Source: Bordetella genomosp. 1 (GTDB lineage: Bacteria; Pseudomonadota; Gammaproteobacteria; Burkholderiales; Burkholderiaceae_B). From it: DNA of 64,000 nt. Under the pieces are notes generated by a model. That model saw only the letters and a list, made by a program, of their open reading frames with translations, was not told the DNA's origin and made no database searches. This document shows positions 1 through 64,000 of the stretch, one piece after another. Position numbers and translations under genes: made by a program. The DNA lies in the NCBI RefSeq assembly GCF_002261335.1, contig NZ_NEVL01000003.1, positions 310,001 through 374,000 on the forward strand, given 5' to 3'. Numbering within the stretch: position 1 is the stretch's first letter; every line of letters starts with the position of its first letter.

Positions 1-2
1 CG

Positions 3-539
3 AAGCTGCTGCTGGCCGCCGGCGGATATCACGGCTTTAGCTACGCCGACATTTCCGAACGCGTGCGAATTGGAAAGCCCAGCATCCACCACCATTTCCC
101 GACCAAGGCAGATTTGGTATTGACGGTTGTCGCCCAGCATCGCGCGCAGGCACGGGCAGGCTTGTCGGCATTGGATGGCCATGTGCCGAATCCGCTGGAC
201 CGTTTGACGGCGTATACCGATTATTGGGCGAAATGCATCGGCGAGGGCACAATGCCGATGTGTATTTGCGCAATGTTGGCCGCTGAGCTCCCCATGATTC
301 CACAGGCAATCGCCGACGAGGTGCGCGCTTATTTTGGCGAGCTGAACGCGTGGATCGCCGGGGTGCTGGAGAAGGGCAGTGCCGCCGGGCAGTTTCGTCT
401 GCGCGACACGGCCGACGTGGAGGCGCAGGCATTCATGTCGTCGGTGCATGGCGCGATGCTCACGGCGCGCGCCTATGGCGACCCGAAGGTTTTCGCAACC
501 ATTTCTCGGGCAGCGATCGGGCAACTGACCACAGCTTGA
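3..539 (+). CDS. TetR-family transcriptional regulator, 5' end outside window
   Basis: The reading frame is open from the first complete codon in the window, so the true start lies upstream and only about 178 residues are visible. The N-terminal part carries the second half of a TetR helix-turn-helix: a Gly-Phe-x-x-x-x-x-Ile core, then KPSIHHHFPTKADL, the recognition-helix signature of the family. The rest is an alpha-helical ligand-binding domain of normal TetR length. A downstream GTG at 63 would cut the DNA-binding helix and is unlikely to be the start. An intrinsic terminator follows at 548-574, and a CAACTAGTTG palindrome lies between this gene and the membrane-protein gene at 668. It probably represses that gene; the ligand is unknown. 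Confidence 0.85.
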   Translation, partial: KLLLAAGGYHGFSYADISERVRIGKPSIHHHFPTKADLVLTVVAQHRAQARAGLSALDGHVPNPLDRLTAYTDYWAKCIGEGTMPMCICAMLAAELPMIPQAIADEVRAYFGELNAWIAGVLEKGSAAGQFRLRDTADVEAQAFMSSVHGAMLTARAYGDPKVFATISRAAIGQLTTA

Positions 540-547
540 TGTCTTAG

Positions 548-574
548 GCGCGCCTCGTGGGCGCGCATATTTTT
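548..574 (+). terminator. Intrinsic terminator after the TetR gene
   Basis: A 7-bp perfect GC stem (GCGCGCC at 548-554, GGCGCGC at 560-566) with loop TCGTG is followed by ATATTTTT. It sits 9 bases after the TetR stop codon, where a rho-independent terminator would be expected. Confidence 0.7.
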
Positions 575-582
575 CGATTCTC

Positions 583-604
583 AACCGATCAACTAGTTGG
601 TTGT
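583..604. promoter_or_regulatory. Probable TetR-family operator
   Basis: CAACTAGTTG (590-599) is a perfect 10-bp palindrome, flanked by AACC on the left and by GTTG continuing on the right. It lies between the TetR gene and the start of the membrane-protein gene at 668, the usual place for the operator of a local TetR repressor. The role is inferred from position and symmetry only. Confidence 0.4.
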
Positions 605-667
605 CAGTGGCTGGTCAAAGCGTGTTTTCGCCAGTGCCCGACACCCTCGACCCTGCAGGAGTTTTCC

Positions 668-1177
668 ATGCCTCATCCCATTTCAGCGCTCGGCGCGGCG
701 CACACCATCGTCAGCCTCATCCCCGCTGTGGTCGGCGCATACAGTTTCGCCCGCTACCGCGGCATCGATACCGCCACGCTGGCGGGAAAAATATATCTGG
801 GCGGCTTGATCGCGGCCGTTCTCACATCGTTTGGTTTATCGAGCTCAGGCGGGTTCAACGCGGGGCATGCGCTGGGCATTCTGGCCTTGATCTCGGTATT
901 CGGCGCGCTGGTCATAATGCGAATGCGGGCGTTCTCGCGTTCGCAGGTGTATCTCGCCCAACTGGGATTTTCGTTCAGCTTCTTCCTGATGTGGGTGCCC
1001 GGCATCGCGGAAACGCTGACTCGCCTGCCGCTTGCACATCCCCTGGCCGACGGGCCCCAGGCGCCGCTGGTACGCGGCGCACTCACGGTGTGGTTGGGCC
1101 TGTTCTTGATTGGCGCAATCGCACAGCAATTTTGGCTGCGGTCGCAGCGTCGCATCCGCATCGAAGCAAACCGCTGA
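668..1177 (+). CDS. Small integral membrane protein, about four TM segments
   Basis: A 169-residue protein with hydrophobic stretches near residues 8-25, 37-55, 60-80, 92-112 and 132-155, consistent with four or five membrane spans. It ends in a basic tail (LRSQRRIRIEANR). The reading frame is open upstream to 557, but ATG 668 is preferred because GCAGGAG lies 7 bases before it and the upstream codons look non-coding. It follows the TetR gene after a terminator and a palindromic operator candidate, so it is probably the gene that regulator controls. I do not recognise the family. Confidence 0.7.
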   Translation: MPHPISALGAAHTIVSLIPAVVGAYSFARYRGIDTATLAGKIYLGGLIAAVLTSFGLSSSGGFNAGHALGILALISVFGALVIMRMRAFSRSQVYLAQLGFSFSFFLMWVPGIAETLTRLPLAHPLADGPQAPLVRGALTVWLGLFLIGAIAQQFWLRSQRRIRIEANR

Positions 1178-1231
1178 GCCACCCGAGCACCGGTATTCCC
1201 CCTCGATGCGAAATTCAATCTGGAGAGCCTT

Positions 1232-1819
1232 GTGAATACGAGCAGTGTGGAGGCGATTGGAAGACCACGGATCGACACCCTCCAGAATTTCTATCTGGAA
1301 GAGCGCGTGCGTGCGCAGATGCGCGCGGAACGTCGTGAGTACGCGCACGTCGCGGCACGCATGGGTGCGGAGGCCACAGAAGCTGCATGCGTGGCAATGC
1401 CGTTCACAGCACAATCGCAGGCGGGCGAGGGTGCAGGGCCTTCGGTGGACGCGCTGCGAAATGACTTTGCCGCGCACTGTCTGCAACGCGCCATACAGGC
1501 TTTCCATGAACAGCTGGCGCGTCTCGATGCGCGGGCGGCGGAAGTCGACCATGCGGCGCGAGACGAGCAGTCGCTGCTCCAGGCCCGCGCCGCTGCGGCC
1601 CAAGACCTCGGCACCATCGAAGGCCTGTCGCCACTCCAGCCTTACCGGTCCGCGGCAGTTTGGCCTATGCTTTCCACGCCGGCGCCGGAGGCCGTTTTCG
1701 GAAGCGGCGCGTTGCGGGTAACAGCGGTCGACGCCTCCGCCTCGCTGCGTGGAAGCACGGACCGCAGCCCGCGCCCCATGACGCCAGTCGTCGCTGAACA
1801 TCGCAAAAATGCAGTCTGA
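1232..1819 (+). CDS. Hypothetical protein whose C-terminus is encoded by a repeat
   Basis: A 195-residue frame beginning at GTG 1232, with GGAG about 7 bases upstream. Codon use is GC-rich at third positions, which favours a real gene. The first 50 residues are charged and helical; the middle (residues 65-125) is rich in Ala, Arg and Gln, as in a coiled coil. No known domain was recognised. The last codons (HRKNAV and the stop) come from a copy of the 21-bp dispersed repeat (1805-1827), so the original C-terminus may have been replaced by repeat insertion. An antisense frame overlaps but looks like a shadow. Confidence 0.5.
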   Translation: MNTSSVEAIGRPRIDTLQNFYLEERVRAQMRAERREYAHVAARMGAEATEAACVAMPFTAQSQAGEGAGPSVDALRNDFAAHCLQRAIQAFHEQLARLDARAAEVDHAARDEQSLLQARAAAAQDLGTIEGLSPLQPYRSAAVWPMLSTPAPEAVFGSGALRVTAVDASASLRGSTDRSPRPMTPVVAEHRKNAV

Positions 1820-1871
1820 CTCCTTTTCCGCGGCGGCGCGGCAGCCGATTTAAGGTGTCAGACTACAATTT
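1805..1871. repeat. Repeat group A: one inverted pair
   Basis: One copy lies in reverse orientation at 1805-1827 (core GCAGTCTGACTCC). A second lies in forward orientation at 1851-1871 (core GGTGTCAGACTACAATTT). They are separated by 23 GC-rich bases and form an inverted pair. This family recurs as groups B, C, D1 and D2. Confidence 0.85.
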
Positions 1872-2170
1872 CGGGTCGCGGCGAGGCGCGTGTGGCGCAT
1901 CGCGACGGCAGGCCAACTGCGGCGACGGCCTACGCCGCACTACGCCGCTGTACGCCGCAGTGCGCGGCAGCCCGGGACAATCCCATCATCGATGCCAGAG
2001 TGAGCCGCCCGCGTCTCGGCGGTGGGCTACAGTGCTTCTGGTTCTCGCGAGACGCCCGGGCCGAGCCGCAATGCCCGCGAGATTCGTTTCCCGCGTGCCG
2101 AGCGGATATCGACACGATCCGCCGCACGCCCGAGAGACGGCACGAATATGAAAGCAGGAGTAGTACAGCA

Positions 2171-2671
2171 GTGAACGATACCCACGATTTGGACCTGGAT
2201 GACCCGCAAGACAGCAAGGAGCAGAGCGCTCGGCTGTGGCAGGACGACGGCTGGACGGCCCGGGTCATCAAGAATGAAGACGACGACGGCTGGGCCGTCG
2301 AGATGACCAAGGACGGTCAGGCCGAGCCGGCCCTCGTCGGCCCCTGGACGATGGGCCGCGACAAAAAGAATCCCAAGCCGCTCGACTCGCCCGCGTTCAT
2401 CACGCTGGTAAAGACCGCCAACGAGGTGCTGCGTCGTCACGAACAGCAGCTGCACGCCACCTTGCACAAAAGCGTCAAGATCGACACTGCCGAAGGACGG
2501 CTGACGATCAAGCTAGACATCGTGCCAGACGATGACGAGCCCTATGCCATCTTGAGTGCCTACGACGAACTGGGCGAGGAACTGGCCAAGATCCAGGTCG
2601 CACCGAACTACAAGTTGAGCGTGCAACGCGCGTCGGACTGGGCGAGCGGCGGTTTCGGCCGACAAGGCTGA
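2171..2671 (+). CDS. Conserved hypothetical acidic protein
   Basis: A 166-residue soluble protein starting at GTG 2171, with GCAGGAG about 10 bases upstream. The frame stays open to 1892, but the upstream stretch is low-complexity Arg/Ala and overlaps repeat group A. The N-terminus is very acidic (DLDLDDPQDSKEQS). It is followed by a compact domain with Trp-rich motifs (WQDDGWTARV, DDGWAVEMTKDGQ, PWTMGRDKKNPKPL) and a C-terminal beta-rich part. It looks like a conserved proteobacterial family of unknown function; no catalytic motif was seen. Repeat group B starts 80 bases downstream. Confidence 0.7.
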   Translation: MNDTHDLDLDDPQDSKEQSARLWQDDGWTARVIKNEDDDGWAVEMTKDGQAEPALVGPWTMGRDKKNPKPLDSPAFITLVKTANEVLRRHEQQLHATLHKSVKIDTAEGRLTIKLDIVPDDDEPYAILSAYDELGEELAKIQVAPNYKLSVQRASDWASGGFGRQG

Positions 2672-2751
2672 TTCGCTGACCGGCGCACGTGCGTGCGTCG
2701 GTTCTTGCCGGGCGTTCCTGGGCGTCCAACGCCAGACTCGCAGCGCACCGG

Positions 2752-2904
2752 AAAAATGCAGTCTGACACCTTTTCGCTGCGCAGGCGCGCTTCAGAAAAT
2801 GCAGTCTGACTCCTTTTCGGTGGCGCCCGGATTCCAAAAAAATGCAGTCTGACACCTTTTCGCGGCGTGGATGCGTCTCGTGAAAATGTAGTCTGACTCC
2901 TTTT
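2752..2904 (-). repeat. Repeat group B: four reverse copies at 43-44 bp period
   Basis: The four copies start at 2752, 2796, 2838 and 2883. Their GCAG (GTAG in the last) cores lie at 2758, 2801, 2844 and 2888, a period of 43, 43 and 44 bp. Spacers are 20-22 bp, GC-rich and all different. The copies alternate between ...TGACACC and ...TGACTCC. The group occupies most of the 438-bp gap before the TonB receptor. Between 2905 and 3110 I see no gene, only the leader of the receptor. Confidence 0.9.
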
Positions 2905-3110
2905 CTTGATGCCTTCTCGGCTCCTTCGCGTTTTTGTCCTCCTGGCGGGGGGAAACGGCTGGCGCGGCGGCGCGGCCAGCGGAGGTGCGAGCCTCGTGCG
3001 TGTCGATACATGTTGTTGCAAGTGATGGTGCGTCTACCTGATCCCTTTTTCTTTCTTAAGGGTCATGTCAGGTAAGCACACCTCTTACAACGACACAGGA
3101 ACCCTCGACC

Positions 3111-5312
3111 ATGCACGTTGCCGCGTCGCATCACTGCGCCAACACCCCTGCGTACCGCCGCACCCGCTTCGCGAGCGCGATGGGCGCCGCCTTCATGATG
3201 ATGGCCGCGTCGGCCGCCATGGCACAAGCCCAGTCTTCCGCCACGGCCGACGCCTCGACGCTGCCGGCGGTCACCGTGACGGCGCCCGCGCTGAACGAGT
3301 TGCCGGAAGCGTATGCCGGCGGCCAGGTCGCGCGCGGCGGCAGCCTGGGCATCCTGGGCTCGGGCGACGTGATGGACATTCCGTTCAGCACGACCAACTA
3401 CACCTCGCAGATGCTCGAGGACCAGCAGGCCCGCACGCTGGCCGACGTGGTCGTGAACGAATCGTCGGTGCGCGTGATGACCTCGACGGGCAGCTTCAGC
3501 GAAGACTTCCAGATCCGCGGCTTCAACGTGCCCAGCGGCGACATCGGCTTCAACGGCCTGTATGGCCTGACCTCGTCGAACCGCATGCCCGCCGCGCTGA
3601 TGGAGCGCGTGGAAGTGTTGAAGGGCCCCGGCACGCTGATGTATGGCATCAGCCCGACCGGCAGCGTGGGCGGCAACATCAACATCATCACCAAGCGTGC
3701 TGGCGACGAGCCGCTCACGCGCCTGACCACGACCTACGAAAGCAAGTCGATCCTCGGCACGCATCTCGACGTGGGACGCCGCTTCGGCGACGAGAACCAG
3801 TGGGGCATCCGCGTGAACGGCCAGTATCGCAACGGCCAGACCAGCCTCGACAACGGCCGCCAGGAATTCGGCCTGGGCGCGCTCGCGCTGGACTACCGCT
3901 CGCCCAAGCTGCGCTGGTCGCTGGATGCCTACTCGCAGCGTGAGAACGTCGACAACTTCCGCGCCCAGACGGGCTTCGCGCCGGGGATTCCGTACCTGCC
4001 GTCGGCCCCGTCGGGTCACCGCGCGATCTATGATGGCGCCGATCTGCTGGTGTTCGATTCGGTGGTGGCCTCGCGCCTGGAGTATGACCTGACCGACAAC
4101 CTGATGGTGTATGCCGCCGCCGGCTATCGCTATGGCGGCAGCGAGCAGGACTTTCCGTCTGCGCGCACCATCAACGGCCTGGATCAACACGGCAATTTCC
4201 GCGTGACCAACGCCTGGTACGACGCCTACTCGCGCAACAAGACCGGCGAGATCGGTGCGCGCGCCAAGTTCGATACCTTTGGCGTGAAGCACACGCTGTC
4301 GGTGTCGGGATCGCTGTTGAAGATGGAAGCCGGCAGCTTTTTCCTGTCGGCACCGGCCAGCTCCGCGCAGAACTCCAACATCTATGATCCGGTGCGGCTC
4401 ACGCCGATGACCGGCGATCGCAGCACGCCGACGAAGAACTCGGAAACCGAGCTGTCGAGCCTGGCGCTGACCGACACGCTGTCGTTCGCCAACGACCGCA
4501 TCCTGCTGACGGGCGGCCTGCGTCACCAGAACGTGAAGCTGGAGAACTTCAACGCGGCCGGCAGCGTGACCTCGAAGTATGACGAGAGCGCCGTGTCGCC
4601 GCTGGCCGGCATCGTGCTCAAGCCGTGGGAGAACGTGGCCCTGTACGGCAACTTCACCTCGGGCCTGAGCCGGGGCGGCACCGCGCCGGCCACGGCCGCC
4701 AACGCGGGCGAAGTCTTCGCGCCGTACAAGTCCAAGCAGTACGAAGCGGGGATCAAGGTCGATTGGGGCAAGGTGATGACGACGGTGTCCGTGTTCCAGG
4801 TGGACCGGCCCAATGCCATTACCGATCCGGTGTCGAACGTCTACAGCTTCGACGGCGAGCAGCGCAACCGCGGTCTGGAACTGGCCGCCGTCGGCGAGAT
4901 CACCCGCGGCCTGCGCGTGATGGCCAGCGCCACGTTCTACGACGCCAAGCTGAGCGAGACCGCCGGCGGCGTGAACCAGGGCAATCGCGCGCCGGGCGTG
5001 CCCAAGCGCACCTATAACCTGGGCGTGGACTGGGACATCCCGGGCGTGCAGGGCCTGAGCGTAAACGCGCGCGCGATCCACACCGCCTCGTCGCCCTATG
5101 ACGCCGAAAACACGCTGACGCTGCCGTCGTGGACCCGCTACGATCTGGGCGCGCGCTATCGCACCGAGATCATGGGCAAGCCGGTCACGTTCCGCGCCAA
5201 CGTCGAGAACCTGTTCAACAAGAACTACTGGCTCTCGAGCAGCACGCTGCTCACCGTCGCCACCGCGGCCGCACCGCGCACCTTCCTGCTGTCGGCACAG
5301 ATCGACTTCTGA
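3111..5312 (+). CDS. TonB-dependent siderophore receptor
   Basis: A 733-residue outer-membrane receptor. A signal peptide covers about residues 1-39 (hydrophobic core AMGAAFMMMAASAAMAQA). There is no STN signalling domain, so transcription through a FecIR-type relay is not expected. The plug domain (about 75-200) has the usual QIRGF and VEVLKGPGTLMYG motifs, followed by NINIITKRA. The rest is a 22-strand barrel ending in an aromatic residue (SAQIDF). ATG 3111 has CAGGAA upstream. The length suits a ferric-siderophore receptor of the CirA/FhuE/FpvA type, but the ligand cannot be read from sequence. No transport genes adjoin it. Repeat groups B and C flank it, and a strong terminator follows. 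Confidence 0.93.
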   Translation: MHVAASHHCANTPAYRRTRFASAMGAAFMMMAASAAMAQAQSSATADASTLPAVTVTAPALNELPEAYAGGQVARGGSLGILGSGDVMDIPFSTTNYTSQMLEDQQARTLADVVVNESSVRVMTSTGSFSEDFQIRGFNVPSGDIGFNGLYGLTSSNRMPAALMERVEVLKGPGTLMYGISPTGSVGGNINIITKRAGDEPLTRLTTTYESKSILGTHLDVGRRFGDENQWGIRVNGQYRNGQTSLDNGRQEFGLGALALDYRSPKLRWSLDAYSQRENVDNFRAQTGFAPGIPYLPSAPSGHRAIYDGADLLVFDSVVASRLEYDLTDNLMVYAAAGYRYGGSEQDFPSARTINGLDQHGNFRVTNAWYDAYSRNKTGEIGARAKFDTFGVKHTLSVSGSLLKMEAGSFFLSAPASSAQNSNIYDPVRLTPMTGDRSTPTKNSETELSSLALTDTLSFANDRILLTGGLRHQNVKLENFNAAGSVTSKYDESAVSPLAGIVLKPWENVALYGNFTSGLSRGGTAPATAANAGEVFAPYKSKQYEAGIKVDWGKVMTTVSVFQVDRPNAITDPVSNVYSFDGEQRNRGLELAAVGEITRGLRVMASATFYDAKLSETAGGVNQGNRAPGVPKRTYNLGVDWDIPGVQGLSVNARAIHTASSPYDAENTLTLPSWTRYDLGARYRTEIMGKPVTFRANVENLFNKNYWLSSSTLLTVATAAAPRTFLLSAQIDF

Positions 5313-5369
5313 CGGATGTGGACGTCGGCCCGGTGTCGCGCACGCCGGGCCGGTGAATGCCAGAAACGA

Positions 5370-5409
5370 AAGGCCGGAGATCGCTGGATCTCCGGCCTTC
5401 TTCTTTTTT
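5370..5409 (+). terminator. Strong intrinsic terminator after the TonB receptor
   Basis: A perfect 13-bp stem (AAGGCCGGAGATC at 5370-5382, its complement at 5387-5399) with a GCTG tetraloop is followed by CTTCTTTTTT. It lies 57 bases after the receptor stop codon. Confidence 0.93.
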
Positions 5410-5453
5410 GGGGCGACATCGGAATCATGCACCGGCACCGTCGCCGCCCAAAC

Positions 5454-5755
5454 AAAGGTGTCAGACTACATTTTTCCGTGTCCGACCAATCACAAGAAAG
5501 GTGTCAGACTGCATTTTCGCGAACCGCCGCTCCAAGAACAAAGGTGTCAGACCGCAATTCCTGTGGGCCGCGGCGCCGTGAAAAAGGAGTCAGACTGCAA
5601 TTATTTGGTGCTGAGCTGAAGGTGTTCGGAGCGTCTGTTTGCGGGCCCGTCGCGGTTCGATGCCTGGAAATTGCAGTCTGACACCTCTGATTGGTGCAAC
5701 GACGAAATTGCAGGCTGACACCTTTCTTTAAATTGCAGTCTGACACCTTTCTTTT
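5454..5755. repeat. Repeat group C: four forward copies facing three reverse copies
   Basis: The forward copies start at 5454, 5497, 5540 and 5583, an exact 43-bp period. The third and fourth are diverged (GACCGCAATT; AAAGGAGTCAGACTGCAATT). About 66 bases later come three reverse copies with cores at 5673, 5710 and 5735. Their spacing, 37 and 25 bp, breaks the 43-bp rule, and they carry GCAATTT instead of GCATTTT in the AT-rich half. The group fills the gap between the receptor terminator and the minus-strand gene at 5775; no gene is seen in it. Confidence 0.9.
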
Positions 5756-5774
5756 GGGCGAGGTCGGAGCGGGT

Positions 5775-6170
5775 CTAGTCGAACGACCACCACAGCTCAA
5801 GCAAAAAGTAGCGGTTGTCTGACAGCCGGGCCATGTGGAGGTCGGCATTCATGATGTGGCCGTCGTTCTGGTAGTACCAGAGGAATGCGTCGACGCCGAG
5901 ATCCGTGCGGAGTGCGTCGATCAAGGCGTGCGCCGCGCTCTGCGGGTCGGGCCGCAGCGTGCCGAACTCGCCCTCGGCCGCCTGCAGCCATATCGCAAGC
6001 TCGTCCATGTCCAGCGGGCCCGCCGTGGGCGTGCGACGGGGATCATTGAAGCGTGTGTGGGCCTGGTGCGCCGCCTCGGTGTAGGTCCACAGCGTGCCTC
6101 CTTCCGGAAACGCTGCGTGCGAGCGGGCACAGTGGCGGTCCAGGAGGTCGAGGGTGCGCGGTGACAGCAT
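5775..6170 (-). CDS. Hypothetical protein, 131 residues
   Basis: A soluble protein starting MLSPRTLDLLDRHCARSH and ending in the aromatic-rich LLELWWSFD. It has a mixed alpha/beta composition, several conserved-looking motifs (GTLWTYTEAAHQAHTRFNDP, FLWYYQNDGHIMNADLHMA), no signal peptide and no membrane span. The full length between start and stop reads as coding on the minus strand. The stop lies 20 bases from the last repeat of group C. I do not recognise the family. Confidence 0.6.
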   Translation of the reverse strand: MLSPRTLDLLDRHCARSHAAFPEGGTLWTYTEAAHQAHTRFNDPRRTPTAGPLDMDELAIWLQAAEGEFGTLRPDPQSAAHALIDALRTDLGVDAFLWYYQNDGHIMNADLHMARLSDNRYFLLELWWSFD

Positions 6171-6382
6171 CGTGGGGTGGGGCGAGAGGTAAGGGGCGCA
6201 ATGCTGGCCCGGGGGAGGAGAATCGTTGCGCGTAGCGATATGTGCGACCGTTCGACCTCAGCAGATCATCGCGCGCAGCACGTGAGACCTGCGTGATCGT
6301 TGCGGCAGCAACGAATGGTCGCGCAGACAATGACGGAAGGTGAGTCAACAACGTCCGCCGCGGCCATCATGGTCTTGGGGGC

Positions 6383-6919
6383 TCACGGGACGAGCGAGAA
6401 TATCGAGGCGGGCACGGCTTTTCCATGCAGCTGGATGCGATTTCGTGCAACGCCCTCGAACTCCGCGCCAGCCTTGCGCGCGACAGCCTCGCTCGGCGTA
6501 TTGCCCACCGCCACCACGATTTCCACGCGTTGCATGCCGAGCGTGTCGAACGCATACGGAACGAGCGCCTGCACCGTGCGCGAGGCAATGCCTTGGCGCT
6601 GTGCCGACTGCTTGACCCAATAGCCCAGGTTGCAGAGCAGGTTGTGGCGCTGGATCGCGTTTAGCCCCGCGCCGCCCAGCAGCTCGCCGGTCGAGGCGGA
6701 GAATATCCCCACCTCATAAGCGGTCTGGCGCCGCTTGCCCGAGCGACACTGGCTGAACCAGGCGAGCGCGTCGAGCTCCGAAAACGATGAATTGCACCAC
6801 GACATCCAGCGACCGACCGTATCGACGGACTCCCGTGCGGCGCGCGCGAAATTGGCAGCATCGGTGCTGCGAAAACTCCGGAAAACGAGCCCTGCGTGCG
6901 TGATCGGCTGCATCGCCAT
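6383..6919 (-). CDS. GNAT-family N-acetyltransferase, RimJ/RimL type
   Basis: A 178-residue acetyltransferase that would transfer an acetyl group from acetyl-CoA to an amine, as in RimJ/RimL-type protein or small-molecule acetylation. Typical features are the N-terminal LVFRSFRSTDA beta strand, the central GYWVKQSAQRQGIASRTVQALVPYAF segment (residues about 108-134) with the acetyl-CoA pyrophosphate-binding Q-x-x-G-I-A loop, and VEIVVAVGNTPSEAVARKAGAEFEG near the C-terminus. Length is normal for the family. It stands alone on the minus strand; the substrate is unknown. Confidence 0.88.
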   Translation of the reverse strand: MAMQPITHAGLVFRSFRSTDAANFARAARESVDTVGRWMSWCNSSFSELDALAWFSQCRSGKRRQTAYEVGIFSASTGELLGGAGLNAIQRHNLLCNLGYWVKQSAQRQGIASRTVQALVPYAFDTLGMQRVEIVVAVGNTPSEAVARKAGAEFEGVARNRIQLHGKAVPASIFSLVP

Positions 6920-7300
6920 CTCTCAAAATCGGTTTCTCCTGCATCATACCTAAGGCGCGTTCGCCCAGCGCCGGCGGTCAGGATCCGGGACGCATCAATG
7001 CAGTGCGAGTCCATTGCGATGGTCTGACCGCATTCTTGCGGCGGCGTGTCGTCGGTGCGGGAATCGAACACTCATGCGTGGCTACGGCGTCGGCGCGAGC
7101 CCGTGCCCCAAGCCTGGTCCGCGCTCGCGCCCGCGCCTGACTCCGCCCTTACACGGACGCCATGATGTTGGAACGTCCTGTCACAGGAGGCCGGCATCGG
7201 GTCGGGTAAGCTTGCGGCGATTTTGATCGGGTGTGCGCGCAACGAATTGCATGCGCAAGCAACCCCTTCGCTTTCCCGGCAACTCTTGGATCGACTCCCT
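6920..7300. other. Gene-poor interval
   Basis: The 381 bases between the acetyltransferase start and the SMI1/KNR4 start carry no frame with convincing codon use, no tRNA fold and no terminator. GGTCTGACCGCATTCTT at about 7020 faintly resembles a decayed copy of the dispersed repeat, but it differs at too many positions to call. Confidence 0.4.
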
Positions 7301-7852
7301 ATGGCAAATCCCCCCATCCTGGACGAAATGTGGGCCATCCTCGGCCCGGTCGACATCAAGGACTTCGAGGTCGTGGCGGGCGCGGCCGAGGCGGAACGCT
7401 TCGACGCGTATGAGGCCAGACTGGGCTTCAAGCTGCCCGACGCGTTCCGCGATCTGAGCCTGTCCAAGCTGGGTGGTGTGTACGTGACGGCGCGCGAGGA
7501 GCATTGGCCGGAGGCCAAGCTCTATGACGTCGGTCCGGCCTGGACCTTCTGGCGGGGCGTGATGGTGTTCGGGCTGGCCCCCGACGTGCCCGACAGGCTC
7601 AACCTCGAAGTGATGCTGGATCGCGTTCGCGAGCAGGAGATCAGCGACTTTGCGCCGGTGCTGAAGGTGGAAGGAGATTCGCGGCTGTATGGCTTCCGGC
7701 CTGACCAGACCGTGGCCGTGTTCGACGGCTACGAGCTGGAGGATGAATCGGCCGAGTCCTTTGCCGCGCTGTACCGACGCGAGATCGGCGATCTGCTTGA
7801 GCGATTCGCCGACATGAAGGCATTGCAGGCCAAGCGTGCGCGCAAGGGCTGA
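7301..7852 (+). CDS. SMI1/KNR4 (SUKH) family protein
   Basis: A 183-residue protein of the SUKH superfamily, whose bacterial members often act as immunity proteins against contact-dependent or polymorphic toxins. The signature is FDAYEARLGFKLPDAFRDLSLSKLGGVYV (the E-x-x-L-G-x-x-L-P-x-x-[FY] motif) near residues 36-66, then a beta-rich middle and a charged C-terminus. ATG 7301 (MANPPILDE) is preferred over the upstream GTG-type starts because the upstream residues do not fit the family. No toxin gene adjoins it, so it may be an orphan immunity gene. A second SUKH protein lies at 11823. Confidence 0.8.
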   Translation: MANPPILDEMWAILGPVDIKDFEVVAGAAEAERFDAYEARLGFKLPDAFRDLSLSKLGGVYVTAREEHWPEAKLYDVGPAWTFWRGVMVFGLAPDVPDRLNLEVMLDRVREQEISDFAPVLKVEGDSRLYGFRPDQTVAVFDGYELEDESAESFAALYRREIGDLLERFADMKALQAKRARKG

Positions 7853-7953
7853 GCAGGCAGGCGCGGGTTCACCGGGCGTCGTCGGCGCCGGGGAGCCCCA
7901 GCAGGCTGGTCTGGCTTACAAGGAAACCAGCGTTGAACGATCGAGGAACGTCG

Positions 7954-8337
7954 ATGATCCGAGTCTTGAGCGGTTTTGCCTTTTTTGCCGTTGCCGCCGT
8001 GGCGAGCGCCGCGTCTTCGGTGGATTATGACGCCCGTTACGACCTTTGCCTGACCGAGGCTGGAGGGGCGAACAATACTTCGGTGCTGAATTGCTCGGGG
8101 TCGGTGAATGCCGACGTCAAGGCCGAGATGAATACGCTCTACGACAAGCTGCACACGCGCCTCGTGGGCGAATCGGTTGCGGACGCAGACAAGCTGGAGG
8201 CGACCCAGAAAGCCGTGTATCGCAACGGTCAGTGCGACCTCGCCCCGTCGTACGTGGGATCGCCCATGTACGGCTATTGTCCGCTGATGCTGAACATTCA
8301 GCGCGTGAAGGAGTTGCGCGAGCTGTTGGGCGAGTGA
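7954..8337 (+). CDS. Secreted lysozyme-inhibitor LprI-like protein
   Basis: A 127-residue protein with a signal peptide of about 20 residues (MIRVLSGFAFFAVAAVASA, cleavage before ASSVDYD). The mature part has paired cysteines in the DLCLTEAGG, LNCSGS, GQCDLAP and GYCPLM segments. This pattern matches the LprI N-terminal (DUF1311) fold, a small disulfide-bonded periplasmic domain found in lysozyme inhibitors. ATG 7954 is chosen because GAGGA lies 8 bases upstream; the earlier TTG (7933) would put a charged extension before the signal peptide. It lies next to the SUKH and FRG genes, in an accessory stretch. Its actual target is not shown by the sequence. Confidence 0.72.
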   Translation: MIRVLSGFAFFAVAAVASAASSVDYDARYDLCLTEAGGANNTSVLNCSGSVNADVKAEMNTLYDKLHTRLVGESVADADKLEATQKAVYRNGQCDLAPSYVGSPMYGYCPLMLNIQRVKELRELLGE

Positions 8338-8368
8338 GCCTCGGGCGCTCCGAGCGCGCGCCGGAAGG

Positions 8369-9241
8369 TCAGCCGGGCGCCGGGGTGGCGATCCGGGCTT
8401 TCACCGCGTTCGCCAGTTCGCACATGGGATCCTGGGCGGCAAGCGGATAGAGCGCCTCGCCGTCCACGCGCGGGAAAGCCGCGCTGCCTCGCCAGAACTC
8501 GGCCGGGTTGAAGCGGAATTTGGCGATCAGCTTGCGGCCGAAGTCCATTTCCGCGTGCTCGTAATGCAGGCCCTGGTCGGCGCTGGCGAACTCCGGGTAC
8601 TCACCGAGAAGATAGCCTTCCTGGATGTGCGGGCGCACGGCGTCGGGCGGGCATACGCTGGCGAGACGCACGATCTGGATGCCGGCCTCGGCGCTTGCGG
8701 TGATGGCGCCGCTGATCTGCGGTATGCCCAGCACGAACACGTAGGCGTCCGACCCGTCATGCTGGCTGGCGAAAGACGCGGCGATACGCAGCGATTGCGT
8801 CACGTCGAGCAGCGGCGTTTCGCAGATTTCGTAGTGTTGAAGTATCGCCCAGCGCAGGATGCGCTGACGCTTGACGCGATCGCGCCCGAGAATCTGGCGC
8901 GCGGTGTACTCGGCAACCAACGCCTGTTCGGCGGCGATCAGGCGTTCGAAGCGCAGGCCGATCTCGCGCTCGGTGGGCAGCTTGTTGGGCACGCGCGAAC
9001 GCAGCAGCGACGGCTTGAGCGACGTGGCGCCTGCGCGATTGGCGTGGTCGCGGGCCTGGCCGCGGTACATCATCACGAAGTCGCGATTGCGGAACTGCAG
9101 CTCGGCCACCTTGTTGGCGAGCTCCATGTACGACGCGACGAAGCAGGGCGGCTCCTTCCGGATCGTGCCGCAGCTCGAGGCCTTGATGCCGTCGGCCGAA
9201 CCGGAGAAGGTCCAGATCTTCTGGCTGCCGATGATGTCCAC
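8369..9241 (-). CDS. FRG-domain protein
   Basis: A 290-residue protein with an FRG domain. The YRGQARDHANRAGATSLKPSLLR segment (residues about 55-78) is the hallmark, and the HYEICETPLLDVTQSLRIAASFA segment is the conserved second half. FRG domains are found in proteins of uncertain biochemical role, several in phage-defence or toxin-like loci. GTG 9241 is chosen because AGGAGA lies 8 bases upstream. The longer frame up to 9394 reads through repeat group D1 (HRKMQSDTF is repeat sequence) and is not genuine. It is transcribed away from the repeat array and the RAYT gene. Confidence 0.8.
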   Translation of the reverse strand: MDIIGSQKIWTFSGSADGIKASSCGTIRKEPPCFVASYMELANKVAELQFRNRDFVMMYRGQARDHANRAGATSLKPSLLRSRVPNKLPTEREIGLRFERLIAAEQALVAEYTARQILGRDRVKRQRILRWAILQHYEICETPLLDVTQSLRIAASFASQHDGSDAYVFVLGIPQISGAITASAEAGIQIVRLASVCPPDAVRPHIQEGYLLGEYPEFASADQGLHYEHAEMDFGRKLIAKFRFNPAEFWRGSAAFPRVDGEALYPLAAQDPMCELANAVKARIATPAPG

Positions 9242-9349
9242 TGTCGCGTGTCTCCTGCCTCGCCCGACGATGCGCGCGCCGGACGGGTGGCTGTAAAGGG
9301 CTAAGCATACTAGGACAGGCCCCCGCCGGCCGCGGTAAAGGTATCCAGT

Positions 9350-9456
9350 AAAGGTGTCAGACTGCATTTTTCTGTGCAGCCCGATTCCCAACAAAGGTGT
9401 CAGACTGCATTTTCTTTGCCGCCTCCGCGCACAACAAAGGTGTCAGACTGCATTTT
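9350..9456 (+). repeat. Repeat group D1: three forward copies, exact 43-bp period
   Basis: Forward copies with core GGTGTCAGACTGCATTTT start at 9350, 9393 and 9436, exactly 43 bp apart. Spacers are 21 and 22 bp, unique and GC-rich, and end in ...AAC before each copy. The group sits upstream of the RAYT gene, which reads toward the inverted group D2. The 398-bp gap between 9242 and 9639 contains no other feature I can support. Confidence 0.92.
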
Positions 9457-9639
9457 CCGGGGCGGGGAGCAATGCGGGGGAAGGCAGGTCGCAGCGAAGC
9501 GGGCTGTGGCGGCAGGAGAACCATCGCAGCCAGCTCGCACGCTGTGCAATGAACCGGTGTGATGAACGCATCCCGCAGTCGCGCCGATCTCTGCATGAAG
9601 TGCTAGCGTTGCACGCTCCCCTCTTTGCCGGAGCCGCTC

Positions 9640-10338
9640 ATGTCTCCTCGTCTCGCACGGGTCGTGGTTGCCCATCTTCCGCATCATGTCGTCCAGCGTG
9701 GACACAGCCGTCAGACCGTGTTCGCGGGAGACGATCACTATCTTGCCTACCTCTCCGATATCGAACAGAAGTCCCGCGAGTTGGACGTCGCGGTTCACGC
9801 CTATTGTCTGATGCCGAACCACGTGCATCTGCTCCTCACGCCAACCGAGCCACCCTCGGTCGGGCGCTTGATGAAGGAGGTGGCGCGACGCGCGACGGTG
9901 CGATGGAATCGCCGGTTCGGGCGTTCGGGCACGCTCTGGGAGAGTCGGTACCGCTCGAGCGTGGTGCAGACCGAGCGCTATTTCCTGGCCTGCTGCCGGT
10001 ATATCGAGTTGAACCCGGTGCGTGCCGGGTTGGTGGCACGGCCGGAGGAATATCCGTGGTCGAGCTACTGCGCGCGGTTGAGGGAAGCGGAGGGCGGCGT
10101 GCTGGCGCTGCACCCGGCCTATCTCGCGCTCGGCGCCACCTTGGAAGCGAGGCAGCGCGTCTATCGGGCACTTGCGGCCCAGGCGCTGCATGAGGACGAA
10201 CTCATGCAGATCCGGGGCGCGACGCAGACCGGCAACCCGTTGGCGACGTCAGCCTATTGCCGCGCGTTGCAGACGGCGCTGGCGCGCCCGGTGGTGACGG
10301 CACGGCGCGGTCGGCCGAGGAAAGAAAATGCAGTCTGA
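9640..10338 (+). CDS. REP-associated tyrosine transposase (RAYT, IS200-like HUH protein)
   Basis: A 232-residue single-domain Y1 HUH endonuclease of the RAYT (TnpA-REP) family, which cleaves and rejoins single-stranded DNA at REP-type sequences. The HUH motif is MPNHVHLLL, with histidines at residues 61 and 63. Tyr121 in CRYIELNPVRAGLV is the likely catalytic tyrosine, since its spacing from the HUH motif is close to that of the E. coli protein. Other family motifs are HHVVQRGHSRQTVF, GTLWESRYRSS and YPWSSY. ATG 9640 has GCCGGAG upstream. The stop codon lies inside the first repeat of group D2 (protein ends RPRKENAV). Inverted repeat arrays flank the gene, so the repeats are very likely its DNA substrate. 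It appears intact. Confidence 0.93.
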   Translation: MSPRLARVVVAHLPHHVVQRGHSRQTVFAGDDHYLAYLSDIEQKSRELDVAVHAYCLMPNHVHLLLTPTEPPSVGRLMKEVARRATVRWNRRFGRSGTLWESRYRSSVVQTERYFLACCRYIELNPVRAGLVARPEEYPWSSYCARLREAEGGVLALHPAYLALGATLEARQRVYRALAAQALHEDELMQIRGATQTGNPLATSAYCRALQTALARPVVTARRGRPRKENAV

Positions 10339-10475
10339 CACCTTTGTTTGGCGCACGGCGGCGCAGAAAAAATGCAGTCTGACACCTTTGTTTGGATCGG
10401 CGGCGCCGCGGAAATTGCAGTCTGACACCTTTGTTCGAGGGTGGGGTGGCGGGATAAATGCAGTCTGACACCTTT
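10325..10475 (-). repeat. Repeat group D2: four reverse copies, 43-44 bp period
   Basis: Reverse copies have GCAG cores at 10330, 10374, 10417 and 10460 (period 44, 43, 43). The first overlaps the RAYT stop codon. The third has AAATTGCAG instead of AAAATGCAG. Spacers of about 22 bp start with GTTTG or GTTCG and are GC-rich. Together with D1 they form an inverted bracket round the RAYT gene. Confidence 0.92.
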
Positions 10476-10485
10476 GTTTTTGGGG

Positions 10486-10536
10486 TGTAAAGCTTGCTTG
10501 ACATTGGCCCCGATGGGATGTCAAACTTGCTTTACA
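10486..10536. promoter_or_regulatory. Paired operator-like dyads before the membrane/XRE gene pair
   Basis: TGTAAAGCTTGCTTGACAT (10486-10504) and ATGTCAAACTTGCTTTACA (10518-10536) form an inverted repeat with 16 of 19 positions matching. Each arm is also a near-palindrome of the GTAAAGC/GCTTTAC type centred on TT. The arms repeat every 32 bp, about three helical turns. They lie 23 bases upstream of the gene at 10559, so they are likely the binding sites of the XRE regulator encoded second in that pair. Confidence 0.6.
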
Positions 10537-10558
10537 TCATCCGTGGGAAGGGGTTTTC

Positions 10559-10939
10559 ATGTTTACGCAAAAACGCTATGTGCTGGAGTTGGTTGGGGCG
10601 CTGGCGCTTTATGGGGTGTTGCTGTTCGGGGCCAATGCCTTGGAGGCTGCCGTGCGGCCGGCGGGGGCGATGTTGGTGGCGATCAATCTGTTGCCGATGG
10701 TGGGTGCATTGGCGGCGGCGTGGGCGATCATGCGGGCGTTGTGGCGCATGGATGAGTTGCAGCGACGCATCCAGCTCGACGCGATCGCGATGGCTTTCCT
10801 CGGCACCGCGCTGGTGACGTTCGGCTGGGGATTCGCCGAGGGCGCGGGGTTGCCGCAGCTGCGGGCCTTTGCGGTGTGGCCGGTCATGGCTTCGCTGTGG
10901 GTGGTCGGGCTGCTGATCGCGCAGAGGCGCTACCGGTGA
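10559..10939 (+). CDS. Four-TM membrane protein paired with an XRE regulator
   Basis: A 126-residue membrane protein with hydrophobic spans near residues 10-28, 35-60, 80-97 and 103-121. A cytoplasmic loop carries the conserved-looking ALWRMDELQRRIQLDAIAMAF. It overlaps the next gene by GTGA (10936-10939), so translation is coupled. Small membrane proteins paired with a 60-70 residue XRE regulator are a recurrent bacterial arrangement of unclear function, in which the membrane partner is thought to modulate the regulator or to be its main target. Two operator-like dyads lie just upstream. Confidence 0.75.
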   Translation: MFTQKRYVLELVGALALYGVLLFGANALEAAVRPAGAMLVAINLLPMVGALAAAWAIMRALWRMDELQRRIQLDAIAMAFLGTALVTFGWGFAEGAGLPQLRAFAVWPVMASLWVVGLLIAQRRYR

Positions 10940-11130
10940 ACAACCACATCAAGGAACTGAGGCTGGCGCGGGGCTGGAGCCAGGCCCAGCTTGCCGAGGC
11001 GCTGCAGGTGTCGCGCCAGACGGTGAACGCGATCGAGAACGGTCGCTACGATCCGAGTTTGCCGTTGGCGTTCCAGATTGCCGGGGTGTTCGCGCTCAGG
11101 ATCGAAGAGATCTTCGTGCCGGACGCGTGA
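10936..11130 (+). CDS. Small XRE-family transcriptional regulator
   Basis: A 64-residue protein that is almost entirely a helix-turn-helix: IKELRLARGWSQAQLAEALQ, then VSRQTVNAIENGRYDPSLPLAFQIAGVF and a short tail (RIEEIFVPDA). This is the standard form of stand-alone XRE regulators. GTG 10936 overlaps the stop codon of the membrane-protein gene by four bases. The longer frame from 10876 would run inside that gene and has no ribosome-binding site. It probably binds the dyads at 10486-10536 and autoregulates the pair. Confidence 0.88.
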   Translation: MNNHIKELRLARGWSQAQLAEALQVSRQTVNAIENGRYDPSLPLAFQIAGVFALRIEEIFVPDA

Positions 11131-11200
11131 CGCGGCCGACGTCTGCCGAAGCGCGTTTGCCGGGGTCGGCGTGCGCCTGGATCGAGGCGACGGCGCACCC

Positions 11201-11244
11201 ACCATGAAGTGTCGGCGCGCCTACCATGAGGCGTCGGCACGCCA
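11201..11244 (+). repeat. Imperfect 22-bp tandem duplication
   Basis: Two adjacent 22-bp units beginning ACCATGAAGTGTCGGC and ACCATGAGGCGTCGGC match at 18 of 22 positions. They lie in the 213-bp gap before the SH3-domain gene, and I see no other feature in that gap. Confidence 0.6.
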
Positions 11245-11343
11245 CCTACGCATCGGCGCCCGGTCGTCCCAGCGCGTCGCCTTTCCCGGTTCCACGTACG
11301 CCCGCACCGGCGTCTACCTGTTCATTCTTCGTTCGGAGCTGAC

Positions 11344-11703
11344 ATGTATTACCGCGTGATCGCGCCCCATCGCAGCGAGTATCCCGATCCCATCCGGCTT
11401 CGACGCGGCGAGGCGCTGGTGGTGGGGGAGCGCTACGAAGGGCCGGAGGGGTGGGACGACTGGCTCTTCTGCTCCACGGCATCGCATCCGGGCGGATGGG
11501 TGCCCGCGCAACTGATCGAAGCGACCGGTCCGGGCGTGGGCCGCGCCATGGCGGACTACAGCGCGCGCGAGCTGGATGTGAACGAGGGCGAGGCGTTGAC
11601 CGGCGAGCGCGAGCTCAATGGCTGGGCCTGGTGTGTGCGGGCCGGCGGCCTGGACGCGGGGTGGGTGCCACTGGCCAATCTCGTGCGGGTCGCGGCGGCC
11701 TGA
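11344..11703 (+). CDS. Tandem variant-SH3 domain protein
   Basis: A 119-residue cytoplasmic protein built of two SH3-like modules. The first (residues about 1-60) has YYRVIAPHRSEYPDPIRLRRGEAL, followed by WDDWLFC and GGWVPAQLIE. The second (about 66-119) has MADYSARELDVNEGEALTGER, followed by GWAWCVRA and AGWVPLANL. Both show the ALYDY-like start and the G-W-V-P motif of SH3 folds. There is no catalytic domain, so it is probably a protein-protein interaction adaptor. It is a conserved hypothetical type in Burkholderiales. Confidence 0.8.
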   Translation: MYYRVIAPHRSEYPDPIRLRRGEALVVGERYEGPEGWDDWLFCSTASHPGGWVPAQLIEATGPGVGRAMADYSARELDVNEGEALTGERELNGWAWCVRAGGLDAGWVPLANLVRVAAA

Positions 11704-11822
11704 GCGGGCGGCGGCGTATGTGCGGCACGCGCCGGGCGCGGCTGCATTTGCATCCCGACCAGGCCGCGCGCCGCGCATGCGATGGAGCGCCTACGCGGCA
11801 TCGCGGGCGCCCCGGGCAACGT

Positions 11823-12563
11823 TCAGGGCATCCGGTTCGTCACGAACATGCCGAGCGCCTCAAGCGCGTCCAACACCTTTGCCAGGGCGGCGGTGGCGCC
11901 GGCGTCGTAGTCCAGCCGGGCGCCGACGCGGGTGTCGCCGGGTGACTGTGTGAGCTGCGCGCGCCCGTGCACGGTGGGCAGGTAGAGCAGCGTGCCCCAG
12001 GCCGCATCCAGGCGGTGCGCGGCGGGCAGATGGGCGGTGATCGCTTCGGCTACCTGGGCGACGCGCAGGCTCTGCGCGGTGAAGAGCTCGACGGTTGCGC
12101 GGTCGATGCCGGAGTCGAAGGTGAGGAACGGCGAGCGGAGGTGGGGGCCCTCGCCCCAGTCGAGCGGATCGGCGAAGCCGCGCGGCATCCAGTAGACGCG
12201 GTCGTCGTGGCGCGGCAGCACGAAGAGCTGCGCGCGTTCGCGGCTGTAGAGAATCTTGTCGCCGTCGACCGAGTAGCCAAAGGGAATGCCGCGAGCGGCT
12301 TCGTCGCGGGTGATGCTGGGATCTTCGCCCCAGAACTCGTCGAACCATTCGCGCACGAAGTCTTGCTCGGGCGCCGTTTCGGCCGGGATCTCGGGCGGCG
12401 GGCGCACGATCACGCGGTTGTCGTAGGCGCCCCGGCCAAGTCGCGTCACATAGTCTGCATAGCCCGCGGGCAGTGGCTGGCCCAGCCAATCGGCCAGGGC
12501 CTGGACCTCGGTGTCGGTGGCGAGGTGCAGCTTGGGCGTGATGAGATAGGGAGCATCGTTCAT
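11823..12563 (-). CDS. SMI1/KNR4-like (SUKH) protein
   Basis: A 246-residue protein. The N-terminal TEVQALADWLGQPLPAGYADYVTRLGRGAYDN fits the SUKH motif (aliphatic-x-LG-x-x-LP-x-x-Y), and FVLPRHDDRVYWMPRGF with DPLDWGEGPHL fits the later beta-strand region. ATG 12563 (MNDAPYLIT) is preferred to ATG 12584 by a short purine-rich stretch upstream, though this is weak. It could be an orphan immunity protein, like the SUKH gene at 7301; no toxin partner is visible. Transcription converges on the SH3 gene. Confidence 0.65.
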   Translation of the reverse strand: MNDAPYLITPKLHLATDTEVQALADWLGQPLPAGYADYVTRLGRGAYDNRVIVRPPPEIPAETAPEQDFVREWFDEFWGEDPSITRDEAARGIPFGYSVDGDKILYSRERAQLFVLPRHDDRVYWMPRGFADPLDWGEGPHLRSPFLTFDSGIDRATVELFTAQSLRVAQVAEAITAHLPAAHRLDAAWGTLLYLPTVHGRAQLTQSPGDTRVGARLDYDAGATAALAKVLDALEALGMFVTNRMP

Positions 12564-12789
12564 CGGGCGTTCTCGGGTCGGCATGTCGGGCGTCGCGTGC
12601 GGGCCTGCCGGACGCCAGCCAGGACTTTACCAAGTCGCACCGCCTTGCCCCGGCCGGAACAAAAACAGGCAAGAATGATTCAGCCAGGCTACACACAAGA
12701 ATAATAAGAAGCTAAATCACAGCCCTCCCGGGATTTTCTAAAATGAGGCATACGCGCCACCCTGGCGCCTGCCTCTTTCCGGAGCCGCC

Positions 12790-13926
12790 ATGAGCGCCAC
12801 CTTTCTCGAATCGCTGGACACGCCCGCCGCCATCGTGGACCTGCCGCGCTTGCAGCACAACATCGCGCGCATGCAGGAACACATGAACGCGCTGGGCGTG
12901 GCGTTGCGTCCGCACGTCAAGACGACCAAGTGCCTGGAGGTCGCGCAGGCCCAGATCGCGGCGGGCGCGCGCGGCATCACGGTGTCCACGCTGAAGGAGG
13001 CGGAACAGTTCTTCGCCGCCGGGATCACCGACATTCTGTACGCGGTGAGCATGGCCCCCGCCAAGCTGCCGCGCGCGCTCGCGCTCAAGCGGGCGGGCTG
13101 CAATCTGAAGATCATCGTCGACAACGTCGCCGGCGCCGAGGCGATCGTGGCGGCCTGTCGCGAGGCTGGCGAGACGCTCGAAACCTGGATCGAAATCGAT
13201 ACCGACGGCCATCGTTCGGGCATCACGCCGGAGCAGCCCGAGCTGCTGGACGTGGCGCGGGCGCTCGACGCGGCCGGCCTGGTGGGCGGTGTGCTCACGC
13301 ATGCCGGCTCGAGCTATGAGCTCAATGACGACGAGGCGCTGGCCGCGCTGGCCGAGGTCGAGCGCGCGGGCTGCGTGCGAGCGGCCGAGCGCATCCGCGA
13401 GATCGGCATCGCATGCCCGAACGTGAGCGTGGGCTCCACGCCGACCGCGCTGGCGGCGCGCGCGCTGCCCGGCGTCACCGAGGTGCGCGCGGGCGTGTAC
13501 GCCTTCTTCGACCTGGTGATGCACAACGTAGGCGTGTGCCGCAAGGAAGATATCGCGCTGAGCGTGCTGGCCACCGTGATCGGTCATCAGCCCGACAAGG
13601 GCTGGGTGGTGGTGGACGCGGGCTGGATGGCGATGAGCCGCGACCGCGGCACCTCGAAGCAGGGGCAGGATTACGGTTATGGCCTGCCGTGCGACCTGGA
13701 AGGCCGGCCGCTGGACGGCTGGCTCATGACGCAGGCCAACCAGGAACACGGCATCCTGGCGCCGACCGATGGCAGCGTGCCGGCCGACGTCGCCCGCGAC
13801 TTTCCGGTGGGCATGCGCATCCGCATCCTGCCCAACCATGCCTGCGCCACCGGCGCGCAGTTTCCGGTTTACGGCGTGGTGGGCGAGGGCAGCGGCACGC
13901 AGTGGCCGCGCTTTTACGGCTGGTGA
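12790..13926 (+). CDS. DSD1-type PLP enzyme (D-threonine / 3-hydroxy-D-aspartate aldolase-like)
   Basis: A 378-residue fold-type III PLP enzyme. The N-terminal alanine-racemase barrel carries RPHVKTTK (Lys at about residue 44), where the Schiff-base lysine of D-threonine aldolases and D-serine dehydratases sits. WIEIDTDGHRSG and LTHAGSSYE are further barrel motifs. The C-terminal domain has PNHACATGAQFPVYGVV, whose His-x-Cys pair is the metal-binding site of this family. It would cleave or dehydrate D-beta-hydroxy amino acids using PLP and a divalent metal. The exact substrate is not decidable here. A TAAAAT box and CCGGAG lie upstream of ATG 12790. Confidence 0.88.
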   Translation: MSATFLESLDTPAAIVDLPRLQHNIARMQEHMNALGVALRPHVKTTKCLEVAQAQIAAGARGITVSTLKEAEQFFAAGITDILYAVSMAPAKLPRALALKRAGCNLKIIVDNVAGAEAIVAACREAGETLETWIEIDTDGHRSGITPEQPELLDVARALDAAGLVGGVLTHAGSSYELNDDEALAALAEVERAGCVRAAERIREIGIACPNVSVGSTPTALAARALPGVTEVRAGVYAFFDLVMHNVGVCRKEDIALSVLATVIGHQPDKGWVVVDAGWMAMSRDRGTSKQGQDYGYGLPCDLEGRPLDGWLMTQANQEHGILAPTDGSVPADVARDFPVGMRIRILPNHACATGAQFPVYGVVGEGSGTQWPRFYGW

Positions 13927-14104
13927 ACCCGCCAAGGCGCGGGCTCGAGGGCGCCCAAGGCAAAGGCGCCGCTGCCCGGTGCTGGCGCGAAGGCATCGCT
14001 CCCGAGAGGAACATGCCTGCCGTATGCCACGCGGCATCGGGCCGGTGCAGCCTCCACGCGGCCGCGCCCGCAACGGCACGACTGCGCCCCGCCTTGAAGC
14101 GTTC

Positions 14105-14137
14105 TTGACGCGCCCTTGACGCAAGGGCTGGCATACT
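14105..14137 (+). promoter_or_regulatory. Promoter-like dyad before fetAB
   Basis: TTGACG (14105-14110) and CATACT (14132-14137) flank a perfect 7-bp dyad, GCCCTTG at 14112-14118 and CAAGGGC at 14122-14128. The 21-bp spacing with a dyad in the spacer resembles promoters activated by MerR-family regulators, although those usually have 19-20 bp. It ends 6 bases before the fetA start, so the transcript would be nearly leaderless if this is the promoter. Confidence 0.35.
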
Positions 14138-14143
14138 CGCGCC

Positions 14144-14797
14144 ATGTCCGAACACGCAGAATCCTCCCATGAACCGCTGCTGCGGCTCGACGCGCTCGCC
14201 TGCGCGCGGCTCGCGCCCACGACGCTGAGCGTGGCCGCGGGCCAGTGCCTGGCGGTGCTGGGCCCGTCCGGGGCCGGCAAGTCGGTGCTGCTGCGCCAGA
14301 TCGCCGACCTGGATCCCGGCGCCGGCGAGGCCTGGTTGCGCGCGCAAGCACGCAGCGCCATGTGTGCACCCCAATGGCGGCGCCAGGTGGTGTATTGCCA
14401 GGCCGAGGCCGGCTGGTGGCACGAGCACGTGGCGCCGCACTTCCCGGATGCCGATGCGGCGCGGGCCATGCTCGCGCGGCTGGGACTGGCGCCCGACAAG
14501 CTCGACGCAATGGTGCACGAATGCTCCACCGGCGAGCGCCAGCGGCTCGGTCTGGCGCGCGCGCTGTTGCTGCAGCCCGCCGTGCTGCTGCTCGACGAGC
14601 CGACGGCGGCGCTCGACGCGGACTCCACCGCGCGGGTCGAGGCGGTGCTGCGCGGGGCGCTGGCGCGCGGAGCGGGCATCGTGCTGGTCACCCATAACGA
14701 GAGCCAGGCGCGCCGCCTGGCAGACACGGGCTGGCACATGCAGGCCGGCGTGCTCTCGCCCTTGTGGCAACGCAGGCCGGAGGCCGCATGGGCGTGA
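14144..14797 (+). CDS. fetA: ABC transporter ATP-binding protein FetA-like
   Basis: A 217-residue ATPase with Walker A GPSGAGKS, signature CSTGERQRLGLARAL (a variant of LSGGQ), Walker B VLLLDEPTAALD and H-loop LVTHNESQ. Size and pairing with a FetB-type permease identify the FetAB (YbbL/YbbM) iron exporter, which in E. coli lowers cytoplasmic iron under oxidative stress. ATG 14144 is the first start. The 3' end overlaps fetB by ten bases. A promoter-like dyad lies directly upstream. Confidence 0.87.
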   Translation: MSEHAESSHEPLLRLDALACARLAPTTLSVAAGQCLAVLGPSGAGKSVLLRQIADLDPGAGEAWLRAQARSAMCAPQWRRQVVYCQAEAGWWHEHVAPHFPDADAARAMLARLGLAPDKLDAMVHECSTGERQRLGLARALLLQPAVLLLDEPTAALDADSTARVEAVLRGALARGAGIVLVTHNESQARRLADTGWHMQAGVLSPLWQRRPEAAWA

Positions 14798-15597
14798 TCA
14801 GTCTCTCGATCGCGGACCTGCTGACGGCGGCCAGCCTGGTGCTGGTGTCGGCGCTGATTTCGCTGTTGCTGCGCATGGGGCTCGAGCGGCAGGTGCTGTG
14901 GGCGGCCACGCGCACGGTGGTGCAGCTGCTGCTGGTAGGCCACATTCTGCGGGTGGTGTTCGCGCAGGATGCGCCCTGGCTGACCGCGCTGGTGCTGGCG
15001 TTGATGATGGGGCTTGCCGCGCGCGAAGTCGCGGCGCGGCCGCGCGAACGGCTGGCAGGACGCGGCAATGCCTGGGTGGGCGGGCTCACGGTGGCCTGCA
15101 CCACCGTGCTCACCGCCCTGTTCGTGCTGCACACGGCCCTGCGGCCTGACCCCTGGTACGACCCGCGCTACACCATCGCCCTCGTCGGGATCCTGCTGGG
15201 TAGCGTGCTCAACGCGGCCAGTCTCGCGCTCGACAGCATGCTGTCGGGCATCCGGCGCGAGCGCGCGGCCATCGAGGCGCAGCTGGCCCTGGGGGCGCCG
15301 GTGGGACAGGCCTTTGCGCCGCTGGTGCGCGCCTCGGTCCGGCGCGGCATCGTGCCGAGCGTGAACCAGATGGCCGCGGCCGGCATCATCACCCTGCCGG
15401 GCATCATGACCGGCCAGATCATCGCCGGCATGGACCCGGTCGAGGCCGCCAAGTACCAGATCCTGTTGATGTTCCTGCTGTGCGGTGCCAGCGGCCTGGC
15501 CGCGATGGGCGCGGCGTGGCTGGCGATGCGCCGGCTGACCGATACGCGCGATCGGCTGCGGCTCGACCGCCTGTTGCCCGAGCGCGGCGACGCCTGA
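14788..15597 (+). CDS. fetB: FetB-like iron export permease
   Basis: A 269-residue membrane protein with about seven hydrophobic spans and the UPF0014 signatures. These include the RTVVQLLLVG motif near the N-terminus and NQMAAAGIITLPGIMTGQIIAG near residues 190-212. ATG 14788 has GGAGG upstream and lies inside the end of fetA, so the two are translationally coupled. It is the membrane partner of the ATPase upstream in an iron exporter. Its length is slightly above that of the E. coli protein. Confidence 0.9.
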   Translation: MGVISLSIADLLTAASLVLVSALISLLLRMGLERQVLWAATRTVVQLLLVGHILRVVFAQDAPWLTALVLALMMGLAAREVAARPRERLAGRGNAWVGGLTVACTTVLTALFVLHTALRPDPWYDPRYTIALVGILLGSVLNAASLALDSMLSGIRRERAAIEAQLALGAPVGQAFAPLVRASVRRGIVPSVNQMAAAGIITLPGIMTGQIIAGMDPVEAAKYQILLMFLLCGASGLAAMGAAWLAMRRLTDTRDRLRLDRLLPERGDA

Positions 15598-15638
15598 GCG
15601 CGCGCCGCCGCTGCACGCAGGGGGGCGGTCGTGCGGTG

Positions 15639-16445
15639 TCAGTCCGCGTGCAGGAATCCGGTGATGAGGGCCGCCGACTCGGCGGGTTGCTCCAGGCCGG
15701 GCAGGTGCGCCGCCTGCCGCAAGGCGTGCCCCTGCGCGCGCGGCAGACCCTGGACCAGGGCGCGGGCGCGCGCCTGGATGTGCGGAAAATCGTATTCGCC
15801 CCAGATCACCAGCGTGGGTGCTTCCAGCTTGCCGAGTTGCGGCCAGGCGGGCTCGGCGTCCATGTCGGTGCCGGCGCGCGGGCCCAGCAGGATGCGCCGG
15901 TGCATGGCGAGAAAGCGTTCGCGCACCGCGCCGCCGACCCGGCCCTCCGGCTGCAGCGGCCCATCGAGAAACAGGTGGGCCTTGATGCGGTTGATCGCCT
16001 CGATGTCGCCGGCGGCCTCGGCCTGCTTGAGCGCGTTCATCCGGGCCAGGACGGGCTCGGGATAGTCGGGCGGCGGCGCGCCGGAGATGGTGGGCGACAC
16101 CAGCACGAGCGACCGTACCCGCTTCGGATGGCGCAGGGCGGTGTCGACCCCGATGCGCGCGCCGCCCGAACAGGCGACCAGGGTGGCCGGCGCCGGCCCC
16201 GCGGTGGCGTCGAGCACGGCCAGCAGGTCGCCCACGGCCGAGTAGTCTTCGGCGCCGGCGCGGCTCTGGCCGTGGCCGCGCCGGTCGTAGGCGACGGCGA
16301 GGTGGGTGCGCGCTGTGGCGGCCAGCTCGGCCTCCCACATGCCGCTGTCGCACACGTTGGCGTGCAGGAACACGACGGGCGCGCCCTGGCCCTGCGTGGT
16401 CACGGCCAGGACGGCGCCGGCGTTGGCGATCTGGAGGGTCTGCAT
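15639..16445 (-). CDS. Alpha/beta-hydrolase
   Basis: A 268-residue alpha/beta-hydrolase fold protein. It shows the oxyanion-side motif FLHANVCDSGMW, then YDRRGHGQSR, a nucleophile elbow VACSGGARIG (Ser about residue 93), an acid residue in VIWGEYDFPH and a catalytic His in RQAAHLPGLEQP. The elbow C-S-G-G departs from the usual G-x-S-x-G at its first glycine. The family includes 3-oxoadipate enol-lactonases and esterases, but the substrate cannot be named. It converges with fetB and has no partner gene. Confidence 0.85.
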   Translation of the reverse strand: MQTLQIANAGAVLAVTTQGQGAPVVFLHANVCDSGMWEAELAATARTHLAVAYDRRGHGQSRAGAEDYSAVGDLLAVLDATAGPAPATLVACSGGARIGVDTALRHPKRVRSLVLVSPTISGAPPPDYPEPVLARMNALKQAEAAGDIEAINRIKAHLFLDGPLQPEGRVGGAVRERFLAMHRRILLGPRAGTDMDAEPAWPQLGKLEAPTLVIWGEYDFPHIQARARALVQGLPRAQGHALRQAAHLPGLEQPAESAALITGFLHAD

Positions 16446-16717
16446 GAGAAGGCCTCTGGCGGCGCGGGAAGGGAGCGCTCATGCTAGCGCCCGCCGGGCC
16501 GGCCGTGGTGAGAAAGTTGTTGCCGCTCCACGACGGCGGGACGAGCGCCCCGGGCTGCAGCGGGCAAACCCAGCCCGCTGTCTTTACAAGCTGACGAATT
16601 TGGCCGACACTTGTTTTACAAGTCGAGGCGGCCGCGTCCCACAGGCCGGCCCGACCGCGAAACACCGCGAGGCCGCCTGCCGGCCCGCAACAGTCAACAC
16701 GTCCCGAGACACCCGCC

Positions 16718-18328
16718 ATGCCCGCCGTCACCGAAGCTCCGCCGCCCGTCGCCGCCAAACAGGCGCCGCTCTATATCAAGGTCCATCCGAACGACAACGT
16801 GGCCATCGTCGCCAACGACGGCGGACTGCCCGCGGGCACGGTGTTTCCGTGTGGCCTGACGCTGGTCGAAGGGGTGCCGCAGGGGCACAAGGTGGCGCTC
16901 ACGGACCTGGCCGAGGGCGACGAGGTGGTGCGCTACAACGTGACCGTGGGCTATGCGGCGAGGCCGCTGCCGCGCGGCAGCTGGATCAACGAGCGCGTCA
17001 CGACCATGCCGTCGGCCCGCACGCTCGACGACCTGCCCATCGCCACGCGCCCGGCGCCGCAGAGCACCCCGCTCGAGGGCTACACCTTCATGGGCTATCG
17101 CAACGCCGACGGCACCGTGGGCACGCGCAACATCCTCGCGATCTCGACCACGGTGCAATGCGTGCAGGGCGTGGTCGAACACGCCGTGCGCCGCATCAAG
17201 GACGAGCTGCTGCCGCGCTATCCCAACGTGGACGACGTGGTGGGCATCGAGCACACCTATGGTTGCGGCGTGGCGATCGACGCGCCCGGCGCGGCCGTGC
17301 CGGTGCGCACGCTGCGCAATATCGCGCGCAACCCGAATTTCGGCGGCGAGCCCATGATGGTGAGCCTGGGCTGCGAGAAGCTGCAGCCCGAGCGCCTCAT
17401 GCCGGTCAAGGGCCGCGCCACCACGATTCCGATTGCCCAGCAGGATGCCAATCCCTGGGACGAGCCCGTCGACACCGTGTGCCTGCAGGATGAGCAGCAC
17501 GTAGGCTTCGGCGCCATAATCGACGCCATCATGCAGACCGCCGAGAAGCATCTGGCGCGGCTGGATGCGCGGCGCCGCGAACCCTGTCCCGTGTCCGACC
17601 TGGTGGTGGGCGTGCAGTGCGGCGGCAGCGACGCCTTCTCGGGCCTCACCGCGAATCCGGCGGTGGGCTTCGCGGCCGACCTGATCGTGCGCGCGGGCGG
17701 CACGGTCATGTTCTCCGAGAACACGGAGGTGCGCGACGGCATCGACCAGCTCACGGCGCGCGCGGCCACCCCCGAAGTGGCGCAGGCGCTGATCCGCGAG
17801 ATGGACTGGTACGACAAATACCTGGAGCGAGGCGCCGCCGACCGCAGCGCCAACACCTCGCCGGGCAACAAGAAAGGCGGCCTGTCGAACATCGTCGAGA
17901 AAGCCATGGGCTCGATCGTGAAGTCGGGTTCCTCGGCGATCTCCGGCGTGCTCTCGCCGGGCGAACGACTCACGTCGCGCGGCCTGATCTTCTGCGCCAC
18001 GCCGGCCAGCGACTTCATCTGCGGCACGCTGCAGATGGCGGCCGGCATGAACCTGCACGTGTTCACCACCGGCCGCGGCACGCCCTATGGCCTGGCCCAG
18101 GTGCCGGTCGTCAAGGTGGCGACGCGCAGCGACCTGGCGCGGCGCTGGCATGACCTGATGGACGTGAACGCCGGGCGCATCGCCACCGGCGAGGCCACCA
18201 TCGAAGACGTGGGCTGGGAGCTGTTCCGCCTGCTGATCGCGGTCGCCAGCGGCGAACAGCAGACCTGCGCCGAAAAGCTCAAGCTGCACAACGCGCTGGC
18301 GCTGTTCAACCCGGGCCCGGTGACCTGA
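16718..18328 (+). CDS. garD: Galactarate dehydratase
   Basis: A 536-residue UxaA/GarD-family enzyme that dehydrates galactarate to 5-keto-4-deoxy-glucarate. The N-terminal SAF-like domain (about 15-105) begins [16 protein letters not shown]. The catalytic part starts near [13 protein letters not shown] (residue about 130), a family hallmark. It has the conserved cysteine-containing [22 protein letters not shown] and [13 protein letters not shown] motifs, which are associated with iron binding. The long GarD-specific C-terminal domain is complete. No sugar-acid transporter or aldolase adjoins it. The 272-bp region upstream holds two TTTACAAG copies 32 bp apart (16583 and 16615), the second part of a CTTGT-TTT-ACAAG dyad. 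Confidence 0.94.
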
Positions 18329-18373
18329 GCCCGGCTTGGTATGCTCGGGGGGTGAGTCACTACCGGATCGCCC

Positions 18374-19678
18374 ATGCCCGAGATCGATGCCCCGCAGCCC
18401 CTGCATGAAATCCGGCGCCGCCAGTTGCGGCGCATGCAGTTCTGGGCGCTCGTGTTGCTGCTGGCCATGCTGGCCGGCTTCATCACCAGCCACGTGATGG
18501 GCGGGCAGGGCGCCTGGGCCTGGGTGCGCGCCTTCTGCGAGGCCGCCACGGTGGGCGCGCTGGCCGACTGGTTCGCGGTGGTGGCGTTGTTCAAGCGGCC
18601 GCTCGGGCTGCCGATCCCGCACACGGCCATCATCCCGTCGAACAAGGAACGCATCGCCGACAACCTGGCGATCTTCGTGCGCGACCACTTTCTCGATCCC
18701 GACACGCTGCTGGAGAAGCTGCGCGCCTTCGACCCCGCGCTGCGGCTGGCGCGCTGGCTGTCCAAGCCGGCCCAGACCCGAGCGCTGGCACAGGGCGCGC
18801 GCAAGATCGCGCTGCAGATGCTGGACCTGCTGGACGAGCGCGCCGTGCGCGGCGCCATCCAGCGCTTCGTGGTCGACACGGTGCAGCGCTGGGACGCGGC
18901 CCGCACCGCGGGCGACGTGCTCACGCTGCTCACGCGCGACGGCCGCCACCAGGAGCTGCTCGATGCCGCGCTGTCGCGGCTGGGCGGCTATCTGGGCGAG
19001 GCCGACGTGCGCGACCGCGCCTCGACGCTTTTGGTGAAGTTCGCGCGCAAGGAGTGGCCGCGCATCGTGAAGGCGGTGGACCTGGTGGCCGACCTCGACG
19101 ACATGGCCGACAAGCTGGCCGACAAGATCGCGCTGGCCCTGGTCGACGAGCTGCGCGAGGTGCTGGCCACGCCCGACCATCCGGTGCGGCGCAACTACGA
19201 GACCTGGGTGCTCGACTACATCGAGCGCCTGCGCACCGACCCGGCGCTGGCCGAGCAGGTGCAGCACATGAAGCAGCAGGCCATCGAGCACCCGAAGGTG
19301 CAGGAATACGTGCAGGCGCTCTGGGGCGACATCCACGGCGCCCTGCGGCGCGACCTGAGCAACGAGTCGTCGGCCATGGCCCGTCATCTGGAGTCGGCGC
19401 TGCGCAACCTGGCGGGCCGACTGGCGCGCGACCCCGGCATCCGCGACGCGCTCAACGCGCACCTGATGAGCGCGGCCAAGCGCCTCACGGGCCGGCTGCG
19501 CAGCGGCGTGACCGAGCACATCGCCCGCACCGTGAAGAACTGGGACGAGCGTCACCTGGTGCAGGAGCTGGAGCTCAGCGTCGGCCGCGACCTGCAATAC
19601 ATCCGCTTCAACGGCACCCTGGTGGGCGGGCTGATCGGCCTGTGCCTGCACGCGGTGGTGCTGCTGCTGGCGCCCTGA
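18374..19678 (+). CDS. DUF445 family membrane-associated protein
   Basis: A 434-residue protein of the DUF445 family (YjiN in E. coli). It has an N-terminal membrane segment (LRRMQFWALVLLLAMLAGFITSHV) and a conserved WVRAFCEAATVGALADWFAVVALFKRPLGLPIPHTAIIP block. A long helical middle follows, and the protein ends in a hydrophobic anchor (LVGGLIGLCLHAVVLLLA). It therefore spans the inner membrane near both ends. Function is not known for the family. It lies 45 bases after garD on the same strand and may be co-transcribed. Confidence 0.9.
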   Translation: MPEIDAPQPLHEIRRRQLRRMQFWALVLLLAMLAGFITSHVMGGQGAWAWVRAFCEAATVGALADWFAVVALFKRPLGLPIPHTAIIPSNKERIADNLAIFVRDHFLDPDTLLEKLRAFDPALRLARWLSKPAQTRALAQGARKIALQMLDLLDERAVRGAIQRFVVDTVQRWDAARTAGDVLTLLTRDGRHQELLDAALSRLGGYLGEADVRDRASTLLVKFARKEWPRIVKAVDLVADLDDMADKLADKIALALVDELREVLATPDHPVRRNYETWVLDYIERLRTDPALAEQVQHMKQQAIEHPKVQEYVQALWGDIHGALRRDLSNESSAMARHLESALRNLAGRLARDPGIRDALNAHLMSAAKRLTGRLRSGVTEHIARTVKNWDERHLVQELELSVGRDLQYIRFNGTLVGGLIGLCLHAVVLLLAP

Positions 19679-19781
19679 GCGTCAGCGGCGCGCCAGCTCC
19701 GGATTCCCGGCGCGGCGTGCGAGCAGAGGGCGCGCCTGGCTCACGCGGGCGCAGGACGGCAGCGCTGGCGCGGCGCGCCGG

Positions 19782-20552
19782 TCAGCGCACCGCTATCACG
19801 AACAGGCGCGGGAACGGCAGCAGCACGGTGCCGTCGGCCAGCGTGGTGTAGGCGCCGTCGATGGCGTCGTGATAGTCCTTCAGGAAGGCCTTGCGCGCGG
19901 GCTCGTCGAGCGGGCCGAGGAAGGGCCGCAGCGCCGACGCCGTGAACCAGTCCACCACCGCCTGCGTGCCGCCCTTGAGCGCGTGGGTGTAGGTCGTGCG
20001 CCACACGTCCACCTGGGCGGCGCGGCCGTACAGCAGCTCGAAATACCATTCGCCGGGGTGGCGATCGGGATGGGTCACGCGCCCGACCTGATCGGCCCAG
20101 CGGCGGCTGGCGGCCACCTCGCGCGCCACGCGGTGCGCCGGTTCGTCGAGGTTGTCGGGGGTCTGGACGGCGAGCGCGCCGCCTTCGGTCAGCGAGTCGA
20201 GCAGGCGCGGGTAGAGCGTGGCGTGGTCGGGCACCCACTGCAGCGAGGCGTTCGCCAGGATCACGTCCACCGGCGCGTTGGCACGCCAGGTCTCGATGTC
20301 GGCCAGCGCGAAGTCGGTGCCGGGCATGCGCTTGCGCGCGGCGTCGACCATGTCCTGCGAACTGTCCATGCCGCTCACCTGCGCCTGCGGATAGCGCGCG
20401 GCCAGCACTTCGGTGGAGTTGCCCGGGCCACAGCCCAGGTCGACGGCGCGGCGCACCTGGGCGTCGGGCGTGGGGATGGCGGCCACGAGGTCGCGCACGG
20501 GGCGGGTGCGTTCGGCCTCGAAGGCGGAATACTTCTGGGCGGACCAGCTCAT
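19782..20552 (-). CDS. tam: Trans-aconitate 2-methyltransferase
   Basis: A 256-residue SAM-dependent methyltransferase. It has the Tam-type start MSWSAQKYSAFEAERTRPVRDLVAAIP, motif I VDLGCGPGNSTEVL, and the following DSSQDMVDAARKR and NASLQWVPDH. The C-terminal half (RTTYTHALKGGTQAVVDWFTASALRPFL) matches Tam specifically. The enzyme methylates trans-aconitate, an inhibitory by-product of cis-aconitate, to a monomethyl ester. It is divergent from the LysR gene at 20675. Confidence 0.92.
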   Translation of the reverse strand: MSWSAQKYSAFEAERTRPVRDLVAAIPTPDAQVRRAVDLGCGPGNSTEVLAARYPQAQVSGMDSSQDMVDAARKRMPGTDFALADIETWRANAPVDVILANASLQWVPDHATLYPRLLDSLTEGGALAVQTPDNLDEPAHRVAREVAASRRWADQVGRVTHPDRHPGEWYFELLYGRAAQVDVWRTTYTHALKGGTQAVVDWFTASALRPFLGPLDEPARKAFLKDYHDAIDGAYTTLADGTVLLPFPRLFVIAVR

Positions 20553-20674
20553 GATGTCTCCTTCGGTCGCGGGCGGGCGGGTCGGGGCCCGCGCATGCCC
20601 TGCAGTCTAGGAGCGTCGAGCTATGATGACAAATGCCGTGATTGAACGATATCCATACCAGGGAGGTATGGCTC

Positions 20675-21601
20675 ATGCTCGAACTGCGCCAGCTGCAGGC
20701 CTTTCTCACCATCGCCGAAACCGCCAATCTCACGCACGCCGCCGCCAGGCTGGGGATGCAGCAGCCGCCGCTCACGCGCATGCTGCAGGCGCTCGAAACC
20801 GCGCTGGGCACCGCGCTGGTGGAGCGGCTGCCGCGCGGCGTGCGCCTGACCCCGGCCGGGCTGGCGCTGGCGGAAGAGGCGCGCCAGCTCGTGGCGCGTG
20901 CCCAGGCGCTGCCGCAGCTCGCGCAGCGCGCGGCCGCCGGGCAGACCGGGCGGCTCGCCGTGGGCTTCACCAGCTCGGCCAGCCTGCATCCGCTGGTGCC
21001 CGAAGTGCTGCGGCGCTTTCGCGAACAATGGCCGGGCGTGCACATCACGCTCGAAGAGGCGGGCAGCGATGAGCTCGGCCAGGCCCTGGCCGAGGGCCGA
21101 TTGCAGGCCGCCTTCGTGCGCTCGATGCTGATGCCCGGCGCGGCCCTGCAGGTGGATACGGTGCTGGAGGAGCCCATGCTGGCCGCCATTCCCGCCGGCC
21201 ACGCGCTGGCGGCGCGGCCCGCCGCGACCCTGAGGCTGGCCGCGCTGGCGGACCAGCCCTTCGTGCTGTACCGCCGGCCCACGGGGCCGGGGCTGTACGA
21301 CCGCATCCTGTCGGCCTGCCGTGCGGCCGGCTTCAGCCCGGACGTGGCGCAGGAGGCGCCGCGCCTCACCGCGACATTGAGCCTGGTGGCGGCCGGCTTC
21401 GGCGTGTCGCTGGTGCCGGCGTCGCTGCAGCGTTTCGGCGCCGAGGGCATCGTGTACCGCCGGCTGTCGGGGGCGCAGGGCTTGACCGCGCCGCTGTACC
21501 TCGCGGCCCATACCGGCGACGACGATCCGGTGCTGGCGCGGCTGCGGGCGCAGGTGCGCCAGGCGGCCGCGCGTGGCAGGCGTTCAGCCCGGACCGGTTG
21601 A
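20675..21601 (+). CDS. LysR-family regulator
   Basis: A 308-residue LysR-type regulator with an N-terminal winged helix (LELRQLQAFLTIAETANLTHAAARLGMQQPPLTRMLQALE) and a periplasmic-binding-type effector domain. ATG 20675 is chosen because GGGAGG lies 8 bases upstream and the family starts at this point; the frame from 20642 adds a non-homologous tail. It is divergent from tam. Its 3' end overlaps the convergent transporter gene by 18 bases. The target is unknown. Confidence 0.92.
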   Translation: MLELRQLQAFLTIAETANLTHAAARLGMQQPPLTRMLQALETALGTALVERLPRGVRLTPAGLALAEEARQLVARAQALPQLAQRAAAGQTGRLAVGFTSSASLHPLVPEVLRRFREQWPGVHITLEEAGSDELGQALAEGRLQAAFVRSMLMPGAALQVDTVLEEPMLAAIPAGHALAARPAATLRLAALADQPFVLYRRPTGPGLYDRILSACRAAGFSPDVAQEAPRLTATLSLVAAGFGVSLVPASLQRFGAEGIVYRRLSGAQGLTAPLYLAAHTGDDDPVLARLRAQVRQAAARGRRSARTG

Positions 21602-22918
21602 CGGCAGGGGCGCGGGCTGCGCCTGCGCGGCCACCTCCGCCTGCTCGCGGCGGCGCTGCGCGCGTCCCAGCGACAGGCCGGTGGCGGCCCAGCCCACGGC
21701 CAGGCCCGCCCCGATGAACATGGCCAGCGCGGGGTGGTCGCCCAGCAGGTCGAGTCCGCGCTTGAGCCAGCCGCTCACGGCGTCGCCGCCGCGATACACC
21801 ACCGTGTCGATGAAGTTCTTGGCCTTGTATTTCTGCTCGGCGGGAATCACCGTGAACAGGATCTCGCGGCCCGGGCGCACCAGCGCGTACTCGCCGGCCC
21901 GGCGGACCACCATCACCACGGCGAACACCGCGAAGACCGGGGCCAGCGCCAGCGCCAGGAAGCCGGCCGCCACCACCAGCGGCACCGCCACCAGGAGCAC
22001 GCTCACGCCCAGCCGCTGGGCGAGGCGGCCGGTGAAAAAGAGCTGGGTCAGGATGGCCAGGGTCTGGACCACGGCGTCCAGCATGCCGAAGACCTGCGTC
22101 TGCGTGGTGCGATCGGGAAAATGCTCGGCCACGATCCGCGCCTGTTCGAAGTACAGAAAGGTGTTGGCGCTCGCCAGCAGGATGACGAACAGCGCGATGC
22201 CCATCAGATAGGGCGAGCGGAACACCGCGGTCGCGCCCGACCAGGGGTTGCCGCCCAGCGGCTTGCGGCGCTCGGCCGCCTCCTCGCGCGCCAAGGGGTG
22301 GTGGCCGCGCCAGCGCAGCAGGCCCAGCGCCGCGGCCGTGCTGGCCGCCAGCATCAGCGCCGACAGCAGCAACAGGCCGGCGTGGCCGAGCGGCGCGACC
22401 AGCAGCGTGCCCAGCAGCGGTCCGGCCAGCCCGCCCAGGCTCGCGCCGCCCGCCATGATGGCGAACAGGCGCTTGGCCTGCCGGCTCGTGAACACGTCGG
22501 CCAGCACGCTCCAGGCCAGCGAGATGCTGAGCAGGTTGAAGACCGAGAGCCAGACGTAGAACACGCGCCCGACCCAGACGTCGTCGGGCCGCAGCTGCAG
22601 CGCGAGCGCGAAGCCCGCCAGGTTGAGCACGAAAAAGCCGTAGACCCAGGCCACCAGCGGCGCGCGCGCGATGCGCGAGGCCAGGGCGCCGAACAAGGGC
22701 AGGACCACCAGGGTCGCGACGAAGGTGGCCGTGAACAGCCATTGCAGGTTGTTCACGCCGCCGGCCAGGCCCATTACCTCGCGCACCGGGCGCAGCATGA
22801 AGTAGCCGCAGAACAGCAGGAAGAACATCAGCAGGCCGGCGGCGACCACGCCGGCCTCGCCCGGCTGCACGTTGAAGAGGCGGCGCAGGCGCGTCGCGAG
22901 CGGCGTAGCGTGGGCCAT
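21584..22918 (-). CDS. NTP/NDP exchange transporter-like MFS protein
   Basis: A 444-residue polytopic membrane protein with about 12 hydrophobic spans. It resembles the ATP/ADP-translocase-like branch of the major facilitator fold: CGYFMLRPVREVMG near the N-terminus, SVLADVFTSRQAKRLFAIMAGGASLGGLAGP in the middle and VRRAGEYALVRPGREILFTVIPAEQKYKAKNFIDT late. Free-living Burkholderiales carry such homologues with unproven substrates, so nucleotide exchange should not be assumed. It lies six bases from the aldo/keto reductase gene upstream on the same strand. Confidence 0.85.
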   Translation of the reverse strand: MAHATPLATRLRRLFNVQPGEAGVVAAGLLMFFLLFCGYFMLRPVREVMGLAGGVNNLQWLFTATFVATLVVLPLFGALASRIARAPLVAWVYGFFVLNLAGFALALQLRPDDVWVGRVFYVWLSVFNLLSISLAWSVLADVFTSRQAKRLFAIMAGGASLGGLAGPLLGTLLVAPLGHAGLLLLSALMLAASTAAALGLLRWRGHHPLAREEAAERRKPLGGNPWSGATAVFRSPYLMGIALFVILLASANTFLYFEQARIVAEHFPDRTTQTQVFGMLDAVVQTLAILTQLFFTGRLAQRLGVSVLLVAVPLVVAAGFLALALAPVFAVFAVVMVVRRAGEYALVRPGREILFTVIPAEQKYKAKNFIDTVVYRGGDAVSGWLKRGLDLLGDHPALAMFIGAGLAVGWAATGLSLGRAQRRREQAEVAAQAQPAPLPSTGPG

Positions 22919-22924
22919 GCGCGC

Positions 22925-23851
22925 TCAGCCCACCGTGTCGATCAGCGACTGGCGTTGCTGCGGCGTGAGCGGCTTGCCGTAGCCGGCCCGCAGGTTGTCG
23001 GTCTGGCGCTCCGGCTTGCCGGTGGCCGGGATCACCGCCGTGACGGCAGGATGGCTCAGGCAGAAGCGCAGGAATGCCTGCGCCCAGGAGCCGATGCCGG
23101 CCTCGGCGGCCCAGCCGGGCAGCGGCTTGTCCTTCACCTTGCCGAACAGCCTGCCGTCGTCGAAGTTGCGGTTGACCAGCACCGCCACGCCCAGCGCCTG
23201 CGCCAGCGGCAACAGCGTGGTCTCGGCGCCGCGCGCGGTGACCGAGTAGTTGACCTGCAGAAAGTCGGGCTTGACCGTGCGCACCACCTCGGCAAGCTCG
23301 GCGTGGCCGCTCTCGGTGTAGTGCGTCACGCCGGTGTAGCGCGTCTTGCCCTCGGCCTTCAGCGCGGCGATGAGGGCGTACTGCGTCTTCCAGTCGCGCA
23401 GGTTGTGCACCTGCAGCAGCTCGACGTGATCGGTGCGCAAGGCGGCCAGCGATCCCTCGAACTGCGCCAGCCCGGCGTCGCGGCCCGTGATGCTGAGCTT
23501 GGTGGCGAGAAATGCCCTGTCGCGCAGCCCGGCCTCGGCCAGCAGCGCGCCGAGCACGGCCTCCGACTGGCCGTAGCTGGGCGAGGTGTCGATCAACGAT
23601 GCGCCGGCGGCGAAGAAGCGCCGCAGCACCTCGCGCAGCGGCGCGCGCTCGGCCTCGCCGGCGCCCACGTTGAAACTGTCGGCGGTGCCCATGCCGATCA
23701 CCGGCACGCGCTGGCCCGAGGACGGGATCGCACGGGTCTGCAACGGCGGGTGGGTGGGCTCCAGCGCCAGGGCGTGGCGCCACGCCGGGGCGAGCGCGGC
23801 GCCCGCGCCGAGCGCACTGAAACGGGCCAGGAAACGGCGGCGATCGGACAT
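22925..23851 (-). CDS. Tat-exported aldo/keto reductase
   Basis: A 308-residue aldo/keto reductase with a twin-arginine signal (RRRFLARFSALGAGAALAPA), which implies export of the folded protein to the periplasm. The catalytic tetrad is visible: Asp and Tyr in SLIDTSPSYGQSE, Lys in FLATKLS and His in LLQVHNL. Exported AKRs are unusual because the NAD(P)H cofactor is cytoplasmic, but the Tat-AKR architecture recurs in Proteobacteria. It is co-directional with the transporter gene downstream. Confidence 0.9.
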   Translation of the reverse strand: MSDRRRFLARFSALGAGAALAPAWRHALALEPTHPPLQTRAIPSSGQRVPVIGMGTADSFNVGAGEAERAPLREVLRRFFAAGASLIDTSPSYGQSEAVLGALLAEAGLRDRAFLATKLSITGRDAGLAQFEGSLAALRTDHVELLQVHNLRDWKTQYALIAALKAEGKTRYTGVTHYTESGHAELAEVVRTVKPDFLQVNYSVTARGAETTLLPLAQALGVAVLVNRNFDDGRLFGKVKDKPLPGWAAEAGIGSWAQAFLRFCLSHPAVTAVIPATGKPERQTDNLRAGYGKPLTPQQRQSLIDTVG

Positions 23852-24021
23852 CCGGGGCTCCTTGAATCACGCGTGGCGGGACTGCCTAGTGTAGGGGTTC
23901 ACGGGATTGAAACAATAGCTGGTGAACTGTCTGCCGCGCCCGTCGGAAGCCGGGGGCCAAGCGCCCGGAACGCCGAACCGCGAACCGGGAACTCGGAGCC
24001 CGAACCCCGAACCCCGAACTC

Positions 24022-24077
24022 GGAGCCCGGAGCCCGGAGCCCGGAGCCCGGAGCCCGGAGCCCGGAGCCCGGAGCCC
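24022..24077 (+). repeat. Heptanucleotide tandem repeat, (GGAGCCC)8
   Basis: Eight perfect, contiguous copies of GGAGCCC. Both sides carry degenerate 6-7 bp units (GAACCCC, GGAACTC, GAACCC), so the whole tract spans about 23970-24090. It lies in the 436-bp gap between the aldo/keto reductase start and the 59-residue gene at 24288. Slippage would change the distance between promoter and gene rather than a reading frame. Confidence 0.95.
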
Positions 24078-24287
24078 GAACCCAAACCCGGCCCCGGCGC
24101 GCTTCGGCGCAGGATCGGTTATGGCGATATTGCGGATCGGTCGTTCGTTTTGTCATGTTCGCCGCGTATTCTGCAGCCATCGGATCGCGATCAGCGCGGT
24201 TCGGCAGAGATACCGCGCCGCATCCAGGGGCAATCCCGCTCCCGCCGCCGCGCCGTCTGCCCCAGGACTCCATGTAAAGGGCACGTC

Positions 24288-24467
24288 ATGTTCGATACCT
24301 CCTACGCTTTGTCGGTGCGCGCCATCGCGGCGCTGGGCCGCTTCCAGCCGCCGCCGGCCAATTCCGGCACCCGCCCGGGCGAGATCAACCGCGCCAGCGT
24401 GGCGCTGTCGGTCGAGCGCATGCTGGCCGTGTCGGCCGCCTACTTCCAGATCCCCACCGCGCACTGA
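24288..24467 (+). CDS. Small hypothetical protein, 59 residues
   Basis: Starts at ATG 24288 (MFDTSYALSVRAIAALGRFQ), with AAAGGG 6 bases upstream. Codon use is strongly GC3-biased throughout, as in neighbouring genes, which supports coding. No signal peptide, membrane segment or known domain was seen. The middle is Pro-rich (PPPANSGTRPGE). It lies downstream of the heptamer repeat and converges on the MgtC gene with a 15-base gap. Confidence 0.6.
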   Translation: MFDTSYALSVRAIAALGRFQPPPANSGTRPGEINRASVALSVERMLAVSAAYFQIPTAH

Positions 24468-24482
24468 GCGCGCCCACACCGG

Positions 24483-25196
24483 TCAGGCCGTGCTGGCCGA
24501 CCAGAAGGCCGAGCGCACCGCCGGCGCGGCCGCGATCCTCGCGGTGACGCGGTCCAGGCCCGCCTCGTCCATGGCCGCATCGGCCAGCGCGGCCTCGATT
24601 TCGATCGTGCCTTCGCCAAACTGATCCACCTTCAGGTCCGACAGCGGCAGCTGTGCGGCCTGCAGCATGTCTTCGAGCGTGGCCAGCGCCTGCTGCTGGT
24701 GTGCCTCGTCGGCGATCACGTGGATCACCATCGCCGCCTCGGTGGCCTGGGTCTGCACCGGCTGGCGGTTCACATAGCTGGCCACCGGCCGCAGCAAGGT
24801 GTTGGCCGCGAGCACACAGGCGGTCGCGGCCACGGCCTCGAGCAGCATCGAGGCGCCGGCGCAGGCGCCGATGGCGGCCGAGCCCCACAGCGTCGCGGCG
24901 GTGTTCAGGCCGCGCACGCTGCCGCCTTCGCGCATGATCGCCCCCGCGCCGAGAAAGCCGACGCCCGACACCACATACGAGATGACGCGCGCGCCGCCAT
25001 CGGCCCCGCCGATGCGGAACGCCAGGTCGACGAAGATGGCCGCGCCGATCGCCACCAGCGCGTTGGTGCGCAGGCCCGCCGTGCGCTGGCGCACCTGGCG
25101 CTCGTAGCCCACCAGCGAGCCCAGCACGAAGGCCAGGCCGAGGCCGAACAGCGTGTTGGCGAAGGCCAGCAGGTCGAGGTTCTGGAAGTGCTTCAT
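24483..25196 (-). CDS. MgtC/SapB family membrane protein
   Basis: A 237-residue protein with the MgtC/SapB transmembrane core: FGLGLAFVLGSLVGYERQVRQRTAGLRTNALVAIGAAIFV, then GVGFLGAGAIMREGGSVRGLNTAATLWGSAAIG. A C-terminal ACT-like cytoplasmic domain follows. MgtC proteins support growth in low magnesium and inside host cells by acting on F1Fo ATPase or phosphate uptake. ATG 25196 is chosen because GGAG lies 8 bases upstream; the longer frame runs into the leader. It is the last gene of an operon with two small genes upstream. Confidence 0.9.
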   Translation of the reverse strand: MKHFQNLDLLAFANTLFGLGLAFVLGSLVGYERQVRQRTAGLRTNALVAIGAAIFVDLAFRIGGADGGARVISYVVSGVGFLGAGAIMREGGSVRGLNTAATLWGSAAIGACAGASMLLEAVAATACVLAANTLLRPVASYVNRQPVQTQATEAAMVIHVIADEAHQQQALATLEDMLQAAQLPLSDLKVDQFGEGTIEIEAALADAAMDEAGLDRVTARIAAAPAVRSAFWSASTA

Positions 25197-25321
25197 GGTG
25201 TGCTCCGTTCTTGAGGACGGTTGAAAAATGGCGAGCGCAGGCCCGCGGGCGCGCGATCCTCGCCGCGGCCTGCATGGGTGTCCTGCGTGGGCGCCCTGCA
25301 TGGGCGCCCGGCGGGCGCGCC

Positions 25322-25429
25322 TCAGTGCAGGCCGGCCCAGCGCAGCAGCGCGGCAACCAGGGCGACCAGCCAGATGGCCAGCAGCAGGCCGATGCGGATC
25401 AGCCAGAGCCAATCGGTCGGCGTTCTCAT
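25322..25429 (-). CDS. 35-residue single-span membrane protein
   Basis: MRTPTDWLWLIRIGLLLAIW, then more hydrophobic residues to LLRWAGLH: essentially one transmembrane helix with short charged ends. Its ATG overlaps the stop of the upstream gene (ATGA at 25426-25429), so it should be made by translational coupling. It sits between a 115-residue protein and the MgtC gene in the same operon. Small hydrophobic peptides such as MgtR regulate MgtC in Salmonella; this one has no detected sequence relation and the parallel is only positional. Confidence 0.6.
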   Translation of the reverse strand: MRTPTDWLWLIRIGLLLAIWLVALVAALLRWAGLH

Positions 25430-25773
25430 GCCGGCTCCCGCGCGGCGCGCGGCGCCGCCGACAGGGGGGCGGGCCCCGGCAGGTAGCGGCACATCACCGG
25501 CGCGTGCGCCGCCTCGCGCAGCGTCACGATGAGCCCATGCAGCGCGGCGCGCGCCTCGCGCGGCACGCGCACCGCCAGCGTGGCCCGCGCCAGGCCGCGC
25601 CCATCGGGCCGGCCGGTGTGGACGTGCGTGACGCGCAACGGGCCGTCGCGCAGTTGGTAGTAAAGCGTCTTGCGGGCGCGGTGCAGGGTATCGGGCGCGG
25701 CAAGCACCGTGAGCTCGCAGCGCAGGATCGCGCTCGCGCCATGCACGGGATGAAGGGTCTGGTCGATGCGCAT
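25426..25773 (-). CDS. MgtC-operon hypothetical protein, ACT-like
   Basis: A 115-residue soluble protein starting at ATG 25773 (MRIDQTLHPVHGASAILRCE), with CGGAGA upstream. The beta-alpha-beta pattern (ILRCELTVLAAPDTLHRARKTLYYQL, then TLAVRVPREARAALHGLIVTLREA) resembles the small ACT-like regulatory fold attached to MgtC proteins, here as a separate chain. It is the first gene of the three-gene operon with the 35-residue peptide and MgtC. Its function is not known. Confidence 0.6.
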   Translation of the reverse strand: MRIDQTLHPVHGASAILRCELTVLAAPDTLHRARKTLYYQLRDGPLRVTHVHTGRPDGRGLARATLAVRVPREARAALHGLIVTLREAAHAPVMCRYLPGPAPLSAAPRAAREPA

Positions 25774-26072
25774 GCTCGTCTCCGGTTGGAGGACGCGCGG
25801 GTCGGCTTCGAGGGGCGGCACGGCGCCGCTCGCGCCATGCGGGCATGGGCGAGGGGAGGCATTCCGAGGAATGCCCGGTTACGTCGGCGGCAGATGCAGG
25901 CGAGGGCCTGCGAGGGTGCCGGTCCGGCGTCTCCTGCTCAAGCGCAGGAGACGGCAGCCGGTGACTGGCGTGGATCCTGCGTCAAGCGGCGCGTGCCGCC
26001 GTCGGTCGGCGACATCCGTCGTTGTCCACGTTGATCTCGTAAAGGTTGTCGGGGTGGCGTCATTATAGGAAG
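25774..26072 (-). promoter_or_regulatory. Structured leader of the MgtC operon
   Basis: This interval has no long gene. On the minus strand it begins with a TATAAT box (complement, about 26065-26070). A short ORF runs from ATG 26015 to a stop at 25938 and encodes MSPTDGGTRRLTQDPRQSPA plus five more residues. Its stop lies in the loop of a perfect 9-bp hairpin (GTCTCCTGC at 25929-25937, GCAGGAGAC at 25944-25952). A second hairpin (7-8 bp, GGCATTCC) lies at 25858-25875. Mg-responsive leaders with short Pro-containing peptides precede mgtC and mgtA in enterobacteria. The arrangement here is similar in form but not shown to be homologous. Confidence 0.4.
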
Positions 26073-26146
26073 CGCAGGCGCGCGGCGGGCCGCTCGCGTG
26101 GTATGTGCGGCGTATACCTTGGTATCGCCGCGGCCCGCCTGCGGCT

Positions 26147-28699
26147 TCAGTAGCGCAGCGTGTAGGCCAGGCCGAACGTGCGGCCGCGGCCGTTGAACTG
26201 GAGCGACTCGGGCGTCATCAGGCCTGCGTACAGGATCTGCGCGCGCTGGCTCCACGTGGTCTGGTAGCGGCGATCGAAGAGGTTCTGCACGCCGAAACTC
26301 AGGGTGCCGGCCTGCTTCATGTCGTAGCTGCCGAAGAGGTCGAAGGTCAGGTAGCCCTCGATGCGGTTGCCGTCGCCATCCGACAGATCGAAATTGCGGT
26401 TGGCCTGCAGCCGCAGCGAGGTCGGACCGGACTTCCAGCCGCCGTAGAGCGAGGCCTTCGACGGGCTGGCGAGCGTCACGGTCTGCTTGCGCCATTCTCC
26501 CTGCGCATCCTGCTGCTCCGACTTGATCGCCAGCCAGTTCGCGCCGGCGCTCCAGTTGGGCGTGAAGTCGTAGTTGATCTGGCCTTCGAGGCCGTAGTTG
26601 CGCACCTTGCTCTGGGCCAGGCCCACCGAAAGCGAGATCGGCTCGATCACGAGCGCCTTGTCCGACCAGGCATAGAAGGCGGCGGTCTGCACGCTCAGCT
26701 TGCCATACTCGCCGCGCCAGCCCAGTTCGACCTGGCGCGTCTTCACGTTGGCCAGCTCCGAGCCCTCGATGGTCACCGCGTTGAGCAACTGCCAGTTGCC
26801 GCCGGCGCCGCCCTGCAGGCGGTAGGTGCCGTTGCCGTAGTACTTGCCCACGTCCACCAGCGAGAAGCCCTCGGAGTAGTTGAGCCAGGTCTGCTGGCGC
26901 GCGTCGATCTTCCACAGCAGGCCCGCGTTCAACAGCGTGGTGTCGTAGCTGTTGGTGCCGCCGGGAATGCGATCCGCGCTCGTGCCCAGGCCGTTGCGCA
27001 TGAGGATCTGCTGCGAGACCGGCACGAAGTCGGCCAGATCGACCTTGTTGTGCTGCTGCCGCACGCCGCCGCTCAGGGTGAGCGCATCGGTCATGCGCCA
27101 GTCGGCCTGCAGGAAGGCGGCCCAGGTGTCGGCCTGGTAGTCGGGGTAGCGCTGCAGGTTGGCCAGGTTGTCGAAGTCCAGCCCGCCCGAGCTCACCGCG
27201 CGGTTCCAGTCGAAGTAGGCGGTGCCGCCGTTGAACTTCTCGTGGCTGTATTCCAGTCCATAGGTGAGCTTGAGCACGTCCCAGTCTTTGGTAAGCGCGG
27301 TCTTCAGGCCCCAGCTGTCGGTGTTCTGCTGCGACGCGCCGTAGTAGCGGCCGCGCTTGCAGTTGGCGCTGCCGGCGCAGGTGCCGTCGTTGTAGGAGAA
27401 CTGGTTCGGGAAGGGATAGAAGTCGAGCTTCTCGCGCCGCCAATAGGCCTGTGCGTAGAGCTCCTGGCCTCCCAGCACGTCCTGCGCGGCGTAGTCGGCC
27501 AGCAGCATGCTGCGTTCCGTCGAGGGCTTCACGTCGGAGGTGAAGCCGTGGCGGATGTCGAGCTGCTCGGGGTCGGGTGCGCCGGCGACCGGCACGGAGC
27601 CGCTCAGGTTCTCGCCCAGGTACAAGGCCTTGCCCGGATGGAACTCCGAGGTGTAGTGCTGTGCCAGCAGCTTCACCGTCTGGTTCGAGGCCAGTTGCAG
27701 ATCCAGCGTGCCCGACAGGTCGAGCGAGCGGTTGTACTGCATGTCGGTCTGGGTGGTGTCGGGAATCACCTGGCGGCCGCCCGCGTCATAGGCCGCGCCG
27801 TTCTGGGCGTAGGCCACGGCCAGCCGGCCGAACACCGTCTCGCTGCCGCCCGAGATCGACTGGGCCAGGCGCCAGTCCAGGTCGTCGCTGGCCTCGAAGC
27901 CGCTGCGCCCGGCGATCTCGGTCGTGAACTGCGCCGGGCCCGGCGCGCCGCGCTTGGTGATGATGTTGATGATGCCGCCGGTGGCGCCGCCGCCATACAC
28001 CGAGCTGGCGCCGGACAGCACCTCGATGCGCTCGATGTTGAACGGCGAGATCGAGTCGAACTGGCGGCTGATGTTGCGCATCGAGTTCAGCGACACGCCG
28101 TCGATCATGATCTGGGCGCTGCGCCCGCGCATGTTCTGCGAGTAATTGGTGCGGCTCTGCGATCCCAGGTCCAGGCTGGGCACGAGGCTGCCCAGGATTT
28201 CGGAGAGGCTGGCCCCGCCCTTGGCCTGGGTTTCGATCTGTTCCTCGGTCACGTACCAGACGGTGCGCGGCAGCTCGCTGATGGTGGTCGGCGTGTAGCC
28301 GCCCACGACCACCACGGTGTCGAGCGCGCGCGGCGCCGCAGCCGATTCCGCGCCGGCCTCGATCAGGAACGCGCCAGGGCCGTTGGCGCGCCACACCAAC
28401 GGCGCGCCGGCCAGCAGGCGGTCGAGCGCCTCGGCCGGCGTGTAGGTGCCCTGCAGCGCGGGCGCCGCGCGGCCGCGCGTGAGCTCGGCGCCGAAACTGA
28501 CCTGCACGCCCAACTGCCGGCCGAGCTCGAGCAAGGCCGCGTCGAGCGGCTGGGCGGCCACCGACACGGGGCGGGCGGCGGAAGCGGCAACGGCGGCGGG
28601 CTGTTCCTGCGCATGGGCCAGGGGCGAGCAGGCCAGCAAGGCGATGGCCAGCGCGAGGGCGCGCGGCCGGGAGGGCAGGGGGCGGGCGGGGAAGGGCAT
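26147..28699 (-). CDS. TonB-dependent transducer (FecA-like siderophore receptor)
   Basis: An 850-residue outer-membrane receptor. A signal peptide covers about 1-31 (ALALAIALLACSPLAHA). An STN domain follows (about 45-105: PVSVAAQPLDAALLELGRQL, then GTYTPAEALDRLLAG), which contacts a FecR-type anti-sigma factor. The plug has VSLNSMRNISRQFDSISPFN, then IERIEVLSGASSVYGGGATG and GIINIITKRG. The barrel ends in YTLRY. The frame is open far upstream, but ATG 28699 starts a perfect signal peptide. fecR and fecI lie directly upstream, so it is the surface sensor and transporter of a cell-surface signalling unit. The ligand is unknown, and no permease genes adjoin it. Confidence 0.93.
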   Translation of the reverse strand: MPFPARPLPSRPRALALAIALLACSPLAHAQEQPAAVAASAARPVSVAAQPLDAALLELGRQLGVQVSFGAELTRGRAAPALQGTYTPAEALDRLLAGAPLVWRANGPGAFLIEAGAESAAAPRALDTVVVVGGYTPTTISELPRTVWYVTEEQIETQAKGGASLSEILGSLVPSLDLGSQSRTNYSQNMRGRSAQIMIDGVSLNSMRNISRQFDSISPFNIERIEVLSGASSVYGGGATGGIINIITKRGAPGPAQFTTEIAGRSGFEASDDLDWRLAQSISGGSETVFGRLAVAYAQNGAAYDAGGRQVIPDTTQTDMQYNRSLDLSGTLDLQLASNQTVKLLAQHYTSEFHPGKALYLGENLSGSVPVAGAPDPEQLDIRHGFTSDVKPSTERSMLLADYAAQDVLGGQELYAQAYWRREKLDFYPFPNQFSYNDGTCAGSANCKRGRYYGASQQNTDSWGLKTALTKDWDVLKLTYGLEYSHEKFNGGTAYFDWNRAVSSGGLDFDNLANLQRYPDYQADTWAAFLQADWRMTDALTLSGGVRQQHNKVDLADFVPVSQQILMRNGLGTSADRIPGGTNSYDTTLLNAGLLWKIDARQQTWLNYSEGFSLVDVGKYYGNGTYRLQGGAGGNWQLLNAVTIEGSELANVKTRQVELGWRGEYGKLSVQTAAFYAWSDKALVIEPISLSVGLAQSKVRNYGLEGQINYDFTPNWSAGANWLAIKSEQQDAQGEWRKQTVTLASPSKASLYGGWKSGPTSLRLQANRNFDLSDGDGNRIEGYLTFDLFGSYDMKQAGTLSFGVQNLFDRRYQTTWSQRAQILYAGLMTPESLQFNGRGRTFGLAYTLRY

Positions 28700-28782
28700 G
28701 GAGACTCGCTGTGGAGGGAGGGGATATACCGGTAAGACGCACCCGGCGCGGCGCGACCCTACCCCCCTTCGCCACTTTTTTT

Positions 28783-29712
28783 TCAGTCGGCGGAGATCCA
28801 GGCCCAGTTGCCGGCCTGGCGCAGCCGCGCGCCGGCGCCTTCGACCAGCTGGCGCAACGCATCCGGCCGTTCGGCAGACACCACCGCCGAGACCCGCCGC
28901 GCGCCGGCCGCGTCGCTGATCCAGGCGCGCACGCCGGTGTAGCGCGCCAGCTCGGCCACGGCCTGCGCCAGCGTCACGTCGCGCAGCAGCAGTTGGCGCT
29001 GGGTCCAGCTCGACGCCTGGGCCGGGTCGAACGCGGCGACGGAGATGCCCGGCGGGCCGACCAGCGCGCGCTGCGCCTGACTGAGCTCCTGGGGCGGCGT
29101 GCCGGCCGCGCAGACCACGCAATCGATGCGCACGCGATGCTCCAGCACCGAGACCACGGTGGCGGCCGGGTTCAGCACGCTGACGTCGTAGCGGGTGCCC
29201 AGCGCGGTGGCGCGCGCCTGCGGCGTGCTGACCACGAAGGGGCGCGCCGGGTCGGGCGCGACGTCGAAGCGGGCGCGGCCGCGCACGAGAACGACCTCGC
29301 GCCGCGCGCCCTCGAAGCGGGTGCGGATGGCGGACTCGGCGTCCAGCAGCACGCGGCTGCCGTCGGCGAGCGTGAGGCTGCGGATCTCGCCGGTCGCGCT
29401 GGCCAGTTCGCCGGACGGCGCGGCCATCCAGAGCCAGCTGCCCAGGCCGGCGGCACAGGCCGCCAGCGTGAGGGCCGCGAGGGTGCGGTGGCGCTGCGCG
29501 CGCCGGCCCAGGCCGCGCTGCACATCGACGCGCAGCGCGTCGCCGTCGATGCCGTTCATCTGCCGCCACAGCGCGGCGGCCGCGTCATAACAGGCTGCGT
29601 GGCCGGGGTCGGCGCGATACCAGCGCTCGAAGCGGCCGTCGGGCACGTCTTCGCACGAGGCGCCGTTGCGGCGCACGACCCAGCGGGCCGCGGATGTCTC
29701 GACCGGATCCAT
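28783..29712 (-). CDS. fecR: FecR-family anti-sigma regulator
   Basis: A 309-residue protein with an N-terminal cytoplasmic domain (ARWVVRRNGASCEDVPDGRFERWYRADPGHAACYDAAAALWR), a single membrane helix near residues 80-98 (LAALTLAACAAGLGSWLWMA) and a periplasmic FecR domain (GEIRSLTLADGSRVLLDAES, RFDVAPDPARPFVVSTPQ). The C-terminus resembles an STN-like interacting region (VTLAQAVAELARYTGVRAWI). It transmits receptor occupancy to the sigma factor. The ATG at 29712 shares a base with the fecI stop (TGATG). Confidence 0.92.
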   Translation of the reverse strand: MDPVETSAARWVVRRNGASCEDVPDGRFERWYRADPGHAACYDAAAALWRQMNGIDGDALRVDVQRGLGRRAQRHRTLAALTLAACAAGLGSWLWMAAPSGELASATGEIRSLTLADGSRVLLDAESAIRTRFEGARREVVLVRGRARFDVAPDPARPFVVSTPQARATALGTRYDVSVLNPAATVVSVLEHRVRIDCVVCAAGTPPQELSQAQRALVGPPGISVAAFDPAQASSWTQRQLLLRDVTLAQAVAELARYTGVRAWISDAAGARRVSAVVSAERPDALRQLVEGAGARLRQAGNWAWISAD

Positions 29713-30206
29713 CACAGCTCCAGGGTGGCCTGGCGGCACGCCAGCAGCACGCGCGTCATGTGCTTCTCGACGGTCTTGACGCTGACACCGAGCTGGCCCG
29801 CGATCTCGGCGTGACTCTGGCCGTCGATCTTGTGCAGCAGGAAAATCTGGCGCGTGCGCAGCGGCTGCGCCAGGATGGCCCGTTCGAGACGGGCGATCAC
29901 CTGGCGCAGGGCCGCGACCTCGCAGGTGTCGGGGGCGCTCGCGTCGGGCAACTGGTGGCTGGCGTAGTGTTCGATGCGCCGCTGGTCGGCCGCCTGGCGC
30001 CGCTGCATGTCGACGGCGATGTTGGCCGCCACCTGGAAGACATAGGCGCGCAGGTTCTCCACCGGCGCCTTGAGCGTGCGGGCGGAGGCGAGCCTGAGCC
30101 AGGTTTCCTGGGCGCAGTCGTGCGCGCTGTCGCGCGCGCCGGTGCGGCGCGACAGAAAATCGACCAGTTCGCGGTAGTGGTCGACGACGGTGTCGGCCAG
30201 TTTCAT
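29712..30206 (-). CDS. fecI: FecI-like ECF sigma factor
   Basis: A 164-residue extracytoplasmic-function sigma factor of the iron-starvation group. Region 2 covers about residues 8-75 (DHYRELVDFLSRRTGARDSA, CAQETWLRLAS, LRAYVFQVAANIAVDMQRRQ). Region 4 covers about 105-155 (LRTRQIFLLHKIDGQSHAEIAGQLGVSVKTVEKHMTRVL). ATG 30206 is the first in-frame start giving the family N-terminus (MKLADTVVDHY). A Fur-box-like sequence overlaps a TATAAT promoter element 37-55 bases upstream, so iron repression is expected. It should direct transcription of the receptor gene downstream. Confidence 0.92.
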   Translation of the reverse strand: MKLADTVVDHYRELVDFLSRRTGARDSAHDCAQETWLRLASARTLKAPVENLRAYVFQVAANIAVDMQRRQAADQRRIEHYASHQLPDASAPDTCEVAALRQVIARLERAILAQPLRTRQIFLLHKIDGQSHAEIAGQLGVSVKTVEKHMTRVLLACRQATLEL

Positions 30207-30242
30207 GAGCGGCGGCGTAGCGGGAAGCGGAAAACGGCAAAT

Positions 30243-30261
30243 TATAATGAGAAACGTTCTT
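30243..30261. promoter_or_regulatory. Fur-box-like site before fecI
   Basis: TATAATGAGAAACGTTCTT matches the 19-bp Fur consensus at 13 positions. It overlaps a minus-strand TATAAT (complement of 30241-30246), the likely -10 element of fecI. This placement would let Fur block transcription when iron is sufficient. Confidence 0.6.
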
Positions 30262-30300
30262 GATGGAAGCCGGCGTCGCGCGCGCCGTGGCGCCGGCGCC

Positions 30301-30338
30301 AAAAGACACGGGCAGCTCTCTCGCGAAAGCCGCCCGTG
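30301..30338 (-). terminator. Intrinsic terminator after the ABC operon
   Basis: Read on the minus strand, CACGGGCGGCTTTC and GAGAGCTGCCCGTG form a 14-bp stem with two G-T wobbles and a GCGA loop, followed by TCTTTT. It lies 35-72 bases after the stop of the substrate-binding protein gene. Confidence 0.85.
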
Positions 30339-30372
30339 GCGGGATGCAGCGCGGGCGTGCCCGCGGCGGCGA

Positions 30373-31338
30373 TCAGTAGGTCTTCTTGGCGATCTCGTTG
30401 GACCAGCCGAGATCGAGCCACTTGGGATCGGTCGGGATGGCCTTGAGGTTGCCCAGGTCCACCTGGGTCTGCAGCGCATCGTTGAGCGATTGCGGCGGCA
30501 GCGCCACCGAGTCGGCGAACACGCCGTCGTTGATGAGGCGCAGCACCGAGGCGCGCACCACGGCGGGATCGAGGTTGGGGAACAGCTTCAGGCCGCTCTT
30601 GACCGCCGCTTCCGGATCCTTGTGGATCGCCTTCAGCGCGCGATCGATGCCGGAGACGAACTTGCGCGAGACGGCGGGCTCGATGTCCTGGCGGGTCGAG
30701 ATGGCCGAGAACGTGTAGGGGCCGATCTCGCGCGAGAATGCCGACACCACCTTGAAGCCCTGGGCTTCGGCCTGCGAGGCGCCCGGTTCGTACAGCACGG
30801 CGCAATCGGCCTGGCCCGAGCTCAGCGGACCGACCTCGTTGCCGAGCGGCACTTCGAGCAGGTCCAGGTCTTTCTTGGGATCCAGGCCCGCGTTCTTCAC
30901 CAGCTTGAGGAAGGCCGAGGTGCTGGTGGTCGGCATGGCGCCGGTCGAGATCTTCGCGCCCTTCAGGCTCTTGAAGCCGTCGAACGTGAAGGACGACTTG
31001 CAGGTGAGCCACACGCCGAGGCGGTTGAGCGTGCCGCCCACCACCTTGACCGGGGCGCCGCGGCCGAACGAAATCGCGGTCCATTCGGGGCCGTGCAGCG
31101 AGAAGTCGGCGCTCTTGGAGATCACGGCGGCCAGCGCGTTGGTCGACGAGGAGGCCACGTCGATCCGCACGTCCAGGCCTTCGTCCTTGAAGTAGCCGTG
31201 TTCCTCGGCGAAATACACCGGCAGGTAGAACACCGACTTGAAGGCGGCCGACACGACGGCCTTGTCATTGGCCCAGGCCGAAGCGCTGAGGAGGCAGGCC
31301 GCGGCGGCGGCCAGGCGCAGGGTGGTTTTGCGAGTCAT
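30373..31338 (-). CDS. ABC transporter periplasmic substrate-binding protein, SsuA/TauA/NMT1-like
   Basis: A 321-residue secreted binding protein with a signal peptide (LRLAAAAACLLSASAWA, about 1-23). The mature part has the SsuA/NMT1 pattern: FKSVFYLPVYFAEEHGYFKDEGLDV, then VASSSTNALAAVISKSADFSL. The family binds sulfonates, taurine, nitrate or thiamine precursors. The ligand here is not readable from sequence, although the lack of linked monooxygenase genes argues against a standard ssuEADCB locus. The operon order is AhpD-like protein, ATPase, permease, binding protein, with a terminator after this gene. Confidence 0.9.
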   Translation of the reverse strand: MTRKTTLRLAAAAACLLSASAWANDKAVVSAAFKSVFYLPVYFAEEHGYFKDEGLDVRIDVASSSTNALAAVISKSADFSLHGPEWTAISFGRGAPVKVVGGTLNRLGVWLTCKSSFTFDGFKSLKGAKISTGAMPTTSTSAFLKLVKNAGLDPKKDLDLLEVPLGNEVGPLSSGQADCAVLYEPGASQAEAQGFKVVSAFSREIGPYTFSAISTRQDIEPAVSRKFVSGIDRALKAIHKDPEAAVKSGLKLFPNLDPAVVRASVLRLINDGVFADSVALPPQSLNDALQTQVDLGNLKAIPTDPKWLDLGWSNEIAKKTY

Positions 31339-31347
31339 GTGCGTCTA

Positions 31348-32208
31348 TCAGAGTTTGAAGTTCGTGGCGTAGGTCTGGTCTTTCCAGCGCAGCAACCGCT
31401 TTTCCGCGACGTCCACGCCGGCGTAGAGCACGAAGCCCAGTGCCATCAACGAGAAGATTCCTACCCAGACCGTGTTCAGGTCATAGAGCGACGAGGCCAC
31501 GAAGATCACGTGGCCGAGGCCGTACTTGGAGGAAATGAATTCGCCCACCACCGTGCCCACCAGGGCGAAGCCGATGTTGATGCGGAAGGTGCTGATGATG
31601 TAGGGCGTGGCCGACGGCACCACGACCTTGGTGAAGATCTGGCGCTTGGTCGCGCCCAGCGAGACCAGCATGCGCTGGATGTCGGGATCGGCGTCCTTGG
31701 CGGCCTGGAACGCGGCCAGCAGCGCCACGATCGCGGTGAGCGAGACCGACAGCGCGACCTTGGAGATCACGCCGGTGCCGAACCACAGGATCACGAGCGG
31801 CGCGAACGCGATCTTGGGCACGCTGTTGATCGCGACCAGGAACGGCTCCACCACCTTGGCGCCATAGGGCGAGTACCAGAGCGCGAGGCCGGGAATGGTG
31901 CCGATCACGGTGCCCACCACGAAGCCGGCGGCCGAGGCCCACAGCGTGTAGTTGGCATGCACCCAGAGCTCGCCCGAGACGATCAGGTTCCAGGCGGCCT
32001 GGGCGGTGCCGCTGGGCGAACCGAACAGGAAGGCGGAGACCGCGCCCTGGCGCACCGCGAACTCCCAGGCGGCGAAAAGCAGCACCACGATGAGGAGCTG
32101 CGCCAGCCACACGGGCGGCAGGCGCGGCGCGCGGGCGAGGGCGGGAACGGGAGCCGAATCCGCGGGCGCCGGGGCGGCCACGGTGGCGGAGGAGGAAGAC
32201 TGGCTCAT
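31348..32208 (-). CDS. ABC transporter permease, SsuC/TauC-like
   Basis: A 286-residue inner-membrane permease with about six spans. Its binding-protein-dependent transport motif (EAA loop) lies in LAAFQAAKDADPDIQRMLVSLGATKRQIFTKVVVPSATPYI. ATG 32208 overlaps the stop of the ATPase gene (ATGA). It forms the membrane channel with the ATPase at 32205 and the binding protein at 30373. Confidence 0.92.
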   Translation of the reverse strand: MSQSSSSATVAAPAPADSAPVPALARAPRLPPVWLAQLLIVVLLFAAWEFAVRQGAVSAFLFGSPSGTAQAAWNLIVSGELWVHANYTLWASAAGFVVGTVIGTIPGLALWYSPYGAKVVEPFLVAINSVPKIAFAPLVILWFGTGVISKVALSVSLTAIVALLAAFQAAKDADPDIQRMLVSLGATKRQIFTKVVVPSATPYIISTFRINIGFALVGTVVGEFISSKYGLGHVIFVASSLYDLNTVWVGIFSLMALGFVLYAGVDVAEKRLLRWKDQTYATNFKL

Positions 32209-32984
32209 GCGTGGGCGGTCTGAATGTCGAGTTCCTGGCAGAGCAGGTCGAAATAGGCGGAGAAGCGGCTGTCGTGGCGCGCCTCCAGCGGCGAGCGCGT
32301 GTCGAGCGTGATGCGATGCTCGCTCTTGAGGCGGCCGGGGCGCGCGCTCAGGACGAAGATGCGTTCGGACAGCGCGATCGCCTCGTCGATGTCGTGCGTG
32401 ACCAGGATCACGGTCTTGCCCTTCTGCGTGACCGTGTCGGCCAGCATGCCTTCGAGGAACAGGCGGGTCTGGTAGTCGAGCGCCGAGAACGGCTCGTCGA
32501 GCAGCAGGATGTCGGGATCGGGCAGCAGCGTGCGCGCGAGCGCGGCGCGCTGGCGCATGCCGCCCGACAGCGCCTTGGGATAGCTGTCCTGGAACGGCAG
32601 CAGGCCGAAGGTGTGCAGGTATTCGCGGGCCAGTTCGACCGACTCGGCGCGCGGCGTGCCGCGCAGCTCGAGGCCGACCAGCACGTTATCGAGCACCGTG
32701 CGCCAGGGCATGAGCAGGTCGCGCTGCAGCATGTAGCCGACGCGGCCGCGCAGATTGGTCTGCGGCTTGCCGTCGAGCAGGATCGTGCCGCTGTCGTGTT
32801 CGAGCAGGCCGGTCAGGATGTTGAACAGCGTCGACTTGCCGCAGCCCGACGGGCCGATGATGCTGACGAATTCGCCGGCGGCGGCATTGATGCTGATGTC
32901 GTCGAGCACGTTGACCGTGCCCTTCGGCGTATGGAACCGCTTGGAGAGGTTGCGGATCTCCAGCTTGGGCGTAGCGACGGACAT
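32205..32984 (-). CDS. ABC transporter ATP-binding protein, SsuB/TauB-like
   Basis: A 259-residue ATPase with Walker A IIGPSGCGKST, Q-loop MLQRDLLMPWRTV, signature LSGGMRQRAALARTL, Walker B DILLLDEPFSALD and H-loop ILVTHDIDEA. ATG 32984 (MSVATPKLEIRNLSKRF) is chosen; the longer frame adds Arg-rich residues that do not fit. It drives the adjacent permease. The start lies 12 bases after the stop of the AhpD-like gene upstream. Confidence 0.93.
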   Translation of the reverse strand: MSVATPKLEIRNLSKRFHTPKGTVNVLDDISINAAAGEFVSIIGPSGCGKSTLFNILTGLLEHDSGTILLDGKPQTNLRGRVGYMLQRDLLMPWRTVLDNVLVGLELRGTPRAESVELAREYLHTFGLLPFQDSYPKALSGGMRQRAALARTLLPDPDILLLDEPFSALDYQTRLFLEGMLADTVTQKGKTVILVTHDIDEAIALSERIFVLSARPGRLKSEHRITLDTRSPLEARHDSRFSAYFDLLCQELDIQTAHA

Positions 32985-32995
32985 GAACGGCCCGC

Positions 32996-33592
32996 TCAGT
33001 GTTCGCCGTGTTCGAGCTCGAACGCGACCACGTCCTCGGCGGCCACGTCCAGCGCTTCGTTGAAGCGCTTGAAGAAGCTGCACAGCGCGATGCGGATCGT
33101 CAGCTCCACGATCTGCTCTTCGCTGTAGAAGCGCTGCAGGCGGGCGTAGAAGGCATCGGTGACGCGGTTGGGCGTGAGCGTGACCAGCACGGCGTAGTCA
33201 CGCACCACGAGGTCGTGTTCGTCGAGGCCGGGGACCTCGGGCTCGAGCAGGTGGTCGATGGCTTCCTGCGAGATGCCGTGCGAGGCCAGCTTGGGCGTGT
33301 GCAGCGCCACGCAGTAGTGGCAGGCATGGGCCTTGGAGGCCGTCAGCAGGGCGATCTCGAGGTGGCGCGGCGAGATCAGGCCGTCCTTGCGCGACTGCAC
33401 CAGGTACGAGAACAGGTGCTTCAGTGCCGGCGGGCGCGGTGCGAACGCATTGAGCATGTTCGCGTACGGGCCGTATTCGGTCAGCAGGTTGTCGAGGAGG
33501 GAGGCAGTGGCGGGATCCAGCGTGGCGGGATCGATCGGAGCGAGGCGGGACAAGACGCGTTTCCAGCAAAGAGGTGACAGGCAGGCGCTCAT
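32996..33592 (-). CDS. AhpD / carboxymuconolactone decarboxylase-like protein
   Basis: A 198-residue protein whose core EIALLTASKAHACHYCVALHTPKLA holds the C-x-x-C-x-x-x-H motif of AhpD-like redox-active CMD proteins. Such proteins act as peroxidase partners or as gamma-carboxymuconolactone decarboxylase relatives. The C-terminal half (EEQIVELTIRIALCSFFKRFNEALDV) is also typical. ATG 33592 gives the longest plausible start. TTG 33553 (LSRLAPIDPATLD) is an alternative with GGAAA upstream and a more family-like N-terminus. It heads the ABC operon, which suggests a role in handling the imported compound. Confidence 0.82.
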   Translation of the reverse strand: MSACLSPLCWKRVLSRLAPIDPATLDPATASLLDNLLTEYGPYANMLNAFAPRPPALKHLFSYLVQSRKDGLISPRHLEIALLTASKAHACHYCVALHTPKLASHGISQEAIDHLLEPEVPGLDEHDLVVRDYAVLVTLTPNRVTDAFYARLQRFYSEEQIVELTIRIALCSFFKRFNEALDVAAEDVVAFELEHGEH

Positions 33593-33691
33593 CCTATGCC
33601 TGTCGCGCGCGGGAACGAACGACCGATCCCTTGTATCGATATGCGTTCTGGTGATTAAGCGGGGTCGAAACCCCCGATCCAAGCTTTATGC

Positions 33692-33715
33692 GGGGCGTGC
33701 ACGCCGGCACGCCCC
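33692..33715. terminator. Hairpin between two minus-strand transcription units
   Basis: GGGGCGTG and CACGCCCC form an 8-bp perfect stem with an 8-base loop, 27 bases after the stop of the Bug receptor gene. No run of T follows on either strand, so it may be a weak or factor-assisted terminator. A second small hairpin (GGGGT-CGAA-ACCCC) lies at 33661-33674. Confidence 0.4.
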
Positions 33716-33742
33716 TGTTGCTTGCGCATGCAACGATCTGGC

Positions 33743-34738
33743 TCACTCGGCCCTGATGCCGCCGCGCTGGATCACCTCGGTCCATTTGGCCACGTCGGCG
33801 CGGATGCGCGCGGCGAACTCGGCCGGGGTGCTGCCCACGGGCTCGAAGCCGAGCCCCGCGAGCTTGTCGCGCAGGGCGCCACCCTTGACCGACCTGGCCA
33901 GGGTTTCGGAGAGCTGGTTGACGATGGCCTCGGGCACGGCGGCCGGGGCGATCAGGCCGAACAGCGGGGAGATGTCCACGCCCGGCAGGCCGGCCTCGGT
34001 GAAGGTCGGCACGTCGGGCAGCTGGGCGACGCGCTGTTTGCTGGTGACGGCCAGCGCGCGCAGTTTGCCGCCCTTGATGTGCTCGGCCATCGACGGCACG
34101 GTGGCGAACGCGAACTGCACCTGCCCGCCCAGGAGGTCGGTGAAGACCGTGCCGCCGCCACGGTAAGGCACGTGCAGCAGCTGCACGCCGCCCTGTTGGC
34201 GCAACTGCTCGCCGGCCAGGTGCGGGGCGCTGCCCACGCCGGCCGAGCCGAACGACAGGCTGCCGGGCTGGGCCTTGGCCAGGGCGAGGAATTCGGCCAG
34301 GTTCTGCGCCTTCACGGAGGGGTGCACCACCATCACGAAGGGCGCGGTGGCCATCAGCGAGATCGGCGCGAAATCTTTCAGCGCGTCATAGGGCAGGCGC
34401 GCGCCCAGCAGGCCGGGATTGATGGTGAAGCTCGAGTCGACGATGCCGACCGTGTAGCCATCGGGCGCGGCCGTGGCCACCGCGCGCGTGCCGATGGTGG
34501 TGCCGCCGCCGCCGCGATTCTCGATCACGAAGGGCTGGCCCAGGGCCTCGGCCCAGGCCTGTCCGGCCATGCGGCCCAGGGTGTCGGTGGCGGCGCCGGG
34601 CGGGTAGGGCACGTACAGGCGCACGGGCTTGTCCGGGTAGCCGGCGGCCAGCGCGCTGCCGGGCCAGGCCCAAGGGGCGGCCGCGGCCGCGAACAGGGCG
34701 CCGCTGCGGGTGAGGAATTGCCGACGGTTGGCGTGCAT
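33743..34738 (-). CDS. Bug-family tripartite tricarboxylate transporter receptor
   Basis: A 331-residue periplasmic receptor of the Bug (TctC) family, expanded in Bordetella and relatives. The signal MHANRRQFLTRSGALFAAAAAPWAW has a twin-arginine-like RRQFL. Mature motifs are the typical YPDKPVRLYVPYPPGAATDTLGR near the start, GSAGVGSAPHLAGE, HVPYRGGGTVFTDLLGGQVQF and QLPDVPTFTEAGLPG. Such proteins capture organic acids, but orphan members without TctAB, like this one, are the rule. It is encoded 45 bases after the enolase-superfamily gene and probably supplies or senses its substrate. Confidence 0.94.
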   Translation of the reverse strand: MHANRRQFLTRSGALFAAAAAPWAWPGSALAAGYPDKPVRLYVPYPPGAATDTLGRMAGQAWAEALGQPFVIENRGGGGTTIGTRAVATAAPDGYTVGIVDSSFTINPGLLGARLPYDALKDFAPISLMATAPFVMVVHPSVKAQNLAEFLALAKAQPGSLSFGSAGVGSAPHLAGEQLRQQGGVQLLHVPYRGGGTVFTDLLGGQVQFAFATVPSMAEHIKGGKLRALAVTSKQRVAQLPDVPTFTEAGLPGVDISPLFGLIAPAAVPEAIVNQLSETLARSVKGGALRDKLAGLGFEPVGSTPAEFAARIRADVAKWTEVIQRGGIRAE

Positions 34739-34783
34739 GGTGTCTTCTCCAGTGTTTTTATCGGATGGTTTTCTGCGGTGCGG

Positions 34784-35881
34784 TTAGTCGCGATAGCGGC
34801 CTTCGGCGAGCGCTGCCTCGGGATCCGCGCCCAGGCCGGGCGTGTCGGGCACTTGCAGCCTGCCGTTTTCGATCGGCACGCTGCGGCCGTACGGCACATG
34901 GGCCAGCGCCACGTAGAGGCGTTCGAGCGAGACCTCCCGGGCCTGCGCCGCGATCAGGTGCAGGCTGGCCAGGAAGCCGGGGCCGAAGAAGGCGACCTGC
35001 GGGGCGCAGACCACGGGCGTGCCCTCGCAACGGCGCGCCAGGTCCCAGGCGGCGGTCAGGCCCAGCTTGATGACGCTGGGCTGGATGTAGTCGACCGCCT
35101 GCGTGTCGATCATGCGCTGCAGCGCATAGGCGCAGCTCGCGTTCTCTCCCACCGCGAGCGCGATGCCGCACTGCGCTTTCAGGCGGGCCAGGGCCTGGTC
35201 GTCTTCCGGCGGCCACAGCGGTTCTTCGACCCAGAACGGATCGTGCGGCGCCATGGCCGCGATCTCGGCGCCGGCCTGGTCGGGCAGCCAGGCGCAGTTG
35301 GTGTCGACCATGATCGGCACGCCGGGGCCGGTGGCGCGGCGGGTCGCGGCCAGCGCGGCCGCGGTGCGCTCGTGCAGCTTGATCTCGGTGTAGCCCTCGC
35401 CGAGCGCCTGGGTGGTGACGGCGTCGAGCCGTTCCGCGCTGCCGTAGTACTGCAGCAGCGAGGCGTAGACGCGCACGCTGTCGCGCCGCTTGCCGCCCAG
35501 CAGGGCGTACAGCGGCACGCCGGCGCGCTTGGCGCGCAGGTCCCACAGCGCGATGTCCAGGCCCGCCAGCGCATGCACGACCGGCCCGGAGCGGCCGAGG
35601 TTGTGCAGGATGCGCTGCATGCCGGGCAGCAGCGACGCGTCGTCGCCGTCCTTGCCGCACGCGAGCGGCGCGATCAGGGTTTCGAAGATCGCGGGCAGGG
35701 CGCGCGGCTCCACGCAGTACGACTCGCCCCAGGCCACGGTGCCGTCTTCGGTCTGGACGCGCACCAGCGCGCTGTCGAGCTTGTCGCGCGGGCGGCCGGC
35801 GAACAGCGGCGGCGGATTCCAGTGATGGAACGGCAGGCGCATCGGGATGCAGGTGACGGAAGCGAGGGTGTTGGCGGCCAT
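34784..35881 (-). CDS. Mandelate racemase / muconate-lactonizing enzyme family protein
   Basis: A 365-residue enolase-superfamily enzyme. Metal ligands are visible in VDTNCAW (Asp), WVEEPL (Glu) and AVGENAS (Glu). The catalytic-base region on strand 2 is EIKLHE, a Lys-x-His rather than the common Lys-x-Lys. These enzymes abstract a proton alpha to a carboxylate in racemases, cycloisomerases and sugar-acid dehydratases; the reaction is not determined. It is divergent from a LysR gene, with a dyad between them, and followed by the Bug receptor, so these form a probable LysR-controlled organic-acid catabolic unit. Confidence 0.88.
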   Translation of the reverse strand: MAANTLASVTCIPMRLPFHHWNPPPLFAGRPRDKLDSALVRVQTEDGTVAWGESYCVEPRALPAIFETLIAPLACGKDGDDASLLPGMQRILHNLGRSGPVVHALAGLDIALWDLRAKRAGVPLYALLGGKRRDSVRVYASLLQYYGSAERLDAVTTQALGEGYTEIKLHERTAAALAATRRATGPGVPIMVDTNCAWLPDQAGAEIAAMAPHDPFWVEEPLWPPEDDQALARLKAQCGIALAVGENASCAYALQRMIDTQAVDYIQPSVIKLGLTAAWDLARRCEGTPVVCAPQVAFFGPGFLASLHLIAAQAREVSLERLYVALAHVPYGRSVPIENGRLQVPDTPGLGADPEAALAEGRYRD

Positions 35882-35937
35882 GCGAGCGGGGCGTGAGAGT
35901 GGAGTCGCTGCGATTGTGGCAACCGGCCCTTCATATG

Positions 35938-35956
35938 GTCAAATAGATAGATTGAC
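35938..35956. promoter_or_regulatory. LysR-type operator candidate
   Basis: GTCAA (35938-35942) and TTGAC (35952-35956) form a perfect dyad with 9 bases between, giving the T-N11-A pattern that LysR regulators bind. It lies in the 95-bp divergent region between the enolase-superfamily gene and the LysR gene. TTCATATG also occurs twice (35930 and 35972). Confidence 0.6.
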
Positions 35957-35976
35957 TGATTCCATACGGATTTCAT

Positions 35977-36867
35977 ATGCTGAATCGACGCGAACTCACG
36001 CTGCTGCGCGCGATGTACCAGCACGGCACCGTCACCGCCGCCGCCAGCGCCATCGGCATGACGCAGCCGGCCGCCAGCGCCTTGCTGCGCGACCTGGACA
36101 CCCGGCTCGGCTTCGCGCTGTTCAGCCGCGAACACCGGCGGCTCGCGCTCACGAGCCAGGGCCGCGCGCTGATCCCCGAGGTGTTGAACGCGCTGGCGGG
36201 CATGGAGTCGGTGGATCGTCTCGCCCACGACATCCGCCAGGGCGCGCAGGCGCGGCTGGCGGTCGGCGCGGTGGCGATCGCGGCGTCCAGCCTGTTGCCG
36301 CCGGCCCTTGCCGCCATGCGCCGGGCGCATCCGGCGGTGGCCGTCACGGTGCGCGCCGGCACCGCGCTGGAGCTGATCGAGATGGCGGCCGATCACCGCA
36401 TCGACCTCGGCATCATGGTGGGCTCGCATCCGGAGACCGAGCGCGTGGCGAGCCAGCGGCTCGCGCCGCTTGCCCTGCACGCGGTCTATCGGCCCGACCA
36501 CCCCTACGCACGCGTGGGGCGCCTGACGCTGGCGCGGGTGGCGGCCGACGGCCCCATCGTGCTGGCCACCGCCTTGCCGGCCGGCCGTGCGACCCGCCAC
36601 GCGCTGGAGGCGCGCAAGCTGCCGTATCACCCCCTGATCGAGGTCGCGCAGTCGTCGGCGGCCTGCGCGCTCGCGGCCGAAGGCCTGGGGGTGGCGATCG
36701 TGGAGAGCCTGGGCGCGCGCTACGCCGAGCGGCTCGGGCTGGCCACCCGCCATCTGCTCGCGCTCGACGACCCGGCGCTCACGCTGGTCTGGCCGCGCGA
36801 CCGCGCCATGAGCGAGGCGGCCGAGGCCCTGCGCGCGGGGCTGGTGGCTGCGGCGCAGGTGCGCTGA
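35977..36867 (+). CDS. LysR-family regulator
   Basis: A 296-residue LysR-type regulator. The N-terminal winged helix reads MLNRRELTLLRAMYQHGTVTAAASAIGMTQPAASALLRDLDTRLGFALFSRE. The effector domain has normal length. It is transcribed away from the enolase-superfamily/Bug unit, with a T-N11-A dyad between them, so it most likely controls that unit and itself. The inducer is unknown. Confidence 0.93.
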   Translation: MLNRRELTLLRAMYQHGTVTAAASAIGMTQPAASALLRDLDTRLGFALFSREHRRLALTSQGRALIPEVLNALAGMESVDRLAHDIRQGAQARLAVGAVAIAASSLLPPALAAMRRAHPAVAVTVRAGTALELIEMAADHRIDLGIMVGSHPETERVASQRLAPLALHAVYRPDHPYARVGRLTLARVAADGPIVLATALPAGRATRHALEARKLPYHPLIEVAQSSAACALAAEGLGVAIVESLGARYAERLGLATRHLLALDDPALTLVWPRDRAMSEAAEALRAGLVAAAQVR

Positions 36868-36923
36868 GTCGCGACCCCGGGTGCGCGCGGCGCCGCCGGG
36901 TCGGCCGCGCGCGCGGCGGCGGT

Positions 36924-37121
36924 TCAGCCCGGCGGCAGGCGCCGCGACGGGTCGTCTTCGGGGGCGACGATGTGGGGCGATTGGTCGGGCCAGGCGATGC
37001 GGGCCGCGTCGCGCGCCGCTTCGGCGGTGGGGTAGCGGCCGCGATCCTCCTGCACGCCCAGGGTGGCGATGCTGCGAAACGACCACTGGCCGTCGGTATG
37101 CTGGAAGACTTCGACGATCAT
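36924..37121 (-). CDS. Small hypothetical protein, 65 residues
   Basis: Starts at ATG 37121 (MIVEVFQHTDGQWSFRSIAT), with GGAG 8 bases upstream. The N-terminal 45 residues look like a small beta-beta-alpha domain (WSFRSIATLGVQEDRGRYPTAEAARDAARIAW), as in short proteins with a conserved "W-F/W...YPT...A" pattern. The tail is Pro-rich. The longer antisense frame upstream overlaps the ku gene and is a shadow. It is divergent from ku, with 94 bases between. Function unknown. Confidence 0.65.
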   Translation of the reverse strand: MIVEVFQHTDGQWSFRSIATLGVQEDRGRYPTAEAARDAARIAWPDQSPHIVAPEDDPSRRLPPG

Positions 37122-37215
37122 CTGGGCTCCTCTCGACGGGCGGGTATGGAATTTGCTGCGCGATCGGGTCGGGCGGGACATGGCGGCTCGCCCGCAACGC
37201 GTTGCAGGAGACATC

Positions 37216-38214
37216 ATGGCATCCACACGAACGATCTGGAAAGGGGCGATTTCCTTCGGCCTGGTGCACATCCCGGTGGGGCTGCACACGGCCACCACCG
37301 AATCGGGTGTCGACTTCGACTGGCTCGACAAGCGCACCATGGATCCGGTGGGATACAAGCGCGTGAACAAGCGCACCGGGCGCGAGATCGACCGCGAGAA
37401 CATCGTCAAGGGCGTGGAATACGCCGATGGCAAGTACGTGGTGATCTCGCCGGATGAGATCGCCCAGGCCTATCCGCGCACCACCCAGACCATCGAGATC
37501 GACCGATTCGTCGACGCGTCCGAGGTGCCGTTCCTGTATCTCGAGCGGCCCTACTATCTGGCGCCGATCAACAAAGGGCAGAAGGTGTATGCGCTGCTGC
37601 GCGACACCCTGGTCAAGACCGGCAAGATCGGCATCGCGCGCGTGGTGATCCAGACCAAGCAGCATCTCGCGGCCCTGATCCCGTCGGGCGACGGCCTCGT
37701 GCTGGACCTGATGCGCTGGGGCGACGAGGTCAAGGACATGGGCGAGCTCGACCTGCCCACCGGCAAGACCAGCGCGCCCAGCGCCAGCGAGATCAAGATG
37801 GCGAAGATGCTGGTCGAGGACATGAGCGCGCCGTGGAATCCCGACGACTTCAAGGATGAGTTCAAGGACGCCATCATGGGCCTGGTCGAGAAGAAGGCCA
37901 AGGCCGGCAAGGCCAAGACGGTGTGGGAGCCCGAGGAAGAGGCGCCGAGCCAGGGCGACAACGTGATCGACCTGACGGAGCTGCTGCAGCGCAGCCTCAA
38001 GGGCCGCGGCGGCGCGTCCAAGGGCAGCAGCAACGGTGCGGCCGACAAGGCGGACGGCGCGGCCGGCAAGAGCAGTGCGCCCAAGACGCCCGCGAAGTCG
38101 GCCAAGCGCGCCGCCAAGACCACCAAGACGACCAAAACGACCAAAACGACCAAGACCGCGGCCAAGCGCGCCTCCCGCAGCGGGGCTGACGCGCGTTCGC
38201 GCAAGGCGGCCTGA
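37216..38214 (+). CDS. ku: Non-homologous end-joining protein Ku
   Basis: A 332-residue bacterial Ku. The DNA-end-binding Ku core covers about residues 5-255 (TIWKGAISFGLVHIPVGLHTAT, FLYLERPYYLAP, KMLVEDMSAPWNPDDFKDEF). The C-terminal tail (about 270-332) is rich in Lys, Ala and Thr, with a KTT unit repeated four times and a basic end; such tails aid DNA binding and LigD recruitment. ATG 37216 has CAGGAG upstream. ligD follows after two bases, so the two are made together. Ku binds double-strand ends and recruits LigD. Confidence 0.96.
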   Translation: MASTRTIWKGAISFGLVHIPVGLHTATTESGVDFDWLDKRTMDPVGYKRVNKRTGREIDRENIVKGVEYADGKYVVISPDEIAQAYPRTTQTIEIDRFVDASEVPFLYLERPYYLAPINKGQKVYALLRDTLVKTGKIGIARVVIQTKQHLAALIPSGDGLVLDLMRWGDEVKDMGELDLPTGKTSAPSASEIKMAKMLVEDMSAPWNPDDFKDEFKDAIMGLVEKKAKAGKAKTVWEPEEEAPSQGDNVIDLTELLQRSLKGRGGASKGSSNGAADKADGAAGKSSAPKTPAKSAKRAAKTTKTTKTTKTTKTAAKRASRSGADARSRKAA

Positions 38215-38216
38215 CC

Positions 38217-40835
38217 ATGGCCGACTCGCTCAAGACCTACCGGCAGAAGCGTAATTTCTCCGTGACCTCGGAGCCCGAATCGGGTGGCGAGGAAAATCCC
38301 GAGGCGCTCGCGTTCGTGGTGCAGAAGCACTGGGCGAGCCGGCTGCATTACGACTTCCGGCTCGAGCTCGACGGCGCCATGAAAAGCTGGGCGGTGCCCA
38401 AGGGCCCGTCGTTCGATCCCACGGTCAAGCGCATGGCGGTGCAGGTGGAAGACCATCCGATCGCGTACAACCAGTTCGAGGGCGAGATCCCCGCCGGGCA
38501 GTACGGCGCGGGCAAGGTCATCATCTGGGACGAGGGCCACTGGACGCCGCTGACGGACCCGCGCAAAGGGTATCGCGACGGCCACCTGAAGTTCGAGCTG
38601 CACGGCGCCAAGCTGCGCGGCCGCTGGGCGCTGGTGCGCATGAAGGGCCGCGGCGAGAAGCAGCAGCCCTGGCTGCTCATCAAGGAGAAAGACGCCGAGG
38701 CGCGCGCCGAGGCCGATTTCAGCGTGGTGGACGAGGCGCCGGACAGCGTGGTGCCCTTGCGCAGCCAGGCGGCGAAGAAGGCGCCGGCCCGGGGCCGCGC
38801 GCGCGCCACCCGCGCGATGGCGCCGCCCGCCGACGAGACCCCGGCGCTGCCAGGCGAGGCCGCGCCGCTGCCCGCGCGCTTCTCGCCCCAGCTCGCGACG
38901 CTGGTCGAGCGCGCGCCGCACGACAGCGAAGACTGGGTCTACGAGCTCAAGTTCGACGGCTACCGGATCCTGGCGCGGCTGGAGGAGGGGCGCGCCACGC
39001 TCTACACCCGCAACGGCCACGACTGGACGGCGCGCATGCCGCAGCTCGCGCGCGCGCTGGAATCGTTGCGCGTGAAGGATGCGTGGTTCGATGGCGAAAT
39101 CGTGGTGCTCGCCGACGATGGCAATCCGAGCTTCCAGCTGCTGCAGAACGCCTTCGACCAGGAACGCGCCGAGCGGATCCTCTTCTACGTCTTCGACCTG
39201 CCTTATGTCACGGGGCGCGACCTGCGCTCGGCCCCGCTTAGCGTGCGGCGCCAGGTGCTCGAGACGGTGCTGCACGACGCCGAGGACCCCGTGCGTTTCT
39301 CGGCCAGCTTCGACAAGCCGGCGGCCGACCTGGTGGCCTCGGCCTGCCGCATGGGACTCGAGGGCATCATCGGCAAGCGCCGCGATGCCCCGTATGTGTC
39401 ACGCCGCAGCGACAGCTGGATCAAGCTGAAGTGCGCGCGGCGCCAGGAGTTCGTGATCGTGGGCTATACCGAGCCGCAGGGCAGCCGCGTCGGCCTGGGC
39501 TCGCTGCTGCTGGCGGTGCATGACGACAAGGGTGAACTGCGCTACGCCGGCAATGTGGGCACGGGCTTCGACGATGCCTTGCTCGCCGAGCTCACGCGCA
39601 AGCTGGACAAGCTCAGGCGCGACGACAGCCCGCTCGCCGCGGGCCAGAAGGTCGGTCGCAAGGCGCATTGGGTCGAACCGAAACTGGTGGCCGAGGTGTC
39701 GTTCGGCGAATGGACCGGCGCGGGCCACGTGCGCCATTCCGTGTTCCGCGGCCTGCGCGAGGACAAGCCGGCACGCGCCATCGTGCGCGAGGAGCCCGAG
39801 CGCGGCGCGGGCGGTGCCGAACGCGGCGCCGACGACGGCAGCGCGGGCCGGCGGGCGGAGCACGCGGCGCCGGCTCGCAAGGGCCGCCAGGGCAAGGCGG
39901 GAAAAGCCGATGCCGGCAAGGCCGAGGCCGGTGCGCAGCCCGCGCGGGCGGCGGGCGGCGCGGCCGCCAGCCGGGTCAAGCCGGGCCGCCTGACGCACCC
40001 GGAGCGCGTCATCGACACCGAGTCCGGCGCGACCAAGCTCGACCTGGCGCGCTACTACGCGCTGGTGGCGCCGCTCATGCTGCCGCACCTGGCGGGGCGG
40101 CCGGTCGCGTTCCTGCGCGCGCCGCAGGGCGTGGGCAAGCAGATGTTCTTCCAGAAACACCTCGAGCATGCGATGCCCGGCGTGGTGACGCTGCCCAAAC
40201 TCGACCCGGGCCACCCGCCACTGCTGGAGGTGGCCAGCGCCGAGGCGCTGATGTCGGCGGTGCAGATGAACGTGGTGGAATTCCACACCTGGAACGCGCA
40301 CAAGGATGCCATCGAGAAGCCCGACCGCATCGTGTTCGACCTGGATCCGGGCGAAGGCGTGACGTGGCCGACGGTGGTCGAGGGCGCGCAGCTGCTGCGG
40401 GTGCTGCTCACCGAGCTGGGCCTGGCCTCGTGGCTCAAGACCAGCGGGGGCAAGGGCTTGCACGTGGTCGTGCCGCTGCGCCGGCAGCTCGACTGGGATA
40501 CGGTCAAGGGCGGCGCGCAGGCCATCGTGCGGCACCTCGCTGCCACGCTGCCCGATCGCTTCGTGGCCAAGAGCGGCCCGCGCAATCGTGTGGGCAAGAT
40601 CTTCGTCGACTATCTGCGCAATGGCCGCGGCGCGACCACCGTGGCGGCCTGGTCGGCGCGGGCGCGCCCCGGACTGGGCGTCTCGGTGCCGCTGGCGTGG
40701 GACGAGCTCGACCGGGTCAAGCGCGGCGACCAGTGGAACGTGCGCAACATCCACGAGCGCCTGGACGTGGGCGACGCGCCCTGGGACGACTACGCGCCGC
40801 AGCCGCTGGCGCAGGCGCTCAAGACCCTGGGATGA
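38217..40835 (+). CDS. ligD: Multidomain ATP-dependent DNA ligase LigD
   Basis: An 872-residue NHEJ ligase in the order phosphoesterase, ligase, polymerase. The 3'-phosphoesterase domain (about 1-185) has HWASRLHYDFRLELDG and QYGAGKVIIWDEGHW. The ligase domain (about 215-540) has the nucleophile Lys245 in ELKFDGYR and a later motif IKLKCARRQEFVIVGYT. A Lys/Ala/Gly-rich linker (about 545-600) leads to the primase/polymerase domain, with metal ligands Asp708 and Asp710 in FDLDPGEG and KTSGGKGLHVVVPL. It fills, trims and seals broken ends held by Ku. All three catalytic modules look intact. Confidence 0.96.
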   Translation: MADSLKTYRQKRNFSVTSEPESGGEENPEALAFVVQKHWASRLHYDFRLELDGAMKSWAVPKGPSFDPTVKRMAVQVEDHPIAYNQFEGEIPAGQYGAGKVIIWDEGHWTPLTDPRKGYRDGHLKFELHGAKLRGRWALVRMKGRGEKQQPWLLIKEKDAEARAEADFSVVDEAPDSVVPLRSQAAKKAPARGRARATRAMAPPADETPALPGEAAPLPARFSPQLATLVERAPHDSEDWVYELKFDGYRILARLEEGRATLYTRNGHDWTARMPQLARALESLRVKDAWFDGEIVVLADDGNPSFQLLQNAFDQERAERILFYVFDLPYVTGRDLRSAPLSVRRQVLETVLHDAEDPVRFSASFDKPAADLVASACRMGLEGIIGKRRDAPYVSRRSDSWIKLKCARRQEFVIVGYTEPQGSRVGLGSLLLAVHDDKGELRYAGNVGTGFDDALLAELTRKLDKLRRDDSPLAAGQKVGRKAHWVEPKLVAEVSFGEWTGAGHVRHSVFRGLREDKPARAIVREEPERGAGGAERGADDGSAGRRAEHAAPARKGRQGKAGKADAGKAEAGAQPARAAGGAAASRVKPGRLTHPERVIDTESGATKLDLARYYALVAPLMLPHLAGRPVAFLRAPQGVGKQMFFQKHLEHAMPGVVTLPKLDPGHPPLLEVASAEALMSAVQMNVVEFHTWNAHKDAIEKPDRIVFDLDPGEGVTWPTVVEGAQLLRVLLTELGLASWLKTSGGKGLHVVVPLRRQLDWDTVKGGAQAIVRHLAATLPDRFVAKSGPRNRVGKIFVDYLRNGRGATTVAAWSARARPGLGVSVPLAWDELDRVKRGDQWNVRNIHERLDVGDAPWDDYAPQPLAQALKTLG

Positions 40836-40838
40836 GCG

Positions 40839-40868
40839 CCGGGCCCGCTCGCTGCCGGGCCCGGTTTC
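40839..40868 (+). terminator. Terminator-like hairpin after ligD
   Basis: CCGGGCCC (40839-40846) and GGGCCCGG (40857-40864) form an 8-bp GC stem with a 10-base loop, followed by only TTTC. It begins 3 bases after the ligD stop codon. The short T tract makes it a weak call. Confidence 0.45.
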
Positions 40869-40986
40869 AGCGCCCGCCGATCACGCCGGCCGTGGCCAGC
40901 ACGCGCGCCAGGTCGTCCGCCGCGCAGGGCTTGTGCAGCCGGCTCGCGCCGGCCAGCGTGTGACGCTCCCCCAGCTCCTTGCTCAC
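40867..40986 (-). pseudogene. Receiver-domain remnant coupled to the sensor kinase
   Basis: A 39-codon frame begins at GTG 40986, overlapping the stop of the hybrid kinase (GTGA), and ends at 40867. It encodes VSKELGERHTLAGASRLHKP, then CAADDLARVLATAGVIGGR. LHKP followed by an amphipathic helix matches the last strand, conserved Lys-Pro and last helix of a response-regulator receiver domain; the phosphorylatable Asp and the rest of the domain are missing. It is probably the 3' remnant of a response-regulator gene whose 5' part was deleted, now fused by translational coupling to the kinase gene. A functional peptide cannot be excluded. Confidence 0.55.
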
Positions 40987-43900
40987 GTCACGGCCGGACG
41001 CGCGCCGCGGGCGGCGGGGCGGGCGTCGAGTACGGCGCGCACGCGCTTGGCCAGCGTCGCGGCGGTGTACGGCTTGGACAGCAGCTGCACGCCCTCGTCG
41101 AGCCGGCCGTCGTGCACGATGGCGTCGTCGGCATAGCCTGAGGTGAACAGCACCGCCAGGCGCGGCAGCCGTGCGCAGGCGAGCCGGGCGAGCTCGGGGC
41201 TGCGCATCGGGCCCGGCATCACGACATCGGTGAACAGCAGGTCGACCTCGGCGCCGTCCTCGATCAGGCGGAAGGCGGCGTGGGCGTCGCGCGCCGCCAG
41301 CATGCGATAACCCAGGCCGCCCAACAGCTCGACCACGGTCGCGCGTACGTCATCGTCATCTTCCACCACCAGCACCGTCTCCTGCCCGCGCGGCGATTCC
41401 TCCACCAGGGGCGCGGCCACCTCGGGCTCGGGCTGGGCCACGCACGGCAGGTAGAGCCGTACGGTGGTGCCGCGGCCGGGCTCGCTCTCGATCGAAACGT
41501 GGCCGCCCGACTGGCGCACGAAGCCGTAGACCATGCTCAGGCCCAGCCCCGTGCCCTGGCCCTCGGGCTTGGTGGTGAAGAAGGGCTCGAACACGCGCTG
41601 GCGGGTCTGCTCGTCCATGCCACAGCCCGTGTCGCTGACGGAGAGCATCACATAGCGGCCGGGCTGGACGTCGGGATCGTGGCGCAGCTGCTGCGCATCG
41701 AGTTCGGTGTTGGCGGCGGCCAGCGTGAGGCGGCCGTGACCCTGCATGGCATCGCGTGCGTTGATGGCCAGGTTGAGCAGGGCGTTTTCCATCTGGTTCG
41801 GGTCGACCAGCGCATGGCCCAGGGTGCCCGGCACGATGGTGGCCAGCTCCACGCCTTCGCCCACCGCGCGCCGCAGCATCTCGTCGAAATCGCGCAGGAA
41901 ACGGCCCAGATGCAGGGTCTTGGGCGCGAGCGGCTGGCGCCGGCCGAAGGCCAGCAGCTGGGCCGCCAGGCGCGAGCCGCGGTCGACGCCGGCCAGGGCG
42001 CGCTGCAGGCGCTGGCGCGCGCGGTCCGGGTCGGCCAGGTCGCGCTCCATCAATTGCAGATTGCCGCTGATCACCTGCAGCAGGTTGTTGAAGTCGTGGG
42101 CGACGCCGCCGGTGAGCTGGCCCACGGCCTCCATCTTCTGCGACATGCGCAACGCCTCTTCGGCCTGCTGCAACGCCGCGGCCTGGGCCTTGTCGGCCGT
42201 GATGTCGCGCCCCACGCCGTGAATGCAGTCGGAGGCCGGATCATGCGACCAGGTCCAGGCCACCCAGCGCCACTGCGCGTCGGCCGTGCGCAGGCGGTGC
42301 TCGCCGCGCTGGCTGCCGGCGCCGGCGCGCAACCGGGCAAACATCTCCTGCGCCGCTGCCACGTCGTCGGGATGGATGAGGGTGCAATAGGACTGGTGCA
42401 ACAGGGCCGGCTCGGCGTGCCCGAGGCGGCGCGTCCATGACGGACTCAGACGTTGCAGCCGGCCGTCGCCATCGGCCATCAGCAGCAGGTCTTCGCTGTA
42501 GGTCCAGAGCCGTTCGCGGTCGGACACGGCGTCGTTGACGCGCCGTTCGAGACTGTCGTTCAGCTCGCGCAGCGCGGCCTGGGCCTGGCCGCGTTCGGCG
42601 ATCTCGCGCTGCGCCGCCTGGAACAAGGTGGCGTTGTCGATGGCGAGCGCGGCCTGCGCCACGATGCCGATCGTCAGCCGCTCCGCGCGGTCGTCAAACA
42701 CGCGCGGCTCGGGATGCACGAGATAGAGGTGGCCGAGCAACACACCATCGCGGCCGCGCACCGGCGCCGAGAGGTAGCTGCGCGCGGGCGCATGGCCCAG
42801 GCCGGGCAGGATGAGGCCCTGGCTGCGCAGATCGTCCTGCCGCAGCACGCCCACGCCGGTCGGCCAGGCGGCGATGCGACGCAGGTCACCCGCGGTCAGC
42901 GGTGCGGTATCGCCGGCCACGGCCACGCGCGGCCCGGCCATCGGTCCGCCGGCCGGATCGGCCGGATAGGTGAGCAGCGCGAGCGCCGCGCCGGTCAGGT
43001 CGCTGGCGGCGCGCACCACCGCCTGCACGGCCTGCGTCATGTCGAGTTCGGCCGCGACCACGGCGCCCACGTGATTCAGGATCTCCAGCGTGCGCGCCTC
43101 TTCGGCGAGGCGGCGCGCGGTCTCCTGGCGCAGCTGGTTCAGGCGCAGGTTGCCGCTCACCCGCGCCAGCAGCTCGCGGGCGGAGAACGGCTTGGTCAGG
43201 TAATCGTCGGCACCCGCGCCCAGGCCTTCGACCGAGGCCTCCTCGCCGGCGCGCGCCGATACCAGCAGCACCGGCACGGTGCTCAAGCCCGGATCGGCGC
43301 GCAGCGCGGCCAGCAGGCCGAAGCCGTCGAGGTGGGGCATCATCACGTCGGACAGCACCAGGTCGGGCCGGCGCGCACGCGCGCGCAGCAGGGCGTCGCG
43401 GCCGTCGGCGGCGCTGTCGACCTGATAGCCCGCCGCCGCCAGGATGCGGCCGATGTAGGCCCGCATGTCGTCGTTGTCGTCCACCACGAGCACGCGGCCG
43501 CTCTGCGGATGCTGCGGCGTTTCGATCGGCAGGGTCAGCTGCGGCGTGTCGGCGCCGTCGAGATAGGCCCGGGCCAGCGCGGGCGAGGTGAGGGCGGCCT
43601 GGCGCTGCGCCGTTTCGAGCGACGGCCCCAGCGGCAGCCGCAGGATGAAGACGGTGCCGCGGTTGGCCTCGCTCTCGACGCGGACGGTGCCGCCCTGCAG
43701 CTGCACGAATTCCTGCACCAACGCCAGTCCGATGCCGCTGCCTTCGATGCTGCGGCCGGCGACACCGGCCACCTGGTGGAAGCGATCGAAGATGCGCGGC
43801 AGGTCGTCGGCGCCGATGCCCACGCCGCTGTCCGCGATGCGCACCTCCGCATGGCCGTCGGGGGTTTCGCGCACGCTCACGTGCACGCCGCCCTCATAGG

Positions 43901-45365
43901 TGAACTTGTAGGCGTTCGACATGAGGTTGAGCACGATCTTCTCCCACATGTCGCGGTCGAGCATGACGGCGCGCGTGGGCGTGGGGCAATCGATGTCCAG
44001 CGTCAGGCCGGCGCGCTCGAGCGTCGAGCGGAACAGCGAGGCCAGATCGGCCGTGAGGGCGGCGATGTCGGTGGGGTGCGGGTCCACCCGGACCCGGCCC
44101 GCCTCCAGCCGCGAGAAGTCGAGCAGCGTGTTGACGAGCTTGAGCAGGCGCAGCCCGTTGCGCTGGGCCAGCTCCAGCGCGGCCTGCTGGTCGGCGGCCA
44201 GCCCGGCCGACTGCAACAGGTCTTCGAGCGGGGCCAGCATGAGCGTGAGCGGGGTGCGGAACTCGTGGCTGATGTTGGAGAAGAAGGCCGTCTTGGCGCT
44301 GTCGATCTCGGCCAGGGCCTGGGCGCGGCGGCGCTCCTGTTCGTAGGCGCGGGCGTAGCGCAGCGACGCGCCGATCTGCGTCGCCGCGAGCTCGAGAAAC
44401 TCCTGGTAGTCGGCGCCATACAGCCGCAGCGGATTGAGCCCGACGACCAGCACGCAGGCCGGCTCGCCCTCGCTGGAGGGCGCGATCGGCACCAGCGCGG
44501 CGCGGGTGGCGGGGCGCTGCCACACGTTTGGCGGCAAGGCGCCGCCGAAACGCGCGGCGAGATCGTCCAGCAGCAGCGGGACGCCGGCGCGCAGGGCCTC
44601 GGCGCAGGGCCATACGGCGCCGTCGAGCGGCAGTCGGCGCGGTGCCACCGCATCGTCCGGCGCCGCGCCGCACACGCCCACCAGCTCGGCCTCGCGGGCA
44701 TCGGGCTCGATGGCGTACACCAGGCCGAACACCACGTCCTGCGGATCGGCGGCCAGCGCGCGGGCGCTCAGGGCGCAGGCTTCGCGCCAGTCGGCCGCCT
44801 GCGGCATCGCGGCGGCCAGCTCGCGCAGGGCCTTGAGCTGGCGGTCCGCGATCACGCGCTGGGTCTCGTCGCTGTTGGCGCAGATGATGCCGCCGACGCT
44901 GCCGTCGTCGTTGGGCAGCGGCGTGTAGGAGAAGGTGTAGTAGGTTTCCTCGGGGTAGCCGTTGCGCTCCATGATGAGGAGCATCTGCTCCTCGTAGGTG
45001 CCCTCGGTGCGGGTGACGGCGCGGTGCAGCAGGGTCTGCACGTAGTCCCAGATCTCGTGCCAGACCTCGTGCGTCGGGCGGCCGATGGCCTGCGGATGGC
45101 GCCCGCCGATGATGGGCAGGTAGGCGTCGTTGTAGAGCACGCGGAATTGCGGGCCCCAGCCGATCCAGATCGGCTGGCGCGAACTCAGCATGATGCGGAT
45201 GGCGGTCTTCAGGCTCTGCGGCCAGCCTGCGGGGTCGCCCAGCTCGGTGGCGGCCCAGTCGAACGCACGCATCACCGCACCCGTTTCGCCGCCTCCCGCA
45301 AGAAACGCGGCGGGATCGGCATTGGGTACGGAGGCGCTGAGGCAGGCGGACGCCGGTTGTTCCAT
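40983..45365 (-). CDS. Hybrid sensor kinase with two kinase cores and two receivers
   Basis: A 1460-residue cytoplasmic multidomain kinase. Order: a PAS-like domain (about 30-150), a GAF (about 165-330), HisKA with His367 in NISHEFRTPL, ATPase (IVLNLMSNAYKF, GSGIGLALVQEF), and a receiver with Asp673 in LVLSDVMMP and Lys in DYLTKPF. Then come a second GAF (about 780-950), a PAS (about 990-1090), a second HisKA with His1090 in GGVAHDFNNLLQ, a second ATPase (NALLNLAINARDAM, GLGLSMVYGF), and a last receiver with Asp1380 in LLFTDVVMP. No membrane segments. ATG 45365 is preferred because the 37 codons before it, to 45476, look AT-richer and non-coding; neither start has a clear ribosome-binding site. 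Confidence 0.93.
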   Translation of the reverse strand: MEQPASACLSASVPNADPAAFLAGGGETGAVMRAFDWAATELGDPAGWPQSLKTAIRIMLSSRQPIWIGWGPQFRVLYNDAYLPIIGGRHPQAIGRPTHEVWHEIWDYVQTLLHRAVTRTEGTYEEQMLLIMERNGYPEETYYTFSYTPLPNDDGSVGGIICANSDETQRVIADRQLKALRELAAAMPQAADWREACALSARALAADPQDVVFGLVYAIEPDAREAELVGVCGAAPDDAVAPRRLPLDGAVWPCAEALRAGVPLLLDDLAARFGGALPPNVWQRPATRAALVPIAPSSEGEPACVLVVGLNPLRLYGADYQEFLELAATQIGASLRYARAYEQERRRAQALAEIDSAKTAFFSNISHEFRTPLTLMLAPLEDLLQSAGLAADQQAALELAQRNGLRLLKLVNTLLDFSRLEAGRVRVDPHPTDIAALTADLASLFRSTLERAGLTLDIDCPTPTRAVMLDRDMWEKIVLNLMSNAYKFTYEGGVHVSVRETPDGHAEVRIADSGVGIGADDLPRIFDRFHQVAGVAGRSIEGSGIGLALVQEFVQLQGGTVRVESEANRGTVFILRLPLGPSLETAQRQAALTSPALARAYLDGADTPQLTLPIETPQHPQSGRVLVVDDNDDMRAYIGRILAAAGYQVDSAADGRDALLRARARRPDLVLSDVMMPHLDGFGLLAALRADPGLSTVPVLLVSARAGEEASVEGLGAGADDYLTKPFSARELLARVSGNLRLNQLRQETARRLAEEARTLEILNHVGAVVAAELDMTQAVQAVVRAASDLTGAALALLTYPADPAGGPMAGPRVAVAGDTAPLTAGDLRRIAAWPTGVGVLRQDDLRSQGLILPGLGHAPARSYLSAPVRGRDGVLLGHLYLVHPEPRVFDDRAERLTIGIVAQAALAIDNATLFQAAQREIAERGQAQAALRELNDSLERRVNDAVSDRERLWTYSEDLLLMADGDGRLQRLSPSWTRRLGHAEPALLHQSYCTLIHPDDVAAAQEMFARLRAGAGSQRGEHRLRTADAQWRWVAWTWSHDPASDCIHGVGRDITADKAQAAALQQAEEALRMSQKMEAVGQLTGGVAHDFNNLLQVISGNLQLMERDLADPDRARQRLQRALAGVDRGSRLAAQLLAFGRRQPLAPKTLHLGRFLRDFDEMLRRAVGEGVELATIVPGTLGHALVDPNQMENALLNLAINARDAMQGHGRLTLAAANTELDAQQLRHDPDVQPGRYVMLSVSDTGCGMDEQTRQRVFEPFFTTKPEGQGTGLGLSMVYGFVRQSGGHVSIESEPGRGTTVRLYLPCVAQPEPEVAAPLVEESPRGQETVLVVEDDDDVRATVVELLGGLGYRMLAARDAHAAFRLIEDGAEVDLLFTDVVMPGPMRSPELARLACARLPRLAVLFTSGYADDAIVHDGRLDEGVQLLSKPYTAATLAKRVRAVLDARPAARGARPAVT

Positions 45366-45512
45366 GGGCGAGTGCAGGACGGCATGCAAGGCGCCGCCTC
45401 GAAGGGCTGAAGGTGTGTCTATTACATCCGAGCCGGGACTTTTTGGGGTCGGAGTCAATGAAACGATTCTTGACATTAGGCGTCCATGAATGACGGTTGC
45501 GCGCGCAAGCGT

Positions 45513-46373
45513 CTAGTCCTCGACGAGGGTGTACAGGAAGGCGGCCATATCGCGCGCATCCTGCTCCGAGACGTGCAGGTCGGGCATCGCACTGCCGGGC
45601 GCATGGCGCTGCGGCTCGCGCAGCCACGCGGCCAGGTTTTCGGCCGTATTGGGCAGGCGGCCGGCCAGGAAGCCGCGAGTGGCCAGACCGCCCAGCGGGG
45701 GGCCGACCTGATTGCGGGCGCCCGTCACGCCGGGAATGGTGTGGCAGGTGGCGCACAGGTATTGCTGCATGGCGGCGCGCCCGGCGCGCGGGTCGGCTGC
45801 ACGCGGCGCCGCGGCAGCAGCCGTTGCGGGCGCAACCGGGCGGGGCGGCGAGGGCGGCCGAGCTTGCCAGTCGGCCGGCGCGATCTCCGGCATTACCGCC
45901 AGAAACGCCACCACGTCCCAGATCTCTTCGTCGGCCAGCCGGTATTGCCAGGCGGGCATGCCGGTCATCTTGATGCCGTGGCGGACGATCCAGAAGAGTT
46001 CGGCGGCCGACCAGTGCCGGCGGCTTTCCACCAACGGTGGCGGCGCCGGGTTCAGGCCCAGCGCAAAAGGCTGCGGCGCCTCGCCCGGCGCGCCGTGGCA
46101 CTGCACGCAATGCTGGCGGTAGATCGCTTCGCCGCGCGTGGCGCGGGCGGCGTCGAGCGCGGGCGCGGCGATGTCGGCGGCGCGCACGCGCACCGCGCGT
46201 TCCAGCGCGAGCTCCAGCGTGCGATGCACGGGGGCGGTGTGCGGACGGGTGGCGCTGATGTCGTAGACGCCGGCGTAGACGAGGAGGGCGGTGGCCACGG
46301 CGGCGAGCAGGCCCGCGCACGCCAGCGTGGCGATCACGATGCGCAGGCGCTTGCCGGAGGCGGCTGGCGTCAT
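45513..46373 (-). CDS. Membrane-anchored di-heme cytochrome c
   Basis: A 286-residue protein with an N-terminal membrane anchor (IVIATLACAGLLAAVATALLVYAGV, about 12-36). Two class-I cytochrome c domains have heme sites CVQCH (about residue 89) and CATCH (about 208), and Met ligands are likely in KMTGMPAW and GSAMPDL. A Pro/Ala-rich linker joins the domains. It would carry electrons on the periplasmic face of the membrane. Its ATG overlaps the stop of the cytochrome gene upstream (ATGA at 46370-46373). Together they diverge from the cytochrome oxidase operon and probably feed it. Confidence 0.9.
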   Translation of the reverse strand: MTPAASGKRLRIVIATLACAGLLAAVATALLVYAGVYDISATRPHTAPVHRTLELALERAVRVRAADIAAPALDAARATRGEAIYRQHCVQCHGAPGEAPQPFALGLNPAPPPLVESRRHWSAAELFWIVRHGIKMTGMPAWQYRLADEEIWDVVAFLAVMPEIAPADWQARPPSPPRPVAPATAAAAAPRAADPRAGRAAMQQYLCATCHTIPGVTGARNQVGPPLGGLATRGFLAGRLPNTAENLAAWLREPQRHAPGSAMPDLHVSEQDARDMAAFLYTLVED

Positions 46374-46891
46374 GGCTGCGCCAACAGGTAGGCCGCGATG
46401 TCGCGCGCCTGTTGCGGCGTGAGGCCGACGGCCGGCATGGCCGTGGCGGCGTCATGCGCGCGCGGATCGGCCAGCCAGCGCACCAGGTTCTCCGGGGTGT
46501 TGGGCAGCACGCCGCCCAGGTACACCCGGCGATGGAGGTCGTGCAGCGGCGGGCCGACCTGCGCCCGCGCCGAGCGCACGCCCGGCACGCTGTGACAGGC
46601 CGCGCAGCCGGCCTGGGCCACCCATTGCCTGCCACGTTCGACGTCGGCGCCGGGCAGGGCCGACGCGTCGGGATAGGGCGCGAGCGGCGCCGGGGCGGGG
46701 CCGCAACCGCCCAGCATCAGGATGAATGCGCCGGCCCAGTGGCGGGGCGAAAGGCGCGGGGTCGCCAGACGACTGGCCGCGCCGCGGGGTGCCGCCCAGC
46801 GGGGTGCCGCCCACCGGAATGCCGCCCAGCGCGGTGCCGCCCTTCGGTCGGGCGGGCACGAGTCGCATGGGCGGGTAGGGCGTCGGGCCAC
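46370..46891 (-). CDS. Lipoprotein mono-heme cytochrome c
   Basis: A cytochrome c domain with CAACH near residue 90, likely Met ligand in AMPAVGLT, and a lipobox HWAGAFILMLGGC giving an N-terminally lipidated protein. The start is difficult: no ATG precedes the signal in frame within a sensible distance. GTG 46891 has ACAGGA 7 bases upstream and gives 173 residues with an unusually long Arg/Ala/Pro/Trp-rich leader. That leader is encoded by four 15-bp tandem repeats (46786-46845). The real start may lie closer to the lipobox at a non-standard codon. It is coupled to the di-heme cytochrome downstream. Confidence 0.7.
   Translation of the reverse strand: MARRPTRPCDSCPPDRRAAPRWAAFRWAAPRWAAPRGAASRLATPRLSPRHWAGAFILMLGGCGPAPAPLAPYPDASALPGADVERGRQWVAQAGCAACHSVPGVRSARAQVGPPLHDLHRRVYLGGVLPNTPENLVRWLADPRAHDAATAMPAVGLTPQQARDIAAYLLAQP
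46786..46845. repeat. Four 15-bp tandem repeats in the cytochrome leader
   Basis: Units GGGGTGCCGCCCAGC, GGGGTGCCGCCCACC, GGAATGCCGCCCAGC and GCGGTGCCGCCCTTC follow one another without gaps. On the minus strand they encode a repeated five-residue unit of the type AAPRW. A unit length divisible by three preserves the frame whatever the copy number. Confidence 0.9.
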
Positions 46892-46988
46892 GGCGTGTCC
46901 TGTTCTGCTTGAGGGGGCGGACCTCGCGCCGGGCTGGTACGCCACGTGCTGAGGTAACGCCAGGCTGGCCTGCGTGCCAGCAAGTCCC

Positions 46989-48014
46989 ATGCCGACAGGA
47001 CCGCCCTTGCCCCGCTCCCGATTGCGCCGCGATGCCATGTTTGCCGCGCTGCCCGCACCCGCCTGGGGCGGGCCGGCCGCCGTGCTGGATCCGCGCGGTG
47101 ACGTGGCGGCGCGCGCGGCCGAGCTCACCTGGCTGCTGACCTGGGGCGCGCTCGTCATCTTCGTGATCACGCTGGGCTTGCTGGCCGTGGCGCTGTGGGG
47201 CCCGGCGCGGCTGCGGCGCGGCCTCGGGCGCCGCACCCTGGTGATGGCGGGTGGGGTCGTGTTCCCGGTGACCGTGCTCACCGCCTTGCTCGCCTACACG
47301 CTGGGCCCGGGCTGGCGCGGCGGCGGCGCCGAGGCGCGCGTGCACATCGAGGTGACCGGCGAGATGTGGTGGTGGCGGGTGCGCTATACCGACGCCACCG
47401 GCCGGCTGCTGTTCGAAACGGCCAACGACATCCGCATCCCGGTGGGGCAGCCGGTGCGCTTCACGCTGCGCAGTGCCGACGTGATCCACAGCTTCTGGGT
47501 GCCGCAGCTGGCCGGCAAGCTCGACATGGTGCCGGGGCGAGCCACCACGCTGCACCTGCGGGCCGAGGCGGCGGGCACCTATGCCGGCGTCTGTGCGGAG
47601 TTCTGCGGCGCGCAGCACGCGCGCATGCGCTTCTCGGTGGCGGCGCTCCCGCCCGACGACTATGCGGCGTGGGCGCTCGGCCAGGCCGCGCCAGCGCGCG
47701 CGCCGTCGACCGCGCGGCTGCGTGCCGGCCAGGCGCTGTTCGAGCGCCACTGCATGGCGTGTCACGCCATCCGTGGCGCACGCAGTGACGGACGCAGTGC
47801 CGCCGCCGCGGGCGTCCTCGACGGGCCGGATCTCACGCACGTGGCGAGCCGGCCGACGCTGGGCGCCGGCCTCCTGCCCAACAACATCGGCACGCTGGCA
47901 GGCTGGATCGCCGCGAGCCAGCAACTCAAACCGGGCAATCGCATGCCATCCTTCGACCGGCTCGACAGCGACGCGCTGCTCGCGCTGGCGGCCTACCTGG
48001 ACAGCCTCGAATGA
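46989..48014 (+). CDS. coxB: Cytochrome c oxidase subunit II with fused cytochrome c
   Basis: A 341-residue caa3-type subunit II. It has two membrane spans (LTWLLTWGALVIFVITLGLLAVAL; LVMAGGVVFPVTVLTALLAYTL) and a periplasmic CuA cupredoxin domain with EMWWWRV and the ligand set CAEFCGAQHARM (Cys-x3-Cys-x3-His-x2-Met). A C-terminal cytochrome c domain has heme site CMACH and Met in NRMPSF. ATG 46989 is taken; GTG 46974 and ATG 47035 are alternatives. Its stop overlaps the start of the subunit I gene. It accepts electrons from cytochrome c, perhaps those encoded divergently. Confidence 0.94.
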   Translation: MPTGPPLPRSRLRRDAMFAALPAPAWGGPAAVLDPRGDVAARAAELTWLLTWGALVIFVITLGLLAVALWGPARLRRGLGRRTLVMAGGVVFPVTVLTALLAYTLGPGWRGGGAEARVHIEVTGEMWWWRVRYTDATGRLLFETANDIRIPVGQPVRFTLRSADVIHSFWVPQLAGKLDMVPGRATTLHLRAEAAGTYAGVCAEFCGAQHARMRFSVAALPPDDYAAWALGQAAPARAPSTARLRAGQALFERHCMACHAIRGARSDGRSAAAAGVLDGPDLTHVASRPTLGAGLLPNNIGTLAGWIAASQQLKPGNRMPSFDRLDSDALLALAAYLDSLE

Positions 48015-50620
48015 CACCCTCCGACGCCGCGACGTCACCCATCGCGGGCACGCCGCCCGCAGACATGGACACCGCGCGGGGCGCCGCGCTGCCGAATCCG
48101 CTGCCGCGCCCGGCCGGGGAGGAGCCGGAACTCGCCCGCATCTGGCGCACGCCGCGCGGCTGGCGGCTGCTGTCCGACGTGAACAACAGCACGATCGGCG
48201 TGCTCTATATCGGCACGGCCTTGCTGTTTTTCGTGCTGGCCGGCGTGCTGGCGATGCTGATGCGCGCGCAACTATCCGTGCCGGACAACGACCTGATCAG
48301 CCACGGCCTGTACAACCAGCTGTTCACGATGCACGGCACCGTGATGATGTTCCTGTTTGCCGTGCCGGCGGTCGAGGCGGTGGCGGTGCTGCTGCTGCCC
48401 AACATGCTGGGCGCGCGCGACCTGCCGTTCCCGCGTCTGTCCGCCTATGCCTATTGGGCTTACGCCGTGGGCGGCCTGGTGTTCTTCGGCAGCCTGTTCT
48501 TCGGGCTGGCGCCGGACGGCGGCTGGTTCATGTATCCGCCGCTCACCAACGCCACCTATTCGCCGGCGCTCAATGCCGACCTCTGGCTGCTGGGCATCGG
48601 CTTCATCGAGATCTCCGCCATCGCCGGGGCGATCGAACTGGCGGTCGGCATCCTGCGCACCCGCGCGCCGGGCATGCGGCTGGATCGCATGCCGATCTTT
48701 GCCTGGGTCATGCTGGTGTTCTGCGGCATGGTGGTGATCGCGTTCCCCGCGGTGATCGTGGCCACGTTGCTGCTGGAGCTGGAGCGGGCCTTCGGCATGC
48801 CGTTTTTCGTGGCGGAGCAGGGTGGCGATCCGCTGCTGTGGCAGCACCTGTTCTGGTTCTTCGGCCATCCGGAGGTGTACATCATCTTCCTGCCCGCGGC
48901 CGGCATGGTGTCGATGATCATCCCGGCCATGTGCGGCGTGCCGCTGGTGGGCTACCGCCTGGTGGTGATGGCGGTGGTCGGCACGGGCTTCGTGAGCTTC
49001 GGGCTGTGGGTGCACCACATGTTCGCCACCGGCATCCCGGCGCTGTCGCTGAGCTTCGCCTCGGCGGCCAGCATGGCGGTGGCGGTGCCGACCGGCGTGC
49101 AGGTGTTCGCCTGGATCGCCACCATCGCCTCGGCCACGCGGCTGCGTCCGCTGCAGACCCCGATGCTGTTCATCCTGGGCTTTTTCGTGGTGTTCGTGCT
49201 GGGCGGGCTGACGGGGGTGATGCTCGCCGTGATTCCGTTCGACCTGCAGGCGCACGACAGCTACTTCGTCGTGGCGCACCTGCACTACGTGCTGTTCGGC
49301 GGCATGGTGTTTCCGCTGTTCGCCGCGTTCTATTACTGGGCGCCGTTCTCGAGCCGCCGGCCGCTGTCGCCCCGGTTGGGACGCTGGGCGTTCTGGCTGA
49401 TCTTCGCCGGCTTCAACATCACCTTCCTGCCGATGCATCTCACCGGCCTGGCCGGCATGCCGCGGCGGGTCTACACCTATGCGGAGAACCAGGGCTGGAC
49501 CCTGCTCAACCAGGTGTCCACGGCGGGCGCCGTGCTGCTGGCGCTGGGCGTGCTGGTGTTTCTGGTGGACCTCGCGCGCAACTTCCGGCCGGTGTTCGGC
49601 GGCGGGGCGAGCGAGGCCGGCAACGTCTGGAACGCGGGCACGCTGGAATGGCTGCCCAACGACAGCTACGGCGTGCGCAGCCAGCCCGAGGTCCGCAGCC
49701 GCGAACCGCTGTGGGACCAGCCCGGCCTGGCCGGGCAGGTGGAGGCGGGCGCCCATTATCTGCCGGGCGCGCCCACGGGGCGGCGCTCGACGCTGGTGAC
49801 CAGCGCCGTGGACGCGCGCCCGGAATACGTGCTGGAGCTGCCCGGTCCGGGCTGGTCGCCGCTGTTCGCGGCGCTGGGCACGGCGGGCTTTTTCCTGCTG
49901 CTCACCTTCAAGCTGACCTGGCCGGCCGCGGCCTGCGGGGTGCTGGCGCTGGTGATGATGTGGATCTGGATGTGGCAGTCGGAGCCGCTGCCCGTCCACG
50001 CGCCGGTGGACGTGGGCGCCGGCCTGTGCCTGCCGGTCAGCTGCAGCGGCAGCCGCTCGCATGCGTGGTGGGCCATGGTGATCCTGCTGGTTGTGTGCGC
50101 AAGCATCTTCGGCGCGCTGGTCTTCTCGTACCTGTTTCTCTGGACCACCGCGCCGCCCGGCTGGCTCGAGACCGCCCGGCTGCCGGGCGCCGGCCGGGCC
50201 TGGACGGTGGCCGCGCTGCTGCTGGCCTGCGTGGTGGGCTGCGAGGCGGCGGGCCGCCGCCTGCGCGCCTCGGCCGCGGGCGTGGCCTGGCGCGTGGGCG
50301 TGGCCTGGCGCGTGGGCGGCGCGGCGCTGGCGCTGCTGGCCGGCGCCGGGGTCGAGCTGGAGGGCCACTGGCGTGCGGGGCTGCGGCCGGACGACAGCGG
50401 CTACGCCGCCTCGGTCTACGCGGTGGCGGGCCTGCAGGCGATCTTCGCGGCGATCACCGCCTATCTGGCCGCATTCGCTGGCGCGCGCGCGCTGGCGGGC
50501 AGGCTGGCGCCGGACCGCCGCGCCAGCCTCGACACCCTGCGCCTGTTCGCGGGCTACAGCGCGGCGCAGGGACTGGCCGGCCTGGCGCTGGTGCACGGCT
50601 TCCCGCGGTGGCTCGCATGA
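48011..50620 (+). CDS. coxA: Cytochrome c oxidase subunit I-III fusion
   Basis: An 869-residue fusion. Residues about 45-560 are subunit I, with low-spin heme ligand in MHGTVMM, the active-site WFFGHPEVYI (His and crosslink Tyr, and the proton-channel Glu of A1 oxidases), CuB histidines in VHHMFATG, and heme ligands in VVAHLHYV. After a hydrophilic linker (about 560-620), residues 620-869 form a subunit III-like bundle of seven helices (FSYLFLWTTAPPGW, GLQAIFAAITAYLAAFAG). The fusion is seen in caa3/SoxM-type oxidases. It reduces oxygen to water and pumps protons. It overlaps coxB by ATGA and the next gene likewise. Confidence 0.94.
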   Translation: MTPSDAATSPIAGTPPADMDTARGAALPNPLPRPAGEEPELARIWRTPRGWRLLSDVNNSTIGVLYIGTALLFFVLAGVLAMLMRAQLSVPDNDLISHGLYNQLFTMHGTVMMFLFAVPAVEAVAVLLLPNMLGARDLPFPRLSAYAYWAYAVGGLVFFGSLFFGLAPDGGWFMYPPLTNATYSPALNADLWLLGIGFIEISAIAGAIELAVGILRTRAPGMRLDRMPIFAWVMLVFCGMVVIAFPAVIVATLLLELERAFGMPFFVAEQGGDPLLWQHLFWFFGHPEVYIIFLPAAGMVSMIIPAMCGVPLVGYRLVVMAVVGTGFVSFGLWVHHMFATGIPALSLSFASAASMAVAVPTGVQVFAWIATIASATRLRPLQTPMLFILGFFVVFVLGGLTGVMLAVIPFDLQAHDSYFVVAHLHYVLFGGMVFPLFAAFYYWAPFSSRRPLSPRLGRWAFWLIFAGFNITFLPMHLTGLAGMPRRVYTYAENQGWTLLNQVSTAGAVLLALGVLVFLVDLARNFRPVFGGGASEAGNVWNAGTLEWLPNDSYGVRSQPEVRSREPLWDQPGLAGQVEAGAHYLPGAPTGRRSTLVTSAVDARPEYVLELPGPGWSPLFAALGTAGFFLLLTFKLTWPAAACGVLALVMMWIWMWQSEPLPVHAPVDVGAGLCLPVSCSGSRSHAWWAMVILLVVCASIFGALVFSYLFLWTTAPPGWLETARLPGAGRAWTVAALLLACVVGCEAAGRRLRASAAGVAWRVGVAWRVGGAALALLAGAGVELEGHWRAGLRPDDSGYAASVYAVAGLQAIFAAITAYLAAFAGARALAGRLAPDRRASLDTLRLFAGYSAAQGLAGLALVHGFPRWLA

Positions 50621-50970
50621 CGCGCGGACCCGCCGCGCGGCACCTCGCCGGCGTGCTGGCCGCGCCGCTGCTGTGGTTCGCCCATTTTTTCGCGATCTAC
50701 ATCGTCAACGCGCTCGGATGCGCGCGCGGGCTGTGGCAGGCGCGCTGGGCCGGCCTGCCGCTGTCGTCGTGGCTGATCGTGGCGGTCAGCGTGCTGGTGC
50801 TGCTGCTGATGGGTTGGCTGTGGCGCCGCACGCGGCGCGCGCTCCGGGCCCGCGGCGCGGCGGACTTCCTGGGCTGGCTGGCCGGCGCGCTCGCGGCGCT
50901 GTCGGCGCTGGCGGTGGTGTGGGAAACCTGGCCGGCGCTATGGGTGCCGGCCTGTGGCCCGGCCCTGTGA
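50617..50970 (+). CDS. Small membrane protein of the oxidase operon
   Basis: A 117-residue protein with three or four hydrophobic spans (VLAAPLLWFAHFFAIYIVNAL, SSWLIVAVSVLVLLLMGWLW, FLGWLAGALAALSALAVVW). ATG 50617 overlaps the CoxA-CoxC stop by four bases. The position and size match small accessory proteins that end caa3-type oxidase operons, with roles in assembly or as a subunit IV-like part. The LLWFAHFFAIYIVNALGC motif, with a Trp-x-x-His, is the most conserved-looking feature. No heme or copper site of its own is evident. Confidence 0.8.
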   Translation: MTRGPAARHLAGVLAAPLLWFAHFFAIYIVNALGCARGLWQARWAGLPLSSWLIVAVSVLVLLLMGWLWRRTRRALRARGAADFLGWLAGALAALSALAVVWETWPALWVPACGPAL

Positions 50971-50974
50971 GGGC

Positions 50975-51655
50975 TCAGGCGGCCTCGCCGCTCTCGCTCA
51001 TGTTGCGCAAGGCATTGGCGGCGGCCTTGCGGATGTGCTCGGCGCAGCGCTGCGCCGCCGTCTCCTCGTCGCCGGCCTCGATGGCCGACACCAGCGCGTC
51101 GAGTTCCTTGACCGTTTCGGGCAGCCGGCCGGGGCGCGCCATGGAGACGCGCCGCAGCACCGTGACGCGGTTGTTGAGCTGGCGCAGCATCTGCCCGACC
51201 ACGGAGTTGCCACAGCCGGCGATCAGCACGTCGTAGAACTGGTTCTTGATGTTGAGCACGGCCGCGCGGTCGTGGGCGGTGGCGGGCTCGGCGAGCGCCG
51301 CGACGTGGCGGCGCAAGGCCTGCTTCTGTTCGGGGGTGGCCTGGGTCACGAATCCTCGCACGGCCAGTGTCTCGAGACTGCCGCGCACCGCATAGATGTC
51401 GCGCACCTCCGCCGGGGTGATGGTGGTGACCTCGGGGCCGCGGTGCGGCACGATCGTGATCAGGCCCTCGGCCTGGAGGTGCTGCAGCGACTCGCGCACA
51501 CAGGAGCGGCTGACGTCGAGCCGCTCGCACAACTCGCGCTCGGAGAGCTTCTGGCCGGGCGAGAACACGCCGTCGAGGATGGCGCCGCGCAGCGCCTGGG
51601 TGGCGCGTTCGCGCAGGGAGGTTTCTTCGCGGGAAATGCGGGTGATGGCGGTCAT
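50975..51655 (-). CDS. GntR-family regulator (FCD/FadR type)
   Basis: A 226-residue GntR regulator. The N-terminal winged helix (SLRERATQALRGAILDGVFSPGQKLSERELCERLDVSRSCVRESLQHLQAEGLI) is followed by an FCD ligand-binding domain with the helical EVRDIYAVRGSLETLAVR segment and metal-site histidines (RRHVAALA, CAEHIRKA). It is divergent from the operon at 51791. Two TTGT-N3-ACAA dyads, one with 11-bp arms, lie between them. It most likely represses that operon and itself until a carboxylic acid binds. Confidence 0.94.
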   Translation of the reverse strand: MTAITRISREETSLRERATQALRGAILDGVFSPGQKLSERELCERLDVSRSCVRESLQHLQAEGLITIVPHRGPEVTTITPAEVRDIYAVRGSLETLAVRGFVTQATPEQKQALRRHVAALAEPATAHDRAAVLNIKNQFYDVLIAGCGNSVVGQMLRQLNNRVTVLRRVSMARPGRLPETVKELDALVSAIEAGDEETAAQRCAEHIRKAAANALRNMSESGEAA

Positions 51656-51680
51656 GCGGCGATTTTAGGCGACAGTCGGA

Positions 51681-51751
51681 TTGTCATACAACGGGGTGCC
51701 GCACCCGGTCAATGCGGGATATCGTCAGGTCTGATTGTCAGACAATCAGAC
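51681..51751. promoter_or_regulatory. Two GntR operators
   Basis: TTGTCATACAA (51681-51691) and TTGTCAGACAA (51735-51745) share the TTGT-N3-ACAA dyad, with centres 54 bp apart. The second is the middle of a perfect palindrome with arms GTCTGATTGTC and GACAATCAGAC around one A (51729-51751). A TAGTAT box abuts the right arm. The first lies close to the regulator's own start. Confidence 0.8.
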
Positions 51752-51790
51752 TAGTATTCATCCCATGCTTTTCAGACAAAGGAGCAGTTC

Positions 51791-52189
51791 ATGACCCGTC
51801 CGTACGCCCCCAAGAATCCCGCCCTGTTCGACCAGGGCCTGTCCACCCGGCGCGAGGTGCTGGGCGCCGAGTATGTCGACGCCTCGATCCAGAACGCCAC
51901 CGACTTCAACATCGACATGCAGGAGCTGGTCACGCAGTACTGCTGGGGCGATGTGTGGAACCGCCCGGGGCTGGACCGCCGCACCCGCTCGTTCCTGAAC
52001 CTGGCCATGATCACCGCGCTGAACCGTCCGCACGAGCTCAAGCTGCACGTGCGCGGGGCCATCAACAACGGCCTGACCCGCGATGAGATCAAGGAGGTGT
52101 TCCTGCAGACCGCGATCTATTGCGGCGTGCCGGCCGCCATCGACTCGTTCCGCGTCGCGGCCGAGGTGTTCAAGGAAATGGACCGCTGA
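51791..52189 (+). CDS. Carboxymuconolactone decarboxylase family protein (PcaC-like)
   Basis: A 132-residue CMD-family protein of 4-carboxymuconolactone decarboxylase length. Its motifs are GLSTRREVLGAEYVDASI, CWGDVWNRPGLDRRTRSFLNLAMITALNRPHELKLHVRGAINNGLTRDEIKEVFLQTAIYCGVPAA. The HELKLHVRGA..G and CGVPAA parts are typical, whereas the AhpD C-x-x-C is absent, so the protein is not a disulfide reductase of that type. It is first in a GntR-controlled operon with a dehydrogenase and a Bug receptor, implying a catabolic reaction on an unidentified acid. Confidence 0.9.
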   Translation: MTRPYAPKNPALFDQGLSTRREVLGAEYVDASIQNATDFNIDMQELVTQYCWGDVWNRPGLDRRTRSFLNLAMITALNRPHELKLHVRGAINNGLTRDEIKEVFLQTAIYCGVPAAIDSFRVAAEVFKEMDR

Positions 52190-52203
52190 CGGGAGGGCAT
52201 GAG

Positions 52204-53061
52204 ATGCGCACGATAGGATTCATCGGCCTGGGCATGATGGGCACGCCCATGGCACACCTGCTGCACGAGGCCGGCCACCGGCTGGTGGTGCAGGATGTCA
52301 ACCCGGCCACCGAGGCGGCGTTCGCCGCCGCGCACGCCGATGTCGTGCGCGCGCCCGACGCGGCCGCCTTCGCGGCCTGCGACGTGGTGTTCACGATGCT
52401 GCCCAACTCCGACATCGTGGACGCGGTGGTCGACGGGCTGGCTTCCCATCTGCCCGCGGGCGCCTGCGTGATCGACATGAGCTCGGCCGATCCGCATCGC
52501 ACCCGGGCGCTGGCGGCGCGGCTGGCCGCGCGCGGGCTGGGCCTGCTCGACGCACCGGTCTCCGGCGGCGTGAAGAAGGCCGTGGCCGGCACGCTCGCCA
52601 TCATGGCGGGCGGCGACCCGGCGCTGTTCGAGCGCCAGCGGCCCCTGCTTGCGGTGCTGGGCCAGGCCATCACCTACGTCGGCCCGGTGGGTGCGGGCCA
52701 CGCGCTCAAGGCGCTCAACAACTACGTGTCGGCGGCCGCCATGATCGCCACGGCCGAAGCCATCCATGCCGGGGCGGCCTTCGGCATCGACGCCGCCACC
52801 GTGGTGGACGTGATCAACGCCTCGACCGGCAGGAACAACACCACCGAGAACAAGGCGCACCAGTTCATGCTGAACGGCGCCTTCAATTCGGGTTTCTCGC
52901 TGGCGCTGCAGGCCAAGGACGTGGGCATCGCGGCCGCGCTGGGTCCGGTGCTGGGCCAGCCGATGCGGCTCGCGCAGCAGGTCTCGGCCTACACGCGCGA
53001 CGCGTCGGCCGAACTGGGCCCGGCCGCCGACCACACCGAGCTGTACCGCTACGTGGTCTGA
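52204..53061 (+). CDS. 3-hydroxyisobutyrate dehydrogenase-like NAD(P)-dependent oxidoreductase
   Basis: A 285-residue beta-hydroxyacid dehydrogenase. The Rossmann motif is IGFIGLGMMGTPMAHLL, the substrate-binding motif is DAPVSGGVKKAVAGTLAIMAGG, the catalytic Lys is in GAGHALKALNNY and the cofactor-side segment is STGRNNTTENK. ATG 52204 has GGGAGG upstream, 14 bases after the previous stop. It would oxidise a beta-hydroxyacid. The preceding gene is CMD-like and the following one a Bug receptor. Confidence 0.92.
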   Translation: MRTIGFIGLGMMGTPMAHLLHEAGHRLVVQDVNPATEAAFAAAHADVVRAPDAAAFAACDVVFTMLPNSDIVDAVVDGLASHLPAGACVIDMSSADPHRTRALAARLAARGLGLLDAPVSGGVKKAVAGTLAIMAGGDPALFERQRPLLAVLGQAITYVGPVGAGHALKALNNYVSAAAMIATAEAIHAGAAFGIDAATVVDVINASTGRNNTTENKAHQFMLNGAFNSGFSLALQAKDVGIAAALGPVLGQPMRLAQQVSAYTRDASAELGPAADHTELYRYVV

Positions 53062-53186
53062 GCGGCGCCGAACGCCTTCATTCCATTCCAATCGCGTTGC
53101 CGTGACGCGTGTCCCGCAGAGGATGCCGCGCGGCCGCGCTCGTCCGGCGGGCTTACGCGCCTGTCGGCCAATCGAGGAGACAACTC

Positions 53187-54155
53187 ATGCAACGCATTTT
53201 TCAAGCCTGCGCCGCGGGCGTGCTGGCGCTCGCCTGCGGCGCGGCGCAGGCCTGGCCCGACCGCGCGATCACGGTAGTGGTGCCCTACGCGCCGGGCGGT
53301 TCGACCGACGTGCTGGCGCGGGTGCTGGCCGACGGCCTGGGCCGCCAGCTGGGCCAGCCCGTGGTGGTCGAGAACGCCGGCGGGGCCGGCGGCACCATCG
53401 GCACCACGCGGGTGGTGCGGGCCCAGCCCGACGGCTATACCGTGCTGTTGCACAACATGGCCGTGGCCTCCGCGCCCGCGCTGTACGCCCGGCTGCCGTA
53501 TGACGTGACGCGCGACCTGCAGGCGGTGGCGCCCGCCGGCGAGGTGCCGATGATCCTGGTGCGCAACAAGAACTTCGCGCCCGATTCGGTGCAGGCCCTG
53601 ATCCAGGCCATGCGGGCCGAGCCGAACGCGGTGAATTTCTCGCATGCGGGGGTGGGCGCGACCTCGCACCTGTGCGCGCTGCTGTTCACCCATACCGCCC
53701 GGGCGCAGGCGACGCTCGTGCCTTATCGCGGCACCGGCCCGGCGCTGCAAGACCTGGTGGCCGGCAACGTCGACCTGATCTGCGACCAGCCGGTGGCGAC
53801 GCTGCCGCACATCCAGTCGGGCGCGCTCAAACCCTATGCGGTGGCGACCCGCGAACGCTTGCCCGCCTTGCCCGAGGTGCCGACTTTTGCGCAGGCCGGG
53901 CTGCCGGACTTCGAGCTGTCGGTGTGGCACGGCTTCTACGTGCCCAAGGGCACGCCGGCGGCGGCGGTGGAGCGGCTGAACCAGGCGGTGCGGGCGGTGC
54001 TGGCCGATCCCGCGACCGCGAAACGCCTGACCGACATGGCCGTGCTGATCCCGCCGGCGGCGAGCCAGACGCCGCAGGCATTGCAGACGTATACCGCGGC
54101 CGAGACCCGGCGCTGGGCCGAGGTGGTCAAGGCCACGGGCGTGAAGCCGCAGTGA
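53187..54155 (+). CDS. Bug-family tripartite tricarboxylate transporter receptor
   Basis: A 322-residue periplasmic receptor with a signal peptide (MQRIFQACAAGVLALACGAAQA). Bug motifs are the WPDRAITVVVPYAPGGSTDVLARV start, AGGAGGTIGTTRV, NFSHAGVGATSHLCALLF, VPYRGTGPALQDLVAGNVDL and ALPEVPTFAQAGLPDFEL. It is an orphan receptor without TctA/TctB, third in the GntR-controlled operon. ATG 53187 has GAGGAGA upstream. The stop abuts the stop of the convergent flavodoxin-like gene. Confidence 0.94.
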   Translation: MQRIFQACAAGVLALACGAAQAWPDRAITVVVPYAPGGSTDVLARVLADGLGRQLGQPVVVENAGGAGGTIGTTRVVRAQPDGYTVLLHNMAVASAPALYARLPYDVTRDLQAVAPAGEVPMILVRNKNFAPDSVQALIQAMRAEPNAVNFSHAGVGATSHLCALLFTHTARAQATLVPYRGTGPALQDLVAGNVDLICDQPVATLPHIQSGALKPYAVATRERLPALPEVPTFAQAGLPDFELSVWHGFYVPKGTPAAAVERLNQAVRAVLADPATAKRLTDMAVLIPPAASQTPQALQTYTAAETRRWAEVVKATGVKPQ

Positions 54156-55262
54156 TCACTTGGGCCGCGGATCGGTGAGGGTGGCGTCGGGCGGGGTGAG
54201 CTCGCCCGCACGCAGGCGCGGCACGCAGCGGATCATGGCGCGCGTCACGTTGCGCGCCTCTTCCTGCACCGCGGTGTCGGCGTCGAGATCGGCGTGGCTG
54301 GTGGCATAGGGCCGGTAGTAGCCGATGTAGCGGTCGAGCCGCGCCGCGGCGCCGGCATCGACCAGGCCCATCCAGTCGAGCCAGTCGGACAGGGCGCGGC
54401 GCTGGCCCTCGATACCGGCCACGTCGCCATGCACGATCAACCCGTAGGCCCGGCCGGCCAAATGCTTGGGATAGTGCCAGCCATCGAGTTCCACCTGTTT
54501 CGCGCGCACCGCGTCCTTGCCGTGCGTGGTGGTCGGATCGGGGTTGCCGCCGTCGGCGCAGACGAGCCGGTCGATCATGAGCTTGAGCGGGCTGGGCGAC
54601 TGATACCAGTAGGTCGGCGCGATCAGGATCACGCCGTGCGCCGCCACCCATTGTTCATAGATGCCGTTCATCGCATCGTTGCTCTGCCCGAGCGAGTGAT
54701 TGGGATAGCAGCTGCAGGGCCAGTGGCACAGCGGCATGGCCGTGGACACGCAGCCCTTGCAGGGGTGGATCTCGTACTGGTATTCGGCCACCAGCCGGCT
54801 GAGGTCGAGCATGTCGGCTTCGACGCCGGCCGCCTCGAGGGTCTCGCGCACCAGGCCGGCGAAGCGCCAGCTCTTGGAGGCCTCGCCCGGACAGGTGCCG
54901 TCGTTGCGCGCCGCCCCGTTGATCACGAGCACGCGCGCGGGCGTCTGCGGATCGCGCTGGCGCAGCGCCGCCTGTTCGAGCCGGTCGCGCGCGGCCTTCC
55001 ACTCCACCGACAGCGCATGGTCCGGATCGGCATAGCCCGGGCCGGCCCGGACCGTGATCGGCGCCTTGCGGCTGTCCTGGTAGGCGTCCCAGGCGATCTG
55101 TTCGAGCCGGGCGAGCGCCGCATCTTCGCTGCGGAAGGCCGGGTCGTAGAAGCGCCGCAGGAAGCGCTCGCGAAACACCGCGCGCGGCAGCTTGCCGGAA
55201 TACTGGCCCTTGCGCGGTTCGAGATCGGGCGCGGACGGCGCATTGGGCGGCGGGTGGGACAT
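54156..55262 (-). CDS. Flavodoxin-like NAD(P)H oxidoreductase with a cysteine cluster
   Basis: A 368-residue protein. Residues about 1-105 are a helical extension of unknown role (GQYSGKLPRAVFRERFLRRFYDPAF...). Residues 110-340 are a flavodoxin-like NADPH-dependent FMN reductase fold (RVLVINGAARNDGTCPGEAS; LIAPTYWYQSPSPLKLMIDRL; GLIVHGDVAGIEGQRRAL). In between is CKGCVSTAMPLCHWPCSC (C-x2-C-x7-C-x3-C-x-C), which recalls the cysteine motif of iron-sulfur flavoproteins but with different spacing. It may carry an Fe-S or metal site beside FMN. ATG 55262 has AGGAG upstream. It converges on the Bug gene, and its partner is unknown. Confidence 0.8.
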   Translation of the reverse strand: MSHPPPNAPSAPDLEPRKGQYSGKLPRAVFRERFLRRFYDPAFRSEDAALARLEQIAWDAYQDSRKAPITVRAGPGYADPDHALSVEWKAARDRLEQAALRQRDPQTPARVLVINGAARNDGTCPGEASKSWRFAGLVRETLEAAGVEADMLDLSRLVAEYQYEIHPCKGCVSTAMPLCHWPCSCYPNHSLGQSNDAMNGIYEQWVAAHGVILIAPTYWYQSPSPLKLMIDRLVCADGGNPDPTTTHGKDAVRAKQVELDGWHYPKHLAGRAYGLIVHGDVAGIEGQRRALSDWLDWMGLVDAGAAARLDRYIGYYRPYATSHADLDADTAVQEEARNVTRAMIRCVPRLRAGELTPPDATLTDPRPK

Positions 55263-55458
55263 GGCGGGCTCCTGGTCCGGATGGTGCAGTGCGGCCGCGC
55301 AAGCACCATGCCCGGTGATGCCGAGAGCAACTGTGCCGAGCCAGGGACGCGTCGTGCCGGCACCACGGGCGGCGGCACGACGCGGCTTCGCCGACGGGCG
55401 CCGCGTGCTAAGTTGGCGAGACGGCGGGCCGGGCCCGCGCCATCCGGAGGGGCGGGAG

Positions 55459-56088
55459 ATGCGATTGTTGCTGGTGGGAGCGACCGGGCTGGTTGGCAGC
55501 CACGTGCTGCGGCTGGCGCTGGCCGATGCGCGGATCACACAGGTGACGGCGCCGGTGCGCCGGGCACTGCCACAGGCGTCGCGGCTGCTGGCGCCGCAGG
55601 TCGACTACGCGTCGTTGCCGCCGGACGCGCCCTGGTGGCAGGCCGACGCGGTGGTGTGCACGCTGGGCACCACGATCCGGACGGCGGGCTCGCAGGCCGC
55701 GTTTCGCCGCGTCGACCATGACTACCCGCTGGCCGTGGCACGCCTGGCCCGGGCCGCCGGCACGCCGGTCTACGTGCTGAACTCGGCGATCGGCGCGGAT
55801 GCCGGGTCGCGCTTTTTCTACAACCGCGTCAAGGGCGAGCTCGAGCGCGACCTGCAGGCGGAGGGCTTTGCCTCGCTGACCTTCGTGCGGCCGGGCCTGA
55901 TCGGCGGCCGGCGCGAGGAATTTCGCGCCGGCGAGCGGATCATGCAGGGGCTGCTGGGCGCGCTCGGCCCGGTGTTGCCGGCCCGCTGGCGCCTGAATCC
56001 GGCGCCGCGCATCGCGGCTGCGCTGCTCGAGGCCGCGGTGCAGGCGCGGCCGGGCGTGCACGTCATCACGGCCGACACGCTGACCTGA
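55459..56088 (+). CDS. NAD(P)-binding atypical SDR protein
   Basis: A 209-residue Rossmann protein of the atypical short-chain dehydrogenase type. The N-terminal MRLLLVGATGLVGSHVLRLAL has the G-x-x-G-x-x-G motif. AVVCTLGTTIRTAGSQAAFRRVDHDY and VYVLNSAIGADAGSRFFYNRVKGELERDLQ include a Tyr-x3-Lys (YNRVK), as in oxidoreductase HTATIP2-like proteins. ATG 55459 has GGAGGGGCGGGAG upstream. Its role is not clear from neighbours. Confidence 0.85.
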   Translation: MRLLLVGATGLVGSHVLRLALADARITQVTAPVRRALPQASRLLAPQVDYASLPPDAPWWQADAVVCTLGTTIRTAGSQAAFRRVDHDYPLAVARLARAAGTPVYVLNSAIGADAGSRFFYNRVKGELERDLQAEGFASLTFVRPGLIGGRREEFRAGERIMQGLLGALGPVLPARWRLNPAPRIAAALLEAAVQARPGVHVITADTLT

Positions 56089-56158
56089 GCGCGCAGCCCG
56101 CAGGCCGCGATGCGCCTGCCGCCTGCCGCTTGCCGCGCGCCGCTTGTCCCACCCGCGC

Positions 56159-57310
56159 CTACACGCGCGCGAGCGCCTGGGCCAGGTCCGCGATCAGCTC
56201 GTCGACCGCCTCGAGCCCGATGTTCAGCCGCACCAGCCGGCCGGCATAATCGCGATGGGGGCGCTTGAGTTCGGGATACGACAGGGCCAGGCTCGTCACG
56301 CCGCCCCAGCTCATGCCGATCCTGAACAGCTGCAGCGCGTCGATGAAGCCCGCCACCCGCGCGGCGTCGTAGTCGGGCTTGAACAGGATGGAAAACACGC
56401 TGGCCGAGCCGGTGAAGTCGCGCGCCCAGATCTCGTGGCCCGGGCTGCCGGGCAGGGCCGGGTGATACACCGCCTCGATCTGCGGTTGCTCGCGCAACCA
56501 TCGCGCGATTTCGAGGGTGGCGCGTTCCAGGTGGTCGAGCCGCAGCGCCAGCGTCTGCAGGCCGCGCAGCGCGAGGTTGCAGTCGTCGGGCGACACGGCC
56601 AGGCCGAGCTGCTGGTGGGCATCGCCCAGCCGGGTCTTGAGCTCGGCCGTGGCGACGGAAACGGTGCCCAGCAACAGATCGCTGTGGCCGCCCACGTATT
56701 TGGTCAGCGCCTGTATGCTGATGTCCACGCCGTGCGCAAAGGCGTCGAACAGCACGCCGGCGGCGTAGGTGTTGTCGAGCGCCACCGGCACGCCGCGCGC
56801 GTGCGCCGCGGCGCAGATCGCCGGCACGTCCTGGATCTCCATCGTGACCGAGCCGGGGCTTTCGGTCCAGACCAGCGCGGTGTCGGCGCGGATCAGGTCG
56901 GCGATGCCGGCGCCGATCAGCGGATCGTAGCCCTCGATCGTCACGCCGAAGCGTTCCAGCATGCCGCGCGCGAGCTTGAGGTTGGGGCCATAGGCGCTGT
57001 GCGGCACGAGCACGTGGCTGCCGGCGCGACCCAGGGCAAGGTAGACCAGCGCGATCGCGGCCTGGCCGCCCGGCACCACGAAGGTGTGGTGCGCCTTTTC
57101 CAGCTGCGCGATGCGGGCGCCGAGCTCGAGGGCGGTGGGCGTGCCGTACACGCCATAGGTATAGCCGTGCTCGTCCTGGCGCCAGCCGTCGCGCACGTCG
57201 GCCTGGCGCTCGAACAGTACCGTCGAGGCGCGGTGCGTGGGCACCGTCAGGGATTTGAAGTCAGCGGGGGCGAGCGCCTGGGGCTGGACGAGTCGGGTGC
57301 GCCAATGCAT
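56159..57310 (-). CDS. metC: Cystathionine beta-lyase-like PLP enzyme
   Basis: A 383-residue gamma-family PLP enzyme. The PLP lysine is in SIQALTKYVGGHSDLLLG. Upstream motifs YGVYGTPTALELGARIAQLE and VPGGQAAIALVYLAL, and DPLIGAGIADLIRADTALVWTESPGSVTMEIQDV, are those of MetC-type cystathionine beta-lyases, which cleave cystathionine to homocysteine, pyruvate and ammonia. ATG 57310 has GGAG upstream. It is divergent from an Lrp-family regulator, with a palindrome between them. A related C-S lyase acting on another amino acid is possible. Confidence 0.88.
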   Translation of the reverse strand: MHWRTRLVQPQALAPADFKSLTVPTHRASTVLFERQADVRDGWRQDEHGYTYGVYGTPTALELGARIAQLEKAHHTFVVPGGQAAIALVYLALGRAGSHVLVPHSAYGPNLKLARGMLERFGVTIEGYDPLIGAGIADLIRADTALVWTESPGSVTMEIQDVPAICAAAHARGVPVALDNTYAAGVLFDAFAHGVDISIQALTKYVGGHSDLLLGTVSVATAELKTRLGDAHQQLGLAVSPDDCNLALRGLQTLALRLDHLERATLEIARWLREQPQIEAVYHPALPGSPGHEIWARDFTGSASVFSILFKPDYDAARVAGFIDALQLFRIGMSWGGVTSLALSYPELKRPHRDYAGRLVRLNIGLEAVDELIADLAQALARV

Positions 57311-57399
57311 CGAAAACTCCGTAAGGAAAGGAATGGGCGGTATCGGCCGCACTTTATTGCGTCGACACCGAGAAGTGGCCCCGTATTACTCCCTTGATA

Positions 57400-57414
57400 T
57401 GAGAAAATTTCTCA
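57400..57414. promoter_or_regulatory. Lrp-type operator between metC-like gene and its regulator
   Basis: TGAGAAA and TTTCTCA form a perfect 7-bp dyad around one A. It ends one base before the regulator's start codon. AT-rich dyads with this look are typical Lrp/AsnC binding sites and imply autoregulation. Confidence 0.65.
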
Positions 57415-57415
57415 C

Positions 57416-57901
57416 ATGAAACCGGCCAACCTGCCCGACGCCTTCGATCTCGCCCTGCTGGACGTGCTGCAGCAGGACAACAGCCTGCCGCTGCGCGCGC
57501 TGGCGCAGCGCGTGCATCTGTCCACCGCCTCGGTGCAACGCCGCATCCAGCGCCTGAAGCAGGCGGGTTTCATCCAGGCCGACGCGAGCGTGATCGACCC
57601 GGAGAAGCTGGGGCAGGTCATCACCCTGGTGGTCGAGGTGCATGCGGACCGCACCCAATCGGCCGACCTCGAGCTGATGAAGCGCGCGTTCTCCGGGCCG
57701 GAGATCCAGCAGTGCTATTACGTGACCGGCGACGCCGACTTCCTGCTGGTGCTCACGGTGCCGAGCATGACGGTGTTCCAGGCGCTGGCGCAGCGGCTGT
57801 TCCACGACAATCCCAACGTGAAGTGGTTTCGCACCATCGTGGTCCTGGAGCGCGTCAAGGCGACCCTGCACGTGCCCCTGCCGGCGGCCGCCAGCCGCTG
57901 A
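57416..57901 (+). CDS. Lrp/AsnC-family regulator
   Basis: A 161-residue regulator. The N-terminal winged helix (FDLALLDVLQQDNSLPLRALAQRVHLSTASVQRRIQRLKQAGFIQADASVID) is followed by a RAM/ligand-binding domain (VITLVVEVHADRTQ, QQCYYVTGDADFLLVLTV). It is divergent from the cystathionine-beta-lyase-like gene, with a 15-bp dyad at its own start. It probably senses an amino acid and controls that gene. Confidence 0.93.
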   Translation: MKPANLPDAFDLALLDVLQQDNSLPLRALAQRVHLSTASVQRRIQRLKQAGFIQADASVIDPEKLGQVITLVVEVHADRTQSADLELMKRAFSGPEIQQCYYVTGDADFLLVLTVPSMTVFQALAQRLFHDNPNVKWFRTIVVLERVKATLHVPLPAAASR

Positions 57902-58118
57902 ACGGATCGCGGCGCAGCCGCGCCTCTCGCTGCGCGGGTTGCCGGCGCCAGGTGTGGCGCGACACGCTTGCCGCGGCGCGGCCGCGCGACGCTGGGCAGC
58001 TCACCGCGCCGCCCCGGACACGGGCGCGGCGCATTTGCAAATCGCCGATCCTTCGTTCGCGCCGCGCGGCGCGCCGCCTACCATCCTCACTTTGTCGGAT
58101 CAGGCGAGGAGCGGCAAC

Positions 58119-59747
58119 ATGGCAGTCACACGCAGACGCATCGAAGGCAGCACGGAGAGCGGCTACGACGCCGACGTGCTGGTGATCGGGGGCGGCCCGG
58201 CCGGCACGTGGGCGGCGATCAGCGCGGCCCAGGCGGGCACGAGCGTGGTGCTGGCCGACAAGGGCTACTGCGGCGCCTCGGGCGCCACCGCGGCGGCCGG
58301 CACCGCTGTCTGGTACGTCGAACCCGATCCCGCGCGGCGCGCCGCCGCCATGGCGAGCCGCTACGAAATGGGCGGACGGCTCGCCTCGGCCGCGTGGATG
58401 CGGCGCGTGCTCGACCAGACCTGGGACGGCATCAACACGCTGGCCGAATGGGGCTATCCGTTTCCCGACGACGAGGGCGGCGTGTCGCGCCGCAACTCCC
58501 TGCAGGGCCCGGAATACATGCGCCTGATGCGCAAGCAGGTCAAGCAGGCCGGCGCCCGTATCCTCGATCACAGCCCGGCGCTGGAGCTGCTGCGCGATGC
58601 GGCGGGGGCGGTGGCCGGCGCCGCCGGCATCGACCGCCAGCGCGGCGGCCGCTGGGAGGTGCGCGCACGCGCAGTGGTGATCGCCACCGGCGGCTGCGCC
58701 TTCCTGAGCCGCGCCCTGGGCTGCAACGTGCTGACCGGAGACGGGCTGTTGATGGCGGCCGAGCTGGGCGCGGAGCTGTCGGGCATGGAGTTCTCCAACG
58801 CCTACGCCATCGCGCCCGAGTTCGGCTCGGTCACCAAGACGCTGTTCTACAACTGGGCGACGTTCACCGACGCCGACGGCGTGCCGATCCCCGGGGCGGC
58901 GTCCAAGGGCGGGCGCTCGGTGATCGCGCGCGAACTGCTGCGCCAGAAGGTCTATGCCCGGCTCGACCGCGCCGATGCGGCCACGGCCGCGGCAATGCGC
59001 GCGGCCCAGCCGAACTTCTTCCTGCCGTTCGACCGCAGCGGCATCGATCCGTTTGCCGACCGCTTTGCCGTCACCCTGCGGCTCGAGGGCACGGTGCGCG
59101 GCACCGGCGGCCTGCGCCTGACCGGGCCGGACTGCAGCACCTCCGTGGCCGGCCTTTATGCCGCGGGCGATGCGGCCACGCGCGAACCGATCTGCGGCGG
59201 CTTCACCGGCGGCGGCAGCCACAATGCCGCCTGGGCGATCTCCTCGGGCAGCTTCGCCGGCACGGGCGCGGCCGACTATGCGCTGCAGCAGCCGGGCGAG
59301 CGCGGCGCGACGCAGGGCGCCGGCGTGGCGGCGCTGCGTGGCCGCGGCGCGCACCCGGTCGACGCGACGGCGCTGGTGCGTGCGGTGCAGGCCGAGGTCA
59401 TGCCGTTCGAACACAACTATTTCCGCACCGGCGAGGTGCTGGAGGCCAGTGCCGCGCGGCTCGATGCGCAGTGGCACGCCCTGCGCGCGAGCGGGCCGGC
59501 CGATGCGGGCAGCGTGCTGGCGGCGCGCGAAGGCGCGGCCATGCTGGCCACGGCGCGCTGGATGTACCGCAGCGCGCTGGCGCGCCGCGAGAGCCGCGGC
59601 ATGCACAAGCGCTACGACTTCCTCGAGCAGGATGCCGCGCAATACCATCACCTGAGCTCGGGCGGACTGGACGAGGTCTGGGTGCGGCCGCAAGCCTGCG
59701 CGCCCGACGCGGCCCTGGCATCGCAGGACAGGAGGCTGGCGGCATGA
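58119..59747 (+). CDS. FAD-binding protein, fumarate reductase / APS reductase-A-like
   Basis: A 542-residue flavoprotein of the succinate dehydrogenase/fumarate reductase/APS-reductase alpha group. The FAD motif is DVLVIGGGPAGTWAAISAAQAG near the start, then YCGASGATAAAGTAVW, RAVVIATGGCAFL, and a late FAD-binding LYAAGDAATREPICGGFTGGGSHNAAWAISSG. The C-terminal SRGMHKRYDFLEQD is typical of the group. ATG 58119 has GAGGAG upstream. It overlaps the ferredoxin gene by ATGA, so the two form a complex similar in architecture to AprA/AprB. No sulfur-oxidation genes adjoin, so the substrate is unknown. Confidence 0.9.
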   Translation: MAVTRRRIEGSTESGYDADVLVIGGGPAGTWAAISAAQAGTSVVLADKGYCGASGATAAAGTAVWYVEPDPARRAAAMASRYEMGGRLASAAWMRRVLDQTWDGINTLAEWGYPFPDDEGGVSRRNSLQGPEYMRLMRKQVKQAGARILDHSPALELLRDAAGAVAGAAGIDRQRGGRWEVRARAVVIATGGCAFLSRALGCNVLTGDGLLMAAELGAELSGMEFSNAYAIAPEFGSVTKTLFYNWATFTDADGVPIPGAASKGGRSVIARELLRQKVYARLDRADAATAAAMRAAQPNFFLPFDRSGIDPFADRFAVTLRLEGTVRGTGGLRLTGPDCSTSVAGLYAAGDAATREPICGGFTGGGSHNAAWAISSGSFAGTGAADYALQQPGERGATQGAGVAALRGRGAHPVDATALVRAVQAEVMPFEHNYFRTGEVLEASAARLDAQWHALRASGPADAGSVLAAREGAAMLATARWMYRSALARRESRGMHKRYDFLEQDAAQYHHLSSGGLDEVWVRPQACAPDAALASQDRRLAA

Positions 59748-60079
59748 TCGAGCTCATCAGCGCAGACCGCTGCACCGGCTGCAACATCTGCGTGCGCGTT
59801 TGCCCCGTGAACGTGTTCGACCTCGTCGCGGGGGCCGCGCCGGTGATCGCGCGCCAGGATGCCTGTCAGACCTGCTTCATGTGCGAGGCCTGGTGCCCGG
59901 AGGATGCGATGTACGTGTCGCCCAATGCCGACGCGCCCGAGGCGGTCGACGAGGCCGCCCTGGTCGCGAGCGGGGTGCTGGGCAGCTACCGCCGCGGCAT
60001 CGGCTGGAGCCGCGACACGCGCGCGCTGCGGGGCGGCGACCAGTCGTTCCGCCTGTTGGGCGGCGGCCCGGCGAAGTAG
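59744..60079 (+). CDS. 2[4Fe-4S] ferredoxin partner of the flavoprotein
   Basis: A 111-residue ferredoxin with two 4Fe-4S motifs, CTGCNICVRVCP (residues 10-21) and CQTCFMCEAWCP (about 41-52). A 45-residue tail resembles the C-terminal extension of AprB-type proteins. The ATG overlaps the flavoprotein stop by four bases. It would shuttle electrons to or from the flavin of its partner. The next gene converges on it. Confidence 0.93.
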   Translation: MIELISADRCTGCNICVRVCPVNVFDLVAGAAPVIARQDACQTCFMCEAWCPEDAMYVSPNADAPEAVDEAALVASGVLGSYRRGIGWSRDTRALRGGDQSFRLLGGGPAK

Positions 60080-60181
60080 CGGCCGAGCGCCGCCAGACCG
60101 ACGAGGCGCGACGCGTGGCCCGGCGGGCGCGCGCCGCGCCTGCCAGGCCGCGGCGCGCGCGGGGCCGCTTGCCCGCCCGCG

Positions 60182-61606
60182 TCAGCCCGCCGGGCCTGTC
60201 GGCGCCAGCGCCTGGGCCGCGGGGGCGGCATCCGCTTCGACGCGCGCGCCGCCGCTGCCGCCGCGCTGCAGGAAGAACACCGCGATGCCGATCACGAGCC
60301 AGATCCCGCCGGTGATCTGCGCCATCACGCCGGCATTCATCAGCACGTAGGCAATGATGACGAAGCCGATCACCGGCAACAGCAGGTGGCTGAGCCAGCG
60401 CCGCGAGCCCTGCTTGCGCAGGTAGTACCACATCACGGCGAGATGTAGCACGGCGAAGGCGCTGAGCGCGCCGAAGTTGACCATCGCGCTCATCATGCCG
60501 ATCTCGCCCGCCGCCGCGATCACCAGCACGGTGGAGATGCCGGCCACGGTGAGGATGGCCGCGCTCGGCACCTTGCGCCGGTTGACGTGGGCGAGGAAGG
60601 CCGGCAGCTTGCGGTCGCGCGCCATCGAGTAGACGAGGCGGCTGGTGGCCGCCTGCGCCGCCAGCGAGTTGGCGATGCCGATGGCGACCACGTTGCACAG
60701 GAAGAACGCGTTGACGATGCCGGTGCCGGCGATGGCGCGGATGGGCTCGAAGAAGAAGTTGGCGATCCGGTCGTCGGGTACCGCGGCGTAGGGGCCGGCC
60801 AGCAGCGAGGCCAGCCAGGTCTGCGCGACGAACAGCACGCCGATGATGAGCAGGCTGTACACCATGGCGCGGCCGGGCGAGCGGGCGCCGCCGGTGGACT
60901 CCTCGGCCATGGTGGCGATGCCGTCGAAGCCCAGGAAGCTCAGCACGGCGATCGACAGCGCCGAGGCGACCAGCGCGGGCGTGACGTGCTCGGGATTCCA
61001 GAGCGGCGCGGTGGACCACGCGGCCTGCGGCAAGGTGTGTCCCATCAGGCCCGCCACCGCGATCCCGATGAAGGCCGCGACGAACGCGAGTTCGATCACG
61101 AGCATGACCCGGTTCATTCGCTTGAGCGACGTCACGCCCGAGAGGTTGATCGCCGCGTTCACCACCACGAACAGCACGCCCCACAGCCAGCGCGGCGTGC
61201 CGGGCAGGATGCCGACCATCGACTCGGCCGCCATGATGTAGAGCAGGGTGGGCGTGAGCAGGTAGTCGAGCAGCATGAGCCAGCCGGCGAAAAAGCCGAT
61301 GGCCGGGTTGATGCCGCGGCCGACATAGCTGAACACGCCGCCCGCCAGCGGAAAGGCGCGCGCCATCTGCGAATAACTCAGCGCCGTGAAGATCATGGCG
61401 GTGGCGCCCAGCAGGTAGACCAGCGGCACCATGCCCTTGGACAGGTTGTAGACCTCGCCGAAGATGGCCCACGGGGCAATCGGCAACATGAAGATCAGGC
61501 CGTAGATCAACAGGTCGCCGGTGGACATGGAGCGCGACAGCTCCTGCTTGTAGCCGAACTGGCTGAGGGGATCGGCGGCGCCGACCGGGGTCTTGGGTTC
61601 GTTCAT
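60182..61606 (-). CDS. Amino acid/polyamine-type APC permease
   Basis: A 474-residue 12-span permease of the amino acid-polyamine-organocation superfamily. Its motifs are GDLLIYGLIFMLPIAPWAIFG, SQMARAFPLAGGVFSYVGRGINPAIGFFAGW and FLGFDGIATMAEESTGGARSPGRAM, followed by LAAQAATSRLVYSMARDRKLPAFLAHVNRRKVPSAAIL. It overlaps the hydrolase gene upstream by ATGA (61603-61606). In this operon it could import an amino acid or a small amide for the hydrolases. Confidence 0.92.
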   Translation of the reverse strand: MNEPKTPVGAADPLSQFGYKQELSRSMSTGDLLIYGLIFMLPIAPWAIFGEVYNLSKGMVPLVYLLGATAMIFTALSYSQMARAFPLAGGVFSYVGRGINPAIGFFAGWLMLLDYLLTPTLLYIMAAESMVGILPGTPRWLWGVLFVVVNAAINLSGVTSLKRMNRVMLVIELAFVAAFIGIAVAGLMGHTLPQAAWSTAPLWNPEHVTPALVASALSIAVLSFLGFDGIATMAEESTGGARSPGRAMVYSLLIIGVLFVAQTWLASLLAGPYAAVPDDRIANFFFEPIRAIAGTGIVNAFFLCNVVAIGIANSLAAQAATSRLVYSMARDRKLPAFLAHVNRRKVPSAAILTVAGISTVLVIAAAGEIGMMSAMVNFGALSAFAVLHLAVMWYYLRKQGSRRWLSHLLLPVIGFVIIAYVLMNAGVMAQITGGIWLVIGIAVFFLQRGGSGGARVEADAAPAAQALAPTGPAG

Positions 61607-62520
61607 GCGGCCTCCGGGTGCGCGTCGTGGCGGCCGATGAAGGCGCCGATGATCTCCTGGAACGTCTCCGGGTATTCGAGGTGCGAGCAGTGGCTGGCGC
61701 CCGGGATCACGACCGCGCGCACGTCGGCCACGTGATCGAGAAAGGGCTGCCACACGATGGGCTGGGCCTCGTCGAACTCGCCGGCCACCACCAGCGTGGG
61801 CACCGCGATGCGCGACAGCCGGTCGATGATGCTCCAGTCTTTCAGCGTGCCGATCACATGGAACTCGTTGGGGCCGTTCATGGTGTGGTAGACGGTCGGG
61901 TCGGCCTCGACGCGGGCCACCGAATCGGCATAGTCGGGCGGATACTCCGGCATCCGCACCACGTGGCGGCGGTCGTATTCGCGCGCCGCCGCGAGGTAGT
62001 CGGGATGGTCGAGGCTGCCTTCGGCCTCGTGATGCTCGAGCACCTCGCGCACCTCGGCCGGCAGCGCGGCGCGCAGCGTGCGGGCGGCCTCGATCCAGAG
62101 CGGCAGGGCGGCCAGCGTGTTGCACAAGGACAGCGAGACCACCTGCGGCGCCTGCGTGGCCGCGATCTCGGCACCCAGCATGCCGCCCCAGGAATGGCCC
62201 AGCACATGGGCGCGTCGGATGCCGAGCGCGTCCAGCACGGCGTGGAACTCGCGGATGAAGAGTTCGGGCGTCCAGTAGTCGGGCGGCGCGTCGGGACGAT
62301 GGGTGGATCGGCCGCAGCCATGCTGGTCGTAGTGCACGACCGGCCGGCCGGTGCTGTCGGCCAGGGCCGCGAGGTTGCGCAGGTAGTCGTGCGCGAAGCC
62401 CGGGCCGCCATGCAGCACGACGAGCGGATGCGCGCCGGCCACCGGCGTGTCCGGATGCGTGAGGCGCACCCAGGTGTGTCCGTGGTTGAACGGCACATGA
62501 TGTTCAGTGATGACGGGCAA
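61603..62520 (-). CDS. Proline iminopeptidase-like alpha/beta-hydrolase
   Basis: A 305-residue alpha/beta-hydrolase close to the proline-iminopeptidase group (peptidase family S33). Motifs are LVVLHGGPGFAHDY (oxyanion hole), YDQHGCGRS, nucleophile VLGHSWGGMLG (Ser about 110), acid in VVAGEFDEAQP and His in PGASHCSHLEYP. Such enzymes release N-terminal proline or act on small amides. Its stop overlaps the permease start, and the amidohydrolase is encoded next upstream, so the operon probably imports and hydrolyses an amide or peptide. Confidence 0.9.
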   Translation of the reverse strand: MPVITEHHVPFNHGHTWVRLTHPDTPVAGAHPLVVLHGGPGFAHDYLRNLAALADSTGRPVVHYDQHGCGRSTHRPDAPPDYWTPELFIREFHAVLDALGIRRAHVLGHSWGGMLGAEIAATQAPQVVSLSLCNTLAALPLWIEAARTLRAALPAEVREVLEHHEAEGSLDHPDYLAAAREYDRRHVVRMPEYPPDYADSVARVEADPTVYHTMNGPNEFHVIGTLKDWSIIDRLSRIAVPTLVVAGEFDEAQPIVWQPFLDHVADVRAVVIPGASHCSHLEYPETFQEIIGAFIGRHDAHPEAA

Positions 62521-62726
62521 GGTTGTCTCCTATCCGATTGAACGTTGGCGACCGCCTGATGGGCGATCGCCGCACATCCTTTTCGGTGGGGCCTTGCGTG
62601 TCAATGCGAACCTAGGGACAACGAGGGGAAGTCGCGCGGAGAATCGGACCCGCTCGAAAACTTTTCGATGCGCAGTGATTCAGGATGCGCGGAGAGGTTG
62701 CGCGTGCAACGGGCCGGCGGCGCGCT

Positions 62727-64000
62727 TCAGGCGAGCCTGCCGTCGGCATCGTGGACCACCCGGCCGCCCACTACCGTGAGCCGGCACGACACCTCGCGCC
62801 AGTCGGCCACGGGCGCGGCCAGCGGATCCTGGCTCAGCACCGCCAGGTCGGCGGCATAGCCGGGCGCGAGCGGCCCCTTCCAGTCCTCGTCGAAGGTGAG
62901 CCGGGCGCCGGCCACGGTGAAGGCGTGCAGCGCGTCGCGGGGCGCGAGCGCCTGGCGCGCGCCGATGCGGCGGCCCGTGATGCGTTCCTGGCGCGCGGCC
63001 GCGACCCACAGCGTGAAGAAGGGATCGTAGGGAATGTTGTCGGTGGCCAGGGACAGCGGCAGGCCGAGCTCGAGCATGGTGGCATGCGCGACCACCGCGT
63101 CGCCGCCGTCGGGCTCGTCGAGATACGCCGCGCCGCCTTTCCACAGGAAATAGGTGGGAATGGTGGTGACCAGTACGCCGAGCGCCTTGAGCGCGGCGAG
63201 GTCGTCGCGCCGGGCGCGGGCGATGTGCTGCACCACCCAGCGGCGCGGCGCCAGCGCAAAGCGCGCATCGATCTCGCGCAGCACCGGCAGGATCTCGTGC
63301 AACTGGTCCGACACGATCACGTTCACGCGCAGGTCGTGTTCGGCGGCGAGCCAGCACAGGGCGCGAAAATCGGCCGGCGTCACGGCCTGCTCGACGAAGC
63401 CCGACCAGCCGGTGTCGGGCAGGTTGGCGCGCGCGCAGCAGGCCACGGTGGGGTCGCCGCCGTAGGCGATGTGCACCCCGCTCACGCGCAGCCAGCCGTC
63501 GCCCAGGCCACGCCCGCGCGCGGTGGCCGACCAGTCGCGCAAGGCGCGTGCGGCTTCGTCCAGGTCGCCCCAGCTCGGGCTGAGCACGAGGCCGGTGCGC
63601 ATGGTGAGCTCACCGTCCTCCCACAGTTGCCGGTACACGGCGATGGTCTCGGGCGCGCTGCCGTGGCCTTCGTAGATGCTGGTCGTGCCCTGGGCGTGAT
63701 ACAGCGCCTGCGACAGCCTGAGCGCCTTCAGGCGCTCGGCAAAGCCGAAGCGCGGCACGTCCGCCAGCAGGTCGAACTCGAGCGCCGGCCGGTTGTTGTG
63801 TTCGATGATCTGGCCCGTGAGCGCGCCCGCGGCGTCACGGCCGAGCTCGATGCCGCGGCAGCGCGCCGTGCTGTCGGGACGCAGGCCGTTGCGGGCCAGC
63901 GCCAGGCTGTTGAGCGCGGCATGGCCGGGCGGGCGGCCCCAGTTGCCGAACGGTGCCGGGATGTAGACCGGATGGTCGGGCGCCGCGGCATCCAGCTCCG
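62727..64000 (-). CDS. Amidohydrolase family protein, 5' end outside window
   Basis: About 424 codons of an Amidohydro_3/YtcJ-like metal hydrolase are visible. The frame is open to the right edge, so an N-terminal part with the first metal ligands lies outside. Visible motifs are TLWVAAARQERITGRRI, SDQLHEILP, WVVQHIARARRDD (a metal-ligand His is likely), LATDNIPYDPFF (Asp) and a C-terminal APGYAADLAVLSQDPL. Family members cleave amides, esters or ureas. It is first in the operon with the S33-like hydrolase and the APC permease. A GTG at 63758 is an internal start and not the real one. Confidence 0.9.
   Translation of the reverse strand, partial: ELDAAAPDHPVYIPAPFGNWGRPPGHAALNSLALARNGLRPDSTARCRGIELGRDAAGALTGQIIEHNNRPALEFDLLADVPRFGFAERLKALRLSQALYHAQGTTSIYEGHGSAPETIAVYRQLWEDGELTMRTGLVLSPSWGDLDEAARALRDWSATARGRGLGDGWLRVSGVHIAYGGDPTVACCARANLPDTGWSGFVEQAVTPADFRALCWLAAEHDLRVNVIVSDQLHEILPVLREIDARFALAPRRWVVQHIARARRDDLAALKALGVLVTTIPTYFLWKGGAAYLDEPDGGDAVVAHATMLELGLPLSLATDNIPYDPFFTLWVAAARQERITGRRIGARQALAPRDALHAFTVAGARLTFDEDWKGPLAPGYAADLAVLSQDPLAAPVADWREVSCRLTVVGGRVVHDADGRLA

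Follow-up and report, generated by a model that had tools for sequence, protein, structure and literature searches.

The repeats in the window, meaning the whole 64,000-nucleotide stretch of DNA analysed here, are, on sequence criteria, a RAYT/TIRtron-type repeat family and not a CRISPR. The assignment rests on a RAYT gene that lies between arrays D1 and D2 and whose TGA stop codon falls within the first D2 repeat. The original prediction described the arrays without this gene, the feature that identifies the system.

The explanation that we consider probable is that the RAYT encoded at 9640-10338, a small "domesticated" HUH tyrosine transposase resembling group 1/subclass 2.1 (TIRYT type), has the repeats as its predicted cognate sites. 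As the family suggests, the repeats would have spread through the genome as non-autonomous elements. Arrays would lengthen as a 43/44-bp unit is duplicated, after which the spacers would drift while site and distance stay. Neighbouring sites would be held about four turns apart in a fixed helical register by a protein assembly, for which the candidates are the RAYT and a DNA-binding partner from the host.

Repeat arrays and the RAYT gene

A scan of the whole window with up to 3 mismatches found 20 repeat copies in five groups, all at the places originally predicted. The same threshold gave no copies between 12 and 64 kb, and a reversed-motif control with up to 4 mismatches gave none in the whole window. 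The features are as follows.

1807..1823, minus strand: group A copy 1, 17-bp core; the ORF at 1232-1819 takes its stop codon from this repeat
1854..1870, plus strand: group A copy 2, repeat
2754..2900, minus strand: array B, four direct repeats in steps of 43/43/44 bp
5457..5602, plus strand: array C first arm, four direct repeats in steps of exactly 43 bp (43, 43, 43)
5669..5747, minus strand: array C second arm, three repeats in steps of 37 and 25 bp; inverted relative to the first arm
9353..9455, plus strand: array D1, three direct repeats in steps of exactly 43 bp; upstream of the RAYT gene
9640..10338, plus strand: predicted RAYT/TnpA-REP-like HUH tyrosine transposase, 232 aa, with HVH and YIELNP motifs
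10326..10472, minus strand: array D2, four direct repeats in steps of 44/43/43 bp; downstream of the RAYT gene and overlapping it

The two copies of group A are divergent, with 47 bp from one to the other, and the convergent step between the arms of array C is 83 bp. The "strict" 43-44 bp period claimed for the arrays holds for B, D1, D2 and the first half of C and fails in the second half of C.

The RAYT gene starts at ATG 9640, with a TTG at 9625 as a possible alternative, and is bounded by inverted repeats, D1 forward and D2 reverse. Its protein matches Pfam Y1_Tnp (3.8e-13), NCBIfam REP_Tyr_transpos (82.8 bits, cut-off 80) and, by sequence, the TnpA-REP structure 4er8 (7e-4). The HUH motif and the catalytic Tyr with the class 2 signature Y---NP are present, and residues H61, H63, Y121, N125 and P126 of the HxH and Y---NP columns are invariant in A1 and A2. 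The C-terminus has a GRP tail conserved in A1, and the Pfam scan reached no HTH family there. Abundant cognate repeats accompany the gene in the same genome (291 exact, 374 with up to 3 mismatches). The flanking motif GGTGTCAG differs from the TIRYT motif GGGGWSAS at one of eight positions, and relatives such as L129, L142 and L158 carry GGGGTCAG as the flanking motif.

A full-length RAYT occurs in one of 15 genomes of the genus, this one; G001 has a 51% match at a contig end, and the other matches are at ~28-33%. The closest protein among the 80 loci listed is that of Achromobacter deleyi (58%), which has two RAYT copies, each inside an inverted pair of the same repeat core. RAYT presence does not predict copy number, as Achromobacter-type genomes that share the core contain no more than 32 exact copies.

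Abundance and arrangement in the genome

Exact matches to GGTGTCAGACTNCAWTT number 291 in the genome, 155 of them forward and 136 reverse, and the reversed-sequence control gave 0 matches. Confinement of the repeats to the first 10.5 kb thus stands within the window and not in the genome. With up to 3 mismatches, 374 copies form 69 clusters in 37 fetched stretches, which hold all 291 exact copies; mismatched copies beyond those stretches would escape this count. Each site consists of a conserved GGTGTCAGACTGC core flanked by AT-rich, partly complementary arms; the core is near-invariant, in part by construction, since the selection admitted no copy with more than 3 mismatches. Clusters occur in both orientations with arms inverted within them, often have the shape >>>><<<<, and are intergenic, often just beyond a gene 3' end.

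Exact copies across 15 genomes of the genus number 291 here, 10 in the sister genome G009 and 0 in the 13 others, and the next-highest genome of the repeat family has 32. The one genome of the genus with a full-length RAYT is also the one rich in repeats, which links the two. This copy number is unusual for the repeat family: the repeats have been unusually multiplied in this bacterium.

Spacing of neighbouring sites

Direct neighbours up to 110 bp apart number 215, against 66 convergent neighbours, and include 77 pairs at 43 bp and 39 at 44 bp. Removal of near-duplicates leaves 169 direct neighbours, 97 of them at 43 or 44 bp. Distances beyond the main peak have a period near 10.7 bp overall. 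For 59 convergent distances the period is 10.8 bp (Monte Carlo p 5e-5, the floor of the test); it is 10.6 for the 36 that remain when the 38-41 peak is left out (p 5.5e-4) and 10.6 for 56 direct distances with 42-45 left out (p 0.006).

The arms of the sites covary at -4/+11, -5/+12 and -7/+14 (z 6.4, 5.8 and 3.5) and weakly at -6/+13 (1.4), where z is inflated by relatedness and the sites were pre-filtered for AT-rich arms. Off-register cells reach similar z, with 5.4 and 5.6 as examples, and these values therefore do not single out one hairpin register.

The rhythm recurs in 30 RAYT loci of a different family (f7, Oxalobacteraceae-type). A spacing of 43 bp occurs 35 times there, in 23 of the 30 loci with 7 lacking it, although these loci are related by descent and the 35 pairs are not 35 independent events. 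Spacings of 42 or 44 bp never occur, 48 bp occurs 25 times and 53 bp 5 times; most other distances, between the pairs, vary from 68 to 120. The 48-bp spacing, half a turn off register, is as constant as 43. Elsewhere in two genomes of this family (G315 and G286) steps of ~44-45 and 51-52 alternate. Six direct pairs in Achromobacter stretches are 31, 35, 44, 58, 73 and 79 bp apart, none at 43, and the best convergent period there is 11.5 (p 0.003), not 10.6. Direct 43-bp spacing was not seen among the non-Oxalobacteraceae RAYT loci compared. The sharp 43-bp peak that the original prediction looked for in other genomes is therefore present in 23 of 30 Oxalobacteraceae-type loci and absent from the Achromobacter pairs and the non-Oxalobacteraceae loci.

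The spacing most likely reflects a protein assembly that reads the sites and fixes the 43/44-bp distance. The earlier suggestion that a protein sets the period is supported as probable by the genome-wide 43/44 peak, the 43-bp spacing at RAYT loci of another family and the helical phasing. A rather unlikely alternative is that descent alone sets the spacing, through tandem duplication of a 43/44-bp unit in which indels are rare and which no protein reads. In its favour, two arrays have near-identical spacers (C1:90253 and C4:456494), and with near-identical arrays left out spacers are still more alike within arrays than permuted ones (identity 0.455 vs 0.412, 0/1000). However, spacer core identity between arrays is near background (0.41 vs 0.38 in shuffles), yet 97 of 169 distances are 43 or 44 bp, and helical phasing extends to distances outside the main peak. 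The other family also holds exactly 43 bp while adjacent intervals vary, and in 25 GGGACAGAG pairs picked at that distance (23 loci) the 18-nt spacer core is only 48% identical.

Origin of the spacers

The 123 spacers fall into 91 families. They were originally described as GC-rich, which is borne out genome-wide by a variable core of ~73% G+C, and their base bias depends on position. Spacers do not behave as hairpins: the mean DNA folding energy of the core equals that of shuffles (z 0.1). A reading of them as older intergenic DNA split by repeats was rejected: in the colinear gap C4:308010-308655 no stretch of more than 12 bp matches G009. At C3:455400-455934 the two conserved genes are, by eye, only about six bases apart in G009, which means that the repeats together with their spacers are either additional DNA here or DNA lost there.

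An origin of spacers from phages or plasmids found no support in array C, the one array searched: no phage match was better than E 1, and there was no plasmid match at E up to 1. The database comparison proposed in the original prediction thus returned no protospacer for this array. CRISPR-like adaptive immunity with an unusual effector would account for the repeat-spacer rhythm and the mostly unique spacers, but we regard it as extremely improbable. PADLOC found no cas match among the 10 proteins of the first 10.5 kb beside the arrays, which agrees with the earlier description of the layout as CRISPR-like in rhythm only. The 69 clusters lie in both orientations with inverted arms, and the position-dependent base bias also counts against immunity.

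Relation to known systems

TIRtrons and their TIRYT transposases were described by Di Nocera 2013 (PMC3733652), and RAYT group 1 corresponds to TnpAY1 subclass 2.1 (PMC6006769). In the available text of these sources, TIRtrons resemble the present system in having a RAYT-like HUH tyrosine transposase within inverted repeats other than GTAG REPs (PMC3733652), in repeats that are single, dimeric or grouped, and in a motif close to GGGGWSAS (PMC3733652, PMC6006769). As described there, TIRtrons are "moderately abundant" families, unlike the 374 copies in 69 clusters here, and that text describes no direct arrays with a regular 43/44-bp step and diverged spacers.

REPINs and BIMEs (PMC3116915, PMC2817692) share RAYT-tied repeats and inverted doublets, to which the 66 convergent neighbours correspond, and evenly spaced tandem arrays are reported in P. 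fluorescens SBW25. The ordered clusters described for them have near-identical units including the flanks, whereas the spacers here are mostly unrelated and the arms are runs of direct copies. Unlike REPINs/BIMEs and classical REPs, with a GT[AG]G foot and a GC-rich hairpin, the repeat here has no such foot and no GC-rich hairpin, and its arms are AT-rich. CRISPR arrays share the rhythm and the mostly unique spacers, but here no cas gene was found among the 10 scanned proteins, a RAYT is present instead, both orientations occur in 69 places, and the one array tested has no protospacer.

No description of the GTCAGACT repeat was found among the papers listed for TIRYT, Bordetella RAYT and RAYT group 1. 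The system is unusual within RAYT systems in its copy number and its 43/44-bp rhythm. It offers clear sites in hundreds of copies, with a length rule found again in another family, so that binding, cutting and the growth of arrays can be tested directly. It also cautions that a regular repeat-spacer array is not necessarily a CRISPR.

Host function and gene order

It is possible, though we think it not probable, that the arrays are kept for a host function as bidirectional 3'-end structures or nucleoprotein sites and that the RAYT explains their origin only. Terminators, mRNA stabilisers and gyrase/IHF-type sites are candidates for such a function. By eye, 57 of 73 array-facing gene 3' ends lie within 150 bp of an array, one overlapping by 13 bp, and BIMEs bind host proteins according to PMC2817692. 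Convergent gaps are not enriched: they account for 17 of 65 clusters and for 9 of 33 array-free gaps in the window. The whole of array C as RNA folds far better than shuffles (z -9.3), but this score arises from the inverted repeats alone. The exact repeat is also absent from 13 of 14 congeners.

Gene order relative to the sister genome G009 is broken at 10 of 15 testable array junctions and 4 of 32 array-free ones (Fisher 3e-4), where some of the four array-free breaks are short matches, the controls come mostly from one 50-kb region and the comparison carries no polarity. This is an association, and causation is unproven. For gaps of at least 150 bp the breaks are 10/15 vs 3/20 (p 0.004). 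The block C4:309593-320484 is missing at its G009 site, where the flanks are ~550 bp apart, and its matching genes are scattered in G009. Three matched parts of a 12-kb G009 segment (2.3 kb in total) lie in three array-bounded blocks here.

These observations would fit movement of genes between arrays by the RAYT or by recombination between arrays, which we nevertheless judge unlikely. Five arrays lie in unbroken gene order, and when the comparison is limited to strong matches and to gaps of at least 300 bp, it is 10/15 vs 1/8 (p 0.03). Nor do other congeners conserve the neighbours of the genes tested, and in an Achromobacter array most duplicated segments end elsewhere than at repeats. We are equally doubtful of a broader reading in which a length rule, and not spacer sequence, is selected in a measured, helically phased nucleoprotein array with four turns per step at group-1 RAYT sites, and the arrays act as joints that relocate or exchange single genes and small blocks.

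Two further ideas about the blocks were discarded. Repeat pairs in Achromobacter separate immunity genes in the manner of integron cassettes, but the ends of the duplicated segments are mostly not at repeats. The array-bounded blocks do not appear to carry special cargo: among the 20 of 73 block ORFs scanned with Pfam, 14 matched ordinary regulators, transporters and enzymes.

The repeats form an amplified family

The repeats are an amplified family of the RAYT (REP-associated tyrosine transposase)/TIRtron kind with a protein-like 43/44-bp measure. All 20 repeats of the original prediction were confirmed in the window, which is contig C4:310001-374000 in a 5.6-Mb genome. A pattern search beyond the window detected 155 forward and 136 reverse exact copies of GGTGTCAGACTNCAWTT genome-wide, and the reversed GGTGTCAGACTNCAWTT control had 0 matches genome-wide. 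Five pattern searches were followed by retrieval of 37 surrounding stretches that contain 291 of the 291 exact copies. Within these stretches, 374 copies with ≤3 mismatches fall into 69 clusters, and many clusters have a >>>><<<< layout with the ATTT ends towards the centre. Conservation of the repeat core is ≥98% at 14 of 17 positions, a figure that arises partly by construction.

Among 31 genomes (its own and 30 relatives), exact GGTGTCAGACTNCAWTT was detected only in the source genome and the sister species G009 (10 copies). A slightly different pattern was present in 27 of 268 genomes of the host's family, with 290 copies in the source genome, 11 in G009, and ≤32 in each of 25 genomes of g4, a genus that is probably Achromobacter. 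Decayed and variant copies are present in G009 too: 1.65 Mb of it yielded 33 with ≤3 mismatches, and a few of these are chance matches. At locus L102 (C13:156695-157117), G009 has a variant repeat of its own, with a GCCTTTTCG end; the copies in this array mostly alternate, in steps of 46-55 bp.

A RAYT gene lies between two arrays

The candidate transposase is encoded between two of the repeat arrays in the window.

9640-10338 (+), between D1 and D2: RAYT ORF, 232 aa; matches Pfam Y1_Tnp, the NCBIfam REP-associated tyrosine transposase (82.8, barely over the cut-off of 80) and, weakly, the solved TnpA-REP 4er8.

The HxH and Y---NP motifs are invariant in RAYT alignments of 12 and 30 sequences, and the first D2 repeat contains the RAYT TGA stop. 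Among 15 genomes of the genus, a full-length RAYT of this kind was found only in the source genome; in G001 a 51% match lies at the end of a contig, the remaining hits have ~28-33% identity, and the genus-wide search found no close RAYT in G009. The closest relative among the 80 loci listed is from Achromobacter deleyi (58%), which has two RAYT copies, each flanked by an inverted pair with the same core as the window repeats. Comparisons were made with PMC3733652, PMC6006769, PMC2817692, PMC3116915 and PMC8049555. PMC6006769 numbers the RAYT groups and equates group 1 with subclass 2.1. The window RAYT probably belongs to this subclass, judged by its relatives, length and flanks and not by the profiles of PMC6006769. 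We infer that the RAYT binds the repeat sites and spread them.

Three loci (L304, L305 and L306 from G344, G346 and G322) hold a RAYT in ~819-826 bp units bounded by inverted repeats. Two units adjoin in L306 (presumably the A. deleyi locus) and L304 has a second, broken unit, an arrangement suggestive of movement or duplication of the RAYT unit itself. An Achromobacter-type locus (L301 and L302, G317 C4:595000-620000) has compact inverted repeat pairs, 28 bp apart, between successive small genes; it resembles a polymorphic-toxin locus, and its genes include Imm2, colicin-immunity and SUKH-type immunity proteins. In the window, the protein encoded at 8372-9241 (-) has an FRG domain (Pfam FRG, 1.6e-9), and seven of PADLOC's PDC-S15 candidate defence models match it weakly, the best at 6.2e-8.

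Repeat spacing is regular and probably measured by a protein

Distances were taken start-to-start. Direct (same-orientation) neighbours ≤110 bp apart (n = 215) are separated by 43 bp in 77 cases and 44 bp in 39, with minor groups at 24-26, 33-37 and 52-57 bp. After removal of near-duplicate spacers, 43 or 44 bp accounts for 97 of 169 direct distances of 20-100 bp. Convergent (facing) neighbours peak at 39-40 and 29-31 bp, with smaller groups at ~22, 59-60 and 73 bp. Periodicity was assessed by a Monte Carlo test in which distances were jittered by 5.5 bp and periods of 8-13 were scanned. Convergent distances (n = 59) gave a period of 10.8 bp (p = 5e-5, the floor of the test), or 10.6 without the main peak (n = 36, p = 5.5e-4), and direct distances without 42-45 bp gave 10.6 (n = 56, p = 0.006). 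These periods are near the helical repeat of B-DNA. A protein probably fixes the repeat-to-repeat distance.

By-eye counting of the 80 RAYT loci listed found at least one copy of GG.GTCAGA or GGGTCAGA ≤1.5 kb from the RAYT in 38 and neither in 42. In these 80 loci, 5 of 17 direct pairs <200 bp are at 43 bp, in five loci (L130, L141, L156, L166 and L171) that are all Oxalobacteraceae-type, to which we take Massilia and Telluria to belong. A group-1-like RAYT is present in 372 of 392 genomes of f7, the family of Oxalobacteraceae-type RAYT loci (E ≤1e-60; one match each in nearly all). Direct distances <150 bp in 30 fetched f7 loci were 43 bp (35 times, in 23 loci; seven loci had none), 48 bp (25), 53 bp (5) and 19 bp (1), and never 42 or 44 bp; between such pairs, the other direct distances varied from 68 to 120 bp. 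In pairs picked at 43 bp, the 18-nt spacer core is 48% identical for GGGACAGAG (25 pairs, 23 loci) and 78% identical for GGGTCAGAG (10 pairs, 10 loci). The f7 loci are related by descent, and the argument is that length stays constant while sequence diverges. The repeats of loci L271-L300 (Oxalobacteraceae-type) are of two types, GGGTCAGAGT and GGGACAGAGT, each of which forms 43-bp pairs; the 48-bp pairs of these loci, half a turn off, mostly combine an exact core with a one-mismatch core.

Two observations argue against the generality of 43 bp: six Achromobacter direct pairs are at 31, 35, 44, 58, 73 and 79 bp, and f7 genomes G315 and G286 have alternating steps of ~44-45 and 51-52 bp elsewhere in the genome. 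Achromobacter convergent distances (n = 32, near-duplicates removed) are grouped too, but the period that fits them best is 11.5 (p = 0.003).

Spacers and site structure

The variable spacer core is ~16 nt with 73% G+C, and spacers have no excess of hairpins. Spacer identity between arrays is 0.41 vs 0.38 for shuffled spacers. Within arrays it is 0.455 vs 0.412 with permuted labels (0/1000; two arrays of near-identical spacers left out), consistent with unit duplication followed by drift. Arrays would grow by duplicating units, and their spacers would drift afterwards.

Arm pairing was analysed in 202 distinct sites from 59 loci, all pre-selected for arms rich in A+T. In 60-80% of these sites, positions -7 to -4 are complementary to +14 to +11. 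Covariation z values, inflated by relatedness, are 3.5 (-7/+14), 1.4 (-6/+13), 5.8 (-5/+12) and 6.4 (-4/+11). Off-register cells have similar values, and for both reasons we claim no exact register. We read the site as a weak AT-rich palindrome flanking a conserved core, unlike GTAG REPs.

Gene context and gene order

Genes were called by a G+C-by-codon-position rule without a gene finder. Where a gene end faces an array, the distance between them is ≤150 bp in 57 of 73 cases, in one of which they overlap by 13 bp (counted by eye). Clusters lie in 39 tandem, 17 convergent, 9 divergent and 4 undetermined settings. The array-free gaps of the window comprise 16 tandem, 9 convergent and 8 divergent ones, so this comparison gives no preference of arrays for convergent gaps.

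Gene order was compared with 1.65 Mb (32%) of G009 by scoring neighbouring matched segments (Table).

Table. Broken junctions between the source genome and G009
Set; with array; without array; p
All junctions; 10/15; 4/32; 3e-4 (Fisher)
Gaps ≥150 bp; 10/15; 3/20; 0.004
Gaps ≥300 bp, strong matches; 10/15; 1/8; 0.03
Small selected G009 stretches removed; 7/12; 4/32; 0.004

The G009 sample was partly selected for matching the first two loci. The tested genes have no shared neighbours in other congeners either. Order is unbroken at five arrays; at one of them, G009 has ~6 bases between two conserved genes and the source genome has ~535 bp with nine repeats. Arrays may cause breaks, mark permissive sites, or do both. 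At L041 (source genome C4, ~170210-170265), ~45 bp of palindromic sequence beside an array are almost unchanged between the source genome and G009, in an intergenic region that has otherwise diverged.
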